Shown piece by piece: positions 1 through 64,000 of a stretch of DNA of 64,000 nucleotides. The stretch covers positions 62,001 through 126,000 of the forward strand of contig JANQEE010000032.1 of assembly GCA_028278525.1 (NCBI GenBank), given 5' to 3'. A model generated the notes under the pieces. That model was not told where the DNA came from and searched no databases. It saw only the letters and a program-made list of their open reading frames with translations. Positions within the stretch are counted from its first letter, which is position 1; each line of letters starts with the position of its first letter. Made by a program: the position numbers and the translations under genes. Origin of the DNA: Minwuiaceae bacterium (GTDB lineage Bacteria > Pseudomonadota > Alphaproteobacteria > Minwuiales > Minwuiaceae).

Positions 1-385
1 CTTGGGCGTCTGTCGGCCAGAAATCCGCCACTCTTTCGGCTTCGTCATGGCCCGGCCACGGCGGCATCGTGGTCAGCAGAAACACCAGCGGCTCGGTTCC
101 GATATTGCGAAACTGGAAATGCGCGCCAACCGGAATGGCGATCGACGTGCCGGGTCCGGCCGAAACGACGTCTTCCCTGTCACCGTGCTTGCGCCAAATC
201 TCGCCCGCGCCGGAAATGAAGAACCAGACCTCTTCGACCGTGCGGTGCCGCACCGCCAGGGAGACTCCGCCGGGCGGCAACGTGCAGTGAGCCATGCTGC
301 CGCGTGTCGTCTCGGCCAACGGGCGGACTTCGGATCCGTCCGGCGCGACGACGTGATCGTCCGGCATTTTGACTGTCCAGGACAT
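1..385 (-). CDS. cupin-domain protein (partial, C-terminus outside window)
   Basis: The visible 128 residues form a single small cupin barrel. It contains a PPGG turn, a histidine-rich strand (LAVRHRTVEEVWFFISG) and a second conserved G-P-G-T-x-I-x-I-P strand, the usual two cupin motifs, with His and Glu as probable metal ligands. The ATG at 383-385 follows a strong CCGGAGGAAT ribosome binding site. Small cupins of this kind are often metal-dependent isomerases, dioxygenases or sugar-binding proteins, and nothing here picks a substrate. The reading frame runs off the left edge with no stop, so total length is unknown. The cupin assignment is firm; the function is not. Confidence 0.8.
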   Translation of the reverse strand, partial: MSWTVKMPDDHVVAPDGSEVRPLAETTRGSMAHCTLPPGGVSLAVRHRTVEEVWFFISGAGEIWRKHGDREDVVSAGPGTSIAIPVGAHFQFRNIGTEPLVFLLTTMPPWPGHDEAERVADFWPTDAQ

Positions 386-464
386 CTGAGATTCCTCCGG
401 CGGTTTTTCCGCCGGGACTTTACCTGTTTCGCGTAGTCGCGGCAGCCGATATCGGCGCGCGGCG

Positions 465-884
465 TCAGGCTTCGTCCGCGGAGATGTCCGTGCCGGCGAA
501 GCGCGCGGCGGTTTCCACGTCGTCCGCGGGCCGCTGTGGCTCCCTCGGCTTGGTGCGCCGGTCCGGCGGAGAGGGATGGGTGGCGTGCAGCTCGTCGACC
601 AGCAGGCGGAGCGACCAGGCCAGTTCGCCAAGTTCGTCGCGGCGGTGAAGCGGCGTCTCCACCGGCGTGGCGCCGTTGCGGTAGGCGTCGATGGTCTGTT
701 TCAGATCGGCGATGGGGTCGGTGAAATGCCGGGCCAGGCTGCCGGCGGCCAGGATCGCGGCCGCCAGGCAAAGCAGAATGGCGACCATTGCTTCGGCAGT
801 CGAACTGGTCGCGGCTACGGCCAGGCCGGTCAAGCCGGCCGCCGCCATCGTGAAGCCGATAAGCTTGGCGCGAATGCCCGTCAT
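465..884 (-). CDS. small membrane protein consisting of two TM helices and a HAMP domain
   Basis: A 139-aa protein with two hydrophobic helices (about residues 8-25 and 30-50) separated by only a few residues. A HAMP linker follows (P-I-A-D-L near residue 58, then DELGEL near residue 84). The tail is polar and Pro/Arg-rich, with no kinase, cyclase or methyl-accepting output domain. HAMP domains normally relay signals between a periplasmic sensor and a cytoplasmic output, and both are missing here. It may be a stand-alone signalling adaptor or a remnant of a larger receptor. The upstream gene lies on the same strand 94 nt away. Existence as a gene is likely; the role is unknown. Confidence 0.6.
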   Translation of the reverse strand: MTGIRAKLIGFTMAAAGLTGLAVAATSSTAEAMVAILLCLAAAILAAGSLARHFTDPIADLKQTIDAYRNGATPVETPLHRRDELGELAWSLRLLVDELHATHPSPPDRRTKPREPQRPADDVETAARFAGTDISADEA

Positions 885-977
885 TGTCGGTCCCCGGCGT
901 TAGGCCTCTCAACCTAGCCAGATAGGGTAAAGGGCTTGCTAACGCCGGGCCGGGCCTTACGCGCAGTGGCGTGGCGG

Positions 978-2033
978 TCAGGCCGCGCCGGCCGCCATCC
1001 GCCGGTCGAACTCCTCGGCCACCTGGTTGTCCTGTTCCAGCAGGGCGTCGGTGTCGATCTGGGCGAAATCCAGGCAGCCCATGTCGGCATAGGCTTTCTG
1101 AACCTTGTCGCCCCACAGGCCGATATCCTTGATCACCGGCACGATACGGCTGAACAGCCGGGTCCGGAACTGGCGCATGCCGTCGGACTTGTCGACATAC
1201 TCGACGCACTCGGCCTTGGGCAGGCCAACCACCTCCCACACTTCCTCGGACAGGAATCGGTCGCGCATGTGGTAGCAGGCTTCGACCACGAACTCCTCGC
1301 GCTCGTCCCGCTCGGCCTGGCTCAATTCCGGGTAGTAGTCGCGCAAGGCCAGCCGGCCGAAAGCCACATGCCGCGCCTCGTCCTGCATGACATAGGCGTT
1401 GACGGAGCTGGCCAGCGGATTCTTCGATGCATCGCGGATGCGGTGGAAGGCGGCGAGCGCCAACCCCTCGATCAGCACCTGCATACCGAGATAGGTGAAG
1501 TCCCAACGCTTGTCGGTGATGATGTCGTTCAACAGCGCCTTCAGCGGCGGCGTGATCGGATAGGCCAGTTCGAACTTCTCGTGCAGCAGCCGGGAATAGG
1601 CTTCCACGTGCCGCGCCTCGTCGATCACCTGGGTCGCCGCATAATATTTGGAATCCAGGTTCGGCACTTCCTGAACGATCTTGGCGGTGCAGACCAGCGC
1701 GCCCTGTTCGCCATGCAGGAACTGGGAGATCTGCCACGCCTGCAGGTGATGGCGCAGGTTCGCCTTTTCCTTGTCGTTCATTTTTTCCCACATCGGCGAG
1801 CCGTAGATCGAAATCGCCTCGTCCGGCGTTTCCATCGGGTTGTGCGGGTCCAGGTCCTGCGACCAGTCGATCCGCTCGGCCGCGTCCCACTGCTGCTTCT
1901 TGCCCTTGTCGTAGAGGTTCAGCAGCGAGTCGCGCCCGTCCTCGTATTCCCAACGCAGGACGGTTTCCATTTCGCCATTCACCGTCCAATTCGTCTGGTC
2001 GACGGGCAGGGCGTATTTCAGCTCGGTGGTCAT
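978..2033 (-). CDS. ferritin-like diiron protein (R2/AurF-like fold)
   Basis: A 351-aa alpha-helical protein carrying a full set of diiron ligands: Glu109, then a DEARH motif (Glu139/His142), Glu189 (LIEGLA), then a second DEARH motif (Glu219/His222). This E...ExxH...E...ExxH pattern is that of ferritin-like oxidases and oxygenases. I chose the ATG at 2033 because GGAGGAACC sits directly before it; a longer reading frame upstream has no ribosome binding site and is poor in conserved sequence. Members of this superfamily use O2 to oxidise organic substrates or metals. The sequence does not show which. There is no obvious partner reductase nearby. Confidence 0.8.
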   Translation of the reverse strand: MTTELKYALPVDQTNWTVNGEMETVLRWEYEDGRDSLLNLYDKGKKQQWDAAERIDWSQDLDPHNPMETPDEAISIYGSPMWEKMNDKEKANLRHHLQAWQISQFLHGEQGALVCTAKIVQEVPNLDSKYYAATQVIDEARHVEAYSRLLHEKFELAYPITPPLKALLNDIITDKRWDFTYLGMQVLIEGLALAAFHRIRDASKNPLASSVNAYVMQDEARHVAFGRLALRDYYPELSQAERDEREEFVVEACYHMRDRFLSEEVWEVVGLPKAECVEYVDKSDGMRQFRTRLFSRIVPVIKDIGLWGDKVQKAYADMGCLDFAQIDTDALLEQDNQVAEEFDRRMAAGAA

Positions 2034-2232
2034 GGTTCCTCCTCGATCGTTGGCCCGCGGCGGGCGTTGAACCAGCTCTCTTGCAGCGCTGTTCGCCTTG
2101 CGGTCGGCGTTTTGCTTAACGTTAGCGCAGTCTTCCGACTCCCGCCATGACACTGCGCCGGCTTGACCCATATCAATGGTATGAGCCGGCGAAACCGGCA
2201 GGCTAGTCGGCCAAGCCGAAGCGGAGGTGACG

Positions 2233-2421
2233 ATGACCGAAACACTCGATACCGAACATGTCGGGCGGGTCGTTCGCAAGGCGCTGGATAATGCGCGGCA
2301 GGCGGGATTCCCCTCGACCAAACAGATGGAGCACGCGGTGCGGGCGGTAATTCAGGCGTTTCCGCGGCTTTCCGAAAAAGACGCTGTGGTCGCGGTGGAG
2401 CGCATCAAGCAGCGGATGTAG
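2233..2421 (+). CDS. small conserved-looking protein, 62 aa, unknown function
   Basis: A short soluble protein with two predicted amphipathic helices and no signal peptide or cysteines. GGAGG lies 5 nt before the ATG at 2233; an in-frame GTG at 2227 overlaps that site, so the ATG is preferred. It is divergent from the diiron protein gene and precedes the cyclase gene on the same strand. I do not recognise a family. The strong ribosome binding site and alphaproteobacterial codon use support a real gene. Confidence 0.6.
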   Translation: MTETLDTEHVGRVVRKALDNARQAGFPSTKQMEHAVRAVIQAFPRLSEKDAVVAVERIKQRM

Positions 2422-2498
2422 CTGGGCGGTTGCGCTGCCCGCAAAGGGTTTCTGGGCGTATAGTGGTCGACGACCTATGACTTTCGGGGCGTCGACCC

Positions 2499-4103
2499 AT
2501 GGCGGAAACCGCATCGAGGAACCGGCCGGAGCCGGCTGACAAGTCCGAACTTGGCTATCGGATCAGTTTCGATCCGCACGGCAAGCGCATTCGCGTCGTC
2601 TTCAACGGCGAAACCGTGGCCGACAGTTCGGCCGTGATGGTGCTGCGCGAAACCCGTCTTCCCCCGGTGTTCTATTTCCCGCGTGCCGACGTGCGCATGG
2701 ACCTGATGACGCGGACCAGTCGCCGGACCCATTGCCCGTTCAAGGGCAACGCGACCTATTGGACGTTGGCGGCCGGCGGGCGCGTCGCCGAGAACGCGGT
2801 CTGGGGCTACGAGGACCCGATCCGCGACGTCGGCAACCTAAAGGACTACGTCGCGTTCTATTGGAATGAGATGGATACCTGGCTTGAGGACGGTGAGGAA
2901 ATCGCGGAGCCGCCTGGCGTGGAGGAGGCGACCGGTTTCAACCCGTTCGTCGAATGGCTGCTGCGCGACGCCTGGGACGCCCACGACACGGCCGATCTGG
3001 TTGCCCGGCTGGCCGAGTGCCTGACCGACGCCGGTGTGCCGCTCTGGCGTCTCAGGCTAGTGATCCGCACCCTGCACCCGCAGTTGTTCGCCACCGGATA
3101 CGGTTGGCTGCGCGACGAGCCGACGGTGACCGAGGTTAGACTGTCGCACGAGGTCTTACAGTCGCGCGAGTACCTGGAAAGCCCGTTCGCGCCGATCCTG
3201 GAAGGGGCGGGCGGCGTGCGGCGGCGCCTCAACACCCCGGACGCGGTTCTGGATTACCCGATTCTGAAGGAGTTGCAGGAAGCGGGCGCCACCGACTACG
3301 CGGCCATGCCGATGCCGTTTTCCGACGGCCAGATCAACGTCCTCACCCTGGTCGCCGACAACCCGGACGGCTTTTCCGCCAACGATCTGGGCAAGCTGCA
3401 CGAAATCATGCCGGTGTTGAGCCGCCTGCTGGAGGTGCATGCGATGCGCCAGACCGCCACAACCTTGTTGGAGACCTATCTCGGCAAGCAAACCGGCGAA
3501 CAGGTATTGGAAGGACTGATCAAGCGCGGCGACGGCAAGGATCTGCACGCCGTGATCTGGTTCTGCGACCTGCGCGGCTCGACGGCGCTCTCCGAATCCA
3601 TGTCGCGGGAAGCCTACCTCGGACTGCTTAACCAGTTCTTCGAATGCATGGCCGGGGCCGTGCTGGACCACGGCGGCGAGGTTTTGAAGTTCATCGGCGA
3701 TGCCGTCCTGGCGATCTTTCCGATTCGCGATCCGGACGATCCAAGCCCCGAAGCCAGCCGCGCCGCGGTCGCCGCCGCACGTGACGCGCAGCGGCGGGTT
3801 GCGGAGCTAAACCGGGAACGGGAAGGGCGCGGTGAAGCGCCGGTCGAATTTGGTGTCGGCTTGCACCGTGGCGACCTGACCTACGGCAATATCGGCACGC
3901 CGGGCCGGCTGGATTTCACCGTCATTGGCGCGGCAGCCAACGAGGCGGCGCGGATAGAGGATCTCTGCAAGGTCGAGGGTCAGCCGATCCTGGTGTCGGC
4001 GACGATCGCCAATTCGCTGCCCGACGATCTGGTGCCGCTTGGCCGGCGCGCGTTGCGCGGTATTCGGTCGGAACAGGAAATCTTCGCGCTGGGCGGGAAT
4101 TGA
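2499..4103 (+). CDS. DUF427 (NTP_transf_9) - class III adenylate cyclase fusion
   Basis: A 534-aa protein. Residues about 40-130 match DUF427 (LPPVFYFPRADVRMDL, then HCPFKG, YW and ENAVW). Residues about 150-330 resemble the GAF-like sensory segment seen ahead of many alphaproteobacterial cyclases. Residues about 345-530 are a class III nucleotide cyclase domain. It has both metal-binding aspartates (FCDLRGST and FIGDAVLAIFP), the Lys/Asp pair that favours ATP (VLKFIGD and LDFTVIG), and the transition-state Asn/Arg (NEAARIE). The catalytic half therefore looks active as a homodimer making cAMP. The N-terminal fusion is unusual. A hairpin follows directly at the stop codon. Confidence 0.85.
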   Translation: MAETASRNRPEPADKSELGYRISFDPHGKRIRVVFNGETVADSSAVMVLRETRLPPVFYFPRADVRMDLMTRTSRRTHCPFKGNATYWTLAAGGRVAENAVWGYEDPIRDVGNLKDYVAFYWNEMDTWLEDGEEIAEPPGVEEATGFNPFVEWLLRDAWDAHDTADLVARLAECLTDAGVPLWRLRLVIRTLHPQLFATGYGWLRDEPTVTEVRLSHEVLQSREYLESPFAPILEGAGGVRRRLNTPDAVLDYPILKELQEAGATDYAAMPMPFSDGQINVLTLVADNPDGFSANDLGKLHEIMPVLSRLLEVHAMRQTATTLLETYLGKQTGEQVLEGLIKRGDGKDLHAVIWFCDLRGSTALSESMSREAYLGLLNQFFECMAGAVLDHGGEVLKFIGDAVLAIFPIRDPDDPSPEASRAAVAAARDAQRRVAELNREREGRGEAPVEFGVGLHRGDLTYGNIGTPGRLDFTVIGAAANEAARIEDLCKVEGQPILVSATIANSLPDDLVPLGRRALRGIRSEQEIFALGGN

Positions 4104-4119
4104 CCGTCGTTTCGACGGT
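4103..4119 (+). terminator. short hairpin at the end of the cyclase gene
   Basis: ACCGTCG and CGACGGT form a 7-bp stem with a TTT loop directly at the stop codon (TGA 4101-4103). No U-tract follows, so it may act in mRNA 3'-end protection rather than as a canonical intrinsic terminator. Confidence 0.4.
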
Positions 4120-4142
4120 TCGCCGAAATCAGGAAGGCGCAC

Positions 4143-4190
4143 GGGGAAGAAGGCGTCGCGTGGAGAGGGGGATTGCCTGCCTTCTTCCCC
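4143..4190. terminator. 12-bp inverted repeat between convergent genes
   Basis: GGGGAAGAAGGC (4143-4154) and GCCTTCTTCCCC (4179-4190) are perfectly complementary across a 24-nt loop. It lies between the cyclase gene and the convergent CNPC-repeat gene and could end transcription from either side. There is no long T-run. Confidence 0.45.
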
Positions 4191-4197
4191 GCACTGG

Positions 4198-4473
4198 TCA
4201 GTTCTTCTTGGCCGCGCAGGGATTGCACGGGTTGCACGCCTTGGCGGCGGCACAGGGATTGCACGCGTTCTTGGCGGCGCAGGGGTTGCAGGCCTTGGCC
4301 GCGCAAGGATTGCACGCCTTCTTCGCCGAGCATGGATTGCAGGCTGCGGCTTTCGCCGGCTGACAGGCGGCTTTCGGCGCCGCCGTCGGCAGGGCGATCG
4401 CGCCGCTAAGCGCCACGGCTGCGCCGAGCGCGAGCGCCGTGCCTTTGATTCTGCTGGTGGTGGATTTCTTCAT
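4198..4473 (-). CDS. secreted Cys-rich CNPC-repeat protein, 91 aa
   Basis: The ATG at 4473 is preceded by AGGAG at good spacing. Residues 1-30 form a signal peptide or signal anchor (MKKS..., hydrophobic Ala/Leu core). The rest is low-complexity: one CQP, then five CNPC units separated by short Ala/Lys spacers (for example CNPCAAKA), ending in CNPCNPCAAKKN, for 12 cysteines in about 56 residues. CxxC-type repeats suggest metal or redox chemistry, or disulfide cross-linking outside the cytoplasm; this is inference. It is the last gene of a minus-strand locus with a sensor kinase and response regulator, and carries the same 31-bp upstream element as the spondin gene. I recognise the repeat style but no named function. 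Confidence 0.7.
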   Translation of the reverse strand: MKKSTTSRIKGTALALGAAVALSGAIALPTAAPKAACQPAKAAACNPCSAKKACNPCAAKACNPCAAKNACNPCAAAKACNPCNPCAAKKN

Positions 4474-4588
4474 TGCCTTGCTCCTGTTGCGGATCGTTTC
4501 GCGCTGCACGTTGATTGTCGCGTGCAGGGGACCGTGTCGACGTCCAATCTGATCTTGCGTTCAATGCTGGCAGATTGATGTAAGAGGG

Positions 4589-4619
4589 CGATAAGGGTTC
4601 TATGAAGATTGTGTAAAGC
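4589..4619 (-). promoter_or_regulatory. predicted response-regulator box upstream of the CNPC-repeat gene
   Basis: This 31-bp stretch begins CGATAAGG and ends TGAAGATTGTGTAAAG plus C. It is identical at 27 of 31 positions to the stretch at 7537-7567 upstream of the spondin gene. Its core is a direct repeat (TGAAG/TGTAAAG) on an 11-bp period, the spacing typical of OmpR/PhoB-family binding. It lies about 115 nt upstream of the CNPC start, in the same orientation relative to the gene as the other copy. Confidence 0.6.
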
Positions 4620-4660
4620 TGCTCACGAAACAGAGCGCTACGCGTTTCTTTTTAGGAACC

Positions 4661-5737
4661 CTAGTCGCTCTTCGCCGAAGGCAGCGTGAACCAGATGCGG
4701 GTCTCGCCGGGTTGGCTGGCGGCGCCGATATGGCCGCCATGCGCTTCGATCAGTTCCTTGGCGATGGCCAGGCCGATGCCCGAGCCACCGCTTTGTCGCG
4801 ACCGGGATTTATCGGTCCGATAGAAGCGTTCGAAGATCAGCGGCAGCTCGGCGGGATCGATGCCGTCGCCGCTGTTGGTGATCGACAGCGTCACGGCGTC
4901 CGGTTGCCGTTTGCCGACAATCGAAACCTGACCGCCTTCGGGCGTGTACTGCCAGGCATTCTGGATCACGTTGTGCAGCACCTGTTTCACCTTGTCCGGA
5001 TCGGCCGGCAGACTTCGCACGTCGCCGTCGAACCGGGTCTCGACGGAAATCCCTTTGACCTGGAAGTTGTAGCGGAACAGTTCCAGCGCTTCGTCCACCA
5101 GGTCGGGAAACCGGATGTCCTCTTTGGTCAGGTGCACCGTCGCGGCTTCGGCCCTGGTCAACTGGTCTAGGTCCTCGACCAGCCGCACCAGCCTCAGGAT
5201 CTGCTGCTGCAGCATCTGGAACGTTTCTTTCGACGGATCGATCACGCCGTCGGCCAGGCCTTCCAGATAACCGCGGATCGTGGTCATCGGCGTGCGCAGT
5301 TCGTGCGCCATGTCGGCCACCATCCGCCGGCGCGACTGTTCGATCCGTTCCAGCCGCTCGGTCATCTGGTCGAACGCCACGCCCAACTGTCCGACCTCGT
5401 CGTTCGACTTGGCCCGCACCCGCGCCGAGTAATCGCCGGTCGCGATCCGTTTGGTGACCGCCGCCATCTCAGACAGCGGCCGCAGGATCTTGCGCGTCAG
5501 CAGGAAGCTCAAGCCGACCGCGACGGCCAGGGCGAACAGACTCACCTGGATCAGGTAGCGGTGCACCGCGTCCAGGAACATCTCATGGCTCATTTCCGGT
5601 GCGATGTCGTAGTTCTCCATCAGCACCATGAAATAGTCGGCGGCCAGGAAGTCGATCGCCAGCCACACCACCACCATCGCCAGCCCGACAATGGCTATGT
5701 TGACGGCAAGAAGCTTCCAGAGAAGGCTCGCGCGCAC
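4661..5737 (-). CDS. sensor histidine kinase (HAMP-HisKA-HATPase), BaeS/CpxA-like
   Basis: A 358-aa membrane kinase. TM1 spans about residues 10-30 and TM2 about 62-80, with only a short periplasmic loop between them. A HAMP domain follows (about 81-133), then HisKA with the phospho-acceptor His145 in ADMAHELRTP, and an HATPase with N box (HNVIQNAWQYT), G1 (GDGID), F (FERFYR) and G2 (GGSGIGLAI) motifs. All catalytic motifs are intact. It follows the response regulator gene with a 12-nt gap and is surely co-transcribed. The roughly 30-residue sensor loop is too small for a classical ligand-binding domain, which suggests sensing of envelope state or a partner protein. Confidence 0.92.
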   Translation of the reverse strand: MRASLLWKLLAVNIAIVGLAMVVVWLAIDFLAADYFMVLMENYDIAPEMSHEMFLDAVHRYLIQVSLFALAVAVGLSFLLTRKILRPLSEMAAVTKRIATGDYSARVRAKSNDEVGQLGVAFDQMTERLERIEQSRRRMVADMAHELRTPMTTIRGYLEGLADGVIDPSKETFQMLQQQILRLVRLVEDLDQLTRAEAATVHLTKEDIRFPDLVDEALELFRYNFQVKGISVETRFDGDVRSLPADPDKVKQVLHNVIQNAWQYTPEGGQVSIVGKRQPDAVTLSITNSGDGIDPAELPLIFERFYRTDKSRSRQSGGSGIGLAIAKELIEAHGGHIGAASQPGETRIWFTLPSAKSD

Positions 5738-5749
5738 CGCCGGCTCCGA

Positions 5750-6469
5750 TTATTCGGCCTGGTCCGCTTCGGCGAAGCGATAGCCGACGCCGCGCACGGT
5801 CAGAAGGTAGGCCGGGTTCGACGCGTCGCGCTCGATCTTTTGCCGCAGCTTGCCGACATGCACGTCGATTACCCGGTCGATGACCGTCTCGCCCCGTTCG
5901 TACAGCCGGTCCAGCAGCTCGTCGCGCGTGAAGACCCGTCCGGGCACGCCGATCAGGATATGCAGCAGCTTGTATTCCAGCGGCGTCAGCGGCACCGCTT
6001 TGCCGCCGATGCTCAGTTTGCGTTTCTCCGGTTCAAGCAGCAGGTCGCCGTGGCGGAGCTTGGTTTCGGCGGTTGCGACCGCCTGTCTGGTGCGGCGCAG
6101 GATCGCCTTGACGCGCTCGACCAGTTCGCGCGGGCTGAACGGTTTGACCACATAATCATCCGCGCCGATGGAAAAGCCGACGATACGGTCGACTTCCTCT
6201 TCCCGCGCCGTCAGCATCAGGATCGGGACGTCGGAGGATTTGCGCAGTTCCCGGCAGACGTCCCAGCCGTCGATTCTGGGCAGCATCAGGTCCAGAATTA
6301 CCAGGGACGGATCGCCGCCGCGGGCGAGCGACAGGCCTGTCTCGCCGTCGTGGGCCACCAGGGTCGTGAAGCCGGCGTTGGTCAGATAGGTCTCGACCAG
6401 GGCGGCGATGTTGGGATCGTCCTCGACGATCAGGATGGGATTGGTGGGCGACGCGTTGTTCATGGCCAT
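5750..6469 (-). CDS. OmpR-family response regulator
   Basis: A 239-aa DNA-binding regulator. The receiver domain occupies residues 10-125, with acidic pocket EDD near 16-18, phospho-acceptor Asp60 (VILDLMLP) and conserved Lys109 (YVVKPF). A winged-helix OmpR domain follows (about 140-235, with LTPLEYKLL and VRGVGYRF). The ATG at 6469 is preferred; a second ATG lies at 6463 and neither has a strong ribosome binding site. It pairs with the downstream kinase. The TGTAAAG direct repeats at 4589-4619 and 7537-7567 are the best candidate targets, because they flank the locus and have OmpR-type spacing (inference). Confidence 0.93.
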   Translation of the reverse strand: MAMNNASPTNPILIVEDDPNIAALVETYLTNAGFTTLVAHDGETGLSLARGGDPSLVILDLMLPRIDGWDVCRELRKSSDVPILMLTAREEEVDRIVGFSIGADDYVVKPFSPRELVERVKAILRRTRQAVATAETKLRHGDLLLEPEKRKLSIGGKAVPLTPLEYKLLHILIGVPGRVFTRDELLDRLYERGETVIDRVIDVHVGKLRQKIERDASNPAYLLTVRGVGYRFAEADQAE

Positions 6470-6530
6470 CGGTCCGGGTCGATGGCTTAAGGCTACCACT
6501 CGCCCGGCCTGTCGTCGCGCGCGAAGAAAA

Positions 6531-6562
6531 GCCGGCCGGGAGCGTCGACGCTCCCGGCCGGC
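6531..6562 (-). terminator. rho-independent terminator of the spondin gene
   Basis: GCCGGCCGGGAGCG and CGCTCCCGGCCGGC form a perfect 14-bp stem with a TCGA loop. On the minus strand it is followed by TTTTC. It sits 20 nt after the stop of the spondin PEP-CTERM gene and before the response regulator gene, so it likely separates their transcripts. Confidence 0.85.
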
Positions 6563-6582
6563 GATCCGATGCCGCGGCGGCG

Positions 6583-7476
6583 TCAGCGTCGTTTCCGGCG
6601 CATCAGCCCCAGGCCGGCGAGCCCCAGTGCGACGAAGCCGAGCGCTGCGGGCTCCGGCACGTCCTGGGTGATGGTGATCCTGGCCACCTGATAGCCCTCG
6701 CGCGTGAAATCGGCGGCGATCTCGTCGAAGGTGACGCCAAGCCCGTTCGTCCCGCCCAGGATGATCGGCGTGCCGCCGGGATTGCCCTCGGAACCGATGA
6801 AGCCGGGATGTTCCGTGACCACGCCGTTTTCCGTTATGCCGTCGCCGTCCATCGCCTGATTGATGAAGGCGGCGTCCATCTCGGTGTTCTCCTCCGTGCC
6901 GGCGTCCAGCACGTCCAGGCCCAGTACCAGGATTTCCACCGGCCCGGTGAACTCTCCGTCGGTGTCGAACAGCATATGCGCCAACGGATCGCCGTTGGCG
7001 ATAAACGCGTCGTTCGACGGAATGATCATCGAGGCATAGCTGAAGTAACGGTTATTGGCGGGGTCGAGATGGAAGGTCGCCGAGGTTGTCTCGCCAGGGT
7101 CGATTACCGGCGGACCGGCAAGGCCGCCCGGCGCCGTAATGGTGGACTCGATGCCGCCGCTCGCTCCTGCGGGGCTGGCGTTGAACGCGGCGCCGATCGG
7201 GCCTGTATTGCCGTCCTCCGCCAATTCCTCCAGGCCGTTGTTGAAGGCTGCGACGTTGCGGTCGTAGATGTCGAATTGGCCGTTGTGGAAGGCGACCCAC
7301 ATGGGCGTCAGGAAAACGCCGCCCTGTGGCGCCAGATTGGTGATTTCCACTTTAATCGCCGCCGCCGATGCCTGGCCGCTGACGCCGATGCTGAGCAAGG
7401 CGGCTGCGGCGGCGCCGATCACGCCGGCTCGAATGCCCCGCTTCCGTTGTGCCATGTTTCGTTCGCGCGATGCCAT
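6583..7476 (-). CDS. spondin-domain PEP-CTERM extracellular protein
   Basis: A 297-aa secreted protein. The ATG at 7476 follows GGAGGG; longer upstream readings cross the promoter. Residues about 15-45 are a signal peptide ending at Ala-rich SGQASAAA. The body matches the spondin N domain (LTPMWVAFHNGQFDIYD, then AFINQAMDGDG and TEHPGF). The C-terminus is a classic PEP-CTERM sorting signal: VPEP, a hydrophobic helix, then RRKRR. Such proteins are expected to be processed by an exosortase and delivered to the cell surface or exopolysaccharide matrix. No exosortase gene lies in the window. The gene ends in a strong terminator and is preceded by a predicted regulator box at 7537-7567. Confidence 0.88.
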   Translation of the reverse strand: MASRERNMAQRKRGIRAGVIGAAAAALLSIGVSGQASAAAIKVEITNLAPQGGVFLTPMWVAFHNGQFDIYDRNVAAFNNGLEELAEDGNTGPIGAAFNASPAGASGGIESTITAPGGLAGPPVIDPGETTSATFHLDPANNRYFSYASMIIPSNDAFIANGDPLAHMLFDTDGEFTGPVEILVLGLDVLDAGTEENTEMDAAFINQAMDGDGITENGVVTEHPGFIGSEGNPGGTPIILGGTNGLGVTFDEIAADFTREGYQVARITITQDVPEPAALGFVALGLAGLGLMRRKRR

Positions 7477-7536
7477 ATGTCCCTCCGCTCGCGTAACATT
7501 TACGTGCGCGCATAGTGGCAAAGCCGCGTAAGCCTT

Positions 7537-7567
7537 CGATAAGGCTCCTGTAAAGATTGTGTAAAGC
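7537..7567 (-). promoter_or_regulatory. predicted response-regulator box upstream of the spondin gene
   Basis: A perfect direct repeat TGTAAAG-ATTG-TGTAAAG (7549-7566) lies inside a 31-bp block that starts with CGATAAGG and is almost identical to 4589-4619. It is about 60 nt upstream of the spondin start, in a region shared with the divergent gene at 7651, which it might also control. Confidence 0.65.
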
Positions 7568-7650
7568 GGAGGTTCGCGCCGCGGATTCCAAGTCGGCGTG
7601 AAATGACATAGAGTCGTTGCCGCACCGTTTTCCAAACCGTGGGGTTTTCA

Positions 7651-8025
7651 ATGCGTTACAGGTTGACCGGTCTGGGAATCGCTTTTTCGTTTCTCGTCGT
7701 GGCCGGCACGGGGCACGCCGGGGACTCACAGAACCGTTTCAAGTCCTACAACCCGCTGCTCAGTTGCGGCGACCTCGTCGAGTTGCGCCACGGCCCGGAA
7801 ACGATCGAAAAGACAGCCGCGTTCTGGTGGCTGATCGGCTTCATGTCCGGGGTGAACAACGGCCTGCCGGAGACGTTCGACATCACCGGCGAAACCGGTT
7901 TGTTCGATTCCCTGCAATGGGCGGTCGACTACTGCGCCGCTAATCCGGAAGCGCCGTTGGAGGATGCCGCCCAGTCTTTGGTGCGGCACCTTTATCCGAA
8001 CCGGGTGCCCGAAGCGCCCGAATAG
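7651..8025 (+). CDS. small secreted protein with HdeA/Rap1a-like layout
   Basis: 124 aa. Residues 1-24 are a signal peptide (MRYRLTGLGIAFSFLVVAGTG, cleavage after GHA). The mature part is helical, with two cysteines (SCGDLV and DYCAAN) placed to form one disulfide, as in small periplasmic HdeA- or Rap1a-type proteins. I infer only that layout, not the function. The gene is divergent from the spondin gene and shares its 174-nt upstream region. The ATG at 7651 is chosen because the signal peptide begins there. Confidence 0.65.
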   Translation: MRYRLTGLGIAFSFLVVAGTGHAGDSQNRFKSYNPLLSCGDLVELRHGPETIEKTAAFWWLIGFMSGVNNGLPETFDITGETGLFDSLQWAVDYCAANPEAPLEDAAQSLVRHLYPNRVPEAPE

Positions 8026-8029
8026 GGGA

Positions 8030-8431
8030 TTACTCAGCGGCGACCGCCTGAACCGCCTCGGCCATCGGGACGAAGGTGTACGTCTTCGAGATGATCTGCC
8101 AGCGCCCGTCGATCTTCAGCAGGCTCAGGTAATCGGTGAACAGCTTCGGCGCGATGGTGATCTGCACGACGGCCAGGGCGGACTCCGGGCCGGACCGGTC
8201 GATCGACAGAATCCGGTCGTTGCGTGTCTCGCCCTTGGTAGCCGGCGCCACGCGTCCTTCGACGCGGGCGTAGACCGCCGTCATGTCGTCGTCGACCAGG
8301 CTGCCGTCGGTCGACGAATAGAGATGCGCGTTCGGGTGGAAGACTCTGCGTAGGGTGTCGACGTCGCCTTCATGGAAGCCGTCGAAGTAGATCTGCAAGG
8401 CTTGGGCGATCTCGGCGTAGGATTGGTCCAT
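8030..8431 (-). CDS. NTF2/SnoaL-like protein (putative lumazine-binding type)
   Basis: A 133-aa protein of the cone-shaped NTF2 fold: N-terminal helix (IAQALQIYFDGFHEGD), FHPNAHLYSS strand, then a beta sheet ending LLKIDGRWQIISKTYTF. Small stand-alone members are often isomerases, dehydratases or binding proteins, and no catalytic residues can be assigned here. The ATG at 8431 follows GGAGG at 6-nt spacing, while an upstream in-frame ATG lacks one. It is convergent with the small secreted-protein gene, with 4 nt between them. Confidence 0.8.
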   Translation of the reverse strand: MDQSYAEIAQALQIYFDGFHEGDVDTLRRVFHPNAHLYSSTDGSLVDDDMTAVYARVEGRVAPATKGETRNDRILSIDRSGPESALAVVQITIAPKLFTDYLSLLKIDGRWQIISKTYTFVPMAEAVQAVAAE

Positions 8432-8583
8432 CTCTGCCTCCTGTTGAGCCGGCATCATAACGTTTTTACCCCTGGCCGGTCACGCCCCGCCGCTGGTGGC
8501 GGCGATTGACCGGTGTCAATGCGTGCGGCGCCGTCGGCATGTGGGCTGTTCCGTATGGATTGGCCTCGCGAAACCTTCGGCCG

Positions 8584-9885
8584 ATGAACGGACTGGCGCC
8601 GTTCGAAGACCTCGACCTTTTCATCCGCCTGGCTGTCGCCTTGGCCGGTGGCTTGCTGATCGGGCTGGAGCGTGGCTGGGAGGGCAGGGATCTGCCGGAG
8701 GGGTCGCGCATCGCCGGTGTACGCACCTTTGGTCTCGTCGGCTTGCTAGGCGGTGCCGTTGTGCTGTTCGCCGGCGATTTCAACGGCATGTTCCTGGCGG
8801 CGGTCGCCCTGGGAATAGCGCTATTCGCCGTCGCGGCCTATTGGCGTGCGTCGCACATGGCGGCGGACATCGGCATCACGACGCTGGTCGTGCTGCTTTT
8901 GGCCTTCGTGCTCGGCGCGCTGGCCGGCGCCGGTTATCTGGTGCCGGCGTCAGCGGCGGCCGTCGTCGTCGCCGTCCTGCTCGGCATCAAGCCCGAGTTG
9001 CACGGCATCCTGCAACGCATGGACCGGACGGAGCTGCTGGCCAGCCTTCGGCTCCTGCTGATTTCGGTTGTCATCCTGCCGGTGTTGCCGGACGAGGGCT
9101 ATGGGCCGTGGCAGGCGGTGAACCCGTACCGCATCTGGTGGATGGTCGTGTTGATCGCCGCTATCTCGTACGCCGGCTACCTGTCGATCCGGTTGATCGG
9201 CACGCGCCGAGGGATCCTGCTGACCGGGTTGCTGGGCGGGCTGGCCTCGTCGACGGCGGTGACCCTGAGCTTCGCGCGCCTGGCGCAGCGCGGCGCGGCG
9301 CGGCCGGATCTGTTGGCGGCCGGCGTCGTCGTGTCGGCGGCGATCATGTTCCCGCGCATTCTGGTGGTCCTCGCCGTATTCGCCCCGGTTCTGGTCGAGC
9401 CGCTGGCGTGGGCGTTGATCCCGGCGGGGGCGACGGCGGTCGCCGTCGCTGCCTGGTTTGCGCGCAGGATTCCGATGCCGGAGATTCAGGAGATGGAAGC
9501 GCCGCGCCCGCGCAATCCGCTGGACCTGATGACCGCGATCAAGTTCGGCCTGCTGCTCGCCGTGATCATGGTGCTGGTTCGCGCCGCCGGCCAGTGGGCC
9601 GGCGATGCGGGGATCTACCTGCTCGCGGCGCTGTCCGGCCTGGGCGATGTCGATGCGATTACCCTGTCGCTCGCGTCGATGGCCGAACGGGCGGAGATTG
9701 TGCCTTCCATCGCCGTGACCGGCGTGCTGATCGCGGCCGCCGTGAACTCCGCAGTCAAACCGGTGCTCGCCGCGGTGGTCGGCAGTTTCGCCCTGTCCGT
9801 TCGTGTCGCGCTGGGTTTATCGGTCGCGCTTGCCGCCGGGGCGGCCGGTTTCCTACTGCGCTGGCAGATGCTGTCGTTGCCGTGA
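8584..9885 (+). CDS. MgtC/SapB and DUF4010 membrane protein
   Basis: A 433-aa polytopic inner-membrane protein. The N-terminal 130 residues match the MgtC family (RLAVALAGGLLIGLERGW, then RTFGLVGLLGG, with the conserved Arg and Glu). The C-terminal two thirds are the DUF4010 repeat of hydrophobic helices, including GLLGGLASSTAVTLSFAR. The family is of unknown biochemical role, with links to Mg2+ or envelope stress. The ATG at 8584 begins just before the first helix; no convincing ribosome binding site is visible. It ends 8 nt before the convergent ParA-like gene. Confidence 0.85.
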   Translation: MNGLAPFEDLDLFIRLAVALAGGLLIGLERGWEGRDLPEGSRIAGVRTFGLVGLLGGAVVLFAGDFNGMFLAAVALGIALFAVAAYWRASHMAADIGITTLVVLLLAFVLGALAGAGYLVPASAAAVVVAVLLGIKPELHGILQRMDRTELLASLRLLLISVVILPVLPDEGYGPWQAVNPYRIWWMVVLIAAISYAGYLSIRLIGTRRGILLTGLLGGLASSTAVTLSFARLAQRGAARPDLLAAGVVVSAAIMFPRILVVLAVFAPVLVEPLAWALIPAGATAVAVAAWFARRIPMPEIQEMEAPRPRNPLDLMTAIKFGLLLAVIMVLVRAAGQWAGDAGIYLLAALSGLGDVDAITLSLASMAERAEIVPSIAVTGVLIAAAVNSAVKPVLAAVVGSFALSVRVALGLSVALAAGAAGFLLRWQMLSLP

Positions 9886-9893
9886 CCGGCCGG

Positions 9894-10523
9894 TCAGGCG
9901 GCGGCGTTTTCGATGAACCGTAGCAGCGGCCACCAGTCCTGGCGCAGCGGTTCGCTGGTCTGGTCCTTCAGGTCGAACAGGCTCAGGCCCCGGTCGGCCA
10001 ATTCCGGATAGAGCGCGCGGTCGGGCAGGCGGGTGACGCCGTTCAGGTCCTTGTCGATCAGGAACCGGTCCAGCCGGGCGGCGGCGCGGCTGCGCCCGCG
10101 AATGCGGTTGCGGATCAGCGCCACGGCCTTGCGTTCCTTGCGCACCGGCTTCAGCAGGTTCAGTTCCGCCAGGAACGCCGCGGTCGTTCTCTGGTCGAAG
10201 GCCGACGGCAGGATCGGCACCACGACCACATCGGACAGCCGTACGTAGTCCTTGGTTTCCTTGATCGACATGGCGGCCGGCGAGTCGATTACCAGCCGCG
10301 CGGTCTTCTTGCCGACCTTGCCGACGTCTCCGCCCCAATCCACACCTTTGATAGGTGCGGCGGTTTCCGGCCGCGTTTGCAGCCAGCCGAGGCTGGATTT
10401 TTGATTGTCGACGTCGGCGATTGTCGTGACCAGCCCGTTGTTGGCGAAGGCCGCGGCCAGATTGGTTGCTATGGTCGTCTTGCCGCATCCACCCTTCGGA
10501 TTGGCGATCAATACGGTCAGCAT
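9894..10523 (-). CDS. orphan ParA/MinD-family ATPase
   Basis: A 209-aa deviant-Walker ATPase. It has the P-loop NPKGGCGKTTIATNLA at residues 7-22, including the signature lysine, a Walker A' region (IADVDNQKSS) and a Walker B-like strand (ARLVIDSPA). ParA relatives form ATP-dependent dimers on DNA or membranes and position plasmids, chromosomes or protein clusters. There is no ParB, parS-like array or plasmid gene nearby, so a chromosome-partitioning role is unlikely. It lies 19 nt downstream of the CYTH-CHAD gene on the same strand, so the two may be co-transcribed. Confidence 0.88.
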   Translation of the reverse strand: MLTVLIANPKGGCGKTTIATNLAAAFANNGLVTTIADVDNQKSSLGWLQTRPETAAPIKGVDWGGDVGKVGKKTARLVIDSPAAMSIKETKDYVRLSDVVVVPILPSAFDQRTTAAFLAELNLLKPVRKERKAVALIRNRIRGRSRAAARLDRFLIDKDLNGVTRLPDRALYPELADRGLSLFDLKDQTSEPLRQDWWPLLRFIENAAA

Positions 10524-10542
10524 GGAGCAGTCGAGGTTTTCG

Positions 10543-12108
10543 TCAGGTGTGCCAAAACACCCTATGATCTTTGAATTCGCGCCAGCGCGCCACTGTTTTC
10601 GGTTCGAAGGCCGTGACGCCGTGGCTGTACCAGCCGACAACGATGCCCGCCGCGTTGACAAGGCGGTCGCGTTTCTTGCCGGCTGGCTGGTCGGCAATCA
10701 GCGACTGCAGCAGCCGTTCGGCCACGGCGACGTCGTTCAGGTGGCCCAGCGCATCCTGCATGCCGCTCAGACCGCGAAGGTACGGCTTGACCTGTCCTTG
10801 TTCGTACAAAGACGAAAAGAACTCAGCCGTATAGCGCAGTTTCTTTAATGCAATTCGCAACTCGTGGCGTTGCGCCGCCGGCAGCGAACGGAACCGCCGG
10901 CCAAGCTTCAGCGCCTTCCTGTGGCGGCGGCGGAGCAGGGTGTCCGCGACCTCCACCATCGGGCGCGCCAATTCGGCCCGCATGGCACCGTCGGTATCCT
11001 TCCGCCAGCGGCGGCAGTCCAGCCAGGCCCCGAGCCGCAGCATCAGCACCGCGTAGCGCGGCGACTTGATTGCCGCCACGGCCGTCTCGTTGCCGTTGCC
11101 GCGCGCCGCGGTGGCGGCGTCGCCAAGCTGGGCGAGCGACTTGTCGTCCGGACGGGCGGCGATCACCGGCGCCAGCAGTTCCGTGTTGAATACGTCCCAG
11201 TCGCGCGCGGGGCCCAGGCTCGACAACAGCCACTTGCATTCCTGCTTGAACCAGACCAACTGGTCGTCGGGAATGACGCTCGAAAACACAGTCAGCGCGG
11301 ACCGCAGGCGGCGCAACGAGACGCGCATCTGGTGGATGCCTTCCGGGTCGCCGCCGGCCAGCGCCGCCGCTTCGTTGGCCGACCAATGCTCCAGGCAGCC
11401 GCGCACGATTTGCGCCATCGCCTCTTCGACACTGATGTTCTTGTCGAGTTTCAGACGGCCTGCCTTGCGCGGTTGCTTCGACCCGCCGCTCGCCAGCGCG
11501 TAGCCGCGTGCGGACTTGCTTTCCAGCTCGATCCTGAGCGGTACGGATTCAAGCAGCTCCAGTGCCAGCTGGTAGATGTCCTCCGGCTTGCCCTCCAGCA
11601 GTTCCAATTCGACTTCGGCGATCGGCAGCGCCTTGGTTTCGGTTTCGATCGTGCCTTTGTCGAACGCCATTTCGATGCGGCGACGGTGGCCGTTCGCGGC
11701 ACCGTTGACGATCCGCGTTTCGCGGTCGATCCGGGTCGCGAAGATCGGCCTCAGTTCACCCGGCAGGATCATGCCCAGCCGTTCGCGCACCGTCGGTTCG
11801 TCGATGGAATCCAGATCGGGTTCCGGGCCGTCGACCGCGGCTTCCCATTCCGCACGCTGTTTCAGGCCGCCGGCGGGCGCCGCTTCCACCTTGACAGTCT
11901 GCACGTAACCGTCGCCGGTGTTGCGTACGCGATAGGCGATGCCGCGGCGTTTCAGTCGTAGGTCCGGTGTGTCGTAGTAAACCGTTTCGAGTTTCTTGGT
12001 TCGTCGTTGCTCGACCGACGCCGCGCAGGGCGCCTCGAGTACCGCGCTCAAGTCATCGACGCTCTCGGCCGTGAGCTTGAGCTCGATCTCCATCTGATTT
12101 CTTGCCAT
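10543..12108 (-). CDS. CYTH and CHAD domain protein (YgiF-like triphosphatase)
   Basis: A 521-aa protein. The N-terminal CYTH domain (residues 1-200) starts with the EIELKL signature and keeps acidic and basic residues around the tunnel (for example YDTPDLRLKRRGIAYRVR). CYTH enzymes hydrolyse triphosphates with Mg2+. The C-terminal half (about 220-510) is a CHAD domain: helical, with repeated conserved His and basic residues (IHQMRVSLRRLRSAL; HELRIALKKLRYTAEFF), known to bind inorganic polyphosphate. Together this suggests polyphosphate or tripolyphosphate metabolism. A second in-frame ATG lies at 12093, and neither start has a strong ribosome binding site. Confidence 0.9.
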   Translation of the reverse strand: MARNQMEIELKLTAESVDDLSAVLEAPCAASVEQRRTKKLETVYYDTPDLRLKRRGIAYRVRNTGDGYVQTVKVEAAPAGGLKQRAEWEAAVDGPEPDLDSIDEPTVRERLGMILPGELRPIFATRIDRETRIVNGAANGHRRRIEMAFDKGTIETETKALPIAEVELELLEGKPEDIYQLALELLESVPLRIELESKSARGYALASGGSKQPRKAGRLKLDKNISVEEAMAQIVRGCLEHWSANEAAALAGGDPEGIHQMRVSLRRLRSALTVFSSVIPDDQLVWFKQECKWLLSSLGPARDWDVFNTELLAPVIAARPDDKSLAQLGDAATAARGNGNETAVAAIKSPRYAVLMLRLGAWLDCRRWRKDTDGAMRAELARPMVEVADTLLRRRHRKALKLGRRFRSLPAAQRHELRIALKKLRYTAEFFSSLYEQGQVKPYLRGLSGMQDALGHLNDVAVAERLLQSLIADQPAGKKRDRLVNAAGIVVGWYSHGVTAFEPKTVARWREFKDHRVFWHT

Positions 12109-12472
12109 CCACCCGCCGCACCCGCTTCCTTAAGGACGTGCAGGCGATCGCGTCGGAATTGCCCCACCCCTTGTGGCAATTGGCTGTTGCCTCTTTTTGC
12201 CGGATGGTTGCGTTGGCGCGACGGCGACGCGACGACCTTTCCGTCAAGTTATCTATAAATGATAAGGGCTCGCTTCATTGGGTCAACTATTCTTGGACCA
12301 AATGATTCGAAAATCGACCCGATCTAGTATTGACTCGAGCGTTCGGTCGGTTACGGGGCAGGCCAGGTCACTGGGAGGTGACGCATGAAGCTATTCACCG
12401 GCCTGCCCCGTCCGTTTCCGACGTAAGTCGGAAACCTGCTGTCAAAGCCCGACGTAAGTCGGAAACCTGTTG
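12109..12472. other. intergenic region upstream of the CYTH-CHAD gene
   Basis: 364 nt without a gene. The right half (12354-12472) holds copy 1 of a structured repeat followed by a tandem 27-nt unit. The stretch 12240-12300 is relatively AT-rich and lies within 200 nt of the CYTH-CHAD start, so it is the likely promoter zone. I see no protein-coding pattern here. Confidence 0.6.
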
Positions 12473-12475
12473 TCA
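12354..12475. repeat. structured REP-like repeat, copy 1, plus tandem 27-nt unit
   Basis: An outer stem GGGGCAGGCC / GGCCTGCCCC encloses a small inner hairpin (GTCACTGGGAGGTGAC). It is followed by the palindrome TTTCCGACGTAAGTCGGAAA. The latter is then repeated: CCGACGTAAGTCGGAAACCTG begins both 12418 and 12449, and the second unit runs into the stop codon of the PEP-CTERM gene. A second copy of the main block is at 13247-13328 in the same orientation. Confidence 0.75.
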
Positions 12476-13075
12476 GAACTGCGTGCCGCGCCGACGTCGC
12501 AACGGGCCCGTCCCGGCCAAGACCGTCAGGCCCAAAGCCATCAGCGCGATGCCGGCGGGTTCGGGCACGTCCTCGGCCAGACTGAAAATCATGAACAGCC
12601 GGCCGCGCTCTCCGACCGGCTGGTCCCTGGGCAGTGTGACGCCTTCCGCGAAGCGCCAATTCAGGAGGATCCGGCCGATTTCCGGCCCGATGAACTTGGC
12701 CGGATCGAACGCGTTCACCTCTCTGGTCGGCGTGACGCCGCGAAACCCCGAGGCGCCGGTCAGGGGATCTAGCAGCTTGGTCGCGCCGGATTCGTTCAGC
12801 AGTTGGGCGATGGAATCCAGGACCGGCCGCGCGGCGGCGAAATCCGCGCCCAGGAAAGGGAACGGCGTGGCCAGGCCGGTGTCGGCCTTGATCTCGTCGA
12901 ACGACCGGCCGTCGAACCGGATGTTCACACGGTGGTCGCCGACGTCGAGGCCGCGGATGGCGACCGCCCTGGTGCCGTCCAGCTTGACGACGGCGGCCTC
13001 GGCGGGTCGGTCGCCGGCAACGGCAAGGAAGGCGAGGGCGGCGACGGCTGTCCCGGCCCGGTACACGAAACGCAT
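12473..13075 (-). CDS. PEP-CTERM sorting-domain protein, 200 aa
   Basis: The ATG at 13075 is preceded by GGAGA at 5-nt spacing. Residues 1-26 are a signal peptide (MRFVYRAGTAVAALAFLAVAG). The body has no family I recognise. The C-terminus is a PEP-CTERM tag: DVPEPAGIALMALGLTVLAG followed by a GPLRRRRG basic tail. The protein is therefore expected at the cell surface after exosortase processing. It is bracketed by two direct copies of a structured repeat (12354-12475 and 13247-13328), and one repeat unit overlaps its stop codon, so this gene may have moved or duplicated as a unit. Confidence 0.8.
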   Translation of the reverse strand: MRFVYRAGTAVAALAFLAVAGDRPAEAAVVKLDGTRAVAIRGLDVGDHRVNIRFDGRSFDEIKADTGLATPFPFLGADFAAARPVLDSIAQLLNESGATKLLDPLTGASGFRGVTPTREVNAFDPAKFIGPEIGRILLNWRFAEGVTLPRDQPVGERGRLFMIFSLAEDVPEPAGIALMALGLTVLAGTGPLRRRRGTQF

Positions 13076-13496
13076 AGGATTCTCCTGTCGGTCGCGGGCG
13101 GCGCGCCGCCCTGAAGCTCGTTCATTCGAAGTGACCTTAAGGGTGCGGCCGTGACCGGGTCGTCGCCATGGTGTGATTGCGGTGTGAATGGCTGGTTTCC
13201 CGCACGTGATAAACCGAGGACCGCGGGGAGCGGCTCTGCGTCGGTCCGGGGCAGGCCGGCTCACTGGGAGGTGACGCGTCGTCCGACTAACCGGCCTGCC
13301 CCGTCCATTCCCGACGTCTGTCGGAAATCGAGACGGCAAGCCGTGGGGGAGCGCCGCCCGGGGTTGTTCAATGCGTTGCGACCCTATGGCGGCGGCCGTC
13401 ATCGCACCGTCGTGGCGGTGTCATCTCTTCGTCAAAAATGAGGTAATCGGCGGACTACCGGTTTCCGTCCGGTCCGCCCTGCCGGATTGGAGGCGT
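13076..13496. other. intergenic region between PEP-CTERM and SMP-30 genes
   Basis: 421 nt without a gene. It holds copy 2 of the structured repeat (13247-13328) and a weak hairpin GGCGGAC...GTCCGCC (13449-13478). On the minus strand that hairpin lies about 10 nt before a short T-run and may end the SMP-30 transcript. The rest near 13076-13200 is the probable promoter of the PEP-CTERM gene. Confidence 0.5.
13247..13328. repeat. structured REP-like repeat, copy 2
   Basis: Same orientation and layout as copy 1: CGGGGCAGGCCGG, inner hairpin TCACTGGGAGGTGA, closing ACCGGCCTGCCCCG, then a TCCCGAC...GTCGGAAA dyad. The stems are conserved while the loop between inner and outer stem differs, the pattern expected if RNA or cruciform structure is under selection. 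Confidence 0.75.
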
Positions 13497-14351
13497 TTAT
13501 CCCGACAGTTTGATCCGCGCCGGTGCGACCGGCAGGCCGGCGACGTCAACCCGCAGGCGGTAGACCGTTCCGGCGTCCTCTCTGCCGGACCCGATCGATC
13601 CCGTCACGATGTACAGATCGTGGCGGTCCGCCCCGCCGAAGCAAAGGCTGGTCACCATCGGCAGCGGCACGGGAATGGTCTGCCGTTCGGTGCCGTCCGG
13701 CGCGAACACCTTGACAGCGCTTCCGTGCGCGACGGCAACCCAGACCGCGCCGTCCTCCGAGACGGCCAGACCGTCCGGGATGCCGTCTTCGATGGTCGCG
13801 AACGGGCTCGGCGGGCCGACGTCGCCGTTCTCTTTAACGTCGTAGACCAGCACCTGGTGACGCAGCGAGTCCGAGTGATAGAGCTTCTTGCCATCGGGCG
13901 CGAAGCCCAATCCGTTGGTCAGTTGGATACCGCCTGCCAAACGACGGCCGGTGCCGTCCAGGTCGATAACGTAGAGGTGCCCGGGCTTCGGTTCGTCGCC
14001 TTCCGCGACCGGGCGAAAGGCAAGCGAGCCGGCATAAACCCGGCCGGCGGCGTCGGTGGTGATGTCGTTGAAGCCAAGCCCGCCGAGGTCGGCCTCCGGT
14101 TCGAACAGCACCTGGGTCGGCGCATCACCGGGTCCTTTGTAGGCGATGTTCTTGCCGGAAACGATCAAGCCGCCGTCCGCATGCGCGACGATGCCGCCGA
14201 TGCCGCGCCGGTGCGGCACGACGATCTCGGTCTTGCCGTTATCTTTCAGGCAGTGAACGCCGCCATTGACCACGTCGCTGAAGATCAGGCCGCGGGCCGG
14301 GTCGTAAAGCGGGCCTTCGATCAGCCCGAAGCCGCTTGCCAGTTCTTCCAT
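13497..14351 (-). CDS. SMP-30/gluconolactonase-family beta-propeller hydrolase
   Basis: 284 aa. It has the typical family start with the metal-binding Glu (GFGLIEGPLYD), then repeated propeller strands. Conserved Asn and Asp residues expected to bind the divalent metal appear in LGFNDITTD, QLTNGLGFAPDG and HSDSLRHQVLVYD. SMP-30 enzymes open sugar or other lactones. The ATG at 14351 follows GGGAGG at 6 nt. The gene lies on the same strand as RlpA, 55 nt downstream of it. The substrate is not evident. Confidence 0.88.
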   Translation of the reverse strand: MEELASGFGLIEGPLYDPARGLIFSDVVNGGVHCLKDNGKTEIVVPHRRGIGGIVAHADGGLIVSGKNIAYKGPGDAPTQVLFEPEADLGGLGFNDITTDAAGRVYAGSLAFRPVAEGDEPKPGHLYVIDLDGTGRRLAGGIQLTNGLGFAPDGKKLYHSDSLRHQVLVYDVKENGDVGPPSPFATIEDGIPDGLAVSEDGAVWVAVAHGSAVKVFAPDGTERQTIPVPLPMVTSLCFGGADRHDLYIVTGSIGSGREDAGTVYRLRVDVAGLPVAPARIKLSG

Positions 14352-14406
14352 TCGTGCCTCCCACCGATTGCGCGGTGGAATTTTAGGCGATTTGCTGTAA
14401 AGCCGG

Positions 14407-14802
14407 CTAGCTGGTGGGAACGGTGCGGACGCGAACCCTGGTGACGCCCTGGTTGCGGAAGCCGAGCTTGCCGGCGGCACGGCGCGAAACGTCGATGATC
14501 CTGCCCTTGATGAACGGCCCCCGGTCGTTGATCGTCACCACCACGGACCGGCCGTTGCGCAGGTTGGTCACTTCCACCCGGGTGCCGAACGGCAAGGTGC
14601 GGTGGGCCGCGGTCATCCGGTTCTGATCGTAGACTTCGCCGCTCGCGGTCTTGCGGCCATGGAACTTGCCGCCGTACCACGACGCCACGCCGACCTGGCT
14701 GTAGGCTGCCGTCTGGGTGCCGGAACGGCGAGATTCCTGGGCCGAGGTGGCGCAGGCGGTGAATGCCACCATCGCCAGCAGGGCAATCAATCTCATGCGC
14801 AT
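14407..14802 (-). CDS. rlpA: RlpA-family septal ring lytic transglycosylase
   Basis: A 131-aa protein. It has a signal peptide with a lipobox-like FTAC around residues 14-18, then a double-psi beta-barrel: GVASWYGGKFHGRKTASGE, then HRTLPFG, VTINDRGPF and IIDVSRRAA. RlpA cleaves peptide-stripped glycan at division sites in proteobacteria. The catalytic-type Asp (NDRGPF) and the conserved WYG...H are present. It lacks the SPOR domain found in longer RlpA proteins. A TGAAG-N4-TGTCAA motif at 14882-14896 lies about 80 nt upstream. Confidence 0.9.
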   Translation of the reverse strand: MRMRLIALLAMVAFTACATSAQESRRSGTQTAAYSQVGVASWYGGKFHGRKTASGEVYDQNRMTAAHRTLPFGTRVEVTNLRNGRSVVVTINDRGPFIKGRIIDVSRRAAGKLGFRNQGVTRVRVRTVPTS

Positions 14803-14914
14803 CGTGACCGTCTCCGAATTGCCGGATATGTCTATGTCCGCTGAAAAAACAGCGACTTATAGGATATTTGGCGACAGTCCGTGAAGATTTTGTCAACGGC
14901 GGCGAGGCAGTGCT

Positions 14915-17900
14915 TCAACTGCCCCGCGCTGTCAGCCCACGAATGATCACGTAGAACACCGGCGTGAAGATCAGGCCGAAGAAGGTAACGCCCAGCATGC
15001 CGCCGAACACGGCGGTGCCCAGCGCCTGGCGCATCTCGGCGCCCGCGCCGCTCGCGATCAGCAGCGGCACGACGCCCAAAATGAAGGCGAAGGACGTCAT
15101 CAGGATCGGCCGCAGGCGAAGCCGGCAGGCCTCGATGGCGGCGTCGAACCGGTTGCGGCCTTCCTTCTCCAGCGCGCGGGCGAACTCGACGATCAGGATC
15201 GCGTTCTTGCTCGCCAGCCCGACCAGCACCACGAAGCCGATCTGCGTCAGGATGTTGTTGTCCAGGCCGCGCAGCGCCACCGCGCCGATTGCGGACAGTA
15301 GGCACATCGGCACGATCAGGATGATCGCGAAGGGGAGCGACCAGCTTTCGTACTGCGCCGCCAGCGCCAGGAACACGAACAGCACGCAGAGCGGGAAGAT
15401 GAACAGCGCCGTATTGCCCGCCTGGATCTGTTGGAAGGCGAGGTCGGTCCATTCGAAGTCGATGCCGTCGGGCAGCACTTCCTCGGCCAGCCGCTCCATC
15501 GTCGCGATGGCCTGGCCGGAACTGAACCCCGGTACCGTGTCGCCGTTGATCTCGGCGGCCGGATAGAGGTTGTAGCGCGGCATTCGGTCCGGCCCGGAGA
15601 TGTCCTCGAACGTCAGCAGCGAGCCGAGCGGCACGATGGCGCCGTTGGCGCTCAGCGCCCGCAACCGCGTGATGTCTTCCTGTTCCAGCCGGTGCGATGC
15701 ATCGGCCTGGGCCGTTACCCGATAGGCCCGCCCGAACAGGTTGAAGTCGTTCACGTAGGAAGAGCCGAGATAGACCTCCAGCGCTTCGAACACGTTCTCC
15801 AGCGGTACGTTCAGGATTTCCGCGCGCACCCGGTCGACGTCCAGGTAAAGCTGCGGCGTGCTGGAGCGGAACGGCGTGTAGACGCTGGTGAGGCCGGGCG
15901 CGGCGTTGGCCGCGGCGACCAGCGCGTCGGTCGCATCCTGCAGCACGTCCAGCCCGCGGCCGCGCCTGTCCTGCACGCGCAGGCTGAATCCTCCGGCGGT
16001 GCCGATGCCGCTCACCGGCGGCGGCGGAAACACCGGAATGAAGGCGTCCTGGATCTGCGCCATCCGGCCGCGCAGGTCGGCCAGGATGGCGTCGCCGGTC
16101 AGGCCCTGTTCGGCGCGTTCGTCGAACGTATCCATCACCGCGAAGATCGCGCCGGCGTTGGAGGCGTTGGTGCGGGTCGCGCCGGAGAACCCGGCGAAGG
16201 TCGCGGTATGCGCGATGCCGGGCGTCTCCAGGATCGCCGCTTCCGCTTCGCGGATCACCTCGTCGGTCCGGCTGAGCGACGCGCCGTCCGGCAATTGGAA
16301 GGCGACGATGAAATAGCCCTGGTCCTGCGACGGGATGAAGCCCGTCGGCACCCGCATGAAGCCCCACACCGTGGCGCCGATCAGCACGGCATAGACCGCC
16401 AGCATCGCAAAGCCCCAGCGCGTGACCCGGCCGACTGTCGCCGCGTAGACATTGCTCAGCCACTCGAAGCCGGCGTTGAAGCCGCGAAAGAACAGCGCCA
16501 CCGGCGACCGGCTCTTGCCGGCGTTCTCGTCGTGGCCCTTCAGCAGCAGGGCGGCCAGCGCCGGGCTCAGCGTCAACGAGTTGAACGCCGAGATAATGGT
16601 CGCGACCGCAATGGTCAGCGCGAACTGCCGATAAAACTGGCCCGAAATGCCTTCGATGAAGGCGGTCGGAATGAACACCGCCGACAGCACCAGCGCGATG
16701 GAGATCAGCGCGCCGCCGACCTCGTCCATGGTCTTTCGCGCCGCCTCTCGCGGCGACAGGCCGTTGGCCAGGTTGCGCTCGACGTTCTCGACCACGACGA
16801 TGGCGTCGTCGACCACGATGCCGACGGCAAGCACCAGGCCGAACAGGGTCAGGTTGTTGACCGAGAAGCCGAAGGCGGCCATCACCGCGAAGGTGCCGAT
16901 CAGCGACACCGGTATGGCGATGATCGGGATGATCGCCGCGCGCCAGGTCTGCAGGAACAGCAGCACCACCAGCACGACCAAACCGACCGCCTCGAAGATG
17001 GTCTTGATCAGTTCCTGGATCGACTCGTCGATGAATTCCGTCGGATTGTAGATGATCCGGTATTCCAGGTCTTCGGGGAAGTCCTCGCTGAGTTCCGCCA
17101 TCGCGCCCTGGATGCCCTGCGCTGTCGCCAGCGCGTTGGACCCGGGCCGCTGCGAGATCGCCAGCACCACGGCCGGCTTGCCGTCCAGGTAGCTGTTGGT
17201 CACGTAGTCGCGCGCGCCGAGTTCCACCCGCGCGATGTCGCGCACCCGGACGAACCGGCCGTTCTCGCCGGTCTTGACCACGATGTTCTCGAACTGGTCG
17301 GGATCTGTCAGCCGCCCCAGCAGTTGCAGGTTGACCTGGAAGGCGGCGTTGGTGGCCAGTGGCGGCTGGCCCAGGGCGCCGCCTGCGACCTGGATGTTCT
17401 GCTCGCGGAGCGCCGCGATCACCTCGCCGACCGACATGTTGAGCGACGCGATCCGGTCCGGGTCCAGCCAGATCCGCATGCTGTAGTCGCGCGCGCCGAA
17501 CATCTGGATGTCGCCGACGCCGTCCAGCCGGGCCAGGAGATCGCGCACCTGCAGCAGGCCGTAGTTGGAGATGTAAAGCTGGTCGTAGGTGTTGTTCGGC
17601 GACAGCAGGTGCACGACCATCAGCAGGTCGGGCGAGTTCTTGCGGGTGGTGACGCCAAGCCGCCGCACTTCCTCCGGCAGGCGCGGCTCCGCGATGGCGA
17701 CCCGGTTCTGCACCAGCACCTGCGCCTGGTCCAGGTCGGTGCCCAGTTCGAACGTGATCGTTACGCTGACCCGGCCGTCGCTGGTCGATTGGGAATACAT
17801 GTACTGCATTCCCTCGACGCCGTTGATCTCCTGCTCGATCGGCGTCGCGACGGTGTCCGCGATTACCTCGGCGCTGGCGCCCGGATATTGCGCGTTGACC

Positions 17901-18037
17901 ACGATGGTCGGCGGCGCCACCTCCGGATACTGCGCCACCGGCAGCGAAAAATAGGCGATGGCGCCGACGATCAGGATGAAGATGGAGACGACCGCCGCGA
18001 AGATCGGGCGGTCGATGAAGAAATGGCTGAACCTCAT
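14915..18037 (-). CDS. RND multidrug efflux permease (HAE1, AcrB/MexB-like)
   Basis: A 1040-aa inner-membrane pump of normal family length, with twelve predicted TM helices and two large periplasmic loops. Proton-relay aspartates lie in the TM4 motif VGIVVDDAIVVVENVER, and further conserved blocks include FIDRPIFAAV at the N-terminus and DGRVSVTITFELGTD in the porter domain. It exports hydrophobic or amphiphilic compounds with an adaptor and an outer-membrane channel. Its ATG overlaps the stop of the adaptor gene (ATGA), so the two are translationally coupled. No TolC-like gene follows, so a channel encoded elsewhere must be used. Confidence 0.95.
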   Translation of the reverse strand: MRFSHFFIDRPIFAAVVSIFILIVGAIAYFSLPVAQYPEVAPPTIVVNAQYPGASAEVIADTVATPIEQEINGVEGMQYMYSQSTSDGRVSVTITFELGTDLDQAQVLVQNRVAIAEPRLPEEVRRLGVTTRKNSPDLLMVVHLLSPNNTYDQLYISNYGLLQVRDLLARLDGVGDIQMFGARDYSMRIWLDPDRIASLNMSVGEVIAALREQNIQVAGGALGQPPLATNAAFQVNLQLLGRLTDPDQFENIVVKTGENGRFVRVRDIARVELGARDYVTNSYLDGKPAVVLAISQRPGSNALATAQGIQGAMAELSEDFPEDLEYRIIYNPTEFIDESIQELIKTIFEAVGLVVLVVLLFLQTWRAAIIPIIAIPVSLIGTFAVMAAFGFSVNNLTLFGLVLAVGIVVDDAIVVVENVERNLANGLSPREAARKTMDEVGGALISIALVLSAVFIPTAFIEGISGQFYRQFALTIAVATIISAFNSLTLSPALAALLLKGHDENAGKSRSPVALFFRGFNAGFEWLSNVYAATVGRVTRWGFAMLAVYAVLIGATVWGFMRVPTGFIPSQDQGYFIVAFQLPDGASLSRTDEVIREAEAAILETPGIAHTATFAGFSGATRTNASNAGAIFAVMDTFDERAEQGLTGDAILADLRGRMAQIQDAFIPVFPPPPVSGIGTAGGFSLRVQDRRGRGLDVLQDATDALVAAANAAPGLTSVYTPFRSSTPQLYLDVDRVRAEILNVPLENVFEALEVYLGSSYVNDFNLFGRAYRVTAQADASHRLEQEDITRLRALSANGAIVPLGSLLTFEDISGPDRMPRYNLYPAAEINGDTVPGFSSGQAIATMERLAEEVLPDGIDFEWTDLAFQQIQAGNTALFIFPLCVLFVFLALAAQYESWSLPFAIILIVPMCLLSAIGAVALRGLDNNILTQIGFVVLVGLASKNAILIVEFARALEKEGRNRFDAAIEACRLRLRPILMTSFAFILGVVPLLIASGAGAEMRQALGTAVFGGMLGVTFFGLIFTPVFYVIIRGLTARGS

Positions 18038-19215
18038 CCCGCGGACGCCGTCCCGCCGGGAATTTCGATTTCGCTCCGCTGCGGCGTCACCTTGCCGCCG
18101 GTCCGGGCCCGCTGAATGCCGTTGACGATTACCCAGTCGTCGGCGGTAATCCCGCTCCGCACCACCCTGAGCCCGTCGACGATCGGGCCGAGCTCCACTT
18201 GGCGGTAGCCGACGGTTCCCTCATCGTCCACCACATAGACGAACTTCCGCGACTGGTCGGACAGGATCGCTTCGTCCGGCAGTGTCAGGCCGATGTATTC
18301 GCCGCTGCCCAGCAGACGGATCCTGGCGAACATGCCGGGCAGAAACACCTTGTCCGGATTCTCGTAGATCACCCGCCCGCGAACCGTGCCGGTTTCGAAG
18401 TCGATCTGGTTGTCGACGAAGTTCATGTGGCCCAGGTGAACGAAGTCGTCCTCGTCGGCCAGCGAGAGATAAACCGGATTGGCCTGCTGCCGCGAGCTCG
18501 GTCGGTCGCCGCGGCGCGACAGCCGGATGTATTTCAGATGGTCGCTCTCGCTGACGTCGAAATAGAAATGGATGGGATCCAGCGACACGACGGTCGTCAG
18601 CAACGTCGAATCCGCGGTGCCGCCGCTGATCAGGTTGCCGATGCTGACGAAGTTGCGGCTGATCCGGCCGGTAACCGGCGCGGTGATGCGCGTGAACTCC
18701 AGATCCAGCCGTGCCGCGGCGACCGCCGCTTCGGCGGCTTTCACGGCGTCTTCCGATTCCCGCTTCGCCTCCAACCGTTGATCGAAGGCCTGCTCGGAGA
18801 TCGTCCGCCGCTCGACCAGCGGCCGCGCGCGCTCCAGTTCCTTGTCGGCGAAGTGGAGCCGGGTCCTGGCCTGGTTCAACTCCGACTCCGCCTGTTCCAG
18901 CGCGATGGTGAACGGTCGCGGGTCGATCACGAACAGCAGGTCGCCCTTTTGGACGATCTCGCCGTCCTCGAAGTCGATGCTGTCCAGGTAACCGCTGACG
19001 CGGGACCGGATCTCGACATATTCCACCGCCTCGAACCGGCCGGTATATTCGTCCCATTCGACGACGTCCCGCTGCAGCGGTTGGCTCACCGTCACCGGCG
19101 GGGGCGGCATGCTCGCCCGCGCGTCCGCCGTCGGTGCTTCGTCGCAGCCGGCCAGCAGAACGACGGCGGCGGCGCTCACAATCAGATTCCGGCCTATCGC
19201 CCTGGATTGAAACAT
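18034..19215 (-). CDS. RND periplasmic adaptor (membrane fusion) lipoprotein
   Basis: A 393-aa lipoprotein with lipobox LLAGC (Cys about residue 24). The standard order of adaptor domains follows: beta-barrel/lipoyl halves (SGYLDSIDFEDGEIVQKGD; then FTRITAPVTGRISRNFV) separated by a coiled-coil hairpin with heptad-like Glu/Ala/Leu (residues about 105-165). It bridges the inner-membrane pump and an outer-membrane channel. It is the first gene of the pump operon. The 343-nt region upstream contains no divergent TetR-type repressor gene. Confidence 0.93.
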   Translation of the reverse strand: MFQSRAIGRNLIVSAAAVVLLAGCDEAPTADARASMPPPPVTVSQPLQRDVVEWDEYTGRFEAVEYVEIRSRVSGYLDSIDFEDGEIVQKGDLLFVIDPRPFTIALEQAESELNQARTRLHFADKELERARPLVERRTISEQAFDQRLEAKRESEDAVKAAEAAVAAARLDLEFTRITAPVTGRISRNFVSIGNLISGGTADSTLLTTVVSLDPIHFYFDVSESDHLKYIRLSRRGDRPSSRQQANPVYLSLADEDDFVHLGHMNFVDNQIDFETGTVRGRVIYENPDKVFLPGMFARIRLLGSGEYIGLTLPDEAILSDQSRKFVYVVDDEGTVGYRQVELGPIVDGLRVVRSGITADDWVIVNGIQRARTGGKVTPQRSEIEIPGGTASAG

Positions 19216-19558
19216 GGTCCGGTCCCCCCGGTTATGTGACTGGTTTCAGGTACCGCTATCCGGCCTCGCGGTCGGTTCGGTACGCCGTCGCGGCCCCGGC
19301 CGCGCGTCTTCGATTGTTTTGCTTCAATGGCGCAAACCGATTGTTTAGCCGGTGTTTGCTACAGAAATTTGCAGGCGGCTTTTCGTTGCTCGGCGTTGCT
19401 CCCGCATAACTAGGACGGCATCGTCGGGAGGCAAGGGAGCACCTCCAAGATGACCTGTTTGCGGTGCGCGTATGACGCTTATGCCGATCTTTCTGTTGTG
19501 CGCGCTAGCGGGAATTGCGATGTCTGCCCAAATGTTGAGCAGTTTTTTGGGAGTCGGG
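19216..19558. other. intergenic region upstream of the RND operon
   Basis: 343 nt between divergent genes. It contains an imperfect inverted repeat GCAAACC (19332-19338) / GGTGTTTGC (19351-19359), a possible operator for one or both genes. In-frame ATGs at 19472 and 19520 could extend the downstream gene but lack family similarity. Nothing else is recognisable. Confidence 0.4.
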
Positions 19559-19948
19559 ATGAGCAATCTCAGTGTGGTCAAGGATTTGTATGCGGCGTTT
19601 AGAGGCCGCGACCGAGAGCGTATCCTTGAACTGCTGCACCCTCAGGTCGAATGGGTTCAGGCCGAGGGATTCCCGGGCGGCGCGCGCCGTGTCGGCCCCG
19701 ACCAGGTCTTGAGCGGCGTGTTCGACGGCTTCCGCGACAACTGGGACGATTGGAAGGCCGGGGTCGATGAATATCTCGACGGCGGAGATGCGGTCATCGC
19801 GCTCGGCGCCTACAGCGGCACGTTCAAGCGGACCGGCCGGTCGATGCACGCGCCGTTCGCGCATGTCTATCGCGTCCGGGACGGCCGCATTGTCCATTTC
19901 CAGCAATACACCGACACCCGGCTGGTCGCCGACGCGATGTCCGAATAG
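19559..19948 (+). CDS. SnoaL-like/NTF2-superfamily protein (ketosteroid isomerase-type)
   Basis: A 129-aa protein with the family pattern: helix VVKDLYAAFRGRDRERILEL, LHPQVEWVQAEGFPGGARRVGP, FAHVYRVRDGRIVHFQQYTDT. The conserved Asp/His/Trp of the cavity are present, but no substrate can be deduced. The ATG at 19559 starts the family homology; the longer upstream reading would add an unrelated hydrophobic segment. The PPOX flavoprotein gene follows on the same strand after 72 nt. Confidence 0.82.
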   Translation: MSNLSVVKDLYAAFRGRDRERILELLHPQVEWVQAEGFPGGARRVGPDQVLSGVFDGFRDNWDDWKAGVDEYLDGGDAVIALGAYSGTFKRTGRSMHAPFAHVYRVRDGRIVHFQQYTDTRLVADAMSE

Positions 19949-20020
19949 CCGGCGGCTTGCCGGCCGGCGCACCCGCAATGTAGTTTGGCGCCGATCATCG
20001 TTGAAAGAGGCAACGCCGCC

Positions 20021-20635
20021 ATGGCCAAGATCGAAACCGTTGAACAGCTTCGCCGGCTTTACACTAAGCCGCCGTCGGACCGGGCTTTGCGCAAGGTGAT
20101 CGACCGGCTCGATCCACACTGCCGCCGGTTTATCGAGCTGTCGCCGTTTCTTCTGTTGGCTTCCAGTGCGGCCGATCATACGGCGGATGTATCGCCGCGC
20201 GGCGACGGCCCAGGCTTCGCCCAGGTGCTGGATGACAACACCGTCGCTATTCCGGACCGTCCCGGTAATAACCGCCTGGACACGCTGACCAACCTGCTCG
20301 GCAACCCGGAAGTCGCGTTGATCTTCATGGTGCCCGGCGTCGCCGAAACCCTGCGCATCAACGGCACGGCGGAAATACGCGACGACGCGGACCTCTGCGA
20401 ACGCTTCGCCGTCGACGGCAAGCTGCCGCTCTCGGTGGTCCTGGTCACCGTGCGCGAGGCGTATCTGCACTGCGCCAAGTCGATCATGCGGTCCCGGATC
20501 TGGGATCCCGACGCCAGGATAGAGCGGTCGGAACTGCCCTCCATGGGCCAGATGATCAAAGACCAGATCGGCTCCACCGAACCGGCCGAGTCCCAGGAAG
20601 AAATGGTGGAGCGCTACCGGGCAACGCTTTACTGA
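20021..20635 (+). CDS. PPOX-fold FMN-dependent flavoprotein (MSMEG_1061-type)
   Basis: A 204-aa protein with the split-barrel of pyridoxamine-phosphate-oxidase relatives: FLLLASSAADHTADVSPRGD, then DNTVAIPDRPGNNRLDTLTN and NPEVALIFMVPG. These blocks match the FMN-binding strands of the MSMEG_1061 group, whose members often oxidise or reduce small aromatic or redox substrates. GAAAGAGG lies 10 nt before the ATG. It is convergent with the Rieske oxygenase gene. Family is sure; substrate unknown. Confidence 0.85.
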   Translation: MAKIETVEQLRRLYTKPPSDRALRKVIDRLDPHCRRFIELSPFLLLASSAADHTADVSPRGDGPGFAQVLDDNTVAIPDRPGNNRLDTLTNLLGNPEVALIFMVPGVAETLRINGTAEIRDDADLCERFAVDGKLPLSVVLVTVREAYLHCAKSIMRSRIWDPDARIERSELPSMGQMIKDQIGSTEPAESQEEMVERYRATLY

Positions 20636-20653
20636 GGCGGCTTTGGCTTCGTT

Positions 20654-21838
20654 TTAGGCGTTGGTCAGCGCCGTCAGCTTCGATGCCACCCATTTGTGGA
20701 AACAATGGGTCGGCCGGTCCATGACCGGCGAGAACACGCCGCCTCGGAAGGCCGGCGACGCCCGGCCGCGCTGCATGCCTTCGACCACACCGCGGTCTTC
20801 TTCGAAAACGCCCAGCCACTGCGCCGCGTTGGCCTGACGAAGCTTGCCGTGATCGGCGTCCGCCGCTTCCTCGTCGAAGTAATAGATTTCGAAATGCTCG
20901 ATCGTTCGGCTTACCGTCACCGGCTGCAGGCAGACCGTATAGAAATGGTCCGCGTGAATGCCGAACAGCACGTTCGGAAACAGCGCGATATATTCCGCCG
21001 CCCCGATCCATTGATCCGGCAATCCCGGATGGGCCGGGAACGGATCCGCGTTGCCGTTCAGCGCCGGGCGGTAGGCCAGGCTGCCTTGTCCGGCGAAGTG
21101 GCCGTCGCACTCGATGTTGTAGTGATCTTCCAGCCGGGAATAGCTGTTCAGCCCGGGATGGATCCAGGGCAGGTGATAGGCCTCGCAGTAATTCTCGACC
21201 GCCAGTTTCCAGTTGCAGGCGACATCGACCTGGAAGCGCGAGTCTTCGCCGCCGTGGCGCAGTCGGCTTGCGTCGAAGTCCCGCCACCGCTCGGCCAGCG
21301 GCGCGATGAATTCCGCGAAGTCCGGCGCGTCGCCCGACAGGTTGACGAACACGGCGTCGAACCACACCGCGGAGCGCACCGGCTTCAGCCCGTGCCGCGC
21401 CTTGTCGAACCCGCCGCAGTCCGTGGTTCCGGGGCCGCCGACGAACGGCGTCGCCCGCAGGTCCCCGTTCAGATGGTAGGTCCAGGAATGGTATGGGCAC
21501 CGGAGCGTGCCCTTGGACCGGCAAGGCGCCGTGACCAGCTCCATACCTCGATGGCTGCAGACGTTATGGAAGACGCGGATTTCGCCGTCCATGTCGCGCA
21601 GCAGGATCAGCGGCAGCCCAAGCAGCGTGACCGGCCGAACGTCGCCGGGGTTGGCGACCTGGTGGCCGACGCCGATACAGGTCCAGGACCGGCCCAGCAC
21701 CGCGTCGCGCTCCAGGGCGGCGAAGGCGCTGGAGGTATAGGCGTCGTTCGGCAGTCCCGCGGCCGTCTCGATCGGTTGATCGACCAGCCTGAGGGCCCCG
21801 ATATTCTTCTCGATCATGTCGAAGGACAACGGCGTCAA
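20654..21838 (-). CDS. Rieske-type aromatic ring-hydroxylating oxygenase, alpha subunit
   Basis: A 394-aa protein. The Rieske 2Fe-2S centre is complete (Cys94, His96, Cys114, His117: CSHRG and CPYHSW). The mononuclear iron site is in ENYCEAYHLPWIHPG (His222, His227), with a downstream carboxylate. The layout resembles choline/carnitine monooxygenase-type homotrimers rather than alpha-beta dioxygenases; no beta subunit or ferredoxin gene is adjacent. A TTG at 21838 is the likely start because GGGGGTGA precedes it; the ATG at 21817 has no ribosome binding site. It is divergent from a LysR regulator that probably controls it. Confidence 0.9.
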   Translation of the reverse strand: MTPLSFDMIEKNIGALRLVDQPIETAAGLPNDAYTSSAFAALERDAVLGRSWTCIGVGHQVANPGDVRPVTLLGLPLILLRDMDGEIRVFHNVCSHRGMELVTAPCRSKGTLRCPYHSWTYHLNGDLRATPFVGGPGTTDCGGFDKARHGLKPVRSAVWFDAVFVNLSGDAPDFAEFIAPLAERWRDFDASRLRHGGEDSRFQVDVACNWKLAVENYCEAYHLPWIHPGLNSYSRLEDHYNIECDGHFAGQGSLAYRPALNGNADPFPAHPGLPDQWIGAAEYIALFPNVLFGIHADHFYTVCLQPVTVSRTIEHFEIYYFDEEAADADHGKLRQANAAQWLGVFEEDRGVVEGMQRGRASPAFRGGVFSPVMDRPTHCFHKWVASKLTALTNA

Positions 21839-21886
21839 TCTGTCTTCACCCCCTGCCGGCCGGAAGCAAGTCGAAATCAGTATGCT

Positions 21887-21907
21887 TTATGGCGATCTTT
21901 GCGATAA
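21887..21907. promoter_or_regulatory. imperfect palindrome in the LysR/Rieske intergenic region
   Basis: TTATGGCGA-TCT-TTGCGATAA is a dyad with 7 of 9 matching positions per arm. It lies in the 104-nt gap between the divergent Rieske and LysR genes, where a LysR-type operator would be expected. Confidence 0.4.
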
Positions 21908-21942
21908 CGCTGAAAATACTTATGCATCTATAATCCCAGCGT

Positions 21943-22857
21943 ATGGATCGACTGCGAAACCGGGTGCCCTCGCCGGGCGCGCTTATCGCCTTCGAGGCGG
22001 TCGCGCGCCAGCTTGGATTCACGGCCGCCGCGCGGGAACTCGGCGTCAGCCAGGCGGCCGCAAGCCGGCAGGTCAAACTGCTGGAGGACGACCTCGGCGT
22101 CCGGCTGTTTCGCCGCGAGGGCCGGACGGTCAGCCTGACCGAGGCCGGCCAGGATCTGTATCTCGCCGTTAGCAGCGGACTCGGCCACATCGCGGCGACG
22201 GCGGACGGCCTGCGCGCGCGCGGCCGCGGGACGCATCTGACCGTCGCGACGTCGATCGCCTTTTCGGCTTTCTGGCTGATGCCCCGCATCGGCGCCTTTC
22301 AGGCGTCGCGGCCCAGCAGCGAACTGCATTTGGTGACCAGCGATACTGTCGACGACTGGCTCGCCGACGAAACCGACATCGCCATTGCCTATGGCGACGG
22401 CGCGTGGCCGGGCCGGCGGCCGCAGCGCCTGTTCGGCGACGAGATCTTAGCCGTCTGCCATCCCGCCTACGTCGAAAAACACGGCCGGCCGCGAACCGTT
22501 GCGGACCTGCTGGGCCATACCCTGCTGCAGTTCGAGTCCGAGCACACATCCTGGATCGGCTGGCCACGCTGGTTTGAACTCTGCGGCGTCGCTCCCGACC
22601 GGCCGCTGCACGGCCCGCATTTCACCAGTTACACCATCGCCATGCAGGCGGCGCGGGACGGGCAGGGCATTGCGCTCGGCTGGCGCCGACTGGTGCAGCC
22701 GATGCTCGACGACGGCTCGATGGTTCGGGTGACGCCGGGCGCGGTAGTGCCGGACAACGCCTACTACCTGCTAATTCCCGCGCGCAAGGAAGACGATCCG
22801 ACGGTACGCGCGTTTCGCGACTGGATCGTGGCGCAGGCGGCGCTCGACTGGCGCTGA
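21943..22857 (+). CDS. LysR-family transcriptional regulator (GcvA-like)
   Basis: A 304-aa protein. The N-terminal winged helix-turn-helix (residues 10-70: LIAFEAVARQLGFTAAARELG, SQAAASRQVKLLEDDLG) is followed by a periplasmic-binding-like effector domain (about 95-300). The C-terminal part keeps the VTSD and IAYGDG features of the GcvA/choline-sulfate group. Divergence from the Rieske gene with a 104-nt shared region points to control of that gene and of itself. The effector is unknown. Confidence 0.92.
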   Translation: MDRLRNRVPSPGALIAFEAVARQLGFTAAARELGVSQAAASRQVKLLEDDLGVRLFRREGRTVSLTEAGQDLYLAVSSGLGHIAATADGLRARGRGTHLTVATSIAFSAFWLMPRIGAFQASRPSSELHLVTSDTVDDWLADETDIAIAYGDGAWPGRRPQRLFGDEILAVCHPAYVEKHGRPRTVADLLGHTLLQFESEHTSWIGWPRWFELCGVAPDRPLHGPHFTSYTIAMQAARDGQGIALGWRRLVQPMLDDGSMVRVTPGAVVPDNAYYLLIPARKEDDPTVRAFRDWIVAQAALDWR

Positions 22858-22925
22858 CCGGGGCCCGGGGACGGACGGCTCACGCCCGTTTGTCGTTGAC
22901 AGATTGCCGAAATGTCCGTCAAAAT

Positions 22926-22959
22926 GTGCGAAAATCGAACGTTTGTTCGCAATGCGTAC
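22926..22959 (+). promoter_or_regulatory. two IclR-type boxes in the TRAP transporter promoter
   Basis: GTGCG-AAAAT-CGAAC (22926-22940) and GTTCG-CAATG-CGTAC (22945-22959) are 15-bp boxes with start-to-start spacing of 19 bp. The consensus GTTCG-N5-CGNAC resembles the box described for PcaR/PcaU-type IclR regulators (GTTCGATAATCGCAC). The same arrangement occurs at 27753-27786 beside the IclR gene. Confidence 0.65.
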
Positions 22960-23008
22960 ATTTTGACGGATTGAAGAATAACGAAGCAAACAGGGAAGGA
23001 GGCCGCTA

Positions 23009-24082
23009 ATGGCCACGAAACTCGGCGCTCTGTTGAAGACCGGCCTGCTGCTTGCCCCGATGATGGTGGCCGGCGCCGCCGCCAACGCCGAAACCGTAAA
23101 GCTGACCATCGCCTCCAGCCACCCGAAGGTCGTCGCCTGGGTCGGCGTGATGTCCGAGCATGTGGTGCCGGAATCCAACAAGCGGCTGAAGGAAGCGGGC
23201 CTCGATTTGCAGATCGAGTGGACGGAGGCCTATGGCGGCGCGCTGTATAAATTCCAGAACACGCTGGAGGCGGTCGAGGAGGGCATCACCGATGTCGGCT
23301 GGGTCGGTACGCTCTGGGAAGACTCGAAGATGCCCTTGCAGAACGTGACCTTCCATACGCCGTTCGTGACGGACGACCTCCCGACCCTGTTGGATTTGTT
23401 CAACGACATGCATCGCGACATGCCGGCGCTGCGCAAGGCATGGGCGGACCGTAATCAGGTCTTCCTCGGGGCCAGCGGCATCGAGACCTATCACCTTCTC
23501 ACCAAGGAGCCGGTCGAAAAGTTCGACGATCTTGCCGGCCGCAAGATCATCGCCGCCGGCGCGGTGGGCGGCTGGGTCAACGGCACCGGGGCCGTGCCGG
23601 TCAACGGCGGCCTGCCGGGCTTCTACAACATGCTCAAGACCGGCGTGGCCGAGGGCGTGCTGATCCCGTTCAGCGGGGCCTTTCCGTTCAAGCTCTACGA
23701 AGTCGCGCCGCACATCACCAAGGTCAGTCTCGGCGCGCAGTTCACCGGCGGCATGGCGATGAACAAGGATAGCTGGGACCGGCTGCCGCCGGAGGCGCAG
23801 CAGATCTTCATGGACCTCGGCCGCGACTATTCGCGGATCCAGGCGGAGCGCCTGATGAAGCTGGCATCGGTGTTCGAGAAAAAGATGGTCGACGCGGGCG
23901 CCACTGTCACGGAACTGCCGGCGGCGGAGCGGGCGAAATGGGTCGCCAGGCTGCCGAGCATTGCCGACGACTGGGTCGGCAATGTCGGCGCGCGGGGCTT
24001 GCCCGCGGCGGAGGTTCTCAAGACCTATATGGACGGTGTCCGGCAGCGCGGCGCCAAGCCGGCCGTCGATTGGGATCGATAA
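23009..24082 (+). CDS. TRAP transporter substrate-binding protein (DctP family)
   Basis: A 357-aa periplasmic protein. It has a signal peptide to about residue 27 (ending AAANAE), then the DctP fold: KLTIASSHPKVVAWV, EWTEAYGGALYKF, and central LAGRKIIAAGAVGGWVNGTG where the conserved arginine that binds the substrate carboxylate is expected. GGAGG precedes the ATG by 7 nt. It delivers an organic acid to the membrane permease encoded next. Two IclR-type boxes lie 50-83 nt upstream. Confidence 0.92.
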   Translation: MATKLGALLKTGLLLAPMMVAGAAANAETVKLTIASSHPKVVAWVGVMSEHVVPESNKRLKEAGLDLQIEWTEAYGGALYKFQNTLEAVEEGITDVGWVGTLWEDSKMPLQNVTFHTPFVTDDLPTLLDLFNDMHRDMPALRKAWADRNQVFLGASGIETYHLLTKEPVEKFDDLAGRKIIAAGAVGGWVNGTGAVPVNGGLPGFYNMLKTGVAEGVLIPFSGAFPFKLYEVAPHITKVSLGAQFTGGMAMNKDSWDRLPPEAQQIFMDLGRDYSRIQAERLMKLASVFEKKMVDAGATVTELPAAERAKWVARLPSIADDWVGNVGARGLPAAEVLKTYMDGVRQRGAKPAVDWDR

Positions 24083-24115
24083 AACGGGGCGGCGTCGACC
24101 CGGTCCGCTGACGAC

Positions 24116-26146
24116 ATGTGGGTCCGCCGGACCGCCCACCCCGTTGCGTGGTCGCGCAACGTGTGGTGGGCGGGGCGGGACCGTGCGCATCTCTACGGCG
24201 TCTTCACCTCCATCCTGAACAGCGTCGGGACCGTCTGGATCTTCTGCCTGATGTTCCTGATCTGCGCGGACATCGGTGCCCGCGCATTGCTCAACGCGCC
24301 GATCTACGGCGTGCCGGAGATCGTCGGCATGTCGATTGTCGGCGCGGTGTTCTTACAGCTTGCCAACACCCTGCATGTCGGCCGTATCACCCGGGCCGAC
24401 GTTCTATTCGATTGGTTGCAAAGGCGGCGCCCGGCGGCCGGCGCGGTGTTCGGGACCCTGTTCAACCTCGTCGGCGCGGCCGTCTTCGCCCTGATCGCCT
24501 ATGGCACGCTGCCGGTCTTTTTGCGGGCCTGGGCGTCCGGCGATTTCGTTGGCGTCGAAGGCATCTTCACCGCGCCGGTCTGGCCGGTGAAACTGCTCAT
24601 CCTGGTCGGCGCCACCGTCACGGCAATCGAATTTCTGGTCCTCGCGCTGATGGACGTGCGGGCCATGATCGTCGGCGACTACGAGCACCCGGAAGCGAAA
24701 GCCGGCGAGCCCAAGGGGTGGCTCGCCATTGCCGGGCTGGCGGCGTTGATCGCGCTCGGCTGGGCGGTCGCCGTCGGCGCGTTCAGCAACGTGCAACTGG
24801 GCGTGCTCTCGATCGTCGCGATGCTGGTGATGATCTACGCCGGGATGCATATCGGCGTCGCCCTGATCGCTCTGTCGTTCGTCGGCATCTGGTTGCTGAA
24901 GGGCGATCCGGCGCTGGGCGTCCGCTTCCTGGCGCTGGCCGCCGGCGGCGCCATCGAAAGCCAGGTGTTCGGCGTCGTGCCGTTGTTCGTTTTGATGGGC
25001 CTGCTGGTCAATGTCGCCAACATGGGGCGCGACGCGTTCGACGTGGCGCAATGGCTGCTCGGCAAGATCAAGGGCGGGCTCGGCGTTGCCACCGTCGCGG
25101 CCAACGCGGTGTTCGCGGCGATCACCGGCATCTCGATCGCGTCGGCCTCGGTATTCACCCGGGTCGCCGTGCCGCCGATGCTGGAGCATGGCTACACGCC
25201 GCGCTTCGCGGTCGGCGTCGTCGCCGGCAGCTCGGTGCTCGGCATGCTGATCCCGCCCAGCCTGCTGCTGATCGTCTTCGGCCTGCTGGCGGAAGTGTCG
25301 GTCGGCGCCCTGTTCACCGCGGCAATCGTGCCGGGCCTGATCCTGGCCAGCGCGTTCGCTCTGGCGATCGTGGTCATGGCGGTCTATTGGCCCGCCTATG
25401 TCGGGTCCACCGAAGGGCCGGGCGCGGCCGCTCTGGCGCGCTATCCGGCCGCCTGGTCGCGCAATGCCGGGCCCGAGGAGACCGTGGGTTCGGCGGCGCT
25501 CAAGATCCTGCCGATTGCGCTGCTGATCGCCGTCGTGCTCGGCGGCATCTATGGCGGCGTCTTCACGCCGACGGAATCCGGCGCCGCCGGCGCGTTCTGC
25601 GCCTTGATCATCGCGGTCGCCAAACGCTCGCTGACCTGGCGCAGCCTCTGGCAGGTGCTGGTGGAGACCGGCCATGTCTCGGTCTCCATCCTGTTCCTGA
25701 TCATCTCCGCCAACCTCTATGGCCGCATGCTCACGCTGTCCGGGCTGCCGTTCAACATGATGGCGTATGTGGACGGCGCGGAACTCGGCTTCTATGCCAC
25801 GCTCGCGATCTACCTCGTCATCGTTTTGCTGCTCGGCATGATCCTCGACTCGATCTCGATCATGCTGATCACGCTGCCGTTGATCCTGCCGGTCATCACC
25901 GAGCTCGGCGTTGGGATGGGCCCGGACCTGCTGATCTGGTTCGGCATCGTCACCGTGATCGCGGTTGAGATCGGCCTGCTGACCCCGCCGCTCGGGCTCA
26001 CCGTCTACGTCGTGAAATCCAGTCTCGGCAATTCCCAGGTAACGCTCGGCGAGATCTTCCGCGGCGCGTTCCCGTTCGTCGTCATCATGGCGATCGTCAC
26101 CGTGCTGCTGGTCGCGGTACCCGGGCTGACACTCGGGCTCCTTTAG
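24116..26146 (+). CDS. fused TRAP permease (DctQ-DctM)
   Basis: A 676-aa inner-membrane protein. The first 190 residues are the four-helix small subunit DctQ (VWIFCLMFLICADIGARAL; RITRADVLFD). From about residue 200 it is the large subunit DctM, with the discontinuous-helix motifs around GISIASASVFTRVAVPPM and GSSVLGMLIPPSLLLIVFG, ending LLTPPLGLTVYVVKS. Such Q-M fusions are known in TRAP systems. It uses a Na+ gradient to import the acid captured by the upstream binding protein. No clear ribosome binding site precedes the ATG, so the true start could be slightly different. Confidence 0.92.
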   Translation: MWVRRTAHPVAWSRNVWWAGRDRAHLYGVFTSILNSVGTVWIFCLMFLICADIGARALLNAPIYGVPEIVGMSIVGAVFLQLANTLHVGRITRADVLFDWLQRRRPAAGAVFGTLFNLVGAAVFALIAYGTLPVFLRAWASGDFVGVEGIFTAPVWPVKLLILVGATVTAIEFLVLALMDVRAMIVGDYEHPEAKAGEPKGWLAIAGLAALIALGWAVAVGAFSNVQLGVLSIVAMLVMIYAGMHIGVALIALSFVGIWLLKGDPALGVRFLALAAGGAIESQVFGVVPLFVLMGLLVNVANMGRDAFDVAQWLLGKIKGGLGVATVAANAVFAAITGISIASASVFTRVAVPPMLEHGYTPRFAVGVVAGSSVLGMLIPPSLLLIVFGLLAEVSVGALFTAAIVPGLILASAFALAIVVMAVYWPAYVGSTEGPGAAALARYPAAWSRNAGPEETVGSAALKILPIALLIAVVLGGIYGGVFTPTESGAAGAFCALIIAVAKRSLTWRSLWQVLVETGHVSVSILFLIISANLYGRMLTLSGLPFNMMAYVDGAELGFYATLAIYLVIVLLLGMILDSISIMLITLPLILPVITELGVGMGPDLLIWFGIVTVIAVEIGLLTPPLGLTVYVVKSSLGNSQVTLGEIFRGAFPFVVIMAIVTVLLVAVPGLTLGLL

Positions 26147-26168
26147 AGCATTAGAAGGGTTTTGAAGC

Positions 26169-26756
26169 ATGAACGAGTTGGACGCGGCGGGAAGGGACCT
26201 GCTGTTCCACAATGCCCGCACGCAGAACGGTTTCCTCGATAAGCCGGTCGCGGAGGAGAAGCTGCGCGAACTCTACGGCCTGATGCGGATGGCGCCCACC
26301 AGCGCCAACTGCAACCCGGTCCGTCTGGTGTTCCTGACCACGCCGGAGGCCAAGGCGCGGCTGGAGCCGTGCCTGATGCCGGGCAATGTCGAAAAGACCC
26401 GAAACGCGCCGGTGACCGCCGTCATCGGACACGACCTTGAATTCTACGAGCACCTGCCGCGGCTGTTTCCGCACAACGACATGCGGCCGCTGTTCAAGAA
26501 GAACGAACAGTTCGCCAACATCACCGCGTTTCGCAACGGTTCCCTGCAGGGCGCCTATTTCATCGTCGCGGCGCGGGCCGTCGGCCTCGATTGCGGTCCG
26601 ATGTCGGGCTTCGACAACGGCGCCGTGGACAAGGAGTTCTTCGCCGGCACGCACATCAAATCGAACTTCCTGTGCAATCTCGGCTACGGCGATCCTACCA
26701 AGTTGTTCGACCGGAGCCCGCGCTTCGAGTTCGACGAGATCTGCCAGATCCTCTAG
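26169..26756 (+). CDS. rutE: RutE-like malonic semialdehyde reductase / nitroreductase
   Basis: A 195-aa FMN-dependent nitroreductase-fold protein matching the RutE subgroup in length and blocks: FHNARTQNGFLDKPV, MRMAPTSANCNPVRLVF, NITAFRNGSLQGAYFIVAAR, GFDNGAVDKEFF. RutE reduces malonic semialdehyde to 3-hydroxypropionate in uracil breakdown, but no other rut gene is here, so the real substrate may differ. It follows the TRAP permease by 22 nt and is probably in the same operon, suggesting it acts on the imported acid or its product. Confidence 0.8.
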   Translation: MNELDAAGRDLLFHNARTQNGFLDKPVAEEKLRELYGLMRMAPTSANCNPVRLVFLTTPEAKARLEPCLMPGNVEKTRNAPVTAVIGHDLEFYEHLPRLFPHNDMRPLFKKNEQFANITAFRNGSLQGAYFIVAARAVGLDCGPMSGFDNGAVDKEFFAGTHIKSNFLCNLGYGDPTKLFDRSPRFEFDEICQIL

Positions 26757-26762
26757 CGGGTG

Positions 26763-27668
26763 TCAGGCCGAACCACCGGCCGAGAAGCTCGGTTTGGCAG
26801 GCCCTTCGCCCGGTTCCAGCACGAAGTCGTAGCGCATCAGATGGAAAGGCGCGGTAACGCCGTAGGATTCGGCATCCGCGGCGGAGTCATTCTTGACGAA
26901 CTCGGCGACCAGCGAGTCTTTGACCCCGAACACCGCATCCGAGTCCAGGTACTCGTCGCCCTCGGCGAAGATTTCGGTGGTGACCGTTTTGAACCCTTCG
27001 GCCGACAGGATGAAATGGATATGCGCCGGCCGCATGATGTGCCGCCCGCTCGCGTAGAGCAGCCGGCCGACCGGCCCGTCGTCGGGAATGGGATAGCTGC
27101 ACGGCAGCACCGTCACGAAACTGTATGCGCCGTCCTCGTCGGACGTCAGCCGGCCGCGCAGGTTCATGTCCGGCTGATCCGGATCCATATTTTCGTAGAA
27201 GCCGTTCTGCGCGGTCTGCCAGATATCCAGCACCGCGCCGGCGATGGGCTTGCCGTCCAGGTCCTTGACCGTCCCATGCACGATGGCCGGGTCGCCGCCG
27301 GTATTGCCGCGGTCGATGCTGTCGCCCGATTTTACCTCCGGCGCTTCCGCCCGGTAGAACGGGCCGAGCACGCTGCTCTCCGTCGCGCCCGGCGGTTTCC
27401 GGTTCTGCATGGCGTCGACCAGGATGGTCAGGCCCAGCGTGTCGGACAGCAGCAGGAACTCGTGCCGCCGCTCGTCCGAGATCTTGCCGATCTCGGTGAA
27501 GAACATCGCGGCTTGGTATAGCTCTTCCGGCGTAAGCTGGACCTCGCGGGCGAAAGCATGGGCGTGGCGGATGGCGGCGCCGAGCAGTTCTTTCGTGCGG
27601 GCGTCGCCCATCCCCTGGATCTTGTCGAGGACGGCTTCGGTGACGTTTTCTTCTGTCAGGTCACGCAT
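26763..27668 (-). CDS. intradiol ring-cleavage dioxygenase (hydroxyquinol 1,2-dioxygenase type)
   Basis: A 301-aa protein with an N-terminal helical dimerisation domain (residues 1-100) and a catalytic beta-sandwich. The Fe(III) ligands are in place: Tyr158 (NGFYENM), Tyr192 (LPCSYPIP), and His216 and His218 (RPAHIHF). Length and N-terminus fit hydroxyquinol dioxygenases, which open 1,2,4-benzenetriol to maleylacetate; catechol cannot be excluded. GGGGAGGAA precedes the ATG at 27668. It is divergent from the IclR regulator with two operator-like boxes between, and convergent with the RutE-like gene. No maleylacetate reductase gene is visible. Confidence 0.9.
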   Translation of the reverse strand: MRDLTEENVTEAVLDKIQGMGDARTKELLGAAIRHAHAFAREVQLTPEELYQAAMFFTEIGKISDERRHEFLLLSDTLGLTILVDAMQNRKPPGATESSVLGPFYRAEAPEVKSGDSIDRGNTGGDPAIVHGTVKDLDGKPIAGAVLDIWQTAQNGFYENMDPDQPDMNLRGRLTSDEDGAYSFVTVLPCSYPIPDDGPVGRLLYASGRHIMRPAHIHFILSAEGFKTVTTEIFAEGDEYLDSDAVFGVKDSLVAEFVKNDSAADAESYGVTAPFHLMRYDFVLEPGEGPAKPSFSAGGSA

Positions 27669-27752
27669 GGTTTCCTCCCCGTTTTCCACGGCGTGCGGCA
27701 TCACGCCGTGTGCCCTCCCGGCCATCGTGCGAGCGCAGAAATCGCTTGTTTT

Positions 27753-27786
27753 GTTCGTTATACGCACATATGTTCGAATTACGAAC
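27753..27786. promoter_or_regulatory. two IclR-type boxes between dioxygenase and IclR genes
   Basis: GTTCG-TTATA-CGCAC (27753-27767) and GTTCG-AATTA-CGAAC (27772-27786) are spaced 19 bp start to start. The second extends to a perfect TATGTTCG...CGAACATA palindrome. Position between divergent genes fits autoregulation and control of the dioxygenase. Confidence 0.7.
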
Positions 27787-27808
27787 ATAGTGAATTGGCG
27801 ATATTTTC

Positions 27809-28579
27809 ATGTCAACTGAAAAGGACAAGCGTGACTTTGTCCAGTCTCTGGCGCGGGGCCTGGAGGTGATTCAGGCATTCGGCCCGGAACGGCCGGAGAT
27901 GACCTTGAGCGACGTGGCCAAGCAGACCGGCATGACCCGCGCCGCGGCCCGCCGGTTCCTGCTGACCTTGGAACGGCTCGGCTATGTCGGCTCCGACGGC
28001 AGGCATTTCACGCTCAGGCCGCAGGTGCTCAATCTCGGTTACGTCTACCTGTCGATGATGCCCTGGTGGCGGATCGCGCAGCCTTATATGGAAGACGCGG
28101 CCGGCGAGGTTCATGAATCCTGTTCCGCCTCGGTGCTCGACGGCGCGGAGATCGTCTACGTCGCCCGCGTCCCCAGCAGCAGGATCATGACGATCAATCT
28201 CAGCATCGGCAGCCGGCTGCCGGCCTTCGCGACCTCCATGGGCCGGGTGCTGATGGCGCATGAGCCGCCGGAGCGCCTGGACGCTTTCTTCCGGGATACC
28301 AAGCTCGAACGACTGACCGACCGGACGGTGACCGACGAGCAGAAGCTTCGAAAGATCCTGGCGGCCGTTCGCAAACAGGGCTATTGCCTCGTCGACCAGG
28401 AACTGGAGACTGGGCTGAGATCGCTCGCCGTTCCCATTACCGACCGCCGCGGCCAGGTCCTGGCGGCGATGAATATGAGCGCCCATGCCGCTCGGGTGAA
28501 GAAAAGCGCGATGATAGATACCTACCTGCCGGCTTTGTTGCGGGCATCGAACCGGATTACCCAGGCGCTGCCGCAATAG
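27809..28579 (+). CDS. IclR-family regulator (PcaR/PcaU-type)
   Basis: A 256-aa protein: winged helix-turn-helix (residues 8-70, LSDVAKQTGMTRAAARRFLLTL) and a GAF-like effector domain (about 85-250), with the PcaR/PcaU-type blocks RIMTINLSIGSRLPAFATSMG and GYCLVDQELETGLRSLAVPI. This branch senses aromatic-acid intermediates. The divergent dioxygenase gene and the operator-like boxes at 27753-27786 and 22926-22959 suggest it also controls the TRAP operon (inference). The Gfo/Idh gene follows by 35 nt. Confidence 0.93.
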   Translation: MSTEKDKRDFVQSLARGLEVIQAFGPERPEMTLSDVAKQTGMTRAAARRFLLTLERLGYVGSDGRHFTLRPQVLNLGYVYLSMMPWWRIAQPYMEDAAGEVHESCSASVLDGAEIVYVARVPSSRIMTINLSIGSRLPAFATSMGRVLMAHEPPERLDAFFRDTKLERLTDRTVTDEQKLRKILAAVRKQGYCLVDQELETGLRSLAVPITDRRGQVLAAMNMSAHAARVKKSAMIDTYLPALLRASNRITQALPQ

Positions 28580-28614
28580 GCTCTCCGCCTGGCCGTTCTG
28601 AGAAGAGGTGACGA

Positions 28615-29643
28615 ATGACGTCGAAGCTTCGTGTCGCCGCCGTCGGCGCCGGATACTTCAGCCGCTTCCAATACGAAGCCTGGGATCGAATGGACGACGT
28701 GGATCTGGTCGCGGTCTGCGACCGGACGGAGGAGAAGGCGGCGGACGTTGCGAAGCAGTACGGCGTCGGGCAGGTCTTCACCGATTTCGCCGACATGCTC
28801 GATGCGGTCGAGCCGGACCTTGTCGATATCATCGTTCCCCCCGCCGCTCATCTCGATTGCGTGGAGCAGGCCGCGAAACGCCGCATCCCGATGATCTGTC
28901 AGAAGCCGTTCTGCCAGGACTTGGAAGAGGCCGGGCAGGCGGTTGAAGCAGCCGCCACGGCCGATACGCTGCTCGTCGTGCACGAGAATTTCCGCTTCCA
29001 GCCCTGGCATACCGAAGCCCGGCGGTTGCTCGACGCCGGCGTGCTCGGCCAGCCCTATCAGGTCTCGTTTCGCTTGCGGCCGGGCGACGGGCAGGGGCCG
29101 GACGCCTACCTCGACCGGCAACCCTACTTCCAGACCATGCAGCGGTTCCTGGTGCACGAGACCGCGATCCATCTGATCGACGTGTTTCGTTATCTGATGG
29201 GCGAAGTGCGGACCGTCTACGCAAGGCTCGACCGCCTCAACCCGGCCATCGCCGGGGAGGATGCCGGCATCATCCTGTTCGATTTCGAGGCCGGCGGCAG
29301 CGGCCTGTTCGACGGCAACCGCCTGGTCGACCACGCGGCCGAGAACCGTCGCCTGACCATGGGCGAGATGCTGGTCGAAGGCTCGGACGCGGTGCTGCGC
29401 CTCGACGGCGACGGCAACCTGTTCCTGCGCCCGCGCGGTAAAAACGACGAACGCCAGGTCGAATACGATTGGGAAAACAGGGGGTTCGGCGGCGATTGCG
29501 TGTTTTTGCTTCAACGCCACGTGGTCGACCACCTGCGCGGCCGGGGTGGGATCATGAACACCGGGCGCGACTACCTCGCCAACCTTGCGATCGAGCAGGC
29601 CGTCTATCGGTCGGCCGAACATGGCCGCCGGCTGACGCTATAG
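28615..29643 (+). CDS. Gfo/Idh/MocA-family NAD(P)-dependent oxidoreductase
   Basis: 342 aa. N-terminal Rossmann fold (VAAVGAGYFSRFQYEAW), then the EKP-like cofactor motif in the form CQKPFCQ (about residue 103), and a C-terminal alpha/beta domain with a His in FLVHETAIHLIDVFRY in place of the usual catalytic DxxxH helix. Members oxidise sugars, inositols or other alcohols. AAGAGGTGA precedes the ATG. It sits directly after the IclR gene on the same strand and is likely co-transcribed. The substrate is not evident. Confidence 0.88.
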   Translation: MTSKLRVAAVGAGYFSRFQYEAWDRMDDVDLVAVCDRTEEKAADVAKQYGVGQVFTDFADMLDAVEPDLVDIIVPPAAHLDCVEQAAKRRIPMICQKPFCQDLEEAGQAVEAAATADTLLVVHENFRFQPWHTEARRLLDAGVLGQPYQVSFRLRPGDGQGPDAYLDRQPYFQTMQRFLVHETAIHLIDVFRYLMGEVRTVYARLDRLNPAIAGEDAGIILFDFEAGGSGLFDGNRLVDHAAENRRLTMGEMLVEGSDAVLRLDGDGNLFLRPRGKNDERQVEYDWENRGFGGDCVFLLQRHVVDHLRGRGGIMNTGRDYLANLAIEQAVYRSAEHGRRLTL

Positions 29644-29714
29644 CCAAAGGCCGACCCGCGACGATGCGACGCAACCTTGGCGGTCGCCGAATGTGCCAGT
29701 ATCCTATCCGAACC

Positions 29715-30149
29715 ATGACGCACCATCGCCGCAACAGAACGGGCAGAATCAGTCCGCCGGGCCGTAAACCGCGCTGCGCCGTGGCGCTGGCCGCGTGTCT
29801 CGCACTTGTCGTCAATCTGCTTGTGCCGTTGATCGGCGGCATTCTGACGTCGGCGTCCGCGGAAGGCATTTGGGTCCAGATCTGCACGACGGACGGTATC
29901 GAATACCGCCGCATCGATTTCGATGGCGACACCGGCGGCGAAACGGAACCTGCCCGGAACCATTTCGGCGATTGCCAGGTTTGCGCCCATTGTTCCTTTT
30001 CCTCCTGCAAGAACATCGTCGCACGCACGGCCGCGGATTGGGCCGGGCAAGACTTCGCAGGCGGCCTCGTTTCGTGGGCCGATAACGCGGCGATCCGCTC
30101 GCCCGCCGCCGCGCGCGGCATTCTGAAACGCGCGCCGCCTGTCGCCTGA
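29715..30149 (+). CDS. DUF2946-like copper-associated membrane protein
   Basis: About 144 aa with one N-terminal hydrophobic helix (LAACLALVVNLLVPLIGGIL) that serves as signal anchor. A periplasmic part with a cysteine cluster (FGDCQVCAHCSFSSC) follows. This layout fits DUF2946 proteins, which often sit beside copper genes. Alternative in-frame ATGs at 29664 and 29691 would lengthen the N-terminus. The next gene encodes a PCuAC copper chaperone, supporting a role in periplasmic copper handling (inference). Confidence 0.55.
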   Translation: MTHHRRNRTGRISPPGRKPRCAVALAACLALVVNLLVPLIGGILTSASAEGIWVQICTTDGIEYRRIDFDGDTGGETEPARNHFGDCQVCAHCSFSSCKNIVARTAADWAGQDFAGGLVSWADNAAIRSPAAARGILKRAPPVA

Positions 30150-30276
30150 CGCGCGCTATCGCGCCGCCTTCCTGAACGATTTCGGCCGGCACCCGAGGTG
30201 TGCCGGCGTGATGATTCCGATTTTCCAAAGCCCGCGCCGCCATCGCCGCCGGGCGCACGATAGTGAGAATGAGACA

Positions 30277-30798
30277 ATGACCATCCGATTGATGATCGCT
30301 GCCGCCGCAGCAATCCTGGCTGCCTTGCCCGTCTATGCGCAGGAATATCGCCAGGGCGATATCGCGATTGAGAACCCCTGGGCGCGGGCGACTGCCGGTC
30401 GCGCCGCGAACGGCGCCGGCTTTATGAAACTGGTCAATTCCGGTTCGACGGATGACCGGTTGATCAAGGCGGAGACCGGTGTCGCCAAGAAAACCGAACT
30501 GCACACCCACATGATGGAGGGCGACGTGATGAAGATGCGCCCCGTGCCGGCGATCGATCTGCCGGCCGGCCAGTCGGTCATGCTGAAGCCGGGTGGGCTG
30601 CATGTGATGATGATGGGCCTGCACGATCCGCTGAAGCAGGGCGAGAGTTTCCCGGTAACGCTGACCTTCGAAAAGGCGGGCACCGTCACGGTCGACGTCC
30701 CGATCCAATCGGTTGGCGCCAAAAGCTCCGGCCATATGGGCGGCCATGGCCACATGAAGAAGCACGGCCACGGTGACATGAAAAAGAAGTCCGAGTAG
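30277..30798 (+). CDS. PCu(A)C periplasmic copper chaperone
   Basis: 173 aa. Signal peptide to residue 20 (ALPVYAQ), then the cupredoxin-like PCuAC domain with its Cu(I) ligands in HTHMMEGDVMKM and GGLHVMMMGL (the H-x(n)-M...H-x-M pattern). An extra C-terminal tail is rich in His, Met, Lys and Gly (HMGGHGHMKKHGHGDM), a likely second metal-binding segment. PCuAC proteins deliver copper to cytochrome oxidase CuA together with Sco. The ATG at 30277 starts the signal peptide. It is probably co-transcribed with the DUF2946-like gene. Confidence 0.92.
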   Translation: MTIRLMIAAAAAILAALPVYAQEYRQGDIAIENPWARATAGRAANGAGFMKLVNSGSTDDRLIKAETGVAKKTELHTHMMEGDVMKMRPVPAIDLPAGQSVMLKPGGLHVMMMGLHDPLKQGESFPVTLTFEKAGTVTVDVPIQSVGAKSSGHMGGHGHMKKHGHGDMKKKSE

Positions 30799-30859
30799 CG
30801 GTCTTGGCCGCGCCCCGTTATCCGTGGCACCCTCTCGTTCAAAGGGGAGGGAGATCGGG

Positions 30860-32263
30860 ATGCCCAAAGAGATCTGGCAATGGAGCGCGGCCCAAACTGC
30901 CGAGGCGGTTCGGAACCGGGAAATAACGTCGACGCAGGCGGTTGAAGCGGCGGTCGAGCGAATGGCCGCCGTCAACGGGCCGGTCAATGCAGTCACGCTG
31001 GACCTTTCGGGCCCGGCAATGGAGCAGGCGCAGCGCGCCGACGAGGTGGTGAAATCCGGCGTCGCGCTGGGACCGCTGCACGGCGTGCCGATCACGATCA
31101 AGGAGAACGTCGACCAGAAAGGCGTCTCCAACCCCAACGGCATTCCCGCTTTCGAAGGGAACGTCGCGGAAGAGGATTCGCCGGTCGTCGCCAACATGCG
31201 CAAGGCCGGCGCGATCATTATCGGCCGGACCAATACGCCGGAATTCAGCCTGCGCTGGTTCACCGACAACCCGCTACGCGGGCTGACCCGCAATCCCTGG
31301 AACCACGACGTCACACCCGGCGGCTCGTCCGGCGGCGCCGCGGCGGCGGTGGCGCTCGGCATCGGCGACATCGCCCACGGCAACGACCTCGGCGGTTCGC
31401 TGCGTTATCCGGCTTACGCCTGCGGCGTTGCGACGATCCGGCCGAGTATGGGCCGGGTCCCGTCCTACAATCCAGGCTCGCCGGGCGAGCGCCCGCCGAC
31501 CTTGCAATTGATGAGCGTGCAGGGCCCGATCGCCCGGGAGGTGCGCGACGTCCGCCTCGGTCTCGCCGCGATGGCCGCGCCCGATCCGCGCGATCCCTGG
31601 TGGGTGCCGGCGCCGCTGGAAGGCCCGCGCCTCGCGCAGCCGATCCGCGTCGCCGTCACCAAGGAACCGGCCGGCATCGCCTGCCATCCGGCGGTCGCGG
31701 CGGCCATCGACGACGCGGCCCGCCACTTAGGCGCGGCCGGCTACGCCGTGGAAGCGGTCGACCCGCCGCTGATGGCGGAGATCGCCGAATGCTGGCGCAT
31801 CCTTTTGATGACCGACTCCCGCGTGATGATGGAACAGCAGATGCGTGAGTTCGGGTCGGCGGACATCAACGCCGTGCACGATTCCTATCAGGCGTCGGTC
31901 AACCCGCGCGACCTGGAGGGCTATATGCAGGCCGTCGCGGGCCGCACCCGCTTCCTCCGCGCCTGGAACATGTTCATGGAAGAATATCCTTTGGTGCTGG
32001 CGCCGGTCTCCCAGGTACCGCCTTTCCCGCAGGGCGAAGATCTGAAAGGAGCCGAGCGGGTGCGCCAGTTGCTCGACGAGCAGAGCATGCTCTACGGCGT
32101 CAATCTGCTTGGGCTACCCTCGGCGTCGGTCCCGACCGGCCTGCACGACGGCGTTCCGGTCGGCGTCCAGGTCGTCGGCCCACGCTTCCGCGAAGACCTT
32201 TGCCTGGATGCGGCCCAGGCGATTGAGAATGCAACCGGCGTGTTGGCGAAACGGCTCTGGTAG
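30860..32263 (+). CDS. amidase signature family hydrolase
   Basis: A 467-aa amidase with the complete Ser-cisSer-Lys triad: Lys81 (ITIKENVD), cis-Ser157 in the GGSSGG motif, and nucleophile Ser180 (GNDLGGSLRYPA). Length is typical. The family cleaves amides, nitrile-derived amides or carbamates; GatA is unlikely because no gatB or gatC is adjacent. GGGGAGGGAG precedes the ATG. A short repeat element follows the stop at 32294. Confidence 0.92.
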   Translation: MPKEIWQWSAAQTAEAVRNREITSTQAVEAAVERMAAVNGPVNAVTLDLSGPAMEQAQRADEVVKSGVALGPLHGVPITIKENVDQKGVSNPNGIPAFEGNVAEEDSPVVANMRKAGAIIIGRTNTPEFSLRWFTDNPLRGLTRNPWNHDVTPGGSSGGAAAAVALGIGDIAHGNDLGGSLRYPAYACGVATIRPSMGRVPSYNPGSPGERPPTLQLMSVQGPIAREVRDVRLGLAAMAAPDPRDPWWVPAPLEGPRLAQPIRVAVTKEPAGIACHPAVAAAIDDAARHLGAAGYAVEAVDPPLMAEIAECWRILLMTDSRVMMEQQMREFGSADINAVHDSYQASVNPRDLEGYMQAVAGRTRFLRAWNMFMEEYPLVLAPVSQVPPFPQGEDLKGAERVRQLLDEQSMLYGVNLLGLPSASVPTGLHDGVPVGVQVVGPRFREDLCLDAAQAIENATGVLAKRLW

Positions 32264-32293
32264 AACCTTTGAGTTCGAAAGGCCTCTCGGATC

Positions 32294-32333
32294 CTCACCC
32301 TGAGGAGGCCCGAAGGGCCGTCTCGAAGGGTGG
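32294..32333. repeat. alphaproteobacterial intergenic repeat (CTGAGGAG...CTCGAAGG type)
   Basis: The unit contains CCTGAGGAGGCCCGAAGGGCC followed by GTCTCGAAGGG, with an internal GGCCC/GGGCC stem. It lies between the amidase gene and the convergent napC gene. Related units are at 56051-56094 and 56121-56162. Confidence 0.7.
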
Positions 32334-32357
32334 CCGTACGCGCCCGGCCGATCCCTC

Positions 32358-32951
32358 TCACTGCTGTGCCGCGGCGACCGCCTTCATGTCCGGCAACTCG
32401 TGAGCAATGCCCTTGTGGCAGTCGATGCAGGTCTTCTCGCCCGGGACCAGGAACCGCTCATGCGCTTCCGCGGCGCGTTTGCTCTGCCGCGTGAAATCCA
32501 TCGACTCCTCGCTATGGCAGTTGCGGCATTCCAGCGAGTCGTTGGCCTTGAACCGCGCCCATTCGTGCTGGGCCAGAACCAGCCGTTTTTCCAGGAACTT
32601 CTCGCGCGTGTTGATCGACCCGACCAGCATGCCGAACACTTCCTTCGACGCCGCCATCTTGCGCGCCACCTTGTTGGTCCATTCGTGCGGCACATGGCAA
32701 TCCGGGCAGGTCGCGCGCACGCCGGATCGGTTGGTGTAGTGGATGGTGGATTTCAGTTCGGCGAACACGTTGTCCCGCATTTCATGGCAGCTGATGCAGA
32801 ACGTCTCGGTATTGGCCACTTCCATCGCCGTGTTGAATCCGCCCCAGAAGATGATGCCGGCGATAAAGCCGCCCGCGGTCAGAAAGCCCAGGCTGTAGTG
32901 GACGCTCGGCGTCCGCATGACATGCCAGAACCGCTTGATGATCGACCACAT
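32358..32951 (-). CDS. napC: NapC tetraheme cytochrome c quinol dehydrogenase
   Basis: A 197-aa membrane-anchored cytochrome. One N-terminal helix (about residues 20-42) is followed by four heme motifs: CISCH, CPDCH, CRNCH and CIDCH. It takes electrons from quinol and passes them to NapAB in the periplasm. Length and motif spacing are those of NapC/NirT. It is the last gene of the nap operon, 28 nt after napB. Confidence 0.96.
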
Positions 32952-32979
32952 GACGCGTCTCCCGTTCTCGACCGTCGGC

Positions 32980-33417
32980 CTATTGCTTCAACAACGTGTC
33001 GATATCGACGAAGGTGTTCTCGATCAGCGGCCGCGCCTCCGCCTGCGTGACATGGCATTGGTTGCAGAAGAAGCGGCGCGGCGAGACTGAGGCCAGGAAC
33101 TGACCCTCTCGGTCCATGAAATGCGTGATCGAGATCATCGGCGCCTGAGATTCCCCAACGGCCGCGCGGCTGTGGCAGGTCAGGCATTTGTTGGCGTTCA
33201 GGTCGACCTGGTAGCCGTCGATTTTGTGCGGGATCAGCGGTGGCTGTTCCGGGTAGTTGCGCACCTGTTTGAGGTGCGTATTGACGGCGGGCGCCATGGC
33301 TGGCGGTGACAGCGTTTCGGTAATGGCCGCGTCTCTCAATGTCGCGATTTTGTCCTCGGCGAAGGCGGTGCCCGCAAGCAGCGCGATGGCGACGATACTG
33401 ATGGAAAGGTACTTCAT
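32980..33417 (-). CDS. napB: NapB diheme cytochrome subunit of periplasmic nitrate reductase
   Basis: 145 aa. Cleavable signal peptide ([20 protein letters not shown]), then two heme c motifs, CLTCH and CNQCH, with distal histidines in HKIDGY and ITHFMD. It accepts electrons from NapC and passes them to the FeS cluster of NapA. The start at 33417 follows GAGG at 6 nt and lies 8 nt after the napA stop, so the two are tightly coupled. Confidence 0.96.
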
Positions 33418-33425
33418 GGCAAACC

Positions 33426-35921
33426 TCACACCGCTTCCAGTTTGACGGCGCATTTCTTGAAATCGGTCTGTTTGGAGATCGGATCGGTGGCGTCCAGCGT
33501 GACTTTGTTGATCAGTTGGCTGGCGTCGAACCAGGGTACGAAGACCAGGCCGCGCGGCGGTTTGTTGCGGCCGCGGGTTTCGACCCGCGTCACGATTTCG
33601 CCGCGGCGGGATTTCACCCTGACCTTGCTGCCGCGCCGCAAGCCCTTGTCCTTGGCGTCGTCGGGATGCATGAAGCAGACCGCATCCGGAAACGCCTTGT
33701 AGAGTTCCGGCACGCGTTCGGTCATCGAGCCCGAATGCCAGTGTTCCAGCACGCGCCCGGTGGCCAGCCAGAAATCGTACTCGTCGTCCGGCTCTTCGGC
33801 TGCGGGCTCGTAGGGTAGGGCGTAGATCACGGCGCGGCCGTCCGGCTTGCCGTAGAACTCGATGCCCTTGCCTTCGCCGACATAGGGGTCGTAGCCCTCG
33901 CGGAACCGCCAAAGGGTCTCCTTGCCGTCAACGACCGGCCAGCGCAGGCCCCGCTCGCGGTGATAGACGTCGAAATCGGCCAGGTCGTGGGCATGGCCGC
34001 GTCCGAAGGTCGCGTACTCCTCGAACAGGCCTTTCTGCAGGTAGAAACCGAAGTCCTGGGATTCGTGGTTGCCGTAATCGTCGCTGGTCTGTTCCAGCGG
34101 GAACTTGTTGACCTGCCCGTTACGGAACAGCACGTCGTACAAAGTGTTGCCGCGATATTCCGGTTTTTTGGCGATGAGTTCTTCGGGCCAGACGTCTTCC
34201 ACCGTGAAGCGCTTGGAGAATTCGACAATCTGCCAGACATCCGATTTGGAATCGCCCGGCGCCGGCACCAGTTCGTGCCAGAACTGCGTCCGCCGCTCGG
34301 CGTTGCCGTAGGCGCCTTCCTTCTCCACCCACATGGCTGTCGGCAGGATCAGGTCGGCGGCCTGCGCCGTCACTGTCGGATAGGCGTCGGATACGACGAT
34401 GAAGTTCTCCGGGTTGCGGTAAGCGGGATAGCCTTCCTCGTTCAGGTTCGCCGCCGCCTGCAGGTTGTTGTTCACCTGGATCCAATAGGCGTTGAGCTTG
34501 CTGTCTTTCAGCATCCGGGTTTGCAGCACGGCGTGATAACCCGGCTTGGCCGGTATCGTGCCTTCCGGCAGTTTCCAGATCTTTTCCGCCGTCGCCCGGT
34601 GTTTCGGGTTTGCGACCACCATGTCGGCCGGCAGCCGGTGGCTGAAGGTCCCGACTTCGCGCGCTGTCCCGCAGGCCGACGGTTGGCCGGTCAACGAGAA
34701 CGGGCTATTGCCCGGCTCGGAGATCTTTCCGGTCAAAAGATGGATGTTGTAGATCAGGTTGTTGCACCAGACGCCGCGCGTATGCTGGTTGAAACCCATG
34801 GTCCAGGTCGACGTCACCTTGGTGTTGGGGTCGGCGTACAGATCCGCCAGCGCTTCCAGCCGGTTGGCCGGTACGCCCGACAGTTTGGAGACGTAGTCCA
34901 GGTCGTATTTGTCGACGAACTTGGCGTAGTCCTCAAGCGTCGATTCCGTCGAGGCGCCCGCCTTGTCGGCGTTCTTCGCTGCCTGCTCGGTCGGATGCTC
35001 CGGCCTCAGGCCATAGCCGATATCCGTCATGCCGGTCCGAAAGTTGACGTGCTTCCTGACGAAGTCCTCGTTCACCTTGCCGGTCTTGATGATGTGCCGC
35101 GCGATGTAGTTGAGGATCGCCAGGTCCGTCTGCGGTTTGAACACCATCGGAATGTCGGCCAGGTCGAAGCAGCGATGCTCGAACGTCGACAAGACGGCGA
35201 CCTTCACATGCGGGTGGCTGAACCGCCGGTCGGTGATCCGTGTCCACAGGATGGGGTGCATCTCCGCCATGTTGGAGCCCCAGAGAACGAACGCGTCCGC
35301 ATGCTCGAAATCGTCGTAGCAGCCCATCGGCTCGTCGATGCCGAATGTGCGGATAAAGCCGGCGACGGCGGAGGCCATACAGTGCCGCGCGTTCGGCTCG
35401 ATATTGTTCGACCGGAAGCCCGCCTTCATCAGTTTGGACGCGGCGTAGCCTTCCCACACCGTCCACTGCCCGGATCCGAACATGCCGACGGCGGTCGGCC
35501 CCTTTTCGCGCAGGGCTTTCTTGAATTTCTCGGCCATGATGTCGAAGGCCTCGTCCCACGAGACCGGCTCGAAGTTGCCGTTCTTGTCGAATTTCCCGTT
35601 CGTCTTGCGTAAGAGCGGTTGGGTCAGCCGGTCCTCGCCGTACATGATCTTCGACAGGAAGTAGCCTTTGACGCAGTTCAGTCCGCGATTGACCTCGGAC
35701 TTTACGTCGCCATGGGTCGCCACGACCTTGTCGTTTTTCGTCGCGACCATGATGGAGCAGCCGGTGCCGCAGAACCGGCAGGCCGCCTTCGACCATGTCA
35801 GCCCGGTCTTGTCGGCTTCGGTAATCAGGTTGGCGGCTTCTGCCGGTACCGTGATGCCGGCTGCTGCTGCTGCCGCGGCGACGGCCTGAGCCTTGATGAA
35901 ATCACGGCGTGAAACGGTCAT
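33426..35921 (-). CDS. napA: NapA catalytic subunit of periplasmic nitrate reductase
   Basis: An 831-aa molybdoenzyme of standard length. Twin-arginine signal [17 protein letters not shown] at residues 4-20. A 4Fe-4S cluster site follows (CRFCGTGC and downstream NCVKG), then the cysteine that ligates molybdenum ([10 protein letters not shown]). The remaining bis-MGD-binding domains run to the C-terminus. It reduces nitrate to nitrite in the periplasm. The ATG at 35921 carries AGGGAGA before it and starts the Tat signal; it overlaps the end of napD by 20 nt. Export needs the NapD chaperone encoded just upstream. Confidence 0.97.
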
Positions 35922-36222
35922 GGTCTGTCTCCCTGGTGAAGCCGGCCGGGTCGCCCGCATGACTGGGACTGTCCGCGCCGTCCGTTTCAATGTGATGGAA
36001 TACCAATGCGGCGCTGGCCACGCCGGCCAGTGTCTCGACGCGGTTCAGCGCCGCGACAATCTCCGCATCCCCCGGGGTTTCCAGGGTGACGATAATCTTG
36101 CCGGTCGGGTCGGTGGCCGCGATTTCCGCGGATTCGATCTGCTCGATTGCTGCCTTAACATCGGCCAGCCTGTCGGGATGGGCCCGGACCAGCAAACTTG
36201 AGATGTGGTAGGTCTCAGGCAT
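35902..36222 (-). CDS. napD: NapD Tat-signal chaperone for NapA
   Basis: A 106-aa cytoplasmic ferredoxin-fold protein: [44 protein letters not shown]. NapD binds the NapA twin-arginine signal until cofactor loading is complete. GGAGG precedes the ATG at 36222. The start overlaps the napF stop by 8 nt and the end overlaps napA. The C-terminal 20 residues are a less conserved tail. Confidence 0.93.
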
Positions 36223-36502
36223 CGTCGCCTCCCTGCAACGCAATCGCGCCGACCGGACAGACGGGCAGGCAATCGCCGCAACCGGTGCAGGCGTCCTGGT
36301 TCAGGCGTACCTCGCCGGCGCCGCCGCCTCGCATGTCGTAGCGCAGGGCCCTGGCGTCGCAGACATCGACACAGGTCTGGCAAACCACGCCTCGACGCAG
36401 CAGGCAGGCCGGACCTATCCGTGCGTGCATCCGGGCAGCCGCCGAGCGGACATTCCCCCGGAGCAGATCGCGTCGTGTCGGATTGCTCGCTTGGGTGCGC
36501 AT
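36215..36502 (-). CDS. napF: short NapF-type ferredoxin
   Basis: About 95 aa, short for NapF (usually about 160 aa). The N-terminus keeps the family's RRDLLRG motif. One complete 4Fe-4S site is CTGCGDCLPVCP near the C-terminus. A second, atypical set is CLLRRGVVCQTCVDVC, so two rather than three or four clusters are likely. NapF is thought to help mature NapA in the cytoplasm. A GTG at 36511 is possible, but GGGGTGA before the ATG at 36502 makes the latter better. Confidence 0.85.
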   Translation of the reverse strand: MRTQASNPTRRDLLRGNVRSAAARMHARIGPACLLRRGVVCQTCVDVCDARALRYDMRGGGAGEVRLNQDACTGCGDCLPVCPVGAIALQGGDDA

Positions 36503-36515
36503 CGCGGTCACCCCG

Positions 36516-36716
36516 TCAGGAAGCCGGCGGTCCGAAGAGCAGGTGCATCATCCACACGATGAAGCCGTAACCGCCGACAACCGCGACGGCGATGGCGGGC
36601 GCGACGAACACCGTGAGGAAGAGAAAGGCGCGACGTTCGTACCGTTTGCGCTCGTCTGAAGCGAGGTTCGGGGGTGTCGTGGAATCCACGGTCGTACCGG
36701 CAGTCTTATCAGACAT
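36516..36716 (-). CDS. napE: NapE small membrane protein
   Basis: A 66-aa single-span protein: a polar N-terminal half (DERKRYERRAFLFL) and one hydrophobic helix, as in NapE. Function is unknown. It is the first gene of napEFDABC, with 13 nt before napF. An FNR-like site lies 106 nt upstream. Confidence 0.9.
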   Translation of the reverse strand: MSDKTAGTTVDSTTPPNLASDERKRYERRAFLFLTVFVAPAIAVAVVGGYGFIVWMMHLLFGPPAS

Positions 36717-36821
36717 GTGCCCCTACCAATTTGCTGTCCGATATTGCGAAACGTTAATCCGCGAGGATTTACCCGAATCCGGACTCTCAACGAATCATCG
36801 ACGGTAATTCATCGTTCATCC

Positions 36822-36835
36822 TTGACTTCGGTCAT
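36822..36835. promoter_or_regulatory. FNR/NnrR-like site upstream of nap operon
   Basis: TTGAC-TTCG-GTCAT matches the TTGAY-N4-RTCAA consensus of FNR/Dnr-type regulators except at the final base. It lies 106 nt upstream of napE and 91 nt upstream of the divergent gene at 36926. Confidence 0.5.
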
Positions 36836-36925
36836 GTCGGATCCGAGATCGCGCATACTTTACTCTGCCATTTACCACGTTCGGTATTATAGCGCCTCGG
36901 TTCCGCAAAGTGGGAGTTTTGGTTA

Positions 36926-37390
36926 ATGTCCGATGAAAGTCGGCCGCCATTTCCGCCTTTCACCGAGGAAACGGCGCGCCGGAAAGTTCAGATGGCTGAA
37001 GACGCCTGGAACGGGCGCGATCCCGATCGGGTCGTCTTGGCCTACACGCCGGATACGGTCTGGCGTAACCGGTCGGAATTCCTGAGCGGCCGTGAAGAAG
37101 TTCGCGCGTTCCTGCGCCGCAAGTGGGACCGCGAGTTGGATTACCGCCTGAAGAAATGGCTCTGGGCATTCTCCGGCAACCGTATTGGCGTCAAGTTCCA
37201 ATACGAATGTCACGACGCGTCGGGCCAGTGGTTTCGAGCCTACGGCAACGAGCTTTGGGAGTTCGCCGACAACGGCCAGATGCACCGCCGCGAAGCCTCG
37301 ATCAACGACACAAAAATCGACGAAGCGGACCGACGGTTTCGTTGGGACCGCGACCAGCCGACCCCGGACTTTCCCGATCGGGTGGACTAG
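36926..37390 (+). CDS. DUF1348-type NTF2-superfamily protein
   Basis: A 154-aa protein matching DUF1348/SnoaL-like proteins: [20 protein letters not shown], then [19 protein letters not shown] and [21 protein letters not shown]. This small family is usually listed only as nuclear transport factor 2-like. The gene is divergent from the nap operon, and its 3' end overlaps the convergent regulator gene by 4 nt. Confidence 0.88.
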
Positions 37391-38400
37391 AGAGCCCGAC
37401 TGCCGAAGCGTCGTCGATAGTCGCCGGGCGAAAGGCCGGTATGCCGTTTGAACAGGTTGCGGAAAAAGATCAGGTCGTCGTAGCCGACCCGGCTGCTCAC
37501 GTCCTGGATGGGGTTACTGCCGGTCTCCAGCAGCCGCTTGGCCGTCGCGATCCGAAGCTTCTGTAGATAGGCGAGCGGCGTGATGCCGGTCGCGCTCTTG
37601 AACCGGCGGATAAAGTTGCGCGGGCTCATCCCGACTGTCGCCGCCAGCTCGTCGAACCGGAAGTCTTTCGTCACGTTGCGGTGCATCCAGTCCTGGGCGC
37701 GCCAGATCGCATCGTCGTCGTGCCGCTTGTTGACGTCCAGATGCGCGAAGGCGGCCTGCCAGACCCTGGGCATTTCAATCAGCAGGGCCTTGGCGCATTT
37801 CACCGCGGCGTCCCGCCCGCAGAATTTTTCGACCAGATAGAGGCTGAGGTCCGACGCCGAGTTAATGCCGCCGCCGCAATAGATGCCGTCGCTGTCTGTC
37901 ACCAGGTAGTCGGGCTGCCAATTCACGGCCGGGAACTTGCGCCGATAGATATCGGCCAGCGCCCAGTGCATCGTGCCCTGCCGGCCGTCCAGGATGCCGG
38001 CTTCCGCCAGCAGCGCGACGCCGGAGCAGACGGCCGCGATCTGAACGCCGTCGTCCGCCTGTTGCTTCAGCCACGGCACCACATGGGCATTGCGGGCGAT
38101 CACCGCGTCGATGTCGTAGCCGTTGTCGACCATCATCTGCAGGTCGGCGCCGGAGGCGGGGACGAAGATCAGGTCGGTCTTTCCGATGTCCGCCAGCGCG
38201 CATTCCGGCGCGACCGTCATCGGGCCGTCCGGTTTGACAGCCCGGCCGTCGGGGGAGGCCGACCGCACCCGGAAATAGGGCTTGGGCTCGCCGTCGCCGA
38301 AGGCGTTCCACATCACGCCGGCGCTGCGGAAGATCTCGATGGCGTTGATCGCGGTCGATATCTGGCCGCCTTCCAGGAACAGAACGGTTATGTCGATCAT
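37387..38400 (-). CDS. GlxA-type AraC regulator (DJ-1/PfpI domain)
   Basis: A 337-aa protein. Residues 1-190 are a DJ-1/PfpI-like domain with the nucleophile-elbow cysteine ([13 protein letters not shown]). Residues about 235-330 are an AraC helix-turn-helix pair ([43 protein letters not shown]). Such regulators respond to amines or stress signals. The ATG at 38400 starts the DJ-1 fold; no strong ribosome binding site is seen. It is one of three regulators of this architecture in the window. Confidence 0.9.
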
Positions 38401-38526
38401 GCCGTTGAATCTGGTCCGGCGGATTGGCAAAAACAACCACTATCATTGTCATTTATGCCATCTATCGCCGGCGCGGCCGGCATCGAATAGTCGTGATACC
38501 GCAACCGACGGAAAAGGAGTGGATCG

Positions 38527-38754
38527 ATGCCGTTCGTAAATGTGAGAACCGTGAAGGGCCTGCTGACCGAACAGCAGCGCAAGGAGATCCAGGACCGCAT
38601 CTCCGATGTGATGCTCGAAGTCGAAGGCAGGGGAAACCCTGACTTCAGGAAGTACATCATGGTCCTGGTCGAAGAGCATGACGCCACCGCGTGGAGCGTG
38701 CATGGCGGCGGCCTGACGCCGGAGGTCGTCCAGGGGCTGGTGGCGAGCCTGTAG
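38527..38754 (+). CDS. 4-oxalocrotonate tautomerase-family enzyme
   Basis: A 75-aa small tautomerase. The initiator Met is followed by Pro2 (MPFVNVRTVKG), the catalytic base of the superfamily once exposed. The rest fits the beta-alpha-beta unit (LLTEQQRKEIQDRISDVMLE). AAGGAG precedes the ATG. Members isomerise 2-hydroxymuconate-like acids in aromatic breakdown, but the substrate here is not shown. A GC-rich hairpin follows the stop. Confidence 0.88.
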   Translation: MPFVNVRTVKGLLTEQQRKEIQDRISDVMLEVEGRGNPDFRKYIMVLVEEHDATAWSVHGGGLTPEVVQGLVASL

Positions 38755-38764
38755 CGGAGCGGAA

Positions 38765-38792
38765 GCGGACGCCCTGGCGACGGGGCGTCCGC
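38765..38792. terminator. GC-rich hairpin between convergent genes
   Basis: GCGGACGCCC (38765-38774) pairs with GGGCGTCCGC (38783-38792) over an 8-nt loop, between the tautomerase gene and the convergent HD-domain gene. No T-run. Confidence 0.5.
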
Positions 38793-38806
38793 TCCGCTTC
38801 CCGGCC

Positions 38807-39601
38807 TTAGCCGGCCATCTCGTCCTCGAACTCCTGCCACCAGTAAACCGGCGGCATGGGACCGCCCGCCGTCATCAGCGCGCGGTTATGCGCCATGCGG
38901 GCCTCCGGTCTCAGCGCCGCCTCCTGTTCCAGGAACGCCCCGAAATGCGGCCGCACGTCCAGGCCCGGATAGCGGATAAGCACCTCGCGCGCCTCGCTGG
39001 CCGAGATCTCCCGGGCGCGTTCGCCGAACACGTCGCAACGGGCACCGGCGGCGAGATATTGTGCGGTCGGGCCGTGTTCCGCGCCGACGCCGAGGACGTT
39101 GATGTGCAGGCTGATGGCATCCGCCACGGTCTCCGTCCGGTCCGGGTCCATGCCGTGTTGGCGCAGCAGGTTCTCGGCCGCCAGGGCGCCCTCGACGGCG
39201 AAGCAGTGCGCGCGTTCGTCCTTGCCGAAATGCGGGTCGACGACGCCCAGGTCGTGCAGCAGCGACGCCACATAGAACAGCTCGGCGTCCTCGATCGGCC
39301 CATCGTCCGCCTGCGCCAGCAGCGCTCCCCACAAATAGGTGCGGTGGCAGTGGTTGAGCAGGTAGTGCGGCGACAGCGCCATGACATAATCTTCCGCTTT
39401 CCGCGCGATCGCCGAGTCGGGCCTGGGAATGGCCTCGAGATCCAGGCGTCGGATGGTGTCGCGCATGCCGTCGCTCGCCGCCGCCAACGACCGCGCCTGT
39501 TGCTCGACCACCGCGCGTTGTATCCGGTCCCGCTCGGCGGCGGTAAGCCGTCCGCCGGACTGCCGTGCCCAGGCGATCGTACCGATCTGGTTGTCCGTCA
39601 C
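38807..39601 (-). CDS. HD-domain hydrolase (cyanamide hydratase-like)
   Basis: A 264-aa helical protein with the HD metal-binding pattern: His in NHCHRTYLWG, the His-Asp pair in ASLLHDLGV, and later His/Asp residues (ISLHINVLG). Relatives include cyanamide hydratase-type metal hydrolases, but the substrate here is unknown. I choose the GTG at 39601 because AAGGAG lies 7 nt before it; an ATG at 39625 lacks one. It is divergent from a GlxA-type regulator with 115 nt between, so that regulator may control it. Confidence 0.85.
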   Translation of the reverse strand: MTDNQIGTIAWARQSGGRLTAAERDRIQRAVVEQQARSLAAASDGMRDTIRRLDLEAIPRPDSAIARKAEDYVMALSPHYLLNHCHRTYLWGALLAQADDGPIEDAELFYVASLLHDLGVVDPHFGKDERAHCFAVEGALAAENLLRQHGMDPDRTETVADAISLHINVLGVGAEHGPTAQYLAAGARCDVFGERAREISASEAREVLIRYPGLDVRPHFGAFLEQEAALRPEARMAHNRALMTAGGPMPPVYWWQEFEDEMAG

Positions 39602-39716
39602 GTTCCGTCTCCTTAGGGAAGTCATGCTCGTAACCCGCAATATCGGGTTGGCGGCGGTTGGCGGAAATGACATAATACCGGTGAATTCTGCCAAAGCGCT
39701 TTGCCAGGAGGTTTCC

Positions 39717-40691
39717 GTGGGTCGGTCGCCGCACTCGGTGGTGATGGTCTGCTTCGACGGTGTACAGCTGCTCGACGTGGCCGGGCCCATGGACTGCTTC
39801 GCCGCGGCCCATTTGCCACCGTACGATGGTGCGGCGCCTTACCGGCTCACATTGGTGTCGAAGGATGGCGGCGCCGTCGCCACGTCGTCCGGCATTCGCC
39901 TGGAGACGATTCCCTTATCGGATATCCAGCCCGGGGATATCGACACGCTCATGGTCCCAGGCGGCCCGGCCACGCGCGACATCGTCGACGATGCAGCACT
40001 GATCGGGTGGATCGCTCGGGTGGCCGAAACGGCCGGCCGTGTCTGCTCGGTCTGTTCCGGCGCTTATCTGCTCGCCGCGGCCGGTCTGCTGGACGGCCGG
40101 CGCGCCGTGACGCATTGGTACCTATGCGACGATCTTAAGGCGCGCTATCCGCAGGTCGCTGTCGAGCCGGACGCCATATTCGTCCGTGACGGCAGGATTT
40201 GGACGTCCGCGGGCGTGACGGCGGGCATCGACCTGGCGCTGGCGATTGTCGAAGCGGATCTCGGCCGCAAAACCGCGATGGAGATCGCCCGCCATCTCGT
40301 TGTCTATTTCAAACGGCCCGGCGGCCAGTCTCAGTTCAGCGCGCTGCTCGAATCGCAAACGGCGGCGGTCGACACCCGGTTCGATGAATTGCAGCGCTGG
40401 GTCGCGGAAAACCTGGATGGCGACCTTGGCGTTGACCGGCTGGCCGAACGGGCGGGGATGAGTCCGCGTAACTTCGCGCGGCTCTATAAGCAGGCGGTCG
40501 GTACCACGCCGGCCAGGTTCGTCGAGTCCCTGCGTCTGGAGGCCGCCCGCCAGGCCCTGGAAGATACCGCGCAGCCGCTCGGCTGGGTCGCGCGCCGGTT
40601 CGGCTTCGGTAATGAAGAGCGAATGAGAAAGAGTTTTCAGCGTCGGCTCGGCGTCGTGCCTAGTCAATATCGCCAGCAGTTTGCGCCCTGA
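39717..40691 (+). CDS. GlxA-type AraC regulator (DJ-1/PfpI domain)
   Basis: A 324-aa protein: DJ-1/PfpI domain (residues 5-185; VVMVCFDGVQLLDVAGPMDC, Cys in SVCSGAYLLAAAG) and C-terminal AraC domain (about 220-320; LAERAGMSPRNFARLYKQAVG). I choose the GTG at 39717 because CAGGAGG lies 6 nt upstream; an in-frame ATG at 39624 would add 31 residues with no family match. It is divergent from the HD hydrolase gene, the probable target. Confidence 0.9.
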   Translation: MGRSPHSVVMVCFDGVQLLDVAGPMDCFAAAHLPPYDGAAPYRLTLVSKDGGAVATSSGIRLETIPLSDIQPGDIDTLMVPGGPATRDIVDDAALIGWIARVAETAGRVCSVCSGAYLLAAAGLLDGRRAVTHWYLCDDLKARYPQVAVEPDAIFVRDGRIWTSAGVTAGIDLALAIVEADLGRKTAMEIARHLVVYFKRPGGQSQFSALLESQTAAVDTRFDELQRWVAENLDGDLGVDRLAERAGMSPRNFARLYKQAVGTTPARFVESLRLEAARQALEDTAQPLGWVARRFGFGNEERMRKSFQRRLGVVPSQYRQQFAP

Positions 40692-40709
40692 TCCGCGTGG
40701 GCCGCGCGC

Positions 40710-41936
40710 TTACCCCTTCACATGCACGGTCCGGACGCCGTCGGCGCGGAAGACCTGCACCGTATCGTCGATCAGGTTCCGCTTCTTGCCCTCCTTGACC
40801 CGCTCGGCCAGTTCCGTGTCCAGCTCGTCGTTGGCCCAGGAATGCAGTTCCTTGACCACCGCGCCGCGCAGGTCGCTGAAGCAGAGGCCGCTTGAGTACG
40901 GGCCGTGCACGGCGGTCACTTCCGCCGGCGCCAGCGGCATTTCCCGCAGCAGATCGGTGACGAATTTGGACCGCGCCACCGGGTCTTCCTGGTCAAGGTC
41001 GGCCCACCGCTCCGCATGCTCGGTCCAACCGTCCAGCGAATAGGAGATCCGTTTGCGCTGTTCGGCGATCATGTCCAGCATGCGCTGGTATTTGCGGTCG
41101 TCGGTGAAGTAGTCCAGGTTCAGGATGCAGTCCTTCACGCCGCCGGCCATCGAATTGGCGTAGACCAGGAACGAGGCCATGTTGGCGCGGATGACCGAGG
41201 TCGGGCCGGTGGCGCCTTCGATCTCTGCTTGTTCCGCCAGTTCGTCGTACAGGTTTTCCATCATCTTGAGTTGTCGGCTTAGGTAGCCGATCGCCCGGTC
41301 GTCTTCCTGGGCGACCATCGACGAGATCGGGGTCGCGAAGTCGGAGACCGATTGCAGCCTGTCCTGCAACTGCGCGCGGGACATGCCCGCTTCCGCGGCG
41401 ACCCGTCCGGCGATCATCCGCACCAGCCTGTGCAGCTCTTCTTCGTCCTGGTCGGCCAGTTTCAGCAGCACCGGCCGCGACAGGCTGGACAGAATGTCGT
41501 GCTCGTCGTCGTCGGCGGCGTGACGGCCCAGCATCGCCAGAATTTCCAGGTAGCACATCTGCGCGTCGGCCTTGGTCTGGGCCAGTTCTTCCTCGGCCGT
41601 CTGTTTGTCGGTCCGGTCGCCGAACTCCATATCCATCTCAAGCCGGATCTGGCGCATCATGATCGGGTCCAGATGGCCTTGGTTGTCGTAGCCGCACTCC
41701 AGCACACGGTCGTACAGCATCCGGTCCCGGTCGGTGATCTCGCTCCAGTCCGGCAGGTTTCGGAATTCCATCACCAGGTCGCCGGCGCGGCCGCTTTGGC
41801 CCAGTCGGTTTCTGATCATCGCCTCGTAGACGTGGCTGTCCTGGCGCGACTGGCGGCAGCGCACCGCCTGCAGCGTGCGCGCGCGGAATCCCACATGCAC
41901 GCCGCGGTCCTCGAAAGACTTGTATGGTGCCAGCAT
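40710..41936 (-). CDS. conserved-looking protein of unknown function, 408 aa
   Basis: A soluble, mainly helical protein without signal peptide or TM segment. It is rich in acidic, Arg and Met residues, with no motif I can tie to a catalytic family. Blocks that look structured are LPVLLKLADQDEEELHRLV-like helices around residue 150 and a Trp-rich stretch near residue 305 (SLDGWTEHAERWADLDQED). It is convergent with the GlxA-type gene and has a long AT-rich region upstream. It could be an alphaproteobacterial lineage-specific protein. I offer no function. Confidence 0.75.
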   Translation of the reverse strand: MLAPYKSFEDRGVHVGFRARTLQAVRCRQSRQDSHVYEAMIRNRLGQSGRAGDLVMEFRNLPDWSEITDRDRMLYDRVLECGYDNQGHLDPIMMRQIRLEMDMEFGDRTDKQTAEEELAQTKADAQMCYLEILAMLGRHAADDDEHDILSSLSRPVLLKLADQDEEELHRLVRMIAGRVAAEAGMSRAQLQDRLQSVSDFATPISSMVAQEDDRAIGYLSRQLKMMENLYDELAEQAEIEGATGPTSVIRANMASFLVYANSMAGGVKDCILNLDYFTDDRKYQRMLDMIAEQRKRISYSLDGWTEHAERWADLDQEDPVARSKFVTDLLREMPLAPAEVTAVHGPYSSGLCFSDLRGAVVKELHSWANDELDTELAERVKEGKKRNLIDDTVQVFRADGVRTVHVKG

Positions 41937-42314
41937 GGGTGCCTCGCCCGTTGGTTACCACTGGTCGGCCACCGCGTCGCTGTGGCCGAAGTTCATCTCG
42001 CTACGCCTGATCCGAGCGTGGCAATAGACTTGGCGCGGTTACACAGCGCCAAACCGGACGCGATTCTCAGTCGAAAGTGTTGATAGTTAGTTAAACTGAA
42101 TTAACCAGTATAATAACTGGAAGTGTTGAAAATAGTTTATTTTGATTATTTCTATTGTTTTTCGAAAATTTTATTCAAAGTATTTTTCTGGCCGGTCGGC
42201 ATTGTGCCAGCGCCCGGCACCCGGCGTTTTCGGAAACGACAGGGATTGCTGAATCAGCCGGCGGTTCCGGAGTAGGATATCGCCGGAATAGGTCAGGGTG
42301 GGGGTGGAATCGTC
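41937..42314. other. intergenic region with an AT-rich island and two tandem dyads
   Basis: 378 nt between divergent genes. The stretch 42121-42180 is only 11 of 60 G or C, far below its surroundings. Just before it are two adjoining 16-bp dyads, GTTAA-N6-TTAAC (42090-42105) and CCAGT-N6-ACTGG (42105-42120), which look like operator sites. No coding frame is convincing here. Confidence 0.7.
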
Positions 42315-43040
42315 ATGATTAGTCTGGATTTCGGCGGTAAGGCGGTGCTCGTGACAGGCGGGTCCAGCGGCATCGGCAACGGCATCGCGCGGGCCTTCCG
42401 CGACGCCGGCGCGGCGGTCACCATCACCGGCACGCGCCCCGTCGAGGATTATGACAGCGACCTGTCGGGCATGGGTTACCATCGAGTCGACGTCGCCGAC
42501 GACGGGGCGATGCGCGATTTGGCGGACGGCTTGCCCGCGCTGGACGTGTTGATCAACAACGCCGGCATGGTCGCCTATCGCGGCGCCGAATTCGAAATGG
42601 ATACCTTCCGACGGGTGCTCGACGTCAACCTGAACGGCCTGATGCACGGCTGCACCTTGTTCCAGGGGAAGCTGGCGGCCACCGGCGGGTGCATCATCAA
42701 CATCGCCTCTCTGGCGAGTTTCCGCGCCACCCGCGGCAACCCGGCCTACGGCGCCAGCAAGGGCGCGGTGGCGCAACTGACCAAAAGCCTCGCCGTCGCG
42801 TTCGCCCGCGACGGTATCCGGGCCAACGGCATCGCGCCCGGTTATGTGGAAACCAAGATCACCCAGGTCTCGAAGCAGAACAAGGCCATCGACGACGCCA
42901 TCGTCAAAGCCACGCCGCTCGGCCGCTGGGCGACGGCTGAGGACATGGCCGGCGCCGCCCTGTTTCTGGCCTCGGATCTCGCCGGCTTCATCACCGGCCA
43001 GACGCTGATCGTCGACGGCGGTTATAGTCTGGGGGTCTGA
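42315..43040 (+). CDS. short-chain dehydrogenase/reductase (SDR)
   Basis: 241 aa, classical SDR: TGGSSGIGNGIARAF cofactor loop at residues 14-28, NNAG near 80, catalytic Ser (IASLASF) and Tyr-x3-Lys (YGASKG) near residue 147, and a C-terminal GQTLIVDGGYSLGV. It is an NAD(P)-dependent oxidoreductase of unknown substrate. GGTGGAATCGTC precedes the ATG with a weak ribosome binding site. It is the only gene transcribed rightwards from the AT-rich island. Confidence 0.92.
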   Translation: MISLDFGGKAVLVTGGSSGIGNGIARAFRDAGAAVTITGTRPVEDYDSDLSGMGYHRVDVADDGAMRDLADGLPALDVLINNAGMVAYRGAEFEMDTFRRVLDVNLNGLMHGCTLFQGKLAATGGCIINIASLASFRATRGNPAYGASKGAVAQLTKSLAVAFARDGIRANGIAPGYVETKITQVSKQNKAIDDAIVKATPLGRWATAEDMAGAALFLASDLAGFITGQTLIVDGGYSLGV

Positions 43041-43069
43041 TCGAACCGGTATCCGGTTGGAAGGGTAAA

Positions 43070-43180
43070 CCCCTCACCCAGCTTCGACTAGGTCTCGGCC
43101 TTCGGCCTCGCGAAGTCTTCGCACCCCTCTCCCTTGGGGAGAGTGAGGGACCCGGCGCGGAGCGCTGGGAGGGTGAGGGG
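43070..43180. repeat. intergenic repeat element with CCCCTCACCC terminal inverted repeats
   Basis: A 111-bp element starting CCCCTCACCC (43070) and ending GGGTGAGGGG (43180), containing inner stems such as GGCCTTCGGCC and CCCTCTCCC/GGGGAGAG. It resembles the short palindromic elements scattered through alphaproteobacterial genomes. It lies between convergent genes. Confidence 0.65.
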
Positions 43181-43212
43181 CTTATGGCGATGAGGCTTGA
43201 CCGGGCGACGCG

Positions 43213-44097
43213 CTACCCCGTTTCCATCGGCAGGGACGGGTCTTGCACCCATTCCGACAGCGAGTTGTCGTACAGCGAGACGTTGTCGTAGCCGAGCATC
43301 GCAAGCGCGAAGGTGACGCCGCTGGCGGCGATGCCGCCGCCGCAATAGGCGATCACTTGGTCCGCCTTGTCGGCCCCGATCCCGGCGATTTTGGCGCGCA
43401 ATTGATCCGGCGGCAGGAAGGCATTGGTCTCCCGGTCCAGCAGGTGGCCGGCCGGCAGGTTGACGCTGTCGGCGATGCGTCCCGCCCGTCCGTAGTTCCT
43501 GCCGCCTTCGCCGCGATGCTGTTCGGCGGACAGCGCGTTGATCAGGCAGGTCGCGTCATCGCCGATGCTGGCCAGCACTTGGTCCTTGTCGGCGATCAGG
43601 CCCGCTCTCGGCCGGGCGACGAACGCGGCCGGCGGATAGTCGGCCGGCTCGGTCGAGACCGGCCGGCCCTCGGCCTGCCATTTCGTCCAGCCGCCGTTCA
43701 GCACGGCGGCGTCGTCGAAGCCGAAGGCGCGCAGCATCCACCAGATCCGCGTCGCCCAGATGTTGGTGCCGGCGCTATACAGCACCACCCGGCTGCCCGG
43801 GCCGACCCCGTGGCCGGACATCGCGTCGGCGAACTGGTCCGCGGAAGGCATGGTGAAGCGCAGCGCGCTCGACCGGTCCGACAACTCACCCTGCAGGTCC
43901 AGGAACCCGGCGCCGGGGATGTGGCCGGCCTGCCAGTCCTCGCGGCCGCTGACCACGCGGTAGACGGTGTCCGGGTCGGGCACCAGATGCACGGTGCAGT
44001 CGAAGATCCGCAAGTCGTCGGCGCCCAGGTTCGCCGCCAGCCAGTCGGTTTCGACCAGGAATTGTGGAAGGTCCGCCCGGTCCGTGGAATTGCTCAT
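43213..44097 (-). CDS. rhodanese-type sulfurtransferase (3-mercaptopyruvate/thiosulfate)
   Basis: A 294-aa tandem-rhodanese protein. The inactive N-terminal domain spans residues 10-145 and the active C-terminal domain 165-290. The catalytic Cys252 is in the loop AYCGGGIAASG; the CGGG-type loop fits 3-mercaptopyruvate sulfurtransferase or thiosulfate sulfurtransferase. GAGG precedes the ATG at 44097; longer upstream frames lack similarity. It transfers sulfur to cyanide, thiols or proteins. Confidence 0.92.
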   Translation of the reverse strand: MSNSTDRADLPQFLVETDWLAANLGADDLRIFDCTVHLVPDPDTVYRVVSGREDWQAGHIPGAGFLDLQGELSDRSSALRFTMPSADQFADAMSGHGVGPGSRVVLYSAGTNIWATRIWWMLRAFGFDDAAVLNGGWTKWQAEGRPVSTEPADYPPAAFVARPRAGLIADKDQVLASIGDDATCLINALSAEQHRGEGGRNYGRAGRIADSVNLPAGHLLDRETNAFLPPDQLRAKIAGIGADKADQVIAYCGGGIAASGVTFALAMLGYDNVSLYDNSLSEWVQDPSLPMETG

Positions 44098-44307
44098 TTT
44101 GTGCCTCGAATTCGATGAAAACCGCCGATAATCCAACCATGCTAAGATAACTGGCCTGCGCAGAACAGCCATGCGTCGGGGGTGCTGGCGCGCAATGCAC
44201 CAAGAAGGGTAAAATAGACATACGGGGAGTGAGCGCGGCTGGCTAGAAGACCGCGCGCTGGGCTGGAAACGACACAAAAATCAACGATGGGCGTTCGAGA
44301 CTAAATC

Positions 44308-45378
44308 ATGGCGGAGCGTAGGCGTTACCTGCTTCGATTCCTCTTGCTGTTTGTGGTGCCGGCGATTGGCTTGGTCGTGGCCGCCTACATCTATACGGCG
44401 ACCGGCCGGTACATCAGTACCGACAATGCATATGTGAAAAGCCAGAAGGTCGCGATAAGTTCCGACATCGACGGGCGCGTGACCAATGTGACGGTCGCGG
44501 ACAACCAGTTGGTTCGCGCCGGTCAGCAGCTGTTCCAGATCGATCCGAGCCCCTACCAGATCGCGCTGGCCGAGGCGGACGCGGAGATCGCCGACGTGAA
44601 ACGCCGGATCGGCGGTCTACGTGCCGATTATCGTCAGGCCCAGGCCGAGCTGAAGGAAGCCGAGGCGCGGCTTCGATACATGGATCAGCAGGTTGCCCGC
44701 TACCGCGACCTGAGTTCGAAGGGCATCTCCACGGCCGCGAAGTTCGAAGAGGTGGAGCGTGACCGCGCCGAGGCGGCCGAGAGCGCAATCGGCATTCAAG
44801 AGCGAATCAAGAAGGTCCTGGTCAGCCTCGGCGGCCGGGTCGACACCCCGGTCGAAGAACATCCCTGGTTCCTCCGCGCCAAGGCGGAGAAGGAGCGGGC
44901 TGCGCTTAACCTCAGCTACACACTGGTGGTCGCACCGATCGATGGCGTGGTCAGCAACATGAGGCTTGAGGAAGGCGAGTATGTCGAGGAAGGCGAGCCC
45001 GTCTTCATCATCATCGAACAGGCCCGCCCCTGGGTGGAAGCGAACCTGAAGGAAACCCAACTGACCCATATCGCGGAGGGGCAAGAGGCGAGCTTCGTCG
45101 TCGACGCCTACCCGGACGTCAGATGGCGCGGCATGGTCGAAAGCATCAGCCCGGCGACCGGCGCGGAATTCTCCATCCTGCCGCCGCAGAACGCGTCCGG
45201 TAACTGGGTCAAGGTGGTGCAGCGCATACCGGTCCGCATCTATATCGAGCCGGACGAGAACGCGCCGCCGCTCCGTGCCGGCATGACCGCGACGGTCAGC
45301 ATCGACACCAAGCGCCAGCGCGACCTGATCTCCCTGTACAACTCCGCGCTCGCCTTCGTTCGCAACGACCAGCAATAG
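44308..45378 (+). CDS. HlyD/EmrA-type membrane fusion protein
   Basis: A 356-aa protein anchored by one N-terminal helix (about residues 10-30). Then come the EmrA-type blocks YISTDNAYVKSQKVAISSDI, a coiled-coil hairpin (about 90-200, rich in Glu/Ala/Arg), the lipoyl half LVVAPIDGVVSNMRLEEGE, and WVEANLKETQLTHIAEGQ. Such adaptors pair with an MFS exporter (EmrB) or an ABC system. None is next to it; the gene that follows encodes a TIM-barrel enzyme. It may work with a pump encoded elsewhere. Confidence 0.9.
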   Translation: MAERRRYLLRFLLLFVVPAIGLVVAAYIYTATGRYISTDNAYVKSQKVAISSDIDGRVTNVTVADNQLVRAGQQLFQIDPSPYQIALAEADAEIADVKRRIGGLRADYRQAQAELKEAEARLRYMDQQVARYRDLSSKGISTAAKFEEVERDRAEAAESAIGIQERIKKVLVSLGGRVDTPVEEHPWFLRAKAEKERAALNLSYTLVVAPIDGVVSNMRLEEGEYVEEGEPVFIIIEQARPWVEANLKETQLTHIAEGQEASFVVDAYPDVRWRGMVESISPATGAEFSILPPQNASGNWVKVVQRIPVRIYIEPDENAPPLRAGMTATVSIDTKRQRDLISLYNSALAFVRNDQQ

Positions 45379-45431
45379 CCCGCCACGCGCCGCCGCGCTT
45401 CCTGGTATGATCCGCGCCGGGAGGATCCGCC

Positions 45432-46256
45432 TTGCGCATCGCGCTCTGCAACGAAGTCATCCGAGATAAACCGTTCGAGGCACAGTGCGTCTTCGCCGCG
45501 GCGCTCGGCTACGACGCACTGGAAGTCGCGCCGTTCACACTCGGCGACCGGCCCGACGAACTTGACCGCGCGACCCGGCAGAAGCTGCGCCGTGCCGCGG
45601 CGGACGCCGGCATCGCCATCGCCAGCCTGCATTGGCTGCTGGTCGCGCCCGCCGGTCTGTCGATCACCTCCGCCGACGCGGCGGTCCGCGAGCGCACATT
45701 GGAGACCATGCGCCGCCTGATCGACCTCTGCGCCGATCTCGGTGGCGCCGTCCTGGTGCATGGCTCACCGGCGCAGCGCCATGTCTCCGGCGACGACGAC
45801 AGGGCGCACGGCGTCGACGCCTTCGCGTCCGTCGCCGCCGCGGCGGAAGCGGCTGGCGTGACCTATTGCATCGAGCCGCTGGCCCGCGAGGAAACCGAGT
45901 TCGTCAACACGGTGGCGGAGGCCGCCGACATCGTTCGCCAGATAGGCAGCCCGGCGGTCAAGACCATGATCGACTGCTGCGCCGCCGGCCATGAGGAAGC
46001 GTTGTCGTTGCCTGACCTGATCGACCGCTGGATGCCCTCGGGCCTGATCGCCCACATCCAGGTGAACGACACCAACCGTCGCGGCCCCGGCCAGGGCGAG
46101 GACCTGTTCGCACCGGTCTTCGCCGCGCTCAGGCGCAACGGCTATACCGGCACGGTCGCGGTAGAACCGTTCGACTACCAACCCGACGGCGCCGCGTCGG
46201 CGGCGCGGGCGATCGGCTACATTCGCGGCATCCTGGAGGCGCAATCGACGCCATGA
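45432..46256 (+). CDS. TIM-barrel sugar isomerase/epimerase-like enzyme
   Basis: 274 aa. A beta/alpha-barrel of the xylose-isomerase-like superfamily: CNEVIRD at strand 1, LHWLLVAPAG, VLVHGSP, YCIEPLAREETEF, and the metal-binding region MIDCCAAGHEE, HIQVNDTN, VAVEPFDY. Glu, Asp, His and Glu ligands for a divalent metal are present. TTG at 45432 is the start, preceded by GGGAGG. It is the first gene of a tight operon, and its stop overlaps the enolase-superfamily gene by 4 nt. Isomerase or epimerase of a small hydroxy-acid or sugar is likely. Confidence 0.85.
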   Translation: MRIALCNEVIRDKPFEAQCVFAAALGYDALEVAPFTLGDRPDELDRATRQKLRRAAADAGIAIASLHWLLVAPAGLSITSADAAVRERTLETMRRLIDLCADLGGAVLVHGSPAQRHVSGDDDRAHGVDAFASVAAAAEAAGVTYCIEPLAREETEFVNTVAEAADIVRQIGSPAVKTMIDCCAAGHEEALSLPDLIDRWMPSGLIAHIQVNDTNRRGPGQGEDLFAPVFAALRRNGYTGTVAVEPFDYQPDGAASAARAIGYIRGILEAQSTP

Positions 46257-47704
46257 GCATGCCCGCCGACGCGCCGCTGCTGGACGTGATTGCCGTCGAT
46301 CTGTTCGAACGCGACGTGACGCTCCGTCTGCCGTTCCGGTTCGGCATCGTCACCCTGACCGAGGCGCCGCAGGCCTTCGCCCGCGTCCGCATCCGCCTCG
46401 CCGACGGTCGCGAAGCTACCGGCGTCTCCGCCGAGATGCTGGCGCCGAAATGGTTCGACAAGAACCCCGACTTAAGCAACGAAGAGAATTTCGACCAGCT
46501 CCGCGCCGCCCTCGATATCGCTTCCGCGCTCTATCGCGACGCCGGGCCGCGCACCGCTTTCGGCCTCTACGCGGCGGCCTATCACGCGCAGATCGACAAC
46601 GGCCAGGCGCGCGGCCTCAACCCGCTGGTTGCCTGTTTCGGTCCGGCCTTGCTCGACCGCGCGATACTCGACGCGCTCTGCCGCCTCTACGAGGTGCCGT
46701 TCGCCGCCGCCGTCGCCGCCAACCTGCCCGGCATCGCCGTCACCGCGCTGACGCCGGACTTGACGGATTTCGACCTGCCGACCTATCTCGCCACGCTGAA
46801 GCCGGCGGCGAGCGCGCATGCCCGGCACACCGTCGGGCTGGTCGATCCGATTGCCGACAACCCCGATCCCGTCGGCGACGGCCTGCCGGAAACCCTGACT
46901 GAGGTGATCGCGGCCTACGGCCATCGCTATTTCAAGGTGAAGGTCGGCGGCGACCTGAACGCCGACCTCGACCGCCTTAAGGAAATCGCCGCCGTCTTGG
47001 ATGCCGCCGGCATGCCTTACCACGTCACGCTCGACGGCAACGAACAGTACGACGACGTCGACGGGATCATGGCGCTCTGGCGCGGCATGGTGGCCGAGCC
47101 GCGCCTGGAACGCTTCCGCGCCGCCATGGTGATGATCGAACAGCCGATCAAACGCCAGGTCGCCCTTGATGCCGACATCGGCCCACTGGCCGCGGAACGG
47201 CCCGTCATCATCGACGAAGCGGACGGCGACCTCGACGCATTCCCGACCGCCCGGGCGCTTGGCTACGCGGGCGTGTCGTCGAAGTCCTGCAAGGGACTCT
47301 ATAAGTCCATCCTCAACGCCGCCCGCTGCGCGGCCTGGAACCGGGAAGGGCGGGGCGGCCCGCACTTTATGTCCGGCGAGGACCTGACCACCCAGGCCGG
47401 CGTCGCCGTCCAGCAGGATTTAGCCCTGGCCACGCTGCTCGGCATCACGCATGTGGAGCGCAACGGCCACCACTATGTCGACGGCATGCGCGGCGTTCCG
47501 CACGAAGAGCAGGCGGCGTTCGTCAATGTGCATCCCGATCTTTATCATTGGGCCGGCGACACTGCGCGGCTTACCATTCGCGACGGGCAGGTGGCGCTCG
47601 GCTCGCTGGACCGTCCGGGATTCGCGCGCGGCGCCGATCCGGATTTCGCCGCGATGCGGACAATGACAATGCCGTCAGACCTGGCGGCACAAAGGGAGAG
47701 ATAA
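46253..47704 (+). CDS. enolase-superfamily dehydratase/cycloisomerase
   Basis: A 483-aa protein, long for the family. N-terminal capping domain to about residue 150, then the barrel with intact catalytic set: Lys228/Lys230 (FKVK), metal ligands Asp261 (TLDGNEQ), Glu296 (MIEQPI) and Asp321 (IIDEAD), and later HFMSGEDLT. It removes a proton next to a carboxylate. The substrate is unknown. It overlaps the preceding gene (ATGA) and precedes the alpha/beta hydrolase gene by 2 nt. A degenerate paralogue is at 57174-58445. Confidence 0.9.
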   Translation: MSMPADAPLLDVIAVDLFERDVTLRLPFRFGIVTLTEAPQAFARVRIRLADGREATGVSAEMLAPKWFDKNPDLSNEENFDQLRAALDIASALYRDAGPRTAFGLYAAAYHAQIDNGQARGLNPLVACFGPALLDRAILDALCRLYEVPFAAAVAANLPGIAVTALTPDLTDFDLPTYLATLKPAASAHARHTVGLVDPIADNPDPVGDGLPETLTEVIAAYGHRYFKVKVGGDLNADLDRLKEIAAVLDAAGMPYHVTLDGNEQYDDVDGIMALWRGMVAEPRLERFRAAMVMIEQPIKRQVALDADIGPLAAERPVIIDEADGDLDAFPTARALGYAGVSSKSCKGLYKSILNAARCAAWNREGRGGPHFMSGEDLTTQAGVAVQQDLALATLLGITHVERNGHHYVDGMRGVPHEEQAAFVNVHPDLYHWAGDTARLTIRDGQVALGSLDRPGFARGADPDFAAMRTMTMPSDLAAQRER

Positions 47705-47706
47705 CG

Positions 47707-48591
47707 ATGGGTGAACCGGTTTACCGCGGCTACGATCAGGAAGCGCTCGACTGGCAGTATGACAACCGCCGCCGGGCGCGCGCCTCCGGTGAGTACGTCG
47801 CGTTCTATCAGTCGGCCAGCCTCGCGGCGCGCAACGCGCTGCCCTGCACGCTCGACATTTCCTTCGGCCCCAGCGACGCGGAACTGCTCGACATCTTCGG
47901 CCCGGCCAAGCCCGGCCTGCCGGTGCCGGTTCACATGTTCATCCACGGCGGCTATTGGCGCGCGCTGAACAAGGACGACTTCAGCTTCGTCGCCACGCCC
48001 ATCGTCGAGGCCGGCGGCATGGCCGTCGTCGTCAACTACGCCCTGATGCCCGGCGTCACCATGGACGAACTGGTGCGCCAGTGCCGCGCCGCCTTGGCCT
48101 GGCTCTACCAGAACGCCGGCGACTATGGCGGAGACCCGGACCGGATCACCATCTCCGGCCACTCCGCCGGCGGCCATCTGGTGACCATGATGCTGGCGAC
48201 CGACTGGGGCGCCGACTACGGCCTGCCGCAGGACGTCGTCAAAGGCGGCGTGGCCTTAAGCGGCCTCTACGACCTGGAGCCGATCCGCCTCTGTTATCTC
48301 AACAAGGAACTTGGCATGGACGAGGAGACGGCGCGGCGCAATAGCCCGATCAACTGCCTGCCGGACATCCCGGCCGGAACCGCGCCACCGCTGGTGCTGA
48401 CCTACGGCAGCCTGGAGAGCGAGGAATTCGCGCGCCAGACCGCCGTCTATGCCGCCGCTTGGCGCGAACGCGGTCACGACTGCACGGTCGACCCCATCGT
48501 CGGCCACCATCATATGAGCGTAATTTCGACCATGGCCGACCGGGAGAGCCCGCTGACCTGCATGATCGCCGCCCAGATGGGCCTGAGCTGA
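47707..48591 (+). CDS. alpha/beta hydrolase (kynurenine-formamidase-like, HGGYW motif)
   Basis: A 294-aa hydrolase: oxyanion motif HGGYW at residues 80-84, nucleophile Ser153 in GHSAGG, an acid in the following strand region, and a C-terminal His in GHHHMSV. The layout fits the esterase/formamidase group with HGGYW. GGGAGAGATAACG provides the ribosome binding site of the ATG at 47707. Its place between an enolase-superfamily enzyme and a FAH enzyme suggests ester or lactone hydrolysis in one pathway. Confidence 0.88.
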   Translation: MGEPVYRGYDQEALDWQYDNRRRARASGEYVAFYQSASLAARNALPCTLDISFGPSDAELLDIFGPAKPGLPVPVHMFIHGGYWRALNKDDFSFVATPIVEAGGMAVVVNYALMPGVTMDELVRQCRAALAWLYQNAGDYGGDPDRITISGHSAGGHLVTMMLATDWGADYGLPQDVVKGGVALSGLYDLEPIRLCYLNKELGMDEETARRNSPINCLPDIPAGTAPPLVLTYGSLESEEFARQTAVYAAAWRERGHDCTVDPIVGHHHMSVISTMADRESPLTCMIAAQMGLS

Positions 48592-48600
48592 GGCAACGCC

Positions 48601-49785
48601 ATGGACCTGACCAGCGCCGTTACGAAAATCCTGCCGGACGACGGCGCCGCCGGCATTCTGGTTGGCCGGGTGGAACTGCCCGCGACCGATGCGATGCCCG
48701 GTGGCCCGGCGGTCGTCGCGGTCCGCAAGGGCGGCGTGTTCGACATCTCGGCGGCCGTGCCGACCGTCGCTCATCTGCTCACCGCCGACGATCCGACGGC
48801 GCTTGCCGCCGGCGCCGAAGGACCGCGCATCGGCGATGTGACGGAGATCGCCGTCAACAGCGTCGCCGCCGGTCGGGACCCGTCCCGGCCTTACTTCCTG
48901 GCGCCGTCCGATTTGCAGGTCATCAAGGCCTGCGGCGTGACCTTCGCCCGCAGCATGCTGGAGCGCCTGATCGAGGAGCGCGCCAAGGGCGACCCGGCCG
49001 GCGCGGAAAGCCTGCGCGGCCAGCTTATGGCCGATATCGGCGTCGACCTCGGCCAGGTCCGTCCCGGTTCCGACGAAGCCGCGCGCCTGAAGGAAACGCT
49101 GCAGGCCAAAGGCCTATGGTCGCAATATCTCGAAGTCGGCCTCGGCCCGGACGCAGAGATCTTCACCAAATGCGCGCCGATGGCGGCGGTCGGCACCGGC
49201 GCCGATATCGGCCTGCATCCGTCGTCGACCTGGAATAATCCGGAGCCCGAGGTGGTTCTGGTCATCGACGCGCGCGGCAGGGTTGTCGGCGCGACCCTCG
49301 GCAACGACGTCAATCTGCGCGACGTGGAAGGACGCAGCGCCCTGCTGCTCGGCCGTGCCAAGGACAACAACGCTTCCTGCGCCGTCGGCCCGTTCATCCG
49401 CCTGCTCGACGACGCCTTCACCATCGACGACCTGCGCGCCACCGACGTGGAGCTTCGCGTGCTCGGCGATGACGGCTTCGCGTTGAACGAGACCAGCTCG
49501 GTCGGCCAGATCAGCCGCGACCTGCTGGACCTCGCCGCCCAGGCGTTCGATTGCCATCAATACCCGGACGGTCTGCTGCTGTTCACCGGCACCATGTTCG
49601 CGCCGGTGCAGGACCGGGGCGCCCCGGGCCAGGGCTTCACCCACCGCCATGGCGACCTGGTCGAGATCAAGGCCCGGCGTCTCGGCGCGCTGGTCAACCG
49701 GGTCACCGGCGCCGACGATGCGCCGCCCTGGACCTTCGGCGCCGCCGCCCTGATGGCCAATCTGGCGGCGCGCGGGCTGCTTTAA
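48601..49785 (+). CDS. fumarylacetoacetate hydrolase-family enzyme (AraD1-like length)
   Basis: A 394-aa FAH-superfamily protein. The C-terminal catalytic fold has the metal ligands in PEPEVVLVID and GNDVNLRDVEG, and the cap in LLLGRAKDNNASCAVGPF. Family members hydrolyse, hydrate or decarboxylate 2-keto or 1,3-diketo acids; those of this length include 2-keto-3-deoxy-acid dehydratases. It is last in the four-gene operon, 9 nt after the hydrolase. The best reading is the final step on a 2-oxo acid. Confidence 0.88.
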   Translation: MDLTSAVTKILPDDGAAGILVGRVELPATDAMPGGPAVVAVRKGGVFDISAAVPTVAHLLTADDPTALAAGAEGPRIGDVTEIAVNSVAAGRDPSRPYFLAPSDLQVIKACGVTFARSMLERLIEERAKGDPAGAESLRGQLMADIGVDLGQVRPGSDEAARLKETLQAKGLWSQYLEVGLGPDAEIFTKCAPMAAVGTGADIGLHPSSTWNNPEPEVVLVIDARGRVVGATLGNDVNLRDVEGRSALLLGRAKDNNASCAVGPFIRLLDDAFTIDDLRATDVELRVLGDDGFALNETSSVGQISRDLLDLAAQAFDCHQYPDGLLLFTGTMFAPVQDRGAPGQGFTHRHGDLVEIKARRLGALVNRVTGADDAPPWTFGAAALMANLAARGLL

Positions 49786-49924
49786 GCGGGCATTCGGAAT
49801 ACATAAAATTTGCCGCGAATTTTCACTATCCATGTCTAAATTGAGGTAACAATTTCAGCTACTTGCGGCGGCATTCCGATCCCGTATATGAACCTTATGA
49901 AGATCGGGAAGGGTCGTCGCTACC

Positions 49925-50314
49925 ATGCAGCGAACAGAAAAAACCAAGGTATTGATCGTCGAGGATCATCGGCTGAGCCGAAAGTTCTTCCGGGAAACGC
50001 TCTACGCCTACGGCTACGACACGCTCACGGCCGAGGACAGCGAGCAGGCGTTGGGTCTGGCGCGCGAGTATCGCCCGGATCTCATCCTGATGGACATCCA
50101 ACTGCCGACCGGGCCGGGGCTTGAAACCACCCGGCATCTGAAGAGCGACGCGACCCTAAGGTCCATCCCGGTGGTCGCGGTCAGCGCCCATGCCATGTGC
50201 GGCGACCGGACCCGGATTCTCGAATCCGGTTGCGACGGCTATCTGTCGAAACCGGTATCGATCCACACGTTGGTCGAGACCGTCGAGGACTTCGTCCAAC
50301 CGCCGGGTCAGTAA
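49925..50314 (+). CDS. single-domain response regulator (DivK-like)
   Basis: A 129-aa receiver domain without output. Phospho-acceptor Asp in PDLILMDIQLP (about residue 59), Lys in YLSKPVS (about 109), and the DivK-type blocks VLIVEDHRLSRKFFRETL and PVVAVSAHAM. DivK proteins relay cell-cycle phosphosignals in alphaproteobacteria; this one is divergent enough that CheY-like roles are possible. No PleD or kinase gene follows. It is convergent with PCMT, overlapping it by 7 nt. Confidence 0.85.
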   Translation: MQRTEKTKVLIVEDHRLSRKFFRETLYAYGYDTLTAEDSEQALGLAREYRPDLILMDIQLPTGPGLETTRHLKSDATLRSIPVVAVSAHAMCGDRTRILESGCDGYLSKPVSIHTLVETVEDFVQPPGQ

Positions 50315-50982
50315 TATTCGGCCTGATCCAGGGAGGAAAAGCGGACCGGCAGTATCTCGGTGGTCTGGTATTTCCCTTCCGGGGATTTCTCCACCAGCAG
50401 CAGTTGCTGGCTTTCCATCAGGCCGGTTGGGATCACCATGCGCCCGCCGGGCTTCAGTTGGCCCAGTAGCGGCGGCGGGATCAGGTCTGGCGCCGCCGTC
50501 ACCATGATCCTGTCGTAGGGCGCGTGCTGCGGCAGGCCCTGATTGCCGTCGCCGATCCGCACCTCCACATTGGCGCATTGCAGCGCCTTCAGCCGATTCG
50601 TCGCCTGATCGGCCAGGTCCTCGTTCAGTTCCAGGGTATAGACTTTGTGCGCCAGCCGTCCCAGCACCGCGGCCTGGTAACCCAGGCCGGTGCCGATCTC
50701 CAGAACCGTATGCTCGGGCCCGGGCGCCAGCAGGTCGGTCATCAGCGCGACGATGAACGGCTGCGAAACGGTTTTGCCGTGGCCGATCGGCAGGGGTGTG
50801 TTCAGGTAGGCGTAGGCCTTCAATTCCAAGGGCACGAATTCATGCCGCGGCAGCTGGCCGATCGCCTGCATCACCCGCTCGTCCAGTTCGGACTTGCCGG
50901 TCTGCTCGCTCGTCTGCGAGGCGCTGAGCGTAATCTCGCGCATCATCACGTCGCGCAGGATAGCGAATTCGGCCTCGCTCAT
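50308..50982 (-). CDS. pcm: protein-L-isoaspartate O-methyltransferase
   Basis: 224 aa, the usual size. The SAM-binding motif I is LEIGTGLGYQAAVLG, preceded by the PCMT-specific ISQPF-like block (GKTVSQPFIVALM), with post-I acidic residue in YTLELNEDLA and C-terminal RFSSL. It methylates isoaspartyl residues for protein repair. The ATG at 50982 gives the standard length; in-frame ATGs further upstream add a non-conserved extension. Confidence 0.93.
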   Translation of the reverse strand: MSEAEFAILRDVMMREITLSASQTSEQTGKSELDERVMQAIGQLPRHEFVPLELKAYAYLNTPLPIGHGKTVSQPFIVALMTDLLAPGPEHTVLEIGTGLGYQAAVLGRLAHKVYTLELNEDLADQATNRLKALQCANVEVRIGDGNQGLPQHAPYDRIMVTAAPDLIPPPLLGQLKPGGRMVIPTGLMESQQLLLVEKSPEGKYQTTEILPVRFSSLDQAEYY

Positions 50983-51119
50983 GGGCCTGCCGCTATGTGT
51001 CGTTGTCGGTCCATATCTTCCCCGGCGCCAGCCGCGGTAATCATACGTCATCCATCGCGCTGTTGGCATCTTCCAATTGTCTTTAGCATGGGGCGAATAA
51101 CTTTCTGTGAGGTTGAACC

Positions 51120-52007
51120 ATGGCGGAAACAAAGCCGGCGCTTGGATATATCGGCATCGGATTCATGGGCAAGCCGATGGCGCTCCGTCTGCTGGACGCG
51201 GGCTACCGCGTAACCATCTGGGGCCGCAGCGCGGAAAAGCTGGCGCCGGTCGCCGCCGCCGGCGCGGAGGTCGCCGCGTCGCCCGCCGATGTCGCCCGGG
51301 CCAGCGACATCCTGTTCACCTGCGTCAGCGATACCGAGGCTGTGGAAGTGGTGGTGTTCGGCGACAACGGCATCGCCATGGGCGCGGCCGCGGGAAAGAT
51401 CCTCGTGGACATGTCCAGCATCCGGCCGGAAGCGGCGCGCGACATGGCTGCCCGGTTGCGCGAAGAAACCGGCATGGGCTGGATCGACACGCCGGTCTCC
51501 GGCGGCGTTCCCGGTGCGGAGCAGGGCACGCTTGCGGTCATGGCCGGCGGCTCGGAAGCGGATTTCGAAACCGTCCGCCCGGTCGTCGCGCACCTCGCCG
51601 GCCGCTTCACCCTGATGGGACCGAACGGCGCGGGACAGGCGACCAAGCTGGTCAATCAGGTGATCGTCGGCTGTACTGTCGCCGTCCTGGCCGAAGCGAC
51701 CAAGCTCGCCCAGGACGCCGGCATCGACGCGACCCGCATCCCCCAGGCCCTGGCCGGCGGCCGCGCCGACTCGCTTACGCTGCAGCAGTTCCTGCCGAAG
51801 ATGGCCACCGGCAACTTCGCGCCGGAAAGCCATATCCGAACGATGCTGAAGGACCTCAACGCCGTGCAGCAGCAGGCGCGCTCGACCAACACGCCGATGC
51901 CGATGACCGCCATGGCCGCCGAACTGCACCGCCTGATGGCCGCCCGCGGCCACGGCGAGGCGGACGGCACCGCCTTGATGAAACTCTACCGCGACGAGCC
52001 GGTTTAG
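51120..52007 (+). CDS. 3-hydroxyisobutyrate dehydrogenase-family reductase
   Basis: 295 aa. Rossmann motif YIGIGFMGKPMALRLLDAGY at residues 9-28, substrate motif DTPVSGGVPGAEQGTL near 122, catalytic Lys in QATKLVNQV (about residue 175). The beta-hydroxyacid dehydrogenase family reduces or oxidises small 3-hydroxy acids with NAD(P). The ATG follows GAGGTTGAACC. A 75-bp inverted repeat lies after the stop. Confidence 0.92.
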   Translation: MAETKPALGYIGIGFMGKPMALRLLDAGYRVTIWGRSAEKLAPVAAAGAEVAASPADVARASDILFTCVSDTEAVEVVVFGDNGIAMGAAAGKILVDMSSIRPEAARDMAARLREETGMGWIDTPVSGGVPGAEQGTLAVMAGGSEADFETVRPVVAHLAGRFTLMGPNGAGQATKLVNQVIVGCTVAVLAEATKLAQDAGIDATRIPQALAGGRADSLTLQQFLPKMATGNFAPESHIRTMLKDLNAVQQQARSTNTPMPMTAMAAELHRLMAARGHGEADGTALMKLYRDEPV

Positions 52008-52030
52008 GGCGCCGACTTCTGTTGCAGCCC

Positions 52031-52105
52031 GGCCGCCCCGCTCCCCCGTCCCAACCACCCCAAGGGTCCCCTCATGGGTGGTTGGGACGGGGGAGCGGGC
52101 CGGCC
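52031..52105. repeat. 75-bp near-perfect inverted repeat
   Basis: The 30-nt arms 52031-52060 and 52076-52105 pair with a single mismatch. They contain CTCCCCCGTCCCAACCACCC on one side and its complement on the other, around a 15-nt loop. It lies between convergent genes and could act as a bidirectional terminator or be a small mobile palindrome. Confidence 0.85.
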
Positions 52106-52126
52106 TGCCTCTTCCCAAAAAGAATC

Positions 52127-53014
52127 CTACCGCTTGCCGTCGATGGGCACGAACCGAAACGCATTCCCCGCCGGCACCACATGCCCCATCGACGGCGAAG
52201 GGAAGTGCGCGGTCATCAGCAGCGTGTCGGTTTCGCAAACGCTTTCCAGCAGGCCGCGCCGCGTCCGCCGCGATTGTTCCGGGTCGAAACAGGCGCTGGC
52301 GCTCCATTCCGGGTGGGCGCATTGCACCGGGCTGTGGATCGCGTCGCCGCACATCACCGCGTTTTGGCCCCGCGAGGCCAGCCGTACGCTGACATGCCCG
52401 GGCGTGTGGCCGGGCGACGGTTCCAGCCAGACCTGGTCGTCGATCGCGTAGTCGCTGTCGACCATGTCCGCCAGGCCCGCCTCGATCACCGGCAGCACGC
52501 TGTCGTCGATACAGCCGCCGCTGAAGTTCGGCTTCCTGCGGTTCTTCTGTTCCCAGAACTCCCATTCGGTGCGCGCGAACACATAGCGCGCGTTGGGAAA
52601 GGTCGGCACCCACCGCCCGTCGAGCAGCCGGGTGTTCCAGCCGACATGGTCGGAATGCATATGCGTGCACATCACGAAGTCGATGTCCTCCGGCGTCAGC
52701 CCGTGCGCCGCCAGGTCGTTGATGTACTTCATGCTCGATCGCATGTTCCAGTTGTCGATGAAGTCCCGTTCCTTGTCGTTGCCGACGCAGGTGTCGATCA
52801 GGATGGTGTGATGCTCGGTACGGATCAGGTAGCTCTGGATCGTAAGGATCAGGTTGCCGGTTACCGGATCCAGGATATGCGGCTCCAGCCAGTGGCGATG
52901 CGGCGCCAGGTTCTCCGGCGTCGCTTCCGGGATCAGGTGCATGGGCTCGATGTCGGGGCCTTCGCTTTCGATGATCCGGTCGATCGCGATCTCGCCGATG
53001 GTACGCTCGGGCAT
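52127..53014 (-). CDS. metallo-beta-lactamase-fold hydrolase
   Basis: A 295-aa protein with the zinc-binding set THMHSDHVG (residues about 113-121), a further His in PGHTPGHV, Asp in GDAIH, and His near the C-terminus (TAHFPSP). Two metal ions are expected. Relatives hydrolyse lactones, thioesters or phosphoesters. GGAGA precedes the ATG. It lies 13 nt downstream of an SDR gene on the same strand, which suggests one operon. Confidence 0.9.
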   Translation of the reverse strand: MPERTIGEIAIDRIIESEGPDIEPMHLIPEATPENLAPHRHWLEPHILDPVTGNLILTIQSYLIRTEHHTILIDTCVGNDKERDFIDNWNMRSSMKYINDLAAHGLTPEDIDFVMCTHMHSDHVGWNTRLLDGRWVPTFPNARYVFARTEWEFWEQKNRRKPNFSGGCIDDSVLPVIEAGLADMVDSDYAIDDQVWLEPSPGHTPGHVSVRLASRGQNAVMCGDAIHSPVQCAHPEWSASACFDPEQSRRTRRGLLESVCETDTLLMTAHFPSPSMGHVVPAGNAFRFVPIDGKR

Positions 53015-53027
53015 GCTACGGTTCTCC

Positions 53028-53768
53028 TTATTGTTCGACCGGCGTGATGGTCGCGCCGCCCGTGGTCTGTTCGGTCGGCGTCAGCTCGATGGTGGCGACG
53101 TTGACCCGCCAGGGCGCGTCCAGGGCATAGAGGATGGCGTCGGCGATATCCTCCGCTTTCAGGATCTCGTAGCCTTCGACGAAGTCGCGCCGCGCCTGTT
53201 CGTCGTCGAACGCGCCCAGGAAGAATTCCGTCTCCACCCGCCCGGGGCAGATCTCGGTCGACCGGACGCCGGTCCCCTGCAATTCCAGCCGCAGGTTCTG
53301 GCTCAACAGATGCACCGCGCCCTTGCTCGCGCCGTACAGCGCGAACTTGATCGGGTGCAGGCCGGCGATCGACCCGACATTGACGATATGGCCCCGCCGC
53401 CGTTGAACCATGCCCGGCGCGGTGGCGCGCACCACATGCAGGGCGGCCGTCACATTGGTCTCCAGGGTCAGGTCGATGTCCTTCGGATCGGTCACGAAGA
53501 ACGATTCGTACCCCCTGCCAAGGCCGGCATTATTGATCAGTATATCGATCTCCAGGTCGGCGAAGGTCTCGTAGATCTTCTCGGTATCGCGCAGGTCCAG
53601 GACGTGCGTCGTACAGCCGGTCGCCTCGGCCAGCTTCTTAAGCCGGTCCTCGCGTCGCGCCACCGCATGCACCTCAATGCCGCGCTCCGCCAGGGCCGCG
53701 ACCGCCGCGGCGCCGATGCCGCTCGACGCGCCGGTGACCAGCGCCGTTCGATAATCCCTCAGGGCCAT
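53028..53768 (-). CDS. short-chain dehydrogenase/reductase
   Basis: 246 aa. TGASSGIGAAAV cofactor loop (residues 12-23), NNAG near 87, catalytic Tyr-x3-Lys in YGASKGAVHLL (about 144), and ICPGRVETEF. The pattern fits the YdfG-like serine/3-hydroxy acid dehydrogenase group. It is first in a probable two-gene operon with the metallo-beta-lactamase-fold protein. Confidence 0.9.
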   Translation of the reverse strand: MALRDYRTALVTGASSGIGAAAVAALAERGIEVHAVARREDRLKKLAEATGCTTHVLDLRDTEKIYETFADLEIDILINNAGLGRGYESFFVTDPKDIDLTLETNVTAALHVVRATAPGMVQRRRGHIVNVGSIAGLHPIKFALYGASKGAVHLLSQNLRLELQGTGVRSTEICPGRVETEFFLGAFDDEQARRDFVEGYEILKAEDIADAILYALDAPWRVNVATIELTPTEQTTGGATITPVEQ

Positions 53769-53922
53769 GTTCGTCCGTCTCCCGTCAACGAAGCGCTTCC
53801 CATACAGCGTTTTGCTGCAGGTTCCGCCATTAACTCAATCTTTACCATGTCGCAACCAACGTTAACATGTGGGCCGATACACATATTTATGTCTGCCCCC
53901 CAATCGCGATGGGAGAATTGTG

Positions 53923-54612
53923 GTGAACGCCAAGCGCCTTTCAGTAATTGTTTTTGCGCTCGCCGTTGTGCTTGGGCCGCCGGCCCCGGCCGACGAGATG
54001 GCGTCGAAGCCTGCTGCCGGCTCGCCGCCGCTCAACGAGCTTTACCAGGATTTGCAGAACCTGGAATCCATGGCCGCCGAGCGGCGCAGCTCGTTGGTCA
54101 CCCTGCGCCAGGATCTCGAGAGCATGCGGCAGTCGCTGGAGCGGCTGAACGAAACCATCGAGCCGGTGGCGCCGCCGGCCTCCTTCATCAACGAGGTTCG
54201 CGCCGGCAGGGCCACCGCCAGGCTGGAACGCTATATGACGGAGACCGAGACCAAGCCGGTCGCGATGGAAACGGCGGCCGTGCCGCCGAAACCGGCACCG
54301 GCCCCCGATACTGTCCAGCCCGCGGCTGTGCCGCCTGTCGCGGCGGAGCCGGAACCGGTTAAGGTCGCCGCCGCCGAGCGCGGCGCCGCGTCGATCCACC
54401 TCGCTTCCTACCGCAGCCGCCCGAACGCGGAGCGGGGCTGGACCGTGCTCCGCGACCGCTACGTGGACATGATGGGCGGGCTGACGCCGGAATATGTGGA
54501 GGTCGACCTCGGGCCCGGGAAAGGCCGGTTCGTACGGCTGATCGTCCGGGCCGACGACGGCTTCTGCGACCGCCTGAAGCAACGTGGCGGGGACTGCGCG
54601 CTGTTGCGCTGA
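53923..54612 (+). CDS. exported protein with coiled coil and SPOR-like domain
   Basis: About 229 aa. Signal peptide (MNAKRLSVIVFALAVVLG), a coiled-coil stretch (about residues 30-75), a Pro/Ala-rich linker (about 95-140), then a C-terminal SPOR-like domain (IHLASYRSRPNAERGWTVL). SPOR domains bind denuded peptidoglycan at division septa. The GTG at 53923 has GGGAGA 6 nt upstream; another GTG is at 53920. An intrinsic terminator follows. Confidence 0.7.
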   Translation: MNAKRLSVIVFALAVVLGPPAPADEMASKPAAGSPPLNELYQDLQNLESMAAERRSSLVTLRQDLESMRQSLERLNETIEPVAPPASFINEVRAGRATARLERYMTETETKPVAMETAAVPPKPAPAPDTVQPAAVPPVAAEPEPVKVAAAERGAASIHLASYRSRPNAERGWTVLRDRYVDMMGGLTPEYVEVDLGPGKGRFVRLIVRADDGFCDRLKQRGGDCALLR

Positions 54613-54878
54613 TTTGAACCGGCCGTTATCGACGGTCGAACGTGAAACGGCGGCCCCTGCGGGAGCCGCCGTTTTTGTTGCACGCTTGCTCTAGCCCTGG
54701 TCAGGACCGCCGCTGAAGCGGCTGGCAGCCAATTCGTAGACAGATCTTACGCGCCGCCGCTTCGATCAACTGCGTAAAATTGTATAGAGTGCCGGTAAAT
54801 ATCCGGTAAAACCCCGCCCGATTCTTAGGCCAGGGGTAGAACGGCGTTGAAATAATTATCCTAATTGGAGGCGTTCCC
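54613..54878. other. intergenic region with terminator and CCGGTAAA direct repeat
   Basis: 266 nt. It contains the terminator at 54645-54680 and a direct repeat CCGGTAAATATCCGGTAAA around 54791-54812, about 70 nt upstream of the PLP-enzyme gene, which could be an activator site. Nothing else is recognised. Confidence 0.5.
54645..54680 (+). terminator. rho-independent terminator
   Basis: AAACGGCGGC pairs with GCCGCCGTTT around a CCCTGCGGGA loop, followed by TTTTGTTG. It ends the SPOR-like gene's transcript. Confidence 0.9.
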
Positions 54879-56018
54879 ATGGTCGACCTTGGCCCCAACC
54901 AGCCCCTCATCGGCCGGCCGGACGGGCGCGCCGCCTTGCAGACGCCCGCCCTGGTCGTCGACCTGCCGGCCATGCAGCGCAACATTGCGGCGATGGCGGC
55001 CTATGCGAAAAGCCGGGATGTCGGGCTCCGGCCCCATTCCAAGACCCACAAGTCGGCCCGGATCGCCCGCCTGCAGGTCGACGCCGGCGCCACCGGCGTC
55101 TGTGTGGTGACGGTGGGCGAGGCGGCGCCGATGGTCGCGGCCGGGATCCCCGGCGTGCTGATTACCTCGCCGGTGGTGGTGCCGGCCAAAGTCGACCGGC
55201 TGATCGCGTTGAACGAACAGGCCGAGGGGCTAATGGTCGTGGCCGACAACGCCGAAAACGTCGACGCGCTGGCCTCCGCCGCCGGGGCGTCGGGGCGGCC
55301 GCTCACCGTCGTCGTCGACCTGGATGTCGGCACCCACCGCACCGGCGCCGCCGATCTGGAGACGGCGGTCGCCCTGGCGCGGCAGGTATCCGCGTCGAAC
55401 GCCCTGCAGTTCGGCGGCGTGCAGGCCTATGCCGGCCATCTCCAACATGTCGAGGACTACGGTACCAGGCGCGACCTGGCGTCTGAGCAGGCCGTCCGTG
55501 TCGCGTCGTTGACCGAACAGCTTACCGCCGCCGGCTTGGCGCCGCCGATCGTCACCGGCGCGGGCACCGGCACGCACGAGATCGACGCCACGGGCGGCGC
55601 CTTCACCGAGCTTCAGGTCGGGTCCTACATCTTCACCGACGTCCAATACGATGCGGTCGCGTTGACGGCGGATGAACAGCACCCGTTCGCGCCGGCCCTG
55701 ACGGTGCAGGTCTCCGTCGTCAGCAACAACGCATCCGGCTTCGTCACCACCGATGGCGGCCTCAAGCGGTTCGCGACTGACGGCCCGAAACCGGAAATCC
55801 TACGCGGCGCGCCGTCCGGCTCAAGCTATCGCTTCATGGGCGATGAGCACGGCGCGGTGATCTTCCCCGACTCCGGCGCGACCCTGCCGCTCGGCGCCAA
55901 GGTCGAATGCCTGACGCCGCACTGCGACCCGACGGTCAACCTCTATGACTATTACCACGTGGTCGACGGCGACGAACTGGTCGACATCTGGCCGGTCGAC
56001 GGGCGCGGCGCGATTTAG
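54879..56018 (+). CDS. D-threonine aldolase/DSD1-type PLP enzyme
   Basis: A 379-aa fold-type III PLP enzyme. The PLP lysine is in RPHSKTHKS (about residue 55); barrel strands VVVDLDVGTHRTGA and QAYAGHLQH follow. The C-terminal metal site is LTPHCDPTVN (His and Cys ligands of the DSD1/D-TA type). It cleaves or dehydrates D-3-hydroxy amino acids such as D-threonine or D-serine; alanine racemase is unlikely. GGAGG precedes the ATG by 8 nt. Confidence 0.9.
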   Translation: MVDLGPNQPLIGRPDGRAALQTPALVVDLPAMQRNIAAMAAYAKSRDVGLRPHSKTHKSARIARLQVDAGATGVCVVTVGEAAPMVAAGIPGVLITSPVVVPAKVDRLIALNEQAEGLMVVADNAENVDALASAAGASGRPLTVVVDLDVGTHRTGAADLETAVALARQVSASNALQFGGVQAYAGHLQHVEDYGTRRDLASEQAVRVASLTEQLTAAGLAPPIVTGAGTGTHEIDATGGAFTELQVGSYIFTDVQYDAVALTADEQHPFAPALTVQVSVVSNNASGFVTTDGGLKRFATDGPKPEILRGAPSGSSYRFMGDEHGAVIFPDSGATLPLGAKVECLTPHCDPTVNLYDYYHVVDGDELVDIWPVDGRGAI

Positions 56019-56050
56019 CAGGCTTCTCTAGAAGGCAATCGAGCGTTTGC

Positions 56051-56094
56051 CCATCCTTCGAGACGCATCCCTTCGGGCTGCTCCTCAGGATGAG
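56051..56094. repeat. alphaproteobacterial intergenic repeat, inverted copy A
   Basis: CCATCCTTCGAGACGC...GCTCCTCAGGATGAG, the reverse orientation of the unit at 56121-56162, so the two form a head-to-head pair with a 26-nt gap. Located between convergent genes. Confidence 0.75.
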
Positions 56095-56120
56095 ATCGTC
56101 GTGTTTTCAATGAGTGAGCC

Positions 56121-56162
56121 CTCATGCTGAGGAGCCTGCAAAGCAGGCGTCTCGAAGCATCC
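56121..56162. repeat. alphaproteobacterial intergenic repeat, copy B
   Basis: CTCATGCTGAGGAGCCTGC...GCAGGCGTCTCGAAGCATCC. Its internal stem CCTGC/GCAGG differs from the CCC/GGG stem of copy A, while the ends match. This points to compensatory change that keeps a structured repeat. Confidence 0.75.
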
Positions 56163-56196
56163 AGGCCACCATGCGACGACTTTTTTTGCCACCCCG

Positions 56197-57090
56197 CTAA
56201 CCGCCCCGCCGGGCAAGCTGCTGCTCCCGGTAAAACACGAACACGCCGGCCCCGACGATCACCGTCGCGCCGACGATGGTCCAGCCGTCGGGAAAGTCGC
56301 CGAAGAACAGATAGCCGAACAGCGTCGCCCAGATCAGCTGCGTGTAGGAGATCGGCGCCAGGGCCGACGCCGGCGCAAGTTCCAGCGCCTTGATCATCAT
56401 GAAGTGGCCGACCCCGCCGAATACGCCGGTGCCGATCAGCATCAGCCAGTGCAGCGGCGTCGGCGTCACCCAGAACAGCGGCAGCGCCGCCGTCGCCACC
56501 GCCGCGCCGACTACCGCGGTATAGAACAGGGTCGTGAAGGGGTTTTCCTTGCCGCTCAGCATGCGGGTGATGATCTGGTACACGGCGTAGCCGACGGCGG
56601 TGATCAGCGGAAAGATCACCGCCCAATGCATCACGCCGGCGCCCGGCCGGACGATGATCAGCATGCCGCAGAAGCCGACCAGCACGGCGATCCAGCGCCG
56701 GACGCCGACCTTCTCCTTCAGCATCGGTATCGACAGCACCGTGACTAGCAGCGGTGACAGAAACCCGATGGAGACGGCGTCCGCCATCGGCAGATAGCGG
56801 AGCGCGGTGAAGAACGACGCGGTGCAGATCAGCAACAGCACGGCGCGGGTAAGCTGCAGCTTCAGGTGCCGGGTGCGGATCAGCGCGAACCGCATGCCCG
56901 GCGCCAGCAGGACGAACATGATCAGGAAGTGCACCGTGTACCGCGCCCACACCACCTGTCCGACCGGATAGATGGCGACAAGCTGCTTGGACAGCGTATC
57001 CAGGCAGACGAAGCACAGCACCGTCGCGAGCATAAGCAGGATGCCGCGAACGGTATCGGGCCGTTCCGCGGTTGCGCGTACTGAAGACAT
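56197..57090 (-). CDS. DMT-superfamily (EamA) exporter
   Basis: 297 aa with ten hydrophobic helices in two EamA repeats (residues about 15-145 and 160-290; RYTVHFLIMFVLLAP, and ALELAPASALAPISYTQLIW). This family exports amino acids, metabolites or drugs. The ATG at 57090 begins just before the first helix, with only a weak ribosome binding site. It lies 83 nt downstream of the degenerate enolase-superfamily gene, same strand. Confidence 0.88.
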   Translation of the reverse strand: MSSVRATAERPDTVRGILLMLATVLCFVCLDTLSKQLVAIYPVGQVVWARYTVHFLIMFVLLAPGMRFALIRTRHLKLQLTRAVLLLICTASFFTALRYLPMADAVSIGFLSPLLVTVLSIPMLKEKVGVRRWIAVLVGFCGMLIIVRPGAGVMHWAVIFPLITAVGYAVYQIITRMLSGKENPFTTLFYTAVVGAAVATAALPLFWVTPTPLHWLMLIGTGVFGGVGHFMMIKALELAPASALAPISYTQLIWATLFGYLFFGDFPDGWTIVGATVIVGAGVFVFYREQQLARRGG

Positions 57091-57173
57091 TGTCGGGGAT
57101 CCCAAACTGGGCGTCGACGCCAAACAGAGTTGTACCCACGCAGCCCGTCGGCGCAACCGTTGAGCAACCGGAA

Positions 57174-58445
57174 TTATTCGTCCGTAGCGTAGGTCACTTC
57201 GGTGAGCGACGACCAGTCCGGCTCGGCGGCGCAGCCGAAGCCGGGAACCGCCAGCGAGCCGATTTCCGCATGGCCGTCCTGGACTCTGATGCGGGCCGCG
57301 CCTTCCTCGAACCGGTAGAGATCCGGATGCGCCAGCAGAAAGCCTTCCTGCTCCTCCGGCGACGCGCCTCCGAACCCGTCGGCAAAGGCGTCCGCCGTGC
57401 AGCCCGCCACCTGAAGGCCCAGCAGCGCCGTCCAGGCCAATTGCTGCTGTGCCGCGATGCCGGGCGCCGCCGGGGAATCCACCGCCCAAAGCGCCGCATT
57501 ACCGTTGTGGGCGGAAAGGGCGGCGTCGATCAGCGACGGATACAGGTCCGCATCCGCCCTGCAGACGGTGCCGGTACTTCCGTCGGCCGGCGACAGGAAA
57601 ACGGCGTCAGTGTCGGCCGTATCCAGGATGCCGACGACCGACGCGCAGAGACGCTCAAGGTTCGGCGTCCGCGCAACCCGTTCCCACCAGTCGGCGGGCG
57701 GTTGCCCGTCCGCCGCATCGGTTCGATGCAGCACCACGCGATAGGCCTGCGGCTCCAGCACCGCCGCCAGTTCCGTTAGCCGCGCGGCATCCGCTTCCGC
57801 GTCGCCGCCAAGCTCAGCGGTGAAGTGCTGATAGCCGTAGGCGGCAACCACTTCCTCCAGCGTTTCGGGCAGACCGTCGTCCAGCCAGTCCGTGACGGCG
57901 TCGGCGGAAGCTGGCGCGTCCGCCGAAATCCGGTGTCGCAAGGCGATGCTCTCCTCAGGCGCCAGCGTGCCGAGCCACCCCGCCAGATCGAATCCTGCCA
58001 GGGCCGGGATCGCCGCGCCGTCCATCCCCGGCAGGTTCTCCCGAACCGCCTCCGCGATCGGCAACTCGTGAATGCCGCACAGCGCGTCGATCACGGCGCG
58101 GTCGATCAGGCCCTGCGCGAACCGCGCGACGTCGGTGTTATCCGGTTGGGCGGCCAACTGGCCGGCGATTTCGCTATGGGCGCCGAACGCGGTCGCCGGC
58201 ATGTCCAGGTCGAGGTAGTGCCGACCGGCCGCCCCGAGACAACGGCGGTGCCCGTCCGGGTCCGCCGCCGGCAGCAGGGCAGCGGCCTGGCCCCAGCCCT
58301 CTGCGCCCGTTTCCGTTTGGATCCGCACGCGAACGAACGCCTGCGCCGCCTCTTCGCCGCCCCTGTCTTGCCGACGGAACGGCAGCGCGCGTTCATGGAA
58401 ACGAACGTTCCTGACGATCAAAAGCGGGGCGTCTTCGGGGCTCAC
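57174..58445 (-). CDS. degenerate enolase-superfamily paralogue (probable pseudoenzyme)
   Basis: 423 aa. It aligns along its length with the enolase-superfamily protein at 46253-47704: start MSPEDAPLL, LIDRAVIDALCGIHELP, DDGLPETLEEVVAAYGYQHF. The catalytic residues are lost: the KxK pair is replaced in FTAELGG, the LDGNEQ metal site by VLHRTDA, and the IEQP and DEAD segments are absent or replaced. The GTG at 58445 matches the paralogue's start and has AAGG before it; an ATG at 58478 is possible. Its reading frame is intact, so it is likely expressed but not catalytic in the usual way. Confidence 0.8.
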   Translation of the reverse strand: MSPEDAPLLIVRNVRFHERALPFRRQDRGGEEAAQAFVRVRIQTETGAEGWGQAAALLPAADPDGHRRCLGAAGRHYLDLDMPATAFGAHSEIAGQLAAQPDNTDVARFAQGLIDRAVIDALCGIHELPIAEAVRENLPGMDGAAIPALAGFDLAGWLGTLAPEESIALRHRISADAPASADAVTDWLDDGLPETLEEVVAAYGYQHFTAELGGDAEADAARLTELAAVLEPQAYRVVLHRTDAADGQPPADWWERVARTPNLERLCASVVGILDTADTDAVFLSPADGSTGTVCRADADLYPSLIDAALSAHNGNAALWAVDSPAAPGIAAQQQLAWTALLGLQVAGCTADAFADGFGGASPEEQEGFLLAHPDLYRFEEGAARIRVQDGHAEIGSLAVPGFGCAAEPDWSSLTEVTYATDE

Positions 58446-58667
58446 GGGACCTTCATCGGCGACGGCGGCGAGGGGCATTATGCCGATGCTTGCGGTCCGG
58501 CGGTACCGGTTGTATTTGCGCTTCGCCGACAGCGCTGGCAAAATCAATGGGTAAATCGGCCCTCGCGGCCTATGCAAAACCGCCCGCGCCGCTAGATTAG
58601 GCATACACCGGCTCACAGTCGGACTGACGCGACGGGCGGTCCGAACCAAATACCTTTAGGGACAGGC

Positions 58668-59696
58668 ATGCAGATCATCTACGACCCTATTCATGAGCGC
58701 CATGCGCCGGAAACCTTCATCAGCGCCGGCCGCGTGATGCCGAATCCGGAGGTTGTCGAACGCGCGACGCGCCTGCTCGCCTCGGTGGAACAGGCCGGCC
58801 ACGACGTGGTTACGCCGGATGCTTTCGGTCACGACGCCTACGCCGCCGTTCATACCGGCGACTACCTGGAATTCCTCTCCAGCGCGCATGAGCTTTGGAG
58901 CAAGGTGGCCGGCGCCAGCGACGAGGTGGTGCCGAACGCGCATCCCGGCCGGCACATGCATACCCGGCCACACCATATCGTCGGCCTGGCCGGCTATCAC
59001 ATGGCCGACACCGCTTGCCCCATCGGGGCCGGTACTTGGCAGGCGGCGCGCGCCGCCGCCGATTGCGCGCTCACGGCGGCGGCCCGGGTCATGGACGGCA
59101 CGCGCGTCGCCTACAGCCTCTGCCGCCCGCCGGGCCACCACGCCTATTCGGACATGGCCGGCGGTTTCTGCTTCCTGAACAACGTTGCGATTGCCGCCGA
59201 CTACTGCCGCCGGCATGGCGCGGAGCGGGTCGCGATCCTGGATATCGACGTGCATCACGGCAACGGCACCCAGGGCATCTTCTACGGCCGAGGCGACGTC
59301 CTGTTCGTCTCCGTGCACGCCGACCCGCACGCTTTCTACCCCTGGTTCGCCGGCTATGCGGAGGAGCGGGGGCAGGATGCCGGGCACGGCTACAACCTCA
59401 ACCTGCCGCTTGCCCGCGGCAGCGGCGACCCGCAGTTCCACCACGCGGTGGAGGAGGGGTTGGCCGCCATTCACCGCTATGCGCCGGACGTGGTGTTGAT
59501 CTCGCTCGGCTTCGACGCGCAGGAAAACGATCCGCTCGGCATCCTCAAGGTAACGACCGAAGGTTTCCGCCACACCGCGTCCATGATTGCCGGCCTCGGC
59601 CTGCCGACCGTCCTGGTGCAGGAAGGCGGCTATCTCTGCGACGAGCTCGGCGCCAACCTGGCCGCGTTCCTGGACGGGTTCGAGAACGCCGCCTGA
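58668..59696 (+). CDS. histone deacetylase-family amidohydrolase (polyamine deacetylase-like)
   Basis: A 342-aa arginase/deacetylase-fold enzyme with the class motifs: RPPGHHAYSDMAGGFCFLNN, zinc ligands in LDIDVHHGNGTQ, and LISLGFDAQENDPLG with a downstream QEGGYL. Catalytic His pairs and Asp are intact. Length and the loop sequence fit acetylpolyamine amidohydrolases, which remove acetyl groups from polyamines. The next gene starts 12 nt later. Confidence 0.92.
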   Translation: MQIIYDPIHERHAPETFISAGRVMPNPEVVERATRLLASVEQAGHDVVTPDAFGHDAYAAVHTGDYLEFLSSAHELWSKVAGASDEVVPNAHPGRHMHTRPHHIVGLAGYHMADTACPIGAGTWQAARAAADCALTAAARVMDGTRVAYSLCRPPGHHAYSDMAGGFCFLNNVAIAADYCRRHGAERVAILDIDVHHGNGTQGIFYGRGDVLFVSVHADPHAFYPWFAGYAEERGQDAGHGYNLNLPLARGSGDPQFHHAVEEGLAAIHRYAPDVVLISLGFDAQENDPLGILKVTTEGFRHTASMIAGLGLPTVLVQEGGYLCDELGANLAAFLDGFENAA

Positions 59697-59708
59697 CGGG
59701 CGACGGGC

Positions 59709-60719
59709 ATGCACCGGCCGGGCGATTCCAGCGATCCGGGCGTCGTTTCTCCGTCGCCGTCGCAGGTGACCGCCGAGGCGGTGGTCAACGCCGCGATCCG
59801 CCGGTATTTCTCCGGCTGCCGGGCGCGGGTGCCGGAATTCGTCGATCGCCATTTCGGGATCGGCGGCGCGATGCGCCTCAATCGTCGCGCCCTCGGCCGC
59901 GACGTGCTGCGCGCGCCGGTCAACGTCGCGATGATCGTGCCGACCATCGCGTCGACGCTCGGCGCCGCCGCCCTTAAGAAAGCGGGCGCGCGTAACCAGG
60001 CCGACTGGCTGCGCCGCCGCCGTTTCTTCCTGCAGACGGACGTAGCCCGCGAGGTCGAGTGGCTGATCCACACCGAACTGCTGCGGCTGCCGTTCCGGCA
60101 GGGCGACCGGCATTCGGACGTCGACGCGCTGGCGGACGAGATCATGGCCGATTCCCGCGTCGACGAACCGTTGCGGGACGTGCTGCGCGCCGCCGGCGAC
60201 AATACGCTCGACGTGGAAACCCGCGACCAACTGCAACAGGCGCTCGGCGCCTACGCCGGCACCCGCGTTGCCACCGGCGATATCGCCAACATCCTGTTGG
60301 CGATGGGCACCGGCAGTCTGACAATGAACCAGATGACGCTCGGCGCCTTCTCGCTCGGCCCGGCCTTGGCGGCCACCGTCGCCCAGCAGGTCGCCATCGC
60401 GTCCTTTCCGCTGGGCGCCAGCCTGGGCGGCGCGTGGTACGGCTTCTTTCCGGCCGCGCCGTCCACCGCGCTGATCGCCGGGTCGACCGGCGGCGTCATG
60501 GTCGTCGCCGCCTGCCTCGCGGCGTTCTCCGGCGTCGTCACCGACCCGATCCAGCGCGCCCTCGGCCTGCACAAGCGCCGGCTCAACCGCCTGATCGACA
60601 ATCTGGAGCAGAGCTTCCTCCGCGAAGGCGACGGCGAGTTCCGCGCCCGCGAGCACTATGTCAGCCGCCTGGCCGACCTGTTCGACATCCTGACGGCGGT
60701 GGTCCGCCACGCGCACTAG
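59709..60719 (+). CDS. unknown membrane-associated protein, 336 aa
   Basis: Three to four hydrophobic segments: about residues 72-90 (VNVAMIVPTIASTLGAAALK), 200-250 (LALGPALAATVAQ-type helices) and 255-285 (ALIAGSTGGVMVVAACLAAF). They lie between charged helical regions, with an amphipathic C-terminus (LIDNLEQSFLREGDGEFRAR). No family I recognise. It follows the deacetylase gene by 12 nt with no terminator between, so the two are probably one operon. It converges with the SDR gene, 3 nt apart. Confidence 0.75.
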   Translation: MHRPGDSSDPGVVSPSPSQVTAEAVVNAAIRRYFSGCRARVPEFVDRHFGIGGAMRLNRRALGRDVLRAPVNVAMIVPTIASTLGAAALKKAGARNQADWLRRRRFFLQTDVAREVEWLIHTELLRLPFRQGDRHSDVDALADEIMADSRVDEPLRDVLRAAGDNTLDVETRDQLQQALGAYAGTRVATGDIANILLAMGTGSLTMNQMTLGAFSLGPALAATVAQQVAIASFPLGASLGGAWYGFFPAAPSTALIAGSTGGVMVVAACLAAFSGVVTDPIQRALGLHKRRLNRLIDNLEQSFLREGDGEFRAREHYVSRLADLFDILTAVVRHAH

Positions 60720-60722
60720 GTG

Positions 60723-61463
60723 TCACGTTCGAAGCGTCAGCCCGCCGTCGACGGTCAGCCCATGCCCGGTGACGAACGCGCTGTCGTCGGAGGCCAGGAA
60801 CAATGCGCCGCGGGCGATGTCGATCGGCTGGCCGAGCCGCCGAAGCGCCGCCTTCTTGGCCCAGATCGCCGCGATCTCCGGGTTCTGGAAACTGTCCCGG
60901 GTCATGCCGGTCTGGATCGCGCCCGGCTCGATATAGTTGGCGGTGATCCCGAACTTGCCGAGTTCCAGCGCCAGCGTGCGCGTCAGCCCGGCGACGCCGG
61001 CCTTCGATGCGCAGTAGGCGGACAGACCGTAGTCGGTCATCTCCGCCATCACCGACGCGACGTTGATGATTCGCCCCGCGCCGGACTCGCGCAAATGCGG
61101 GATCGCCTTCTGACAGAGCAGGAACTGCGCCTTGACATTGACGTCCATGGTCAGGTCCCACTGTTCCTCGGTCATCGCCTCGGCCAGGGCGTTGGTGCTG
61201 ACACCGGCATTGTTCATCAACACGTCCAACCGGCCGAAACTCTCGACCGCGGTACCGACAATGCTGTCGGCGGCGTCCGCTTCCGCGACGCTTTTCTCCA
61301 GGCAACTGACATTGGCGCTGTCCGCATGCGCTTCGCTCAGTCCGGTGTCCGGCAAGTCGACGGCCAAGACCTTCGCCCCCTCTTCGCCGAACAGCCGCGC
61401 GCAGGCTTGGCCGATGCCCGAGGCCGCTCCGGTCACAATCGCAGCTTTGCCTTCCAGTCGCAT
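60723..61463 (-). CDS. short-chain dehydrogenase/reductase
   Basis: 246 aa. TGAASGIGQACARLF (residues 11-25), NNAG near 88, YCASKAGVAGL with catalytic Tyr/Lys, and C-terminal GHGLTVDGGLTLRT. It resembles 3-oxoacyl-reductase or glucose-1-dehydrogenase-type SDRs, NAD(P)-dependent. GGGAACC precedes the ATG. It lies 24 nt downstream of the haloacid dehalogenase gene on the same strand. Confidence 0.92.
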   Translation of the reverse strand: MRLEGKAAIVTGAASGIGQACARLFGEEGAKVLAVDLPDTGLSEAHADSANVSCLEKSVAEADAADSIVGTAVESFGRLDVLMNNAGVSTNALAEAMTEEQWDLTMDVNVKAQFLLCQKAIPHLRESGAGRIINVASVMAEMTDYGLSAYCASKAGVAGLTRTLALELGKFGITANYIEPGAIQTGMTRDSFQNPEIAAIWAKKAALRRLGQPIDIARGALFLASDDSAFVTGHGLTVDGGLTLRT

Positions 61464-61487
61464 GGTTCCCTCCCGTTACGTTTGTTG

Positions 61488-62207
61488 TCAGGTGCCGAGC
61501 TGTGCCGCCAGGTCGACGAAATCCCGGGCCACGAAATCGAAATCCCGGGTCGGTTCCAGGTCGATCGTCTGGTTCGGACCGCGCTCGGTCGGCCGGGCGA
61601 CGAAGGCGGTGCCGAAGCCACAGCCCGCCGCCGCGATCAGGTCGTCGTTATGGGCCGCGACCATCAGGCATTGCTCCGGCTTCAGGCCCAGGTAATCGGC
61701 GGTCAGCAGGTAGGCCTCCGGCTGCGGCTTGTAATGGCGCACCACTTCCGCCCCCAGGATCGCGTCCCACGGCAGGCCGCCGCGTTTCGCCAGATTGACC
61801 ATCAGCGCCACATTGCCGTTCGACAGTGTCGCAATGATATAGCCCGTCTTCAGCCGGGTCAGGCCGGCAACCGCATCCGGCCAGGGATCGAGCCGGTGCC
61901 AGGCGCGGTTGAGATTGTCGGTCTCCGCCTCCGTCAGGCCGTTGATGTCGAACTCGACCAACAGTTCGTCCAGGTTCATGCGGTGCAGGTCGTCCAGCCG
62001 AGTCCACGGCAACTCGCCGTCGCGCACCTTCGACATCGCCGGCTGGTAGCGTTCGCGCCAACGGTCGGCGAATGCCGGCCAGTCCCGCGACAGTCCCTTG
62101 GCATCGCCCAGCAGTGCTTCCGCCTCCCGCGCGATGCTGGTCCGCCAGTCGACGACCGTGCCGAACACATCGAACGTCAGCGCCTTAAATCGCGTGTTTT
62201 CCGTCAT
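61488..62207 (-). CDS. haloacid dehalogenase type II (HAD superfamily)
   Basis: 239 aa. Nucleophile Asp in LTFDVFGTVVDW (residue 13), Ser/Thr in LSNGN (motif II), Lys at KPQPEAYL (motif III), and AHNDDL (motif IV). The FDVFGT block marks the type II 2-haloacid dehalogenase group, which hydrolyses (S)-2-haloacids, though some relatives are phosphatases. It is the middle gene of a minus-strand run. Confidence 0.9.
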   Translation of the reverse strand: MTENTRFKALTFDVFGTVVDWRTSIAREAEALLGDAKGLSRDWPAFADRWRERYQPAMSKVRDGELPWTRLDDLHRMNLDELLVEFDINGLTEAETDNLNRAWHRLDPWPDAVAGLTRLKTGYIIATLSNGNVALMVNLAKRGGLPWDAILGAEVVRHYKPQPEAYLLTADYLGLKPEQCLMVAAHNDDLIAAAGCGFGTAFVARPTERGPNQTIDLEPTRDFDFVARDFVDLAAQLGT

Positions 62208-62228
62208 GTTCGCGCTGCCTGCCCTGAT

Positions 62229-62738
62229 TTAAGAGATCTGCTTCGCCATCATAACCTCGTCGACGTAACTGTCGCCGAGCTTCACGGCCCGCCGTTTGCG
62301 GCCCTCCGTGCGGTAGCCGAGCCGCCGATAGAACCGCCGCGCGCCCTTGTTGCTCTGCATGACCGAGAGTTCCAGCCGCGTCACCCCCTGGCTGCGCGCC
62401 CAGTCTTCCAGCGCCAGCATCATGGCCGCGCCGATGCCGTGCCGCGCGTGGCTTTGCCGGATCGCGATTCCCAGCGTCGCCACATGCTTGTTGCGGGCAT
62501 ATTCGCCGCGGATTGCGCCGCTCATGCCGACCAGTTGGCCGTCCGCCTCGGCGACCAGGTCGATATCGCCCTGCCGTTTATGGCGTTCGATGGCGTCGCG
62601 CCAGGCGGCGGCGGAGCGGGGGCCTTCGCCCGGGCCGCGCATCAGGAAGTCGGTTTCCGCGATCGTCGTTTCGGCCAGGTCGAAATAGGCCGCGCCGTCT
62701 TCCGGCGTGGCCGGTCGGATTCGTGCCTTAACCGTCAG
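62229..62738 (-). CDS. GNAT-family N-acetyltransferase with non-canonical start
   Basis: About 169 aa. The GNAT fold is clear: ARIRPATPEDGAAYF, LGIAIRQSHARHGIGAAMM (acetyl-CoA P-loop), NKGARRFYRRLGYRTEGRK. Similarity starts right after the stop of the preceding regulator gene, where the only start-like codon is CTG at 62736-62738, overlapping the regulator's TGA (CTGA). GGGGGAG lies a few nt upstream. The alternative is an ATG at 62822 inside the regulator gene. Translational coupling to the regulator is likely either way. Confidence 0.8.
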   Translation of the reverse strand: MTVKARIRPATPEDGAAYFDLAETTIAETDFLMRGPGEGPRSAAAWRDAIERHKRQGDIDLVAEADGQLVGMSGAIRGEYARNKHVATLGIAIRQSHARHGIGAAMMLALEDWARSQGVTRLELSVMQSNKGARRFYRRLGYRTEGRKRRAVKLGDSYVDEVMMAKQIS

Positions 62739-63730
62739 TGGGCCATCTCCCCCGGCGTGCCCGTTTCCGTGTGATGACGGCGCTCTTCGCCCGGGCGCCG
62801 CTGGAAGTGCTCGCGGTAGCACTTGGAGAAGTGCGAGGCGGAAACGAACCCGCAGGCGAGCGCCACGTCCAGCACCGACATGGTGGTCTGGCGCAGCAGC
62901 AGCCGAGCCCGCTCCAGCCTAAGTTCCAGGTAGAACCGGGTCGGCGTGCGGTAGAGGTATTTGCGGAACAGCCGCTCCAATTGCCGGGTCGAAAGCCCGA
63001 CGCCGTGCGCCAGTTCGGCCCGGCTCAGCGGCATCTCCAGGGTCTCTTCCATCCGCGACACCACCGCCAGCAGCTTGGGATGGGCGACGCCCAGCCGGGC
63101 GCGCAGGTTCATGCGCTGATGGTCGTGCCGGTCGCGAATCCGCTCGTGCATGAACTGCTCGGCGACGGCGGCGGCCAGGTCGTAGCCGTGCTGCACGCTG
63201 ATCACGTGCAGCATCATGTCCATGCTGGCGGTGCCGCCGGAGCAGGTGAACCGGCTGCGGTCGATCTCGAAGATCTCGTCGCTGACGTCCAGTTCCGGGT
63301 AGCTCTCGCGAAACGCCGCTAGGTCCTCCCAATGCACGGTGCAGCGGTAATCGTCCAGCAGCCCGGCCCGGGCCAGCACGTGGCTGCCGGTGCTGATCGC
63401 GCCGATATTGGCGCCCTGCCGCGCCAACCGCCTGAGCCAGTTCAGCACCCTCTTGTCGTCGAACGCGTGAGTTCCCATGCCGCCGCAGACGGCGACGGTC
63501 GGGATATGCTGGACGTCGGCAATCTCCTGCGCCGGCTCCAGGCTGATGCCGCCACTCGCCATGACCGAGTTGCCGGACGTCGACAGCAGGTCCCAATGGT
63601 AGAGCGTCCGGCCGGACAGCCGGTTGGCCGAGCGCAGCGGCTCGATGGCCGACGCGAAGCAGATCAGCGAAAATTTCGGGATCAGCAAAAAGCCGATCCG
63701 TTGAGGGACATCATGTGACTCGCCGAGCAT
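62735..63730 (-). CDS. GlxA-type AraC regulator lacking the DJ-1 cysteine
   Basis: 331 aa. DJ-1/PfpI-like domain (residues 10-200) in which the usual nucleophile-elbow cysteine is replaced (GAISTGSHVLARAG). AraC domain (about 230-320: LAHGVGLSTRQLERLFRKYL and VLDVALACGFVSASHFSKCYREHF). The layout matches regulators of carnitine/betaine/choline use such as GbdR and CdhR. No target gene is adjacent except the coupled GNAT gene and the haloacid dehalogenase. Confidence 0.9.
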   Translation of the reverse strand: MLGESHDVPQRIGFLLIPKFSLICFASAIEPLRSANRLSGRTLYHWDLLSTSGNSVMASGGISLEPAQEIADVQHIPTVAVCGGMGTHAFDDKRVLNWLRRLARQGANIGAISTGSHVLARAGLLDDYRCTVHWEDLAAFRESYPELDVSDEIFEIDRSRFTCSGGTASMDMMLHVISVQHGYDLAAAVAEQFMHERIRDRHDHQRMNLRARLGVAHPKLLAVVSRMEETLEMPLSRAELAHGVGLSTRQLERLFRKYLYRTPTRFYLELRLERARLLLRQTTMSVLDVALACGFVSASHFSKCYREHFQRRPGEERRHHTETGTPGEMAH

Positions 63731-63854
63731 GGAGCCGTCTCTGCAACCAATTCATACAATTACGACAAAATATTCACTGTCCATATCAAGGTGTCAGGGG
63801 CCTCGGCGCAAGCATTTTTTCGCACCCCCGATATTTGCCGTTAAGGTGCCGCGG

Positions 63855-64000
63855 ATGGATCTGTATCGGCAAATCGACCGGCGTTTGGCGGAAATCGGCA
63901 TGTTTCTGCGCGGCGGTTTCCACCCCGAGCCGGAAGAGGGGCTGGAGGCGGCCACAGTCATGTTGATCGGCAATGCCGGGCCGACCATCTGGTCGGCCTT
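63855..64000 (+). CDS. ferredoxin/MMACHC-like protein (N-terminal part only)
   Basis: The first 48 residues are visible. AAGGTG precedes the ATG at 63855. The segment RRLAEIGMFLRGGFHPEPEE followed by a TVMLIGNAGPTIW strand resembles the N-terminus of alphaproteobacterial ferredoxin-annotated, MMACHC-related proteins of about 220 aa. The gene continues past the right edge, so no iron-sulfur motif is in view. Confidence 0.55.
   Translation, partial: MDLYRQIDRRLAEIGMFLRGGFHPEPEEGLEAATVMLIGNAGPTIWSA

Follow-up and report, generated by a model that had tools for sequence, protein, structure and literature searches.

The window analysed here, a stretch of 64,000 nucleotides from a Minwuiaceae bacterium, carries a module of four genes on its minus strand in the order spondin-domain PEP-CTERM gene, response regulator (RR), sensor histidine kinase (HK), and a CNPC-repeat gene (Table 1). 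The CNPC gene starts with an ATG at 4473, its stop codon ends at 4198, and a ribosome-binding-like AGGAG lies immediately upstream. As the initial annotation of this DNA had described, the encoded product is a repeat protein with twelve cysteines. All twelve fall within residues 37-91 (the last 55), and the units comprise CNPC, CNPCNPC, and AAK/SAKK. An export signal had also been proposed, and inspection agreed: the N-terminus combines a Lys/Arg start, an Ala/Leu/Gly hydrophobic stretch, and a cleavage-like AIA motif, with no lipobox. The first 27 residues read as a Sec-type signal ending in AIA and, given this signal-like N-terminus, the protein is predicted to be exported. The predicted mature protein contains no methionine, and its Ala/Lys-rich chain is probably disordered.

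Table 1. Features of the CNPC module and of the adjoining convergent gene (window coordinates).
Feature	Position	Strand	Description
DUF427/guanylate cyclase gene, convergent to the CNPC gene	2499..4103	+	Single chain with DUF427 and a guanylate cyclase catalytic domain
CNPC-repeat protein gene	4198..4473	-	91 aa, 12 Cys, signal-like N-terminus
Operator-like site 1, upstream of CNPC gene	4574..4619	-	GCTTTACA / TCTTCATA / CCTTATCG / TCTTACAT, ~11 bp apart
Sensor histidine kinase (HK)	4661..5737	-	HAMP, HisKA, HATPase_c over cut-off
OmpR/PhoB-type response regulator (RR)	5750..6469	-	Response_reg and Trans_reg_C over cut-off (Pfam)
Strong terminator-like hairpin between spondin-domain and RR genes	6531..6562	-	14 pairs; count of terminators found not above shuffles
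Spondin-domain protein with PEP-CTERM sorting signal	6583..7476	-	NF038123 and PEP-CTERM over cut-off
Operator-like site 2, upstream of spondin-domain gene	7522..7567	-	GCTTTACA / TCTTTACA / CCTTATCG / GCTTACGC

Since a low-complexity ORF may arise by chance, codon positions were compared among the repeat units. Among six NPC units (15 pairs), differences at codon positions 1, 2, and 3 numbered 0, 0, and 25, and among four AAK units they numbered 0, 0, and 4. Since the differences are confined to third codon positions, the repeat is under selection as protein and is not a nucleotide repeat, and selection acts on the minus frame, even though open frames exist on the plus strand too. This test, together with the relatives found elsewhere, rules out chance or a low-complexity artefact as the origin of the ORF. 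The cysteine fraction of the ORF is by itself weak evidence against chance: with the CNPC ORF taken at its longest (103 aa), two shorter ORFs among the 349 of the window have a higher one. No Pfam or NCBIfam model matched the window protein over its cut-off. The best Pfam match, Mst87F, was non-significant and below cut-off (E 0.68), and no metallothionein family of either collection matched at E up to 1. Searches of the surrounding DNA yielded no Rfam match at 3900-7700 and no sigma-70 promoter at 4050-7700, where shuffles gave a mean of 0.7.

The HK and RR genes lie directly upstream of the CNPC gene on the same strand, with 187 bp between the HK and CNPC genes. The receiver and Trans_reg_C domains of the RR and the HAMP-HisKA-HATPase arrangement of the HK identify a system of the OmpR/PhoB type. 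Both proteins match many NCBIfam families, all of those listed scoring below their equivalog cut-offs (HK: BaeS 252.6 of 500, WalK 279.1 of 725, heavy-metal kinase 199.9 of 292.55; RR: BaeR 229.2 of 380). The periplasmic loop of the HK is short and has no cysteine; His51, Met53, and His59 within it are invariant in three orthologues.

Orthologues of the HK were identified in two of the 79 loci found in a scan of named genomes, L074 (RR 63%, HK 56%) and L064 (HK 52%), and a CNPC gene is next to the module in each. No other orthologue was found in 288 other genomes of the class (E<1e-70, seven candidates scored per genome) or in eight other genomes of the order (E<1e-60). The HK-CNPC gaps of the window, L064, and L074 share four direct repeats of the (T)CTTTACA type, ~11 bp apart. 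When site matrices were trained on two of these loci with the third left out, the site of the third ranked first each time, scoring 29.6 in the window, 43.0 in L064 (next 21.0), and 32.0 in L074 (next 18.4); the maximum of the L064-L074 matrix in other loci was 26.4 (3.08 Mb, both strands). Site 2, which was absent from the training set, scored 28.1 with that matrix. Across the whole genome, the leading pattern occurred with one mismatch at two places, exactly sites 1 and 2, and with two mismatches at three, compared with one for the reversed control. On this evidence the CNPC and spondin-domain genes are most likely under control of the RR, as is, in the orthologues, CNPC together with msrP; the RR would act by binding the four-repeat sites. 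The spondin-domain gene is thus a probable second target of the RR, and the two genes apparently belong to the same small regulon. A search for spondin-domain genes elsewhere in the genome found none, and it also missed the window's own copy. The tie to a sensor kinase that the initial annotation had drawn is stronger than proximity, because L064 and L074, the only orthologous loci identified, both retain the operator-like four-repeat site between the HK and CNPC genes and have msrP after the CNPC gene, L064 with SCO1 as well.

Genes downstream of the orthologous CNPC genes may bear on the stress involved. In L074, msrP comes after the CNPC gene; in L064, the genes that come after it encode two proteins with signal-like N-termini, then SCO1/SenC and MsrP. 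The MsrP proteins of both loci pass the NCBIfam cut-off. The msrP gene of the window's own genome is on contig C12, not beside the CNPC gene, and its region was not among the best-scoring sites. We also identified 36 plasmid records with relatives of the HK at 33-43% identity. Nine relatives whose match extends over the sensor region were examined, and seven of them lie within 5 kb of copper or heavy-metal genes (Rhodococcus, Rubrobacter, Rossellomorea, Kocuria, Deinococcus, Corynebacterium, and Cryobacterium, not Chlorohelix or Cohnella), the Rubrobacter and Kocuria plasmids being counted by CDF, DUF305, or ArsR-type genes only. Such genes are also near three of six examined plasmid matches that miss the sensor region, a small contrast, and plasmids are enriched in metal genes.

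One reading is that the protein is a sacrificial oxidant sink, i.e., a cysteine counterpart of the Met-rich MrpX/BcrX peptides, whose thiols would consume HOCl or other oxidants in the periplasm while co-expressed MsrP repairs methionine and any metal binding is incidental. There are precedents: in Brucella, bcrXQP encodes a Met-rich peptide with MsrQP and is induced by HOCl, such Met-rich peptides with MsrPQ serving to scavenge or withstand it (PMC8315932), and in uropathogenic E. coli, a Met-rich peptide and an MsrPQ-like pair are both under a two-component system (PMC8550376). Such a role fits the gene order of L064 and L074, in both of which a site of this type is followed by CNPC and then MsrP, and the presence of MsrB within 3 kb of CNPC ORFs in six of the 79 named loci. 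However, no thiol-recycling enzyme is consistently linked to the family, MsrP to our knowledge does not reduce thiols, and both SCO1 and the copper genes near relatives of the kinase speak for metal instead. We consider the oxidant sink doubtful, yet the main rival to Cu(I) buffering.

The initial annotation had suggested a profile search for CNPC-repeat proteins and their neighbours. With a profile built from eight short members, CNPC proteins were detected in 37 of 289 Alphaproteobacteria genomes (27 families) and in 57 of 398 genomes sampled across the phylum, counts that are lower bounds, the large searches having scored part of the first-look candidates per genome. Going by record titles, carriers among the named genomes include Kiloniellaceae, Sneathiella (S. 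chungangensis among them), Denitrobaculum tricleocarpae, Hyphomicrobiales, Granulosicoccaceae, and one Tectomicrobia bin. Three more members are encoded in the window's own genome: contigs C71 and C44 each carry a short one, and C24 carries one of 386 aa. By the gene calls of the locus survey, which were heuristic, 78 of the 79 loci contain a CNPC ORF; short forms occur in 34, CNPC-P460 forms in 57, both in 17, and other long forms in six. The constant unit across the family is [N/S]PC, of which CNPC is a frequent doubling, and many relatives consist of NPCAAK units with a single cysteine each. Thus, the regular cysteine array that had been claimed for the window protein is borne out, but its invariant unit is NPC and not CxxC. 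A literature search, with most subscription journals outside its scope, found no description of a CNPC/NPC repeat family. The family, which has no Pfam or NCBIfam model and recurs across many bacterial families, is widespread and apparently undescribed.

Long members join CNPC arrays to a C-terminal cytochrome P460 domain or to a SoxA/TsdA cytochrome c domain. Against PF16694 (cut-off 27 bits), the C24 protein of the window's own genome, a CNPC-P460 form, scored 28.6 bits, and two other CNPC-P460 proteins scored 26.0 and 26.1, below the cut-off. A PDB sequence search with the P460 domain of CNPC-P460 gave nothing useful, and a search of plasmids for CNPC-P460 returned no match. Fusions to the SoxA/TsdA-type domain occur in L155, L118, L119, L110, and L169, in more than one phylum going by record titles. 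Alphaproteobacterial arrays consist of 22.8% Cys, 25.5% Ala, 16.7% Pro, 16.1% Asn, and 11.3% Lys, with 0.1% Met and 0.0% His, and arrays of another lineage of the phylum contain 15.3% Cys, 11.1% Met, and 5.2% His. In four loci (L186, L189, L191, and L192), CNPC and CNPC-SoxA genes stand beside ArsM-/ArsS-cluster genes and a multiheme cytochrome gene. One ArsM and one ArsS protein encoded near CNPC-SoxA in another lineage were tested, and both were over the cut-off.

The longest arrays hold up to 110 cysteines in one protein (L127), and Cys-Pro-rich proteins form disulfide-linked structures in animals. A structural role might thus be considered, in which disulfides between arrays would build an envelope or surface matrix that includes the spondin-domain PEP-CTERM protein. 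The very high Cys and Pro content and the type of site shared with the spondin-domain gene agree with such a cross-linker, as would the match to Mst87F and that of one CNPC-P460 array to Cornifin (Pfam, over cut-off), were both not probably compositional. The short form is tiny, however, and the partners of the family are redox and metal proteins, msrP and SCO1 among them, and not wall or matrix genes, making this explanation very unlikely. The cytochrome fusions could instead indicate a sulfur or electron carrier, the arrays bearing sulfane or thiosulfonate groups as substrates for the attached SoxA/TsdA or P460 cytochromes; Sulf_transp (YedE) proteins, encoded in 12 of the 79 named loci (10 when counted within 3 kb of a CNPC ORF), would be in keeping with this. 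Yet the window copy has neither a cytochrome domain nor a sulfur gene nearby, and the number of cysteines varies widely, so that we regard a carrier function as highly improbable.

To identify partners of the family, neighbours within 3 kb of the CNPC ORFs of the 79 named loci were clustered and counted; the counts for the SNase and HK clusters were set aside, since merged clusters had contaminated them. DUF6969 was found in 36 loci and an exported FGE-sulfatase-domain protein in 27, followed by a protein here called p165 in 10, cytochrome c in nine, and cupredoxin, MsrB, a VTT protein, and an FAD oxidoreductase in six each. Counted by genome in the Alphaproteobacteria sample, DUF6969 was present in 35 of 37 CNPC genomes vs. 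27 of 252 non-carriers, and the FGE-like protein (E<1e-40) in 18 of 37 vs. 2 of 252; since the genomes are related, Fisher values for both links overstate independence. DUF6969 is thus an uncharacterised protein that is nearly always in genomes with CNPC proteins, and in the window's own genome it maps to contig C24 (L009:5076-8062). It is His-rich, with invariant His, Asp, and Glu residues, and its AlphaFold model has a mean pLDDT of 89.9. No fold relative was identified (Foldseek best E 0.4; VIA-align best Z 5.5 over 45 residues), a result that does not show the predicted fold to be new. A literature search for DUF6969, again with most subscription journals outside its scope, found no description of it. 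The FGE-like protein contains the motif GGSW[DN]DxGCG[VI]CR in all 29 cases, i.e., at L009:5874-6755 and in 28 further loci. The p165 protein (e.g., L028:8242-8736) is exported and ~165 aa long, with invariant cysteines and a C-terminal 'SCPLN'; its AlphaFold model is poor (pLDDT 61). PDB sequence searches with DUF6969 and p165 gave nothing useful.

A second recurrent setting of short forms is between a VTT/FAD-oxidoreductase pair and a kinase of another type. On pSymB of Sinorhizobium meliloti (L219), the corresponding TVP38-oxidoreductase-HK trio lacks a CNPC gene and lies near rpmH, and in carriers it is near yidC/rnpA; the repeat protein is therefore dispensable in that kinase context. The initial annotation had named a genomic context retained without the repeats as evidence against its proposal, and this is what the S. 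meliloti trio presents, for a kinase that is not of the window's type.

MNIO enzymes modify the cysteine-rich peptides called bufferins, and they provide a model for a further explanation, namely that the FGE-like protein, through its CG[VI]C motif, and the His-rich DUF6969 alter cysteines of the array to yield a matured metal-binding peptide. The enrichment of both proteins in CNPC genomes and near CNPC ORFs would accord with this, as would the invariant CxxC of the former and the invariant His, Asp, and Glu of the latter. FGE acts on CxPxR peptides and uses copper, its active cysteines being Cys336 and Cys341, i.e., CX4C (PMC4505483). CNPC contains CxPx but lacks the arginine, and the FGE-like proteins have CX2C spacing; the CX4C of FGE proper was not found in them. 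Moreover, DUF6969 is without a detected fold relative, neither partner gene adjoins the window copy, and the FGE-like protein fell below the threshold in 19 of 37 CNPC genomes. No match to the MNIO enzyme (PF05114) was found in the window's own genome, it was present in 12 of the 37 CNPC genomes, and no MNIO cluster was recognised among the neighbours of CNPC loci. Such a modified precursor is, in our judgment, distinctly unlikely. A more general form, in which CNPC proteins are substrates of an unrecognised maturation system made up of the CG[VI]C FGE-fold protein and DUF6969 and become a modified poly-metal-binding polymer, either free under a kinase, as in the window, or tethered to a c-type cytochrome, seems to us unlikely to a somewhat lesser degree.

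Computation establishes a conserved family, the module at this locus with conserved sites, and msrP and SCO1 as neighbours in orthologous loci. The CNPC module is real and probably regulated by its neighbour. As to function, we tentatively favour, at less than even confidence, a small periplasmic polythiol that buffers a soft metal, most likely Cu(I), with overlapping oxidant defence and under control of the two-component system. The periplasmic buffer is suggested because a thiol-dense, probably unfolded exported chain is encoded beside a two-component system of copper or oxidant type and, in orthologues, with MsrP and SCO1; Cu(I) buffering is put first because of SCO1, the genes near relatives of the kinase, and the resemblance to bufferins. 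Once exported, the close-set cysteines of this polythiol, in NPC/CNPC units, would capture soft metal present in excess, most likely Cu(I), and thereby buffer the periplasm; if these thiols were oxidised, the protein would serve as an oxidant sink too. The HK may sense the stress, a metal or an oxidant, through its short periplasmic loop, in which His and Met residues are conserved, and the OmpR-type RR would then switch on the CNPC gene and that of the spondin-domain surface protein through the four-repeat sites. Copper stress and oxidant stress overlap; E. coli msrPQ is induced by copper through CusSR and also by reactive chlorine (PMC9302797).

In favour of the buffer we count codon selection, the conserved operator, the MsrP/SCO1 neighbours, the company of the plasmid kinases, and the Met/His-containing arrays of one related lineage, found in part at loci with ArsM and ArsS. 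The family also keeps the same company, cytochrome c and FGE, as a fusion in which a copper-binding Cys peptide is joined to cytochrome c and FGE domains, as described for bufferins (PMC12452194), and this too was counted for it. Against it stand the number of orthologous loci (only two), the location of the genome's own msrP elsewhere, an HK loop without cysteine, and Alphaproteobacteria arrays almost without Met or His. Elsewhere in the family, sulphur-, arsenic-, and heme-related genes near CNPC members suit other functions as well. If the buffer is correct, the Met-rich and bufferin-type sinks of the periplasm would have a thiol-rich bacterial counterpart, and a candidate function would emerge for DUF6969 and for the FGE-like proteins with CG[VI]C. 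The window copy, with its four-repeat site and two-component system, offers a regulatory handle from which the inducing stress could be read.

Exported Cys- or Met-rich stress peptides are a kind of protein already known, and it is the partner set of the CNPC family that is unusual and apparently undescribed. Bufferins/oxazolins (PMC12452194) are MNIO-modified, signal-peptide-bearing Cys peptides that resemble the CNPC family in being exported and small, in their repeated Cys motifs and link to copper, and in having cytochrome c and FGE-sulfatase domains as fusions or neighbours. The CNPC family differs in that it has no bufferin-type Pfam or NCBIfam match, its unit is NPC, and DUF6969 is its regular partner. 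Like MrpX/BcrX with MsrPQ, CNPC proteins are small, exported, and of low complexity, with one redox-active residue, a stress regulator, and, in the orthologous loci, an MsrP neighbour. However, the residue is Cys instead of Met, the Met-rich repeat of MrpX/MXKDX peptides was not found, no MsrP is next to the window copy, and BcrX is under an ECF sigma factor (PMC8315932), whereas the window gene stands beside a two-component system. That system has an OmpR-type RR, a HAMP kinase, direct-repeat sites, and msrP or copper genes near its relatives, as do systems of the CusSR/HprSR/BaeSR type, but it scores below the NCBIfam equivalog cut-offs and its target is a CNPC protein. The FGE-like partner shares with the FGE family an FGE-sulfatase domain (PF03781) and export; it differs in having CX2C in place of CX4C, and the closest solved chain to it by profile is ToxD. 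Finally, long CNPC members resemble cytochrome P460 and SoxA/TsdA cytochrome c, with Pfam matches near or over cut-off, and are set apart from them by the joining of that domain to a CNPC array.
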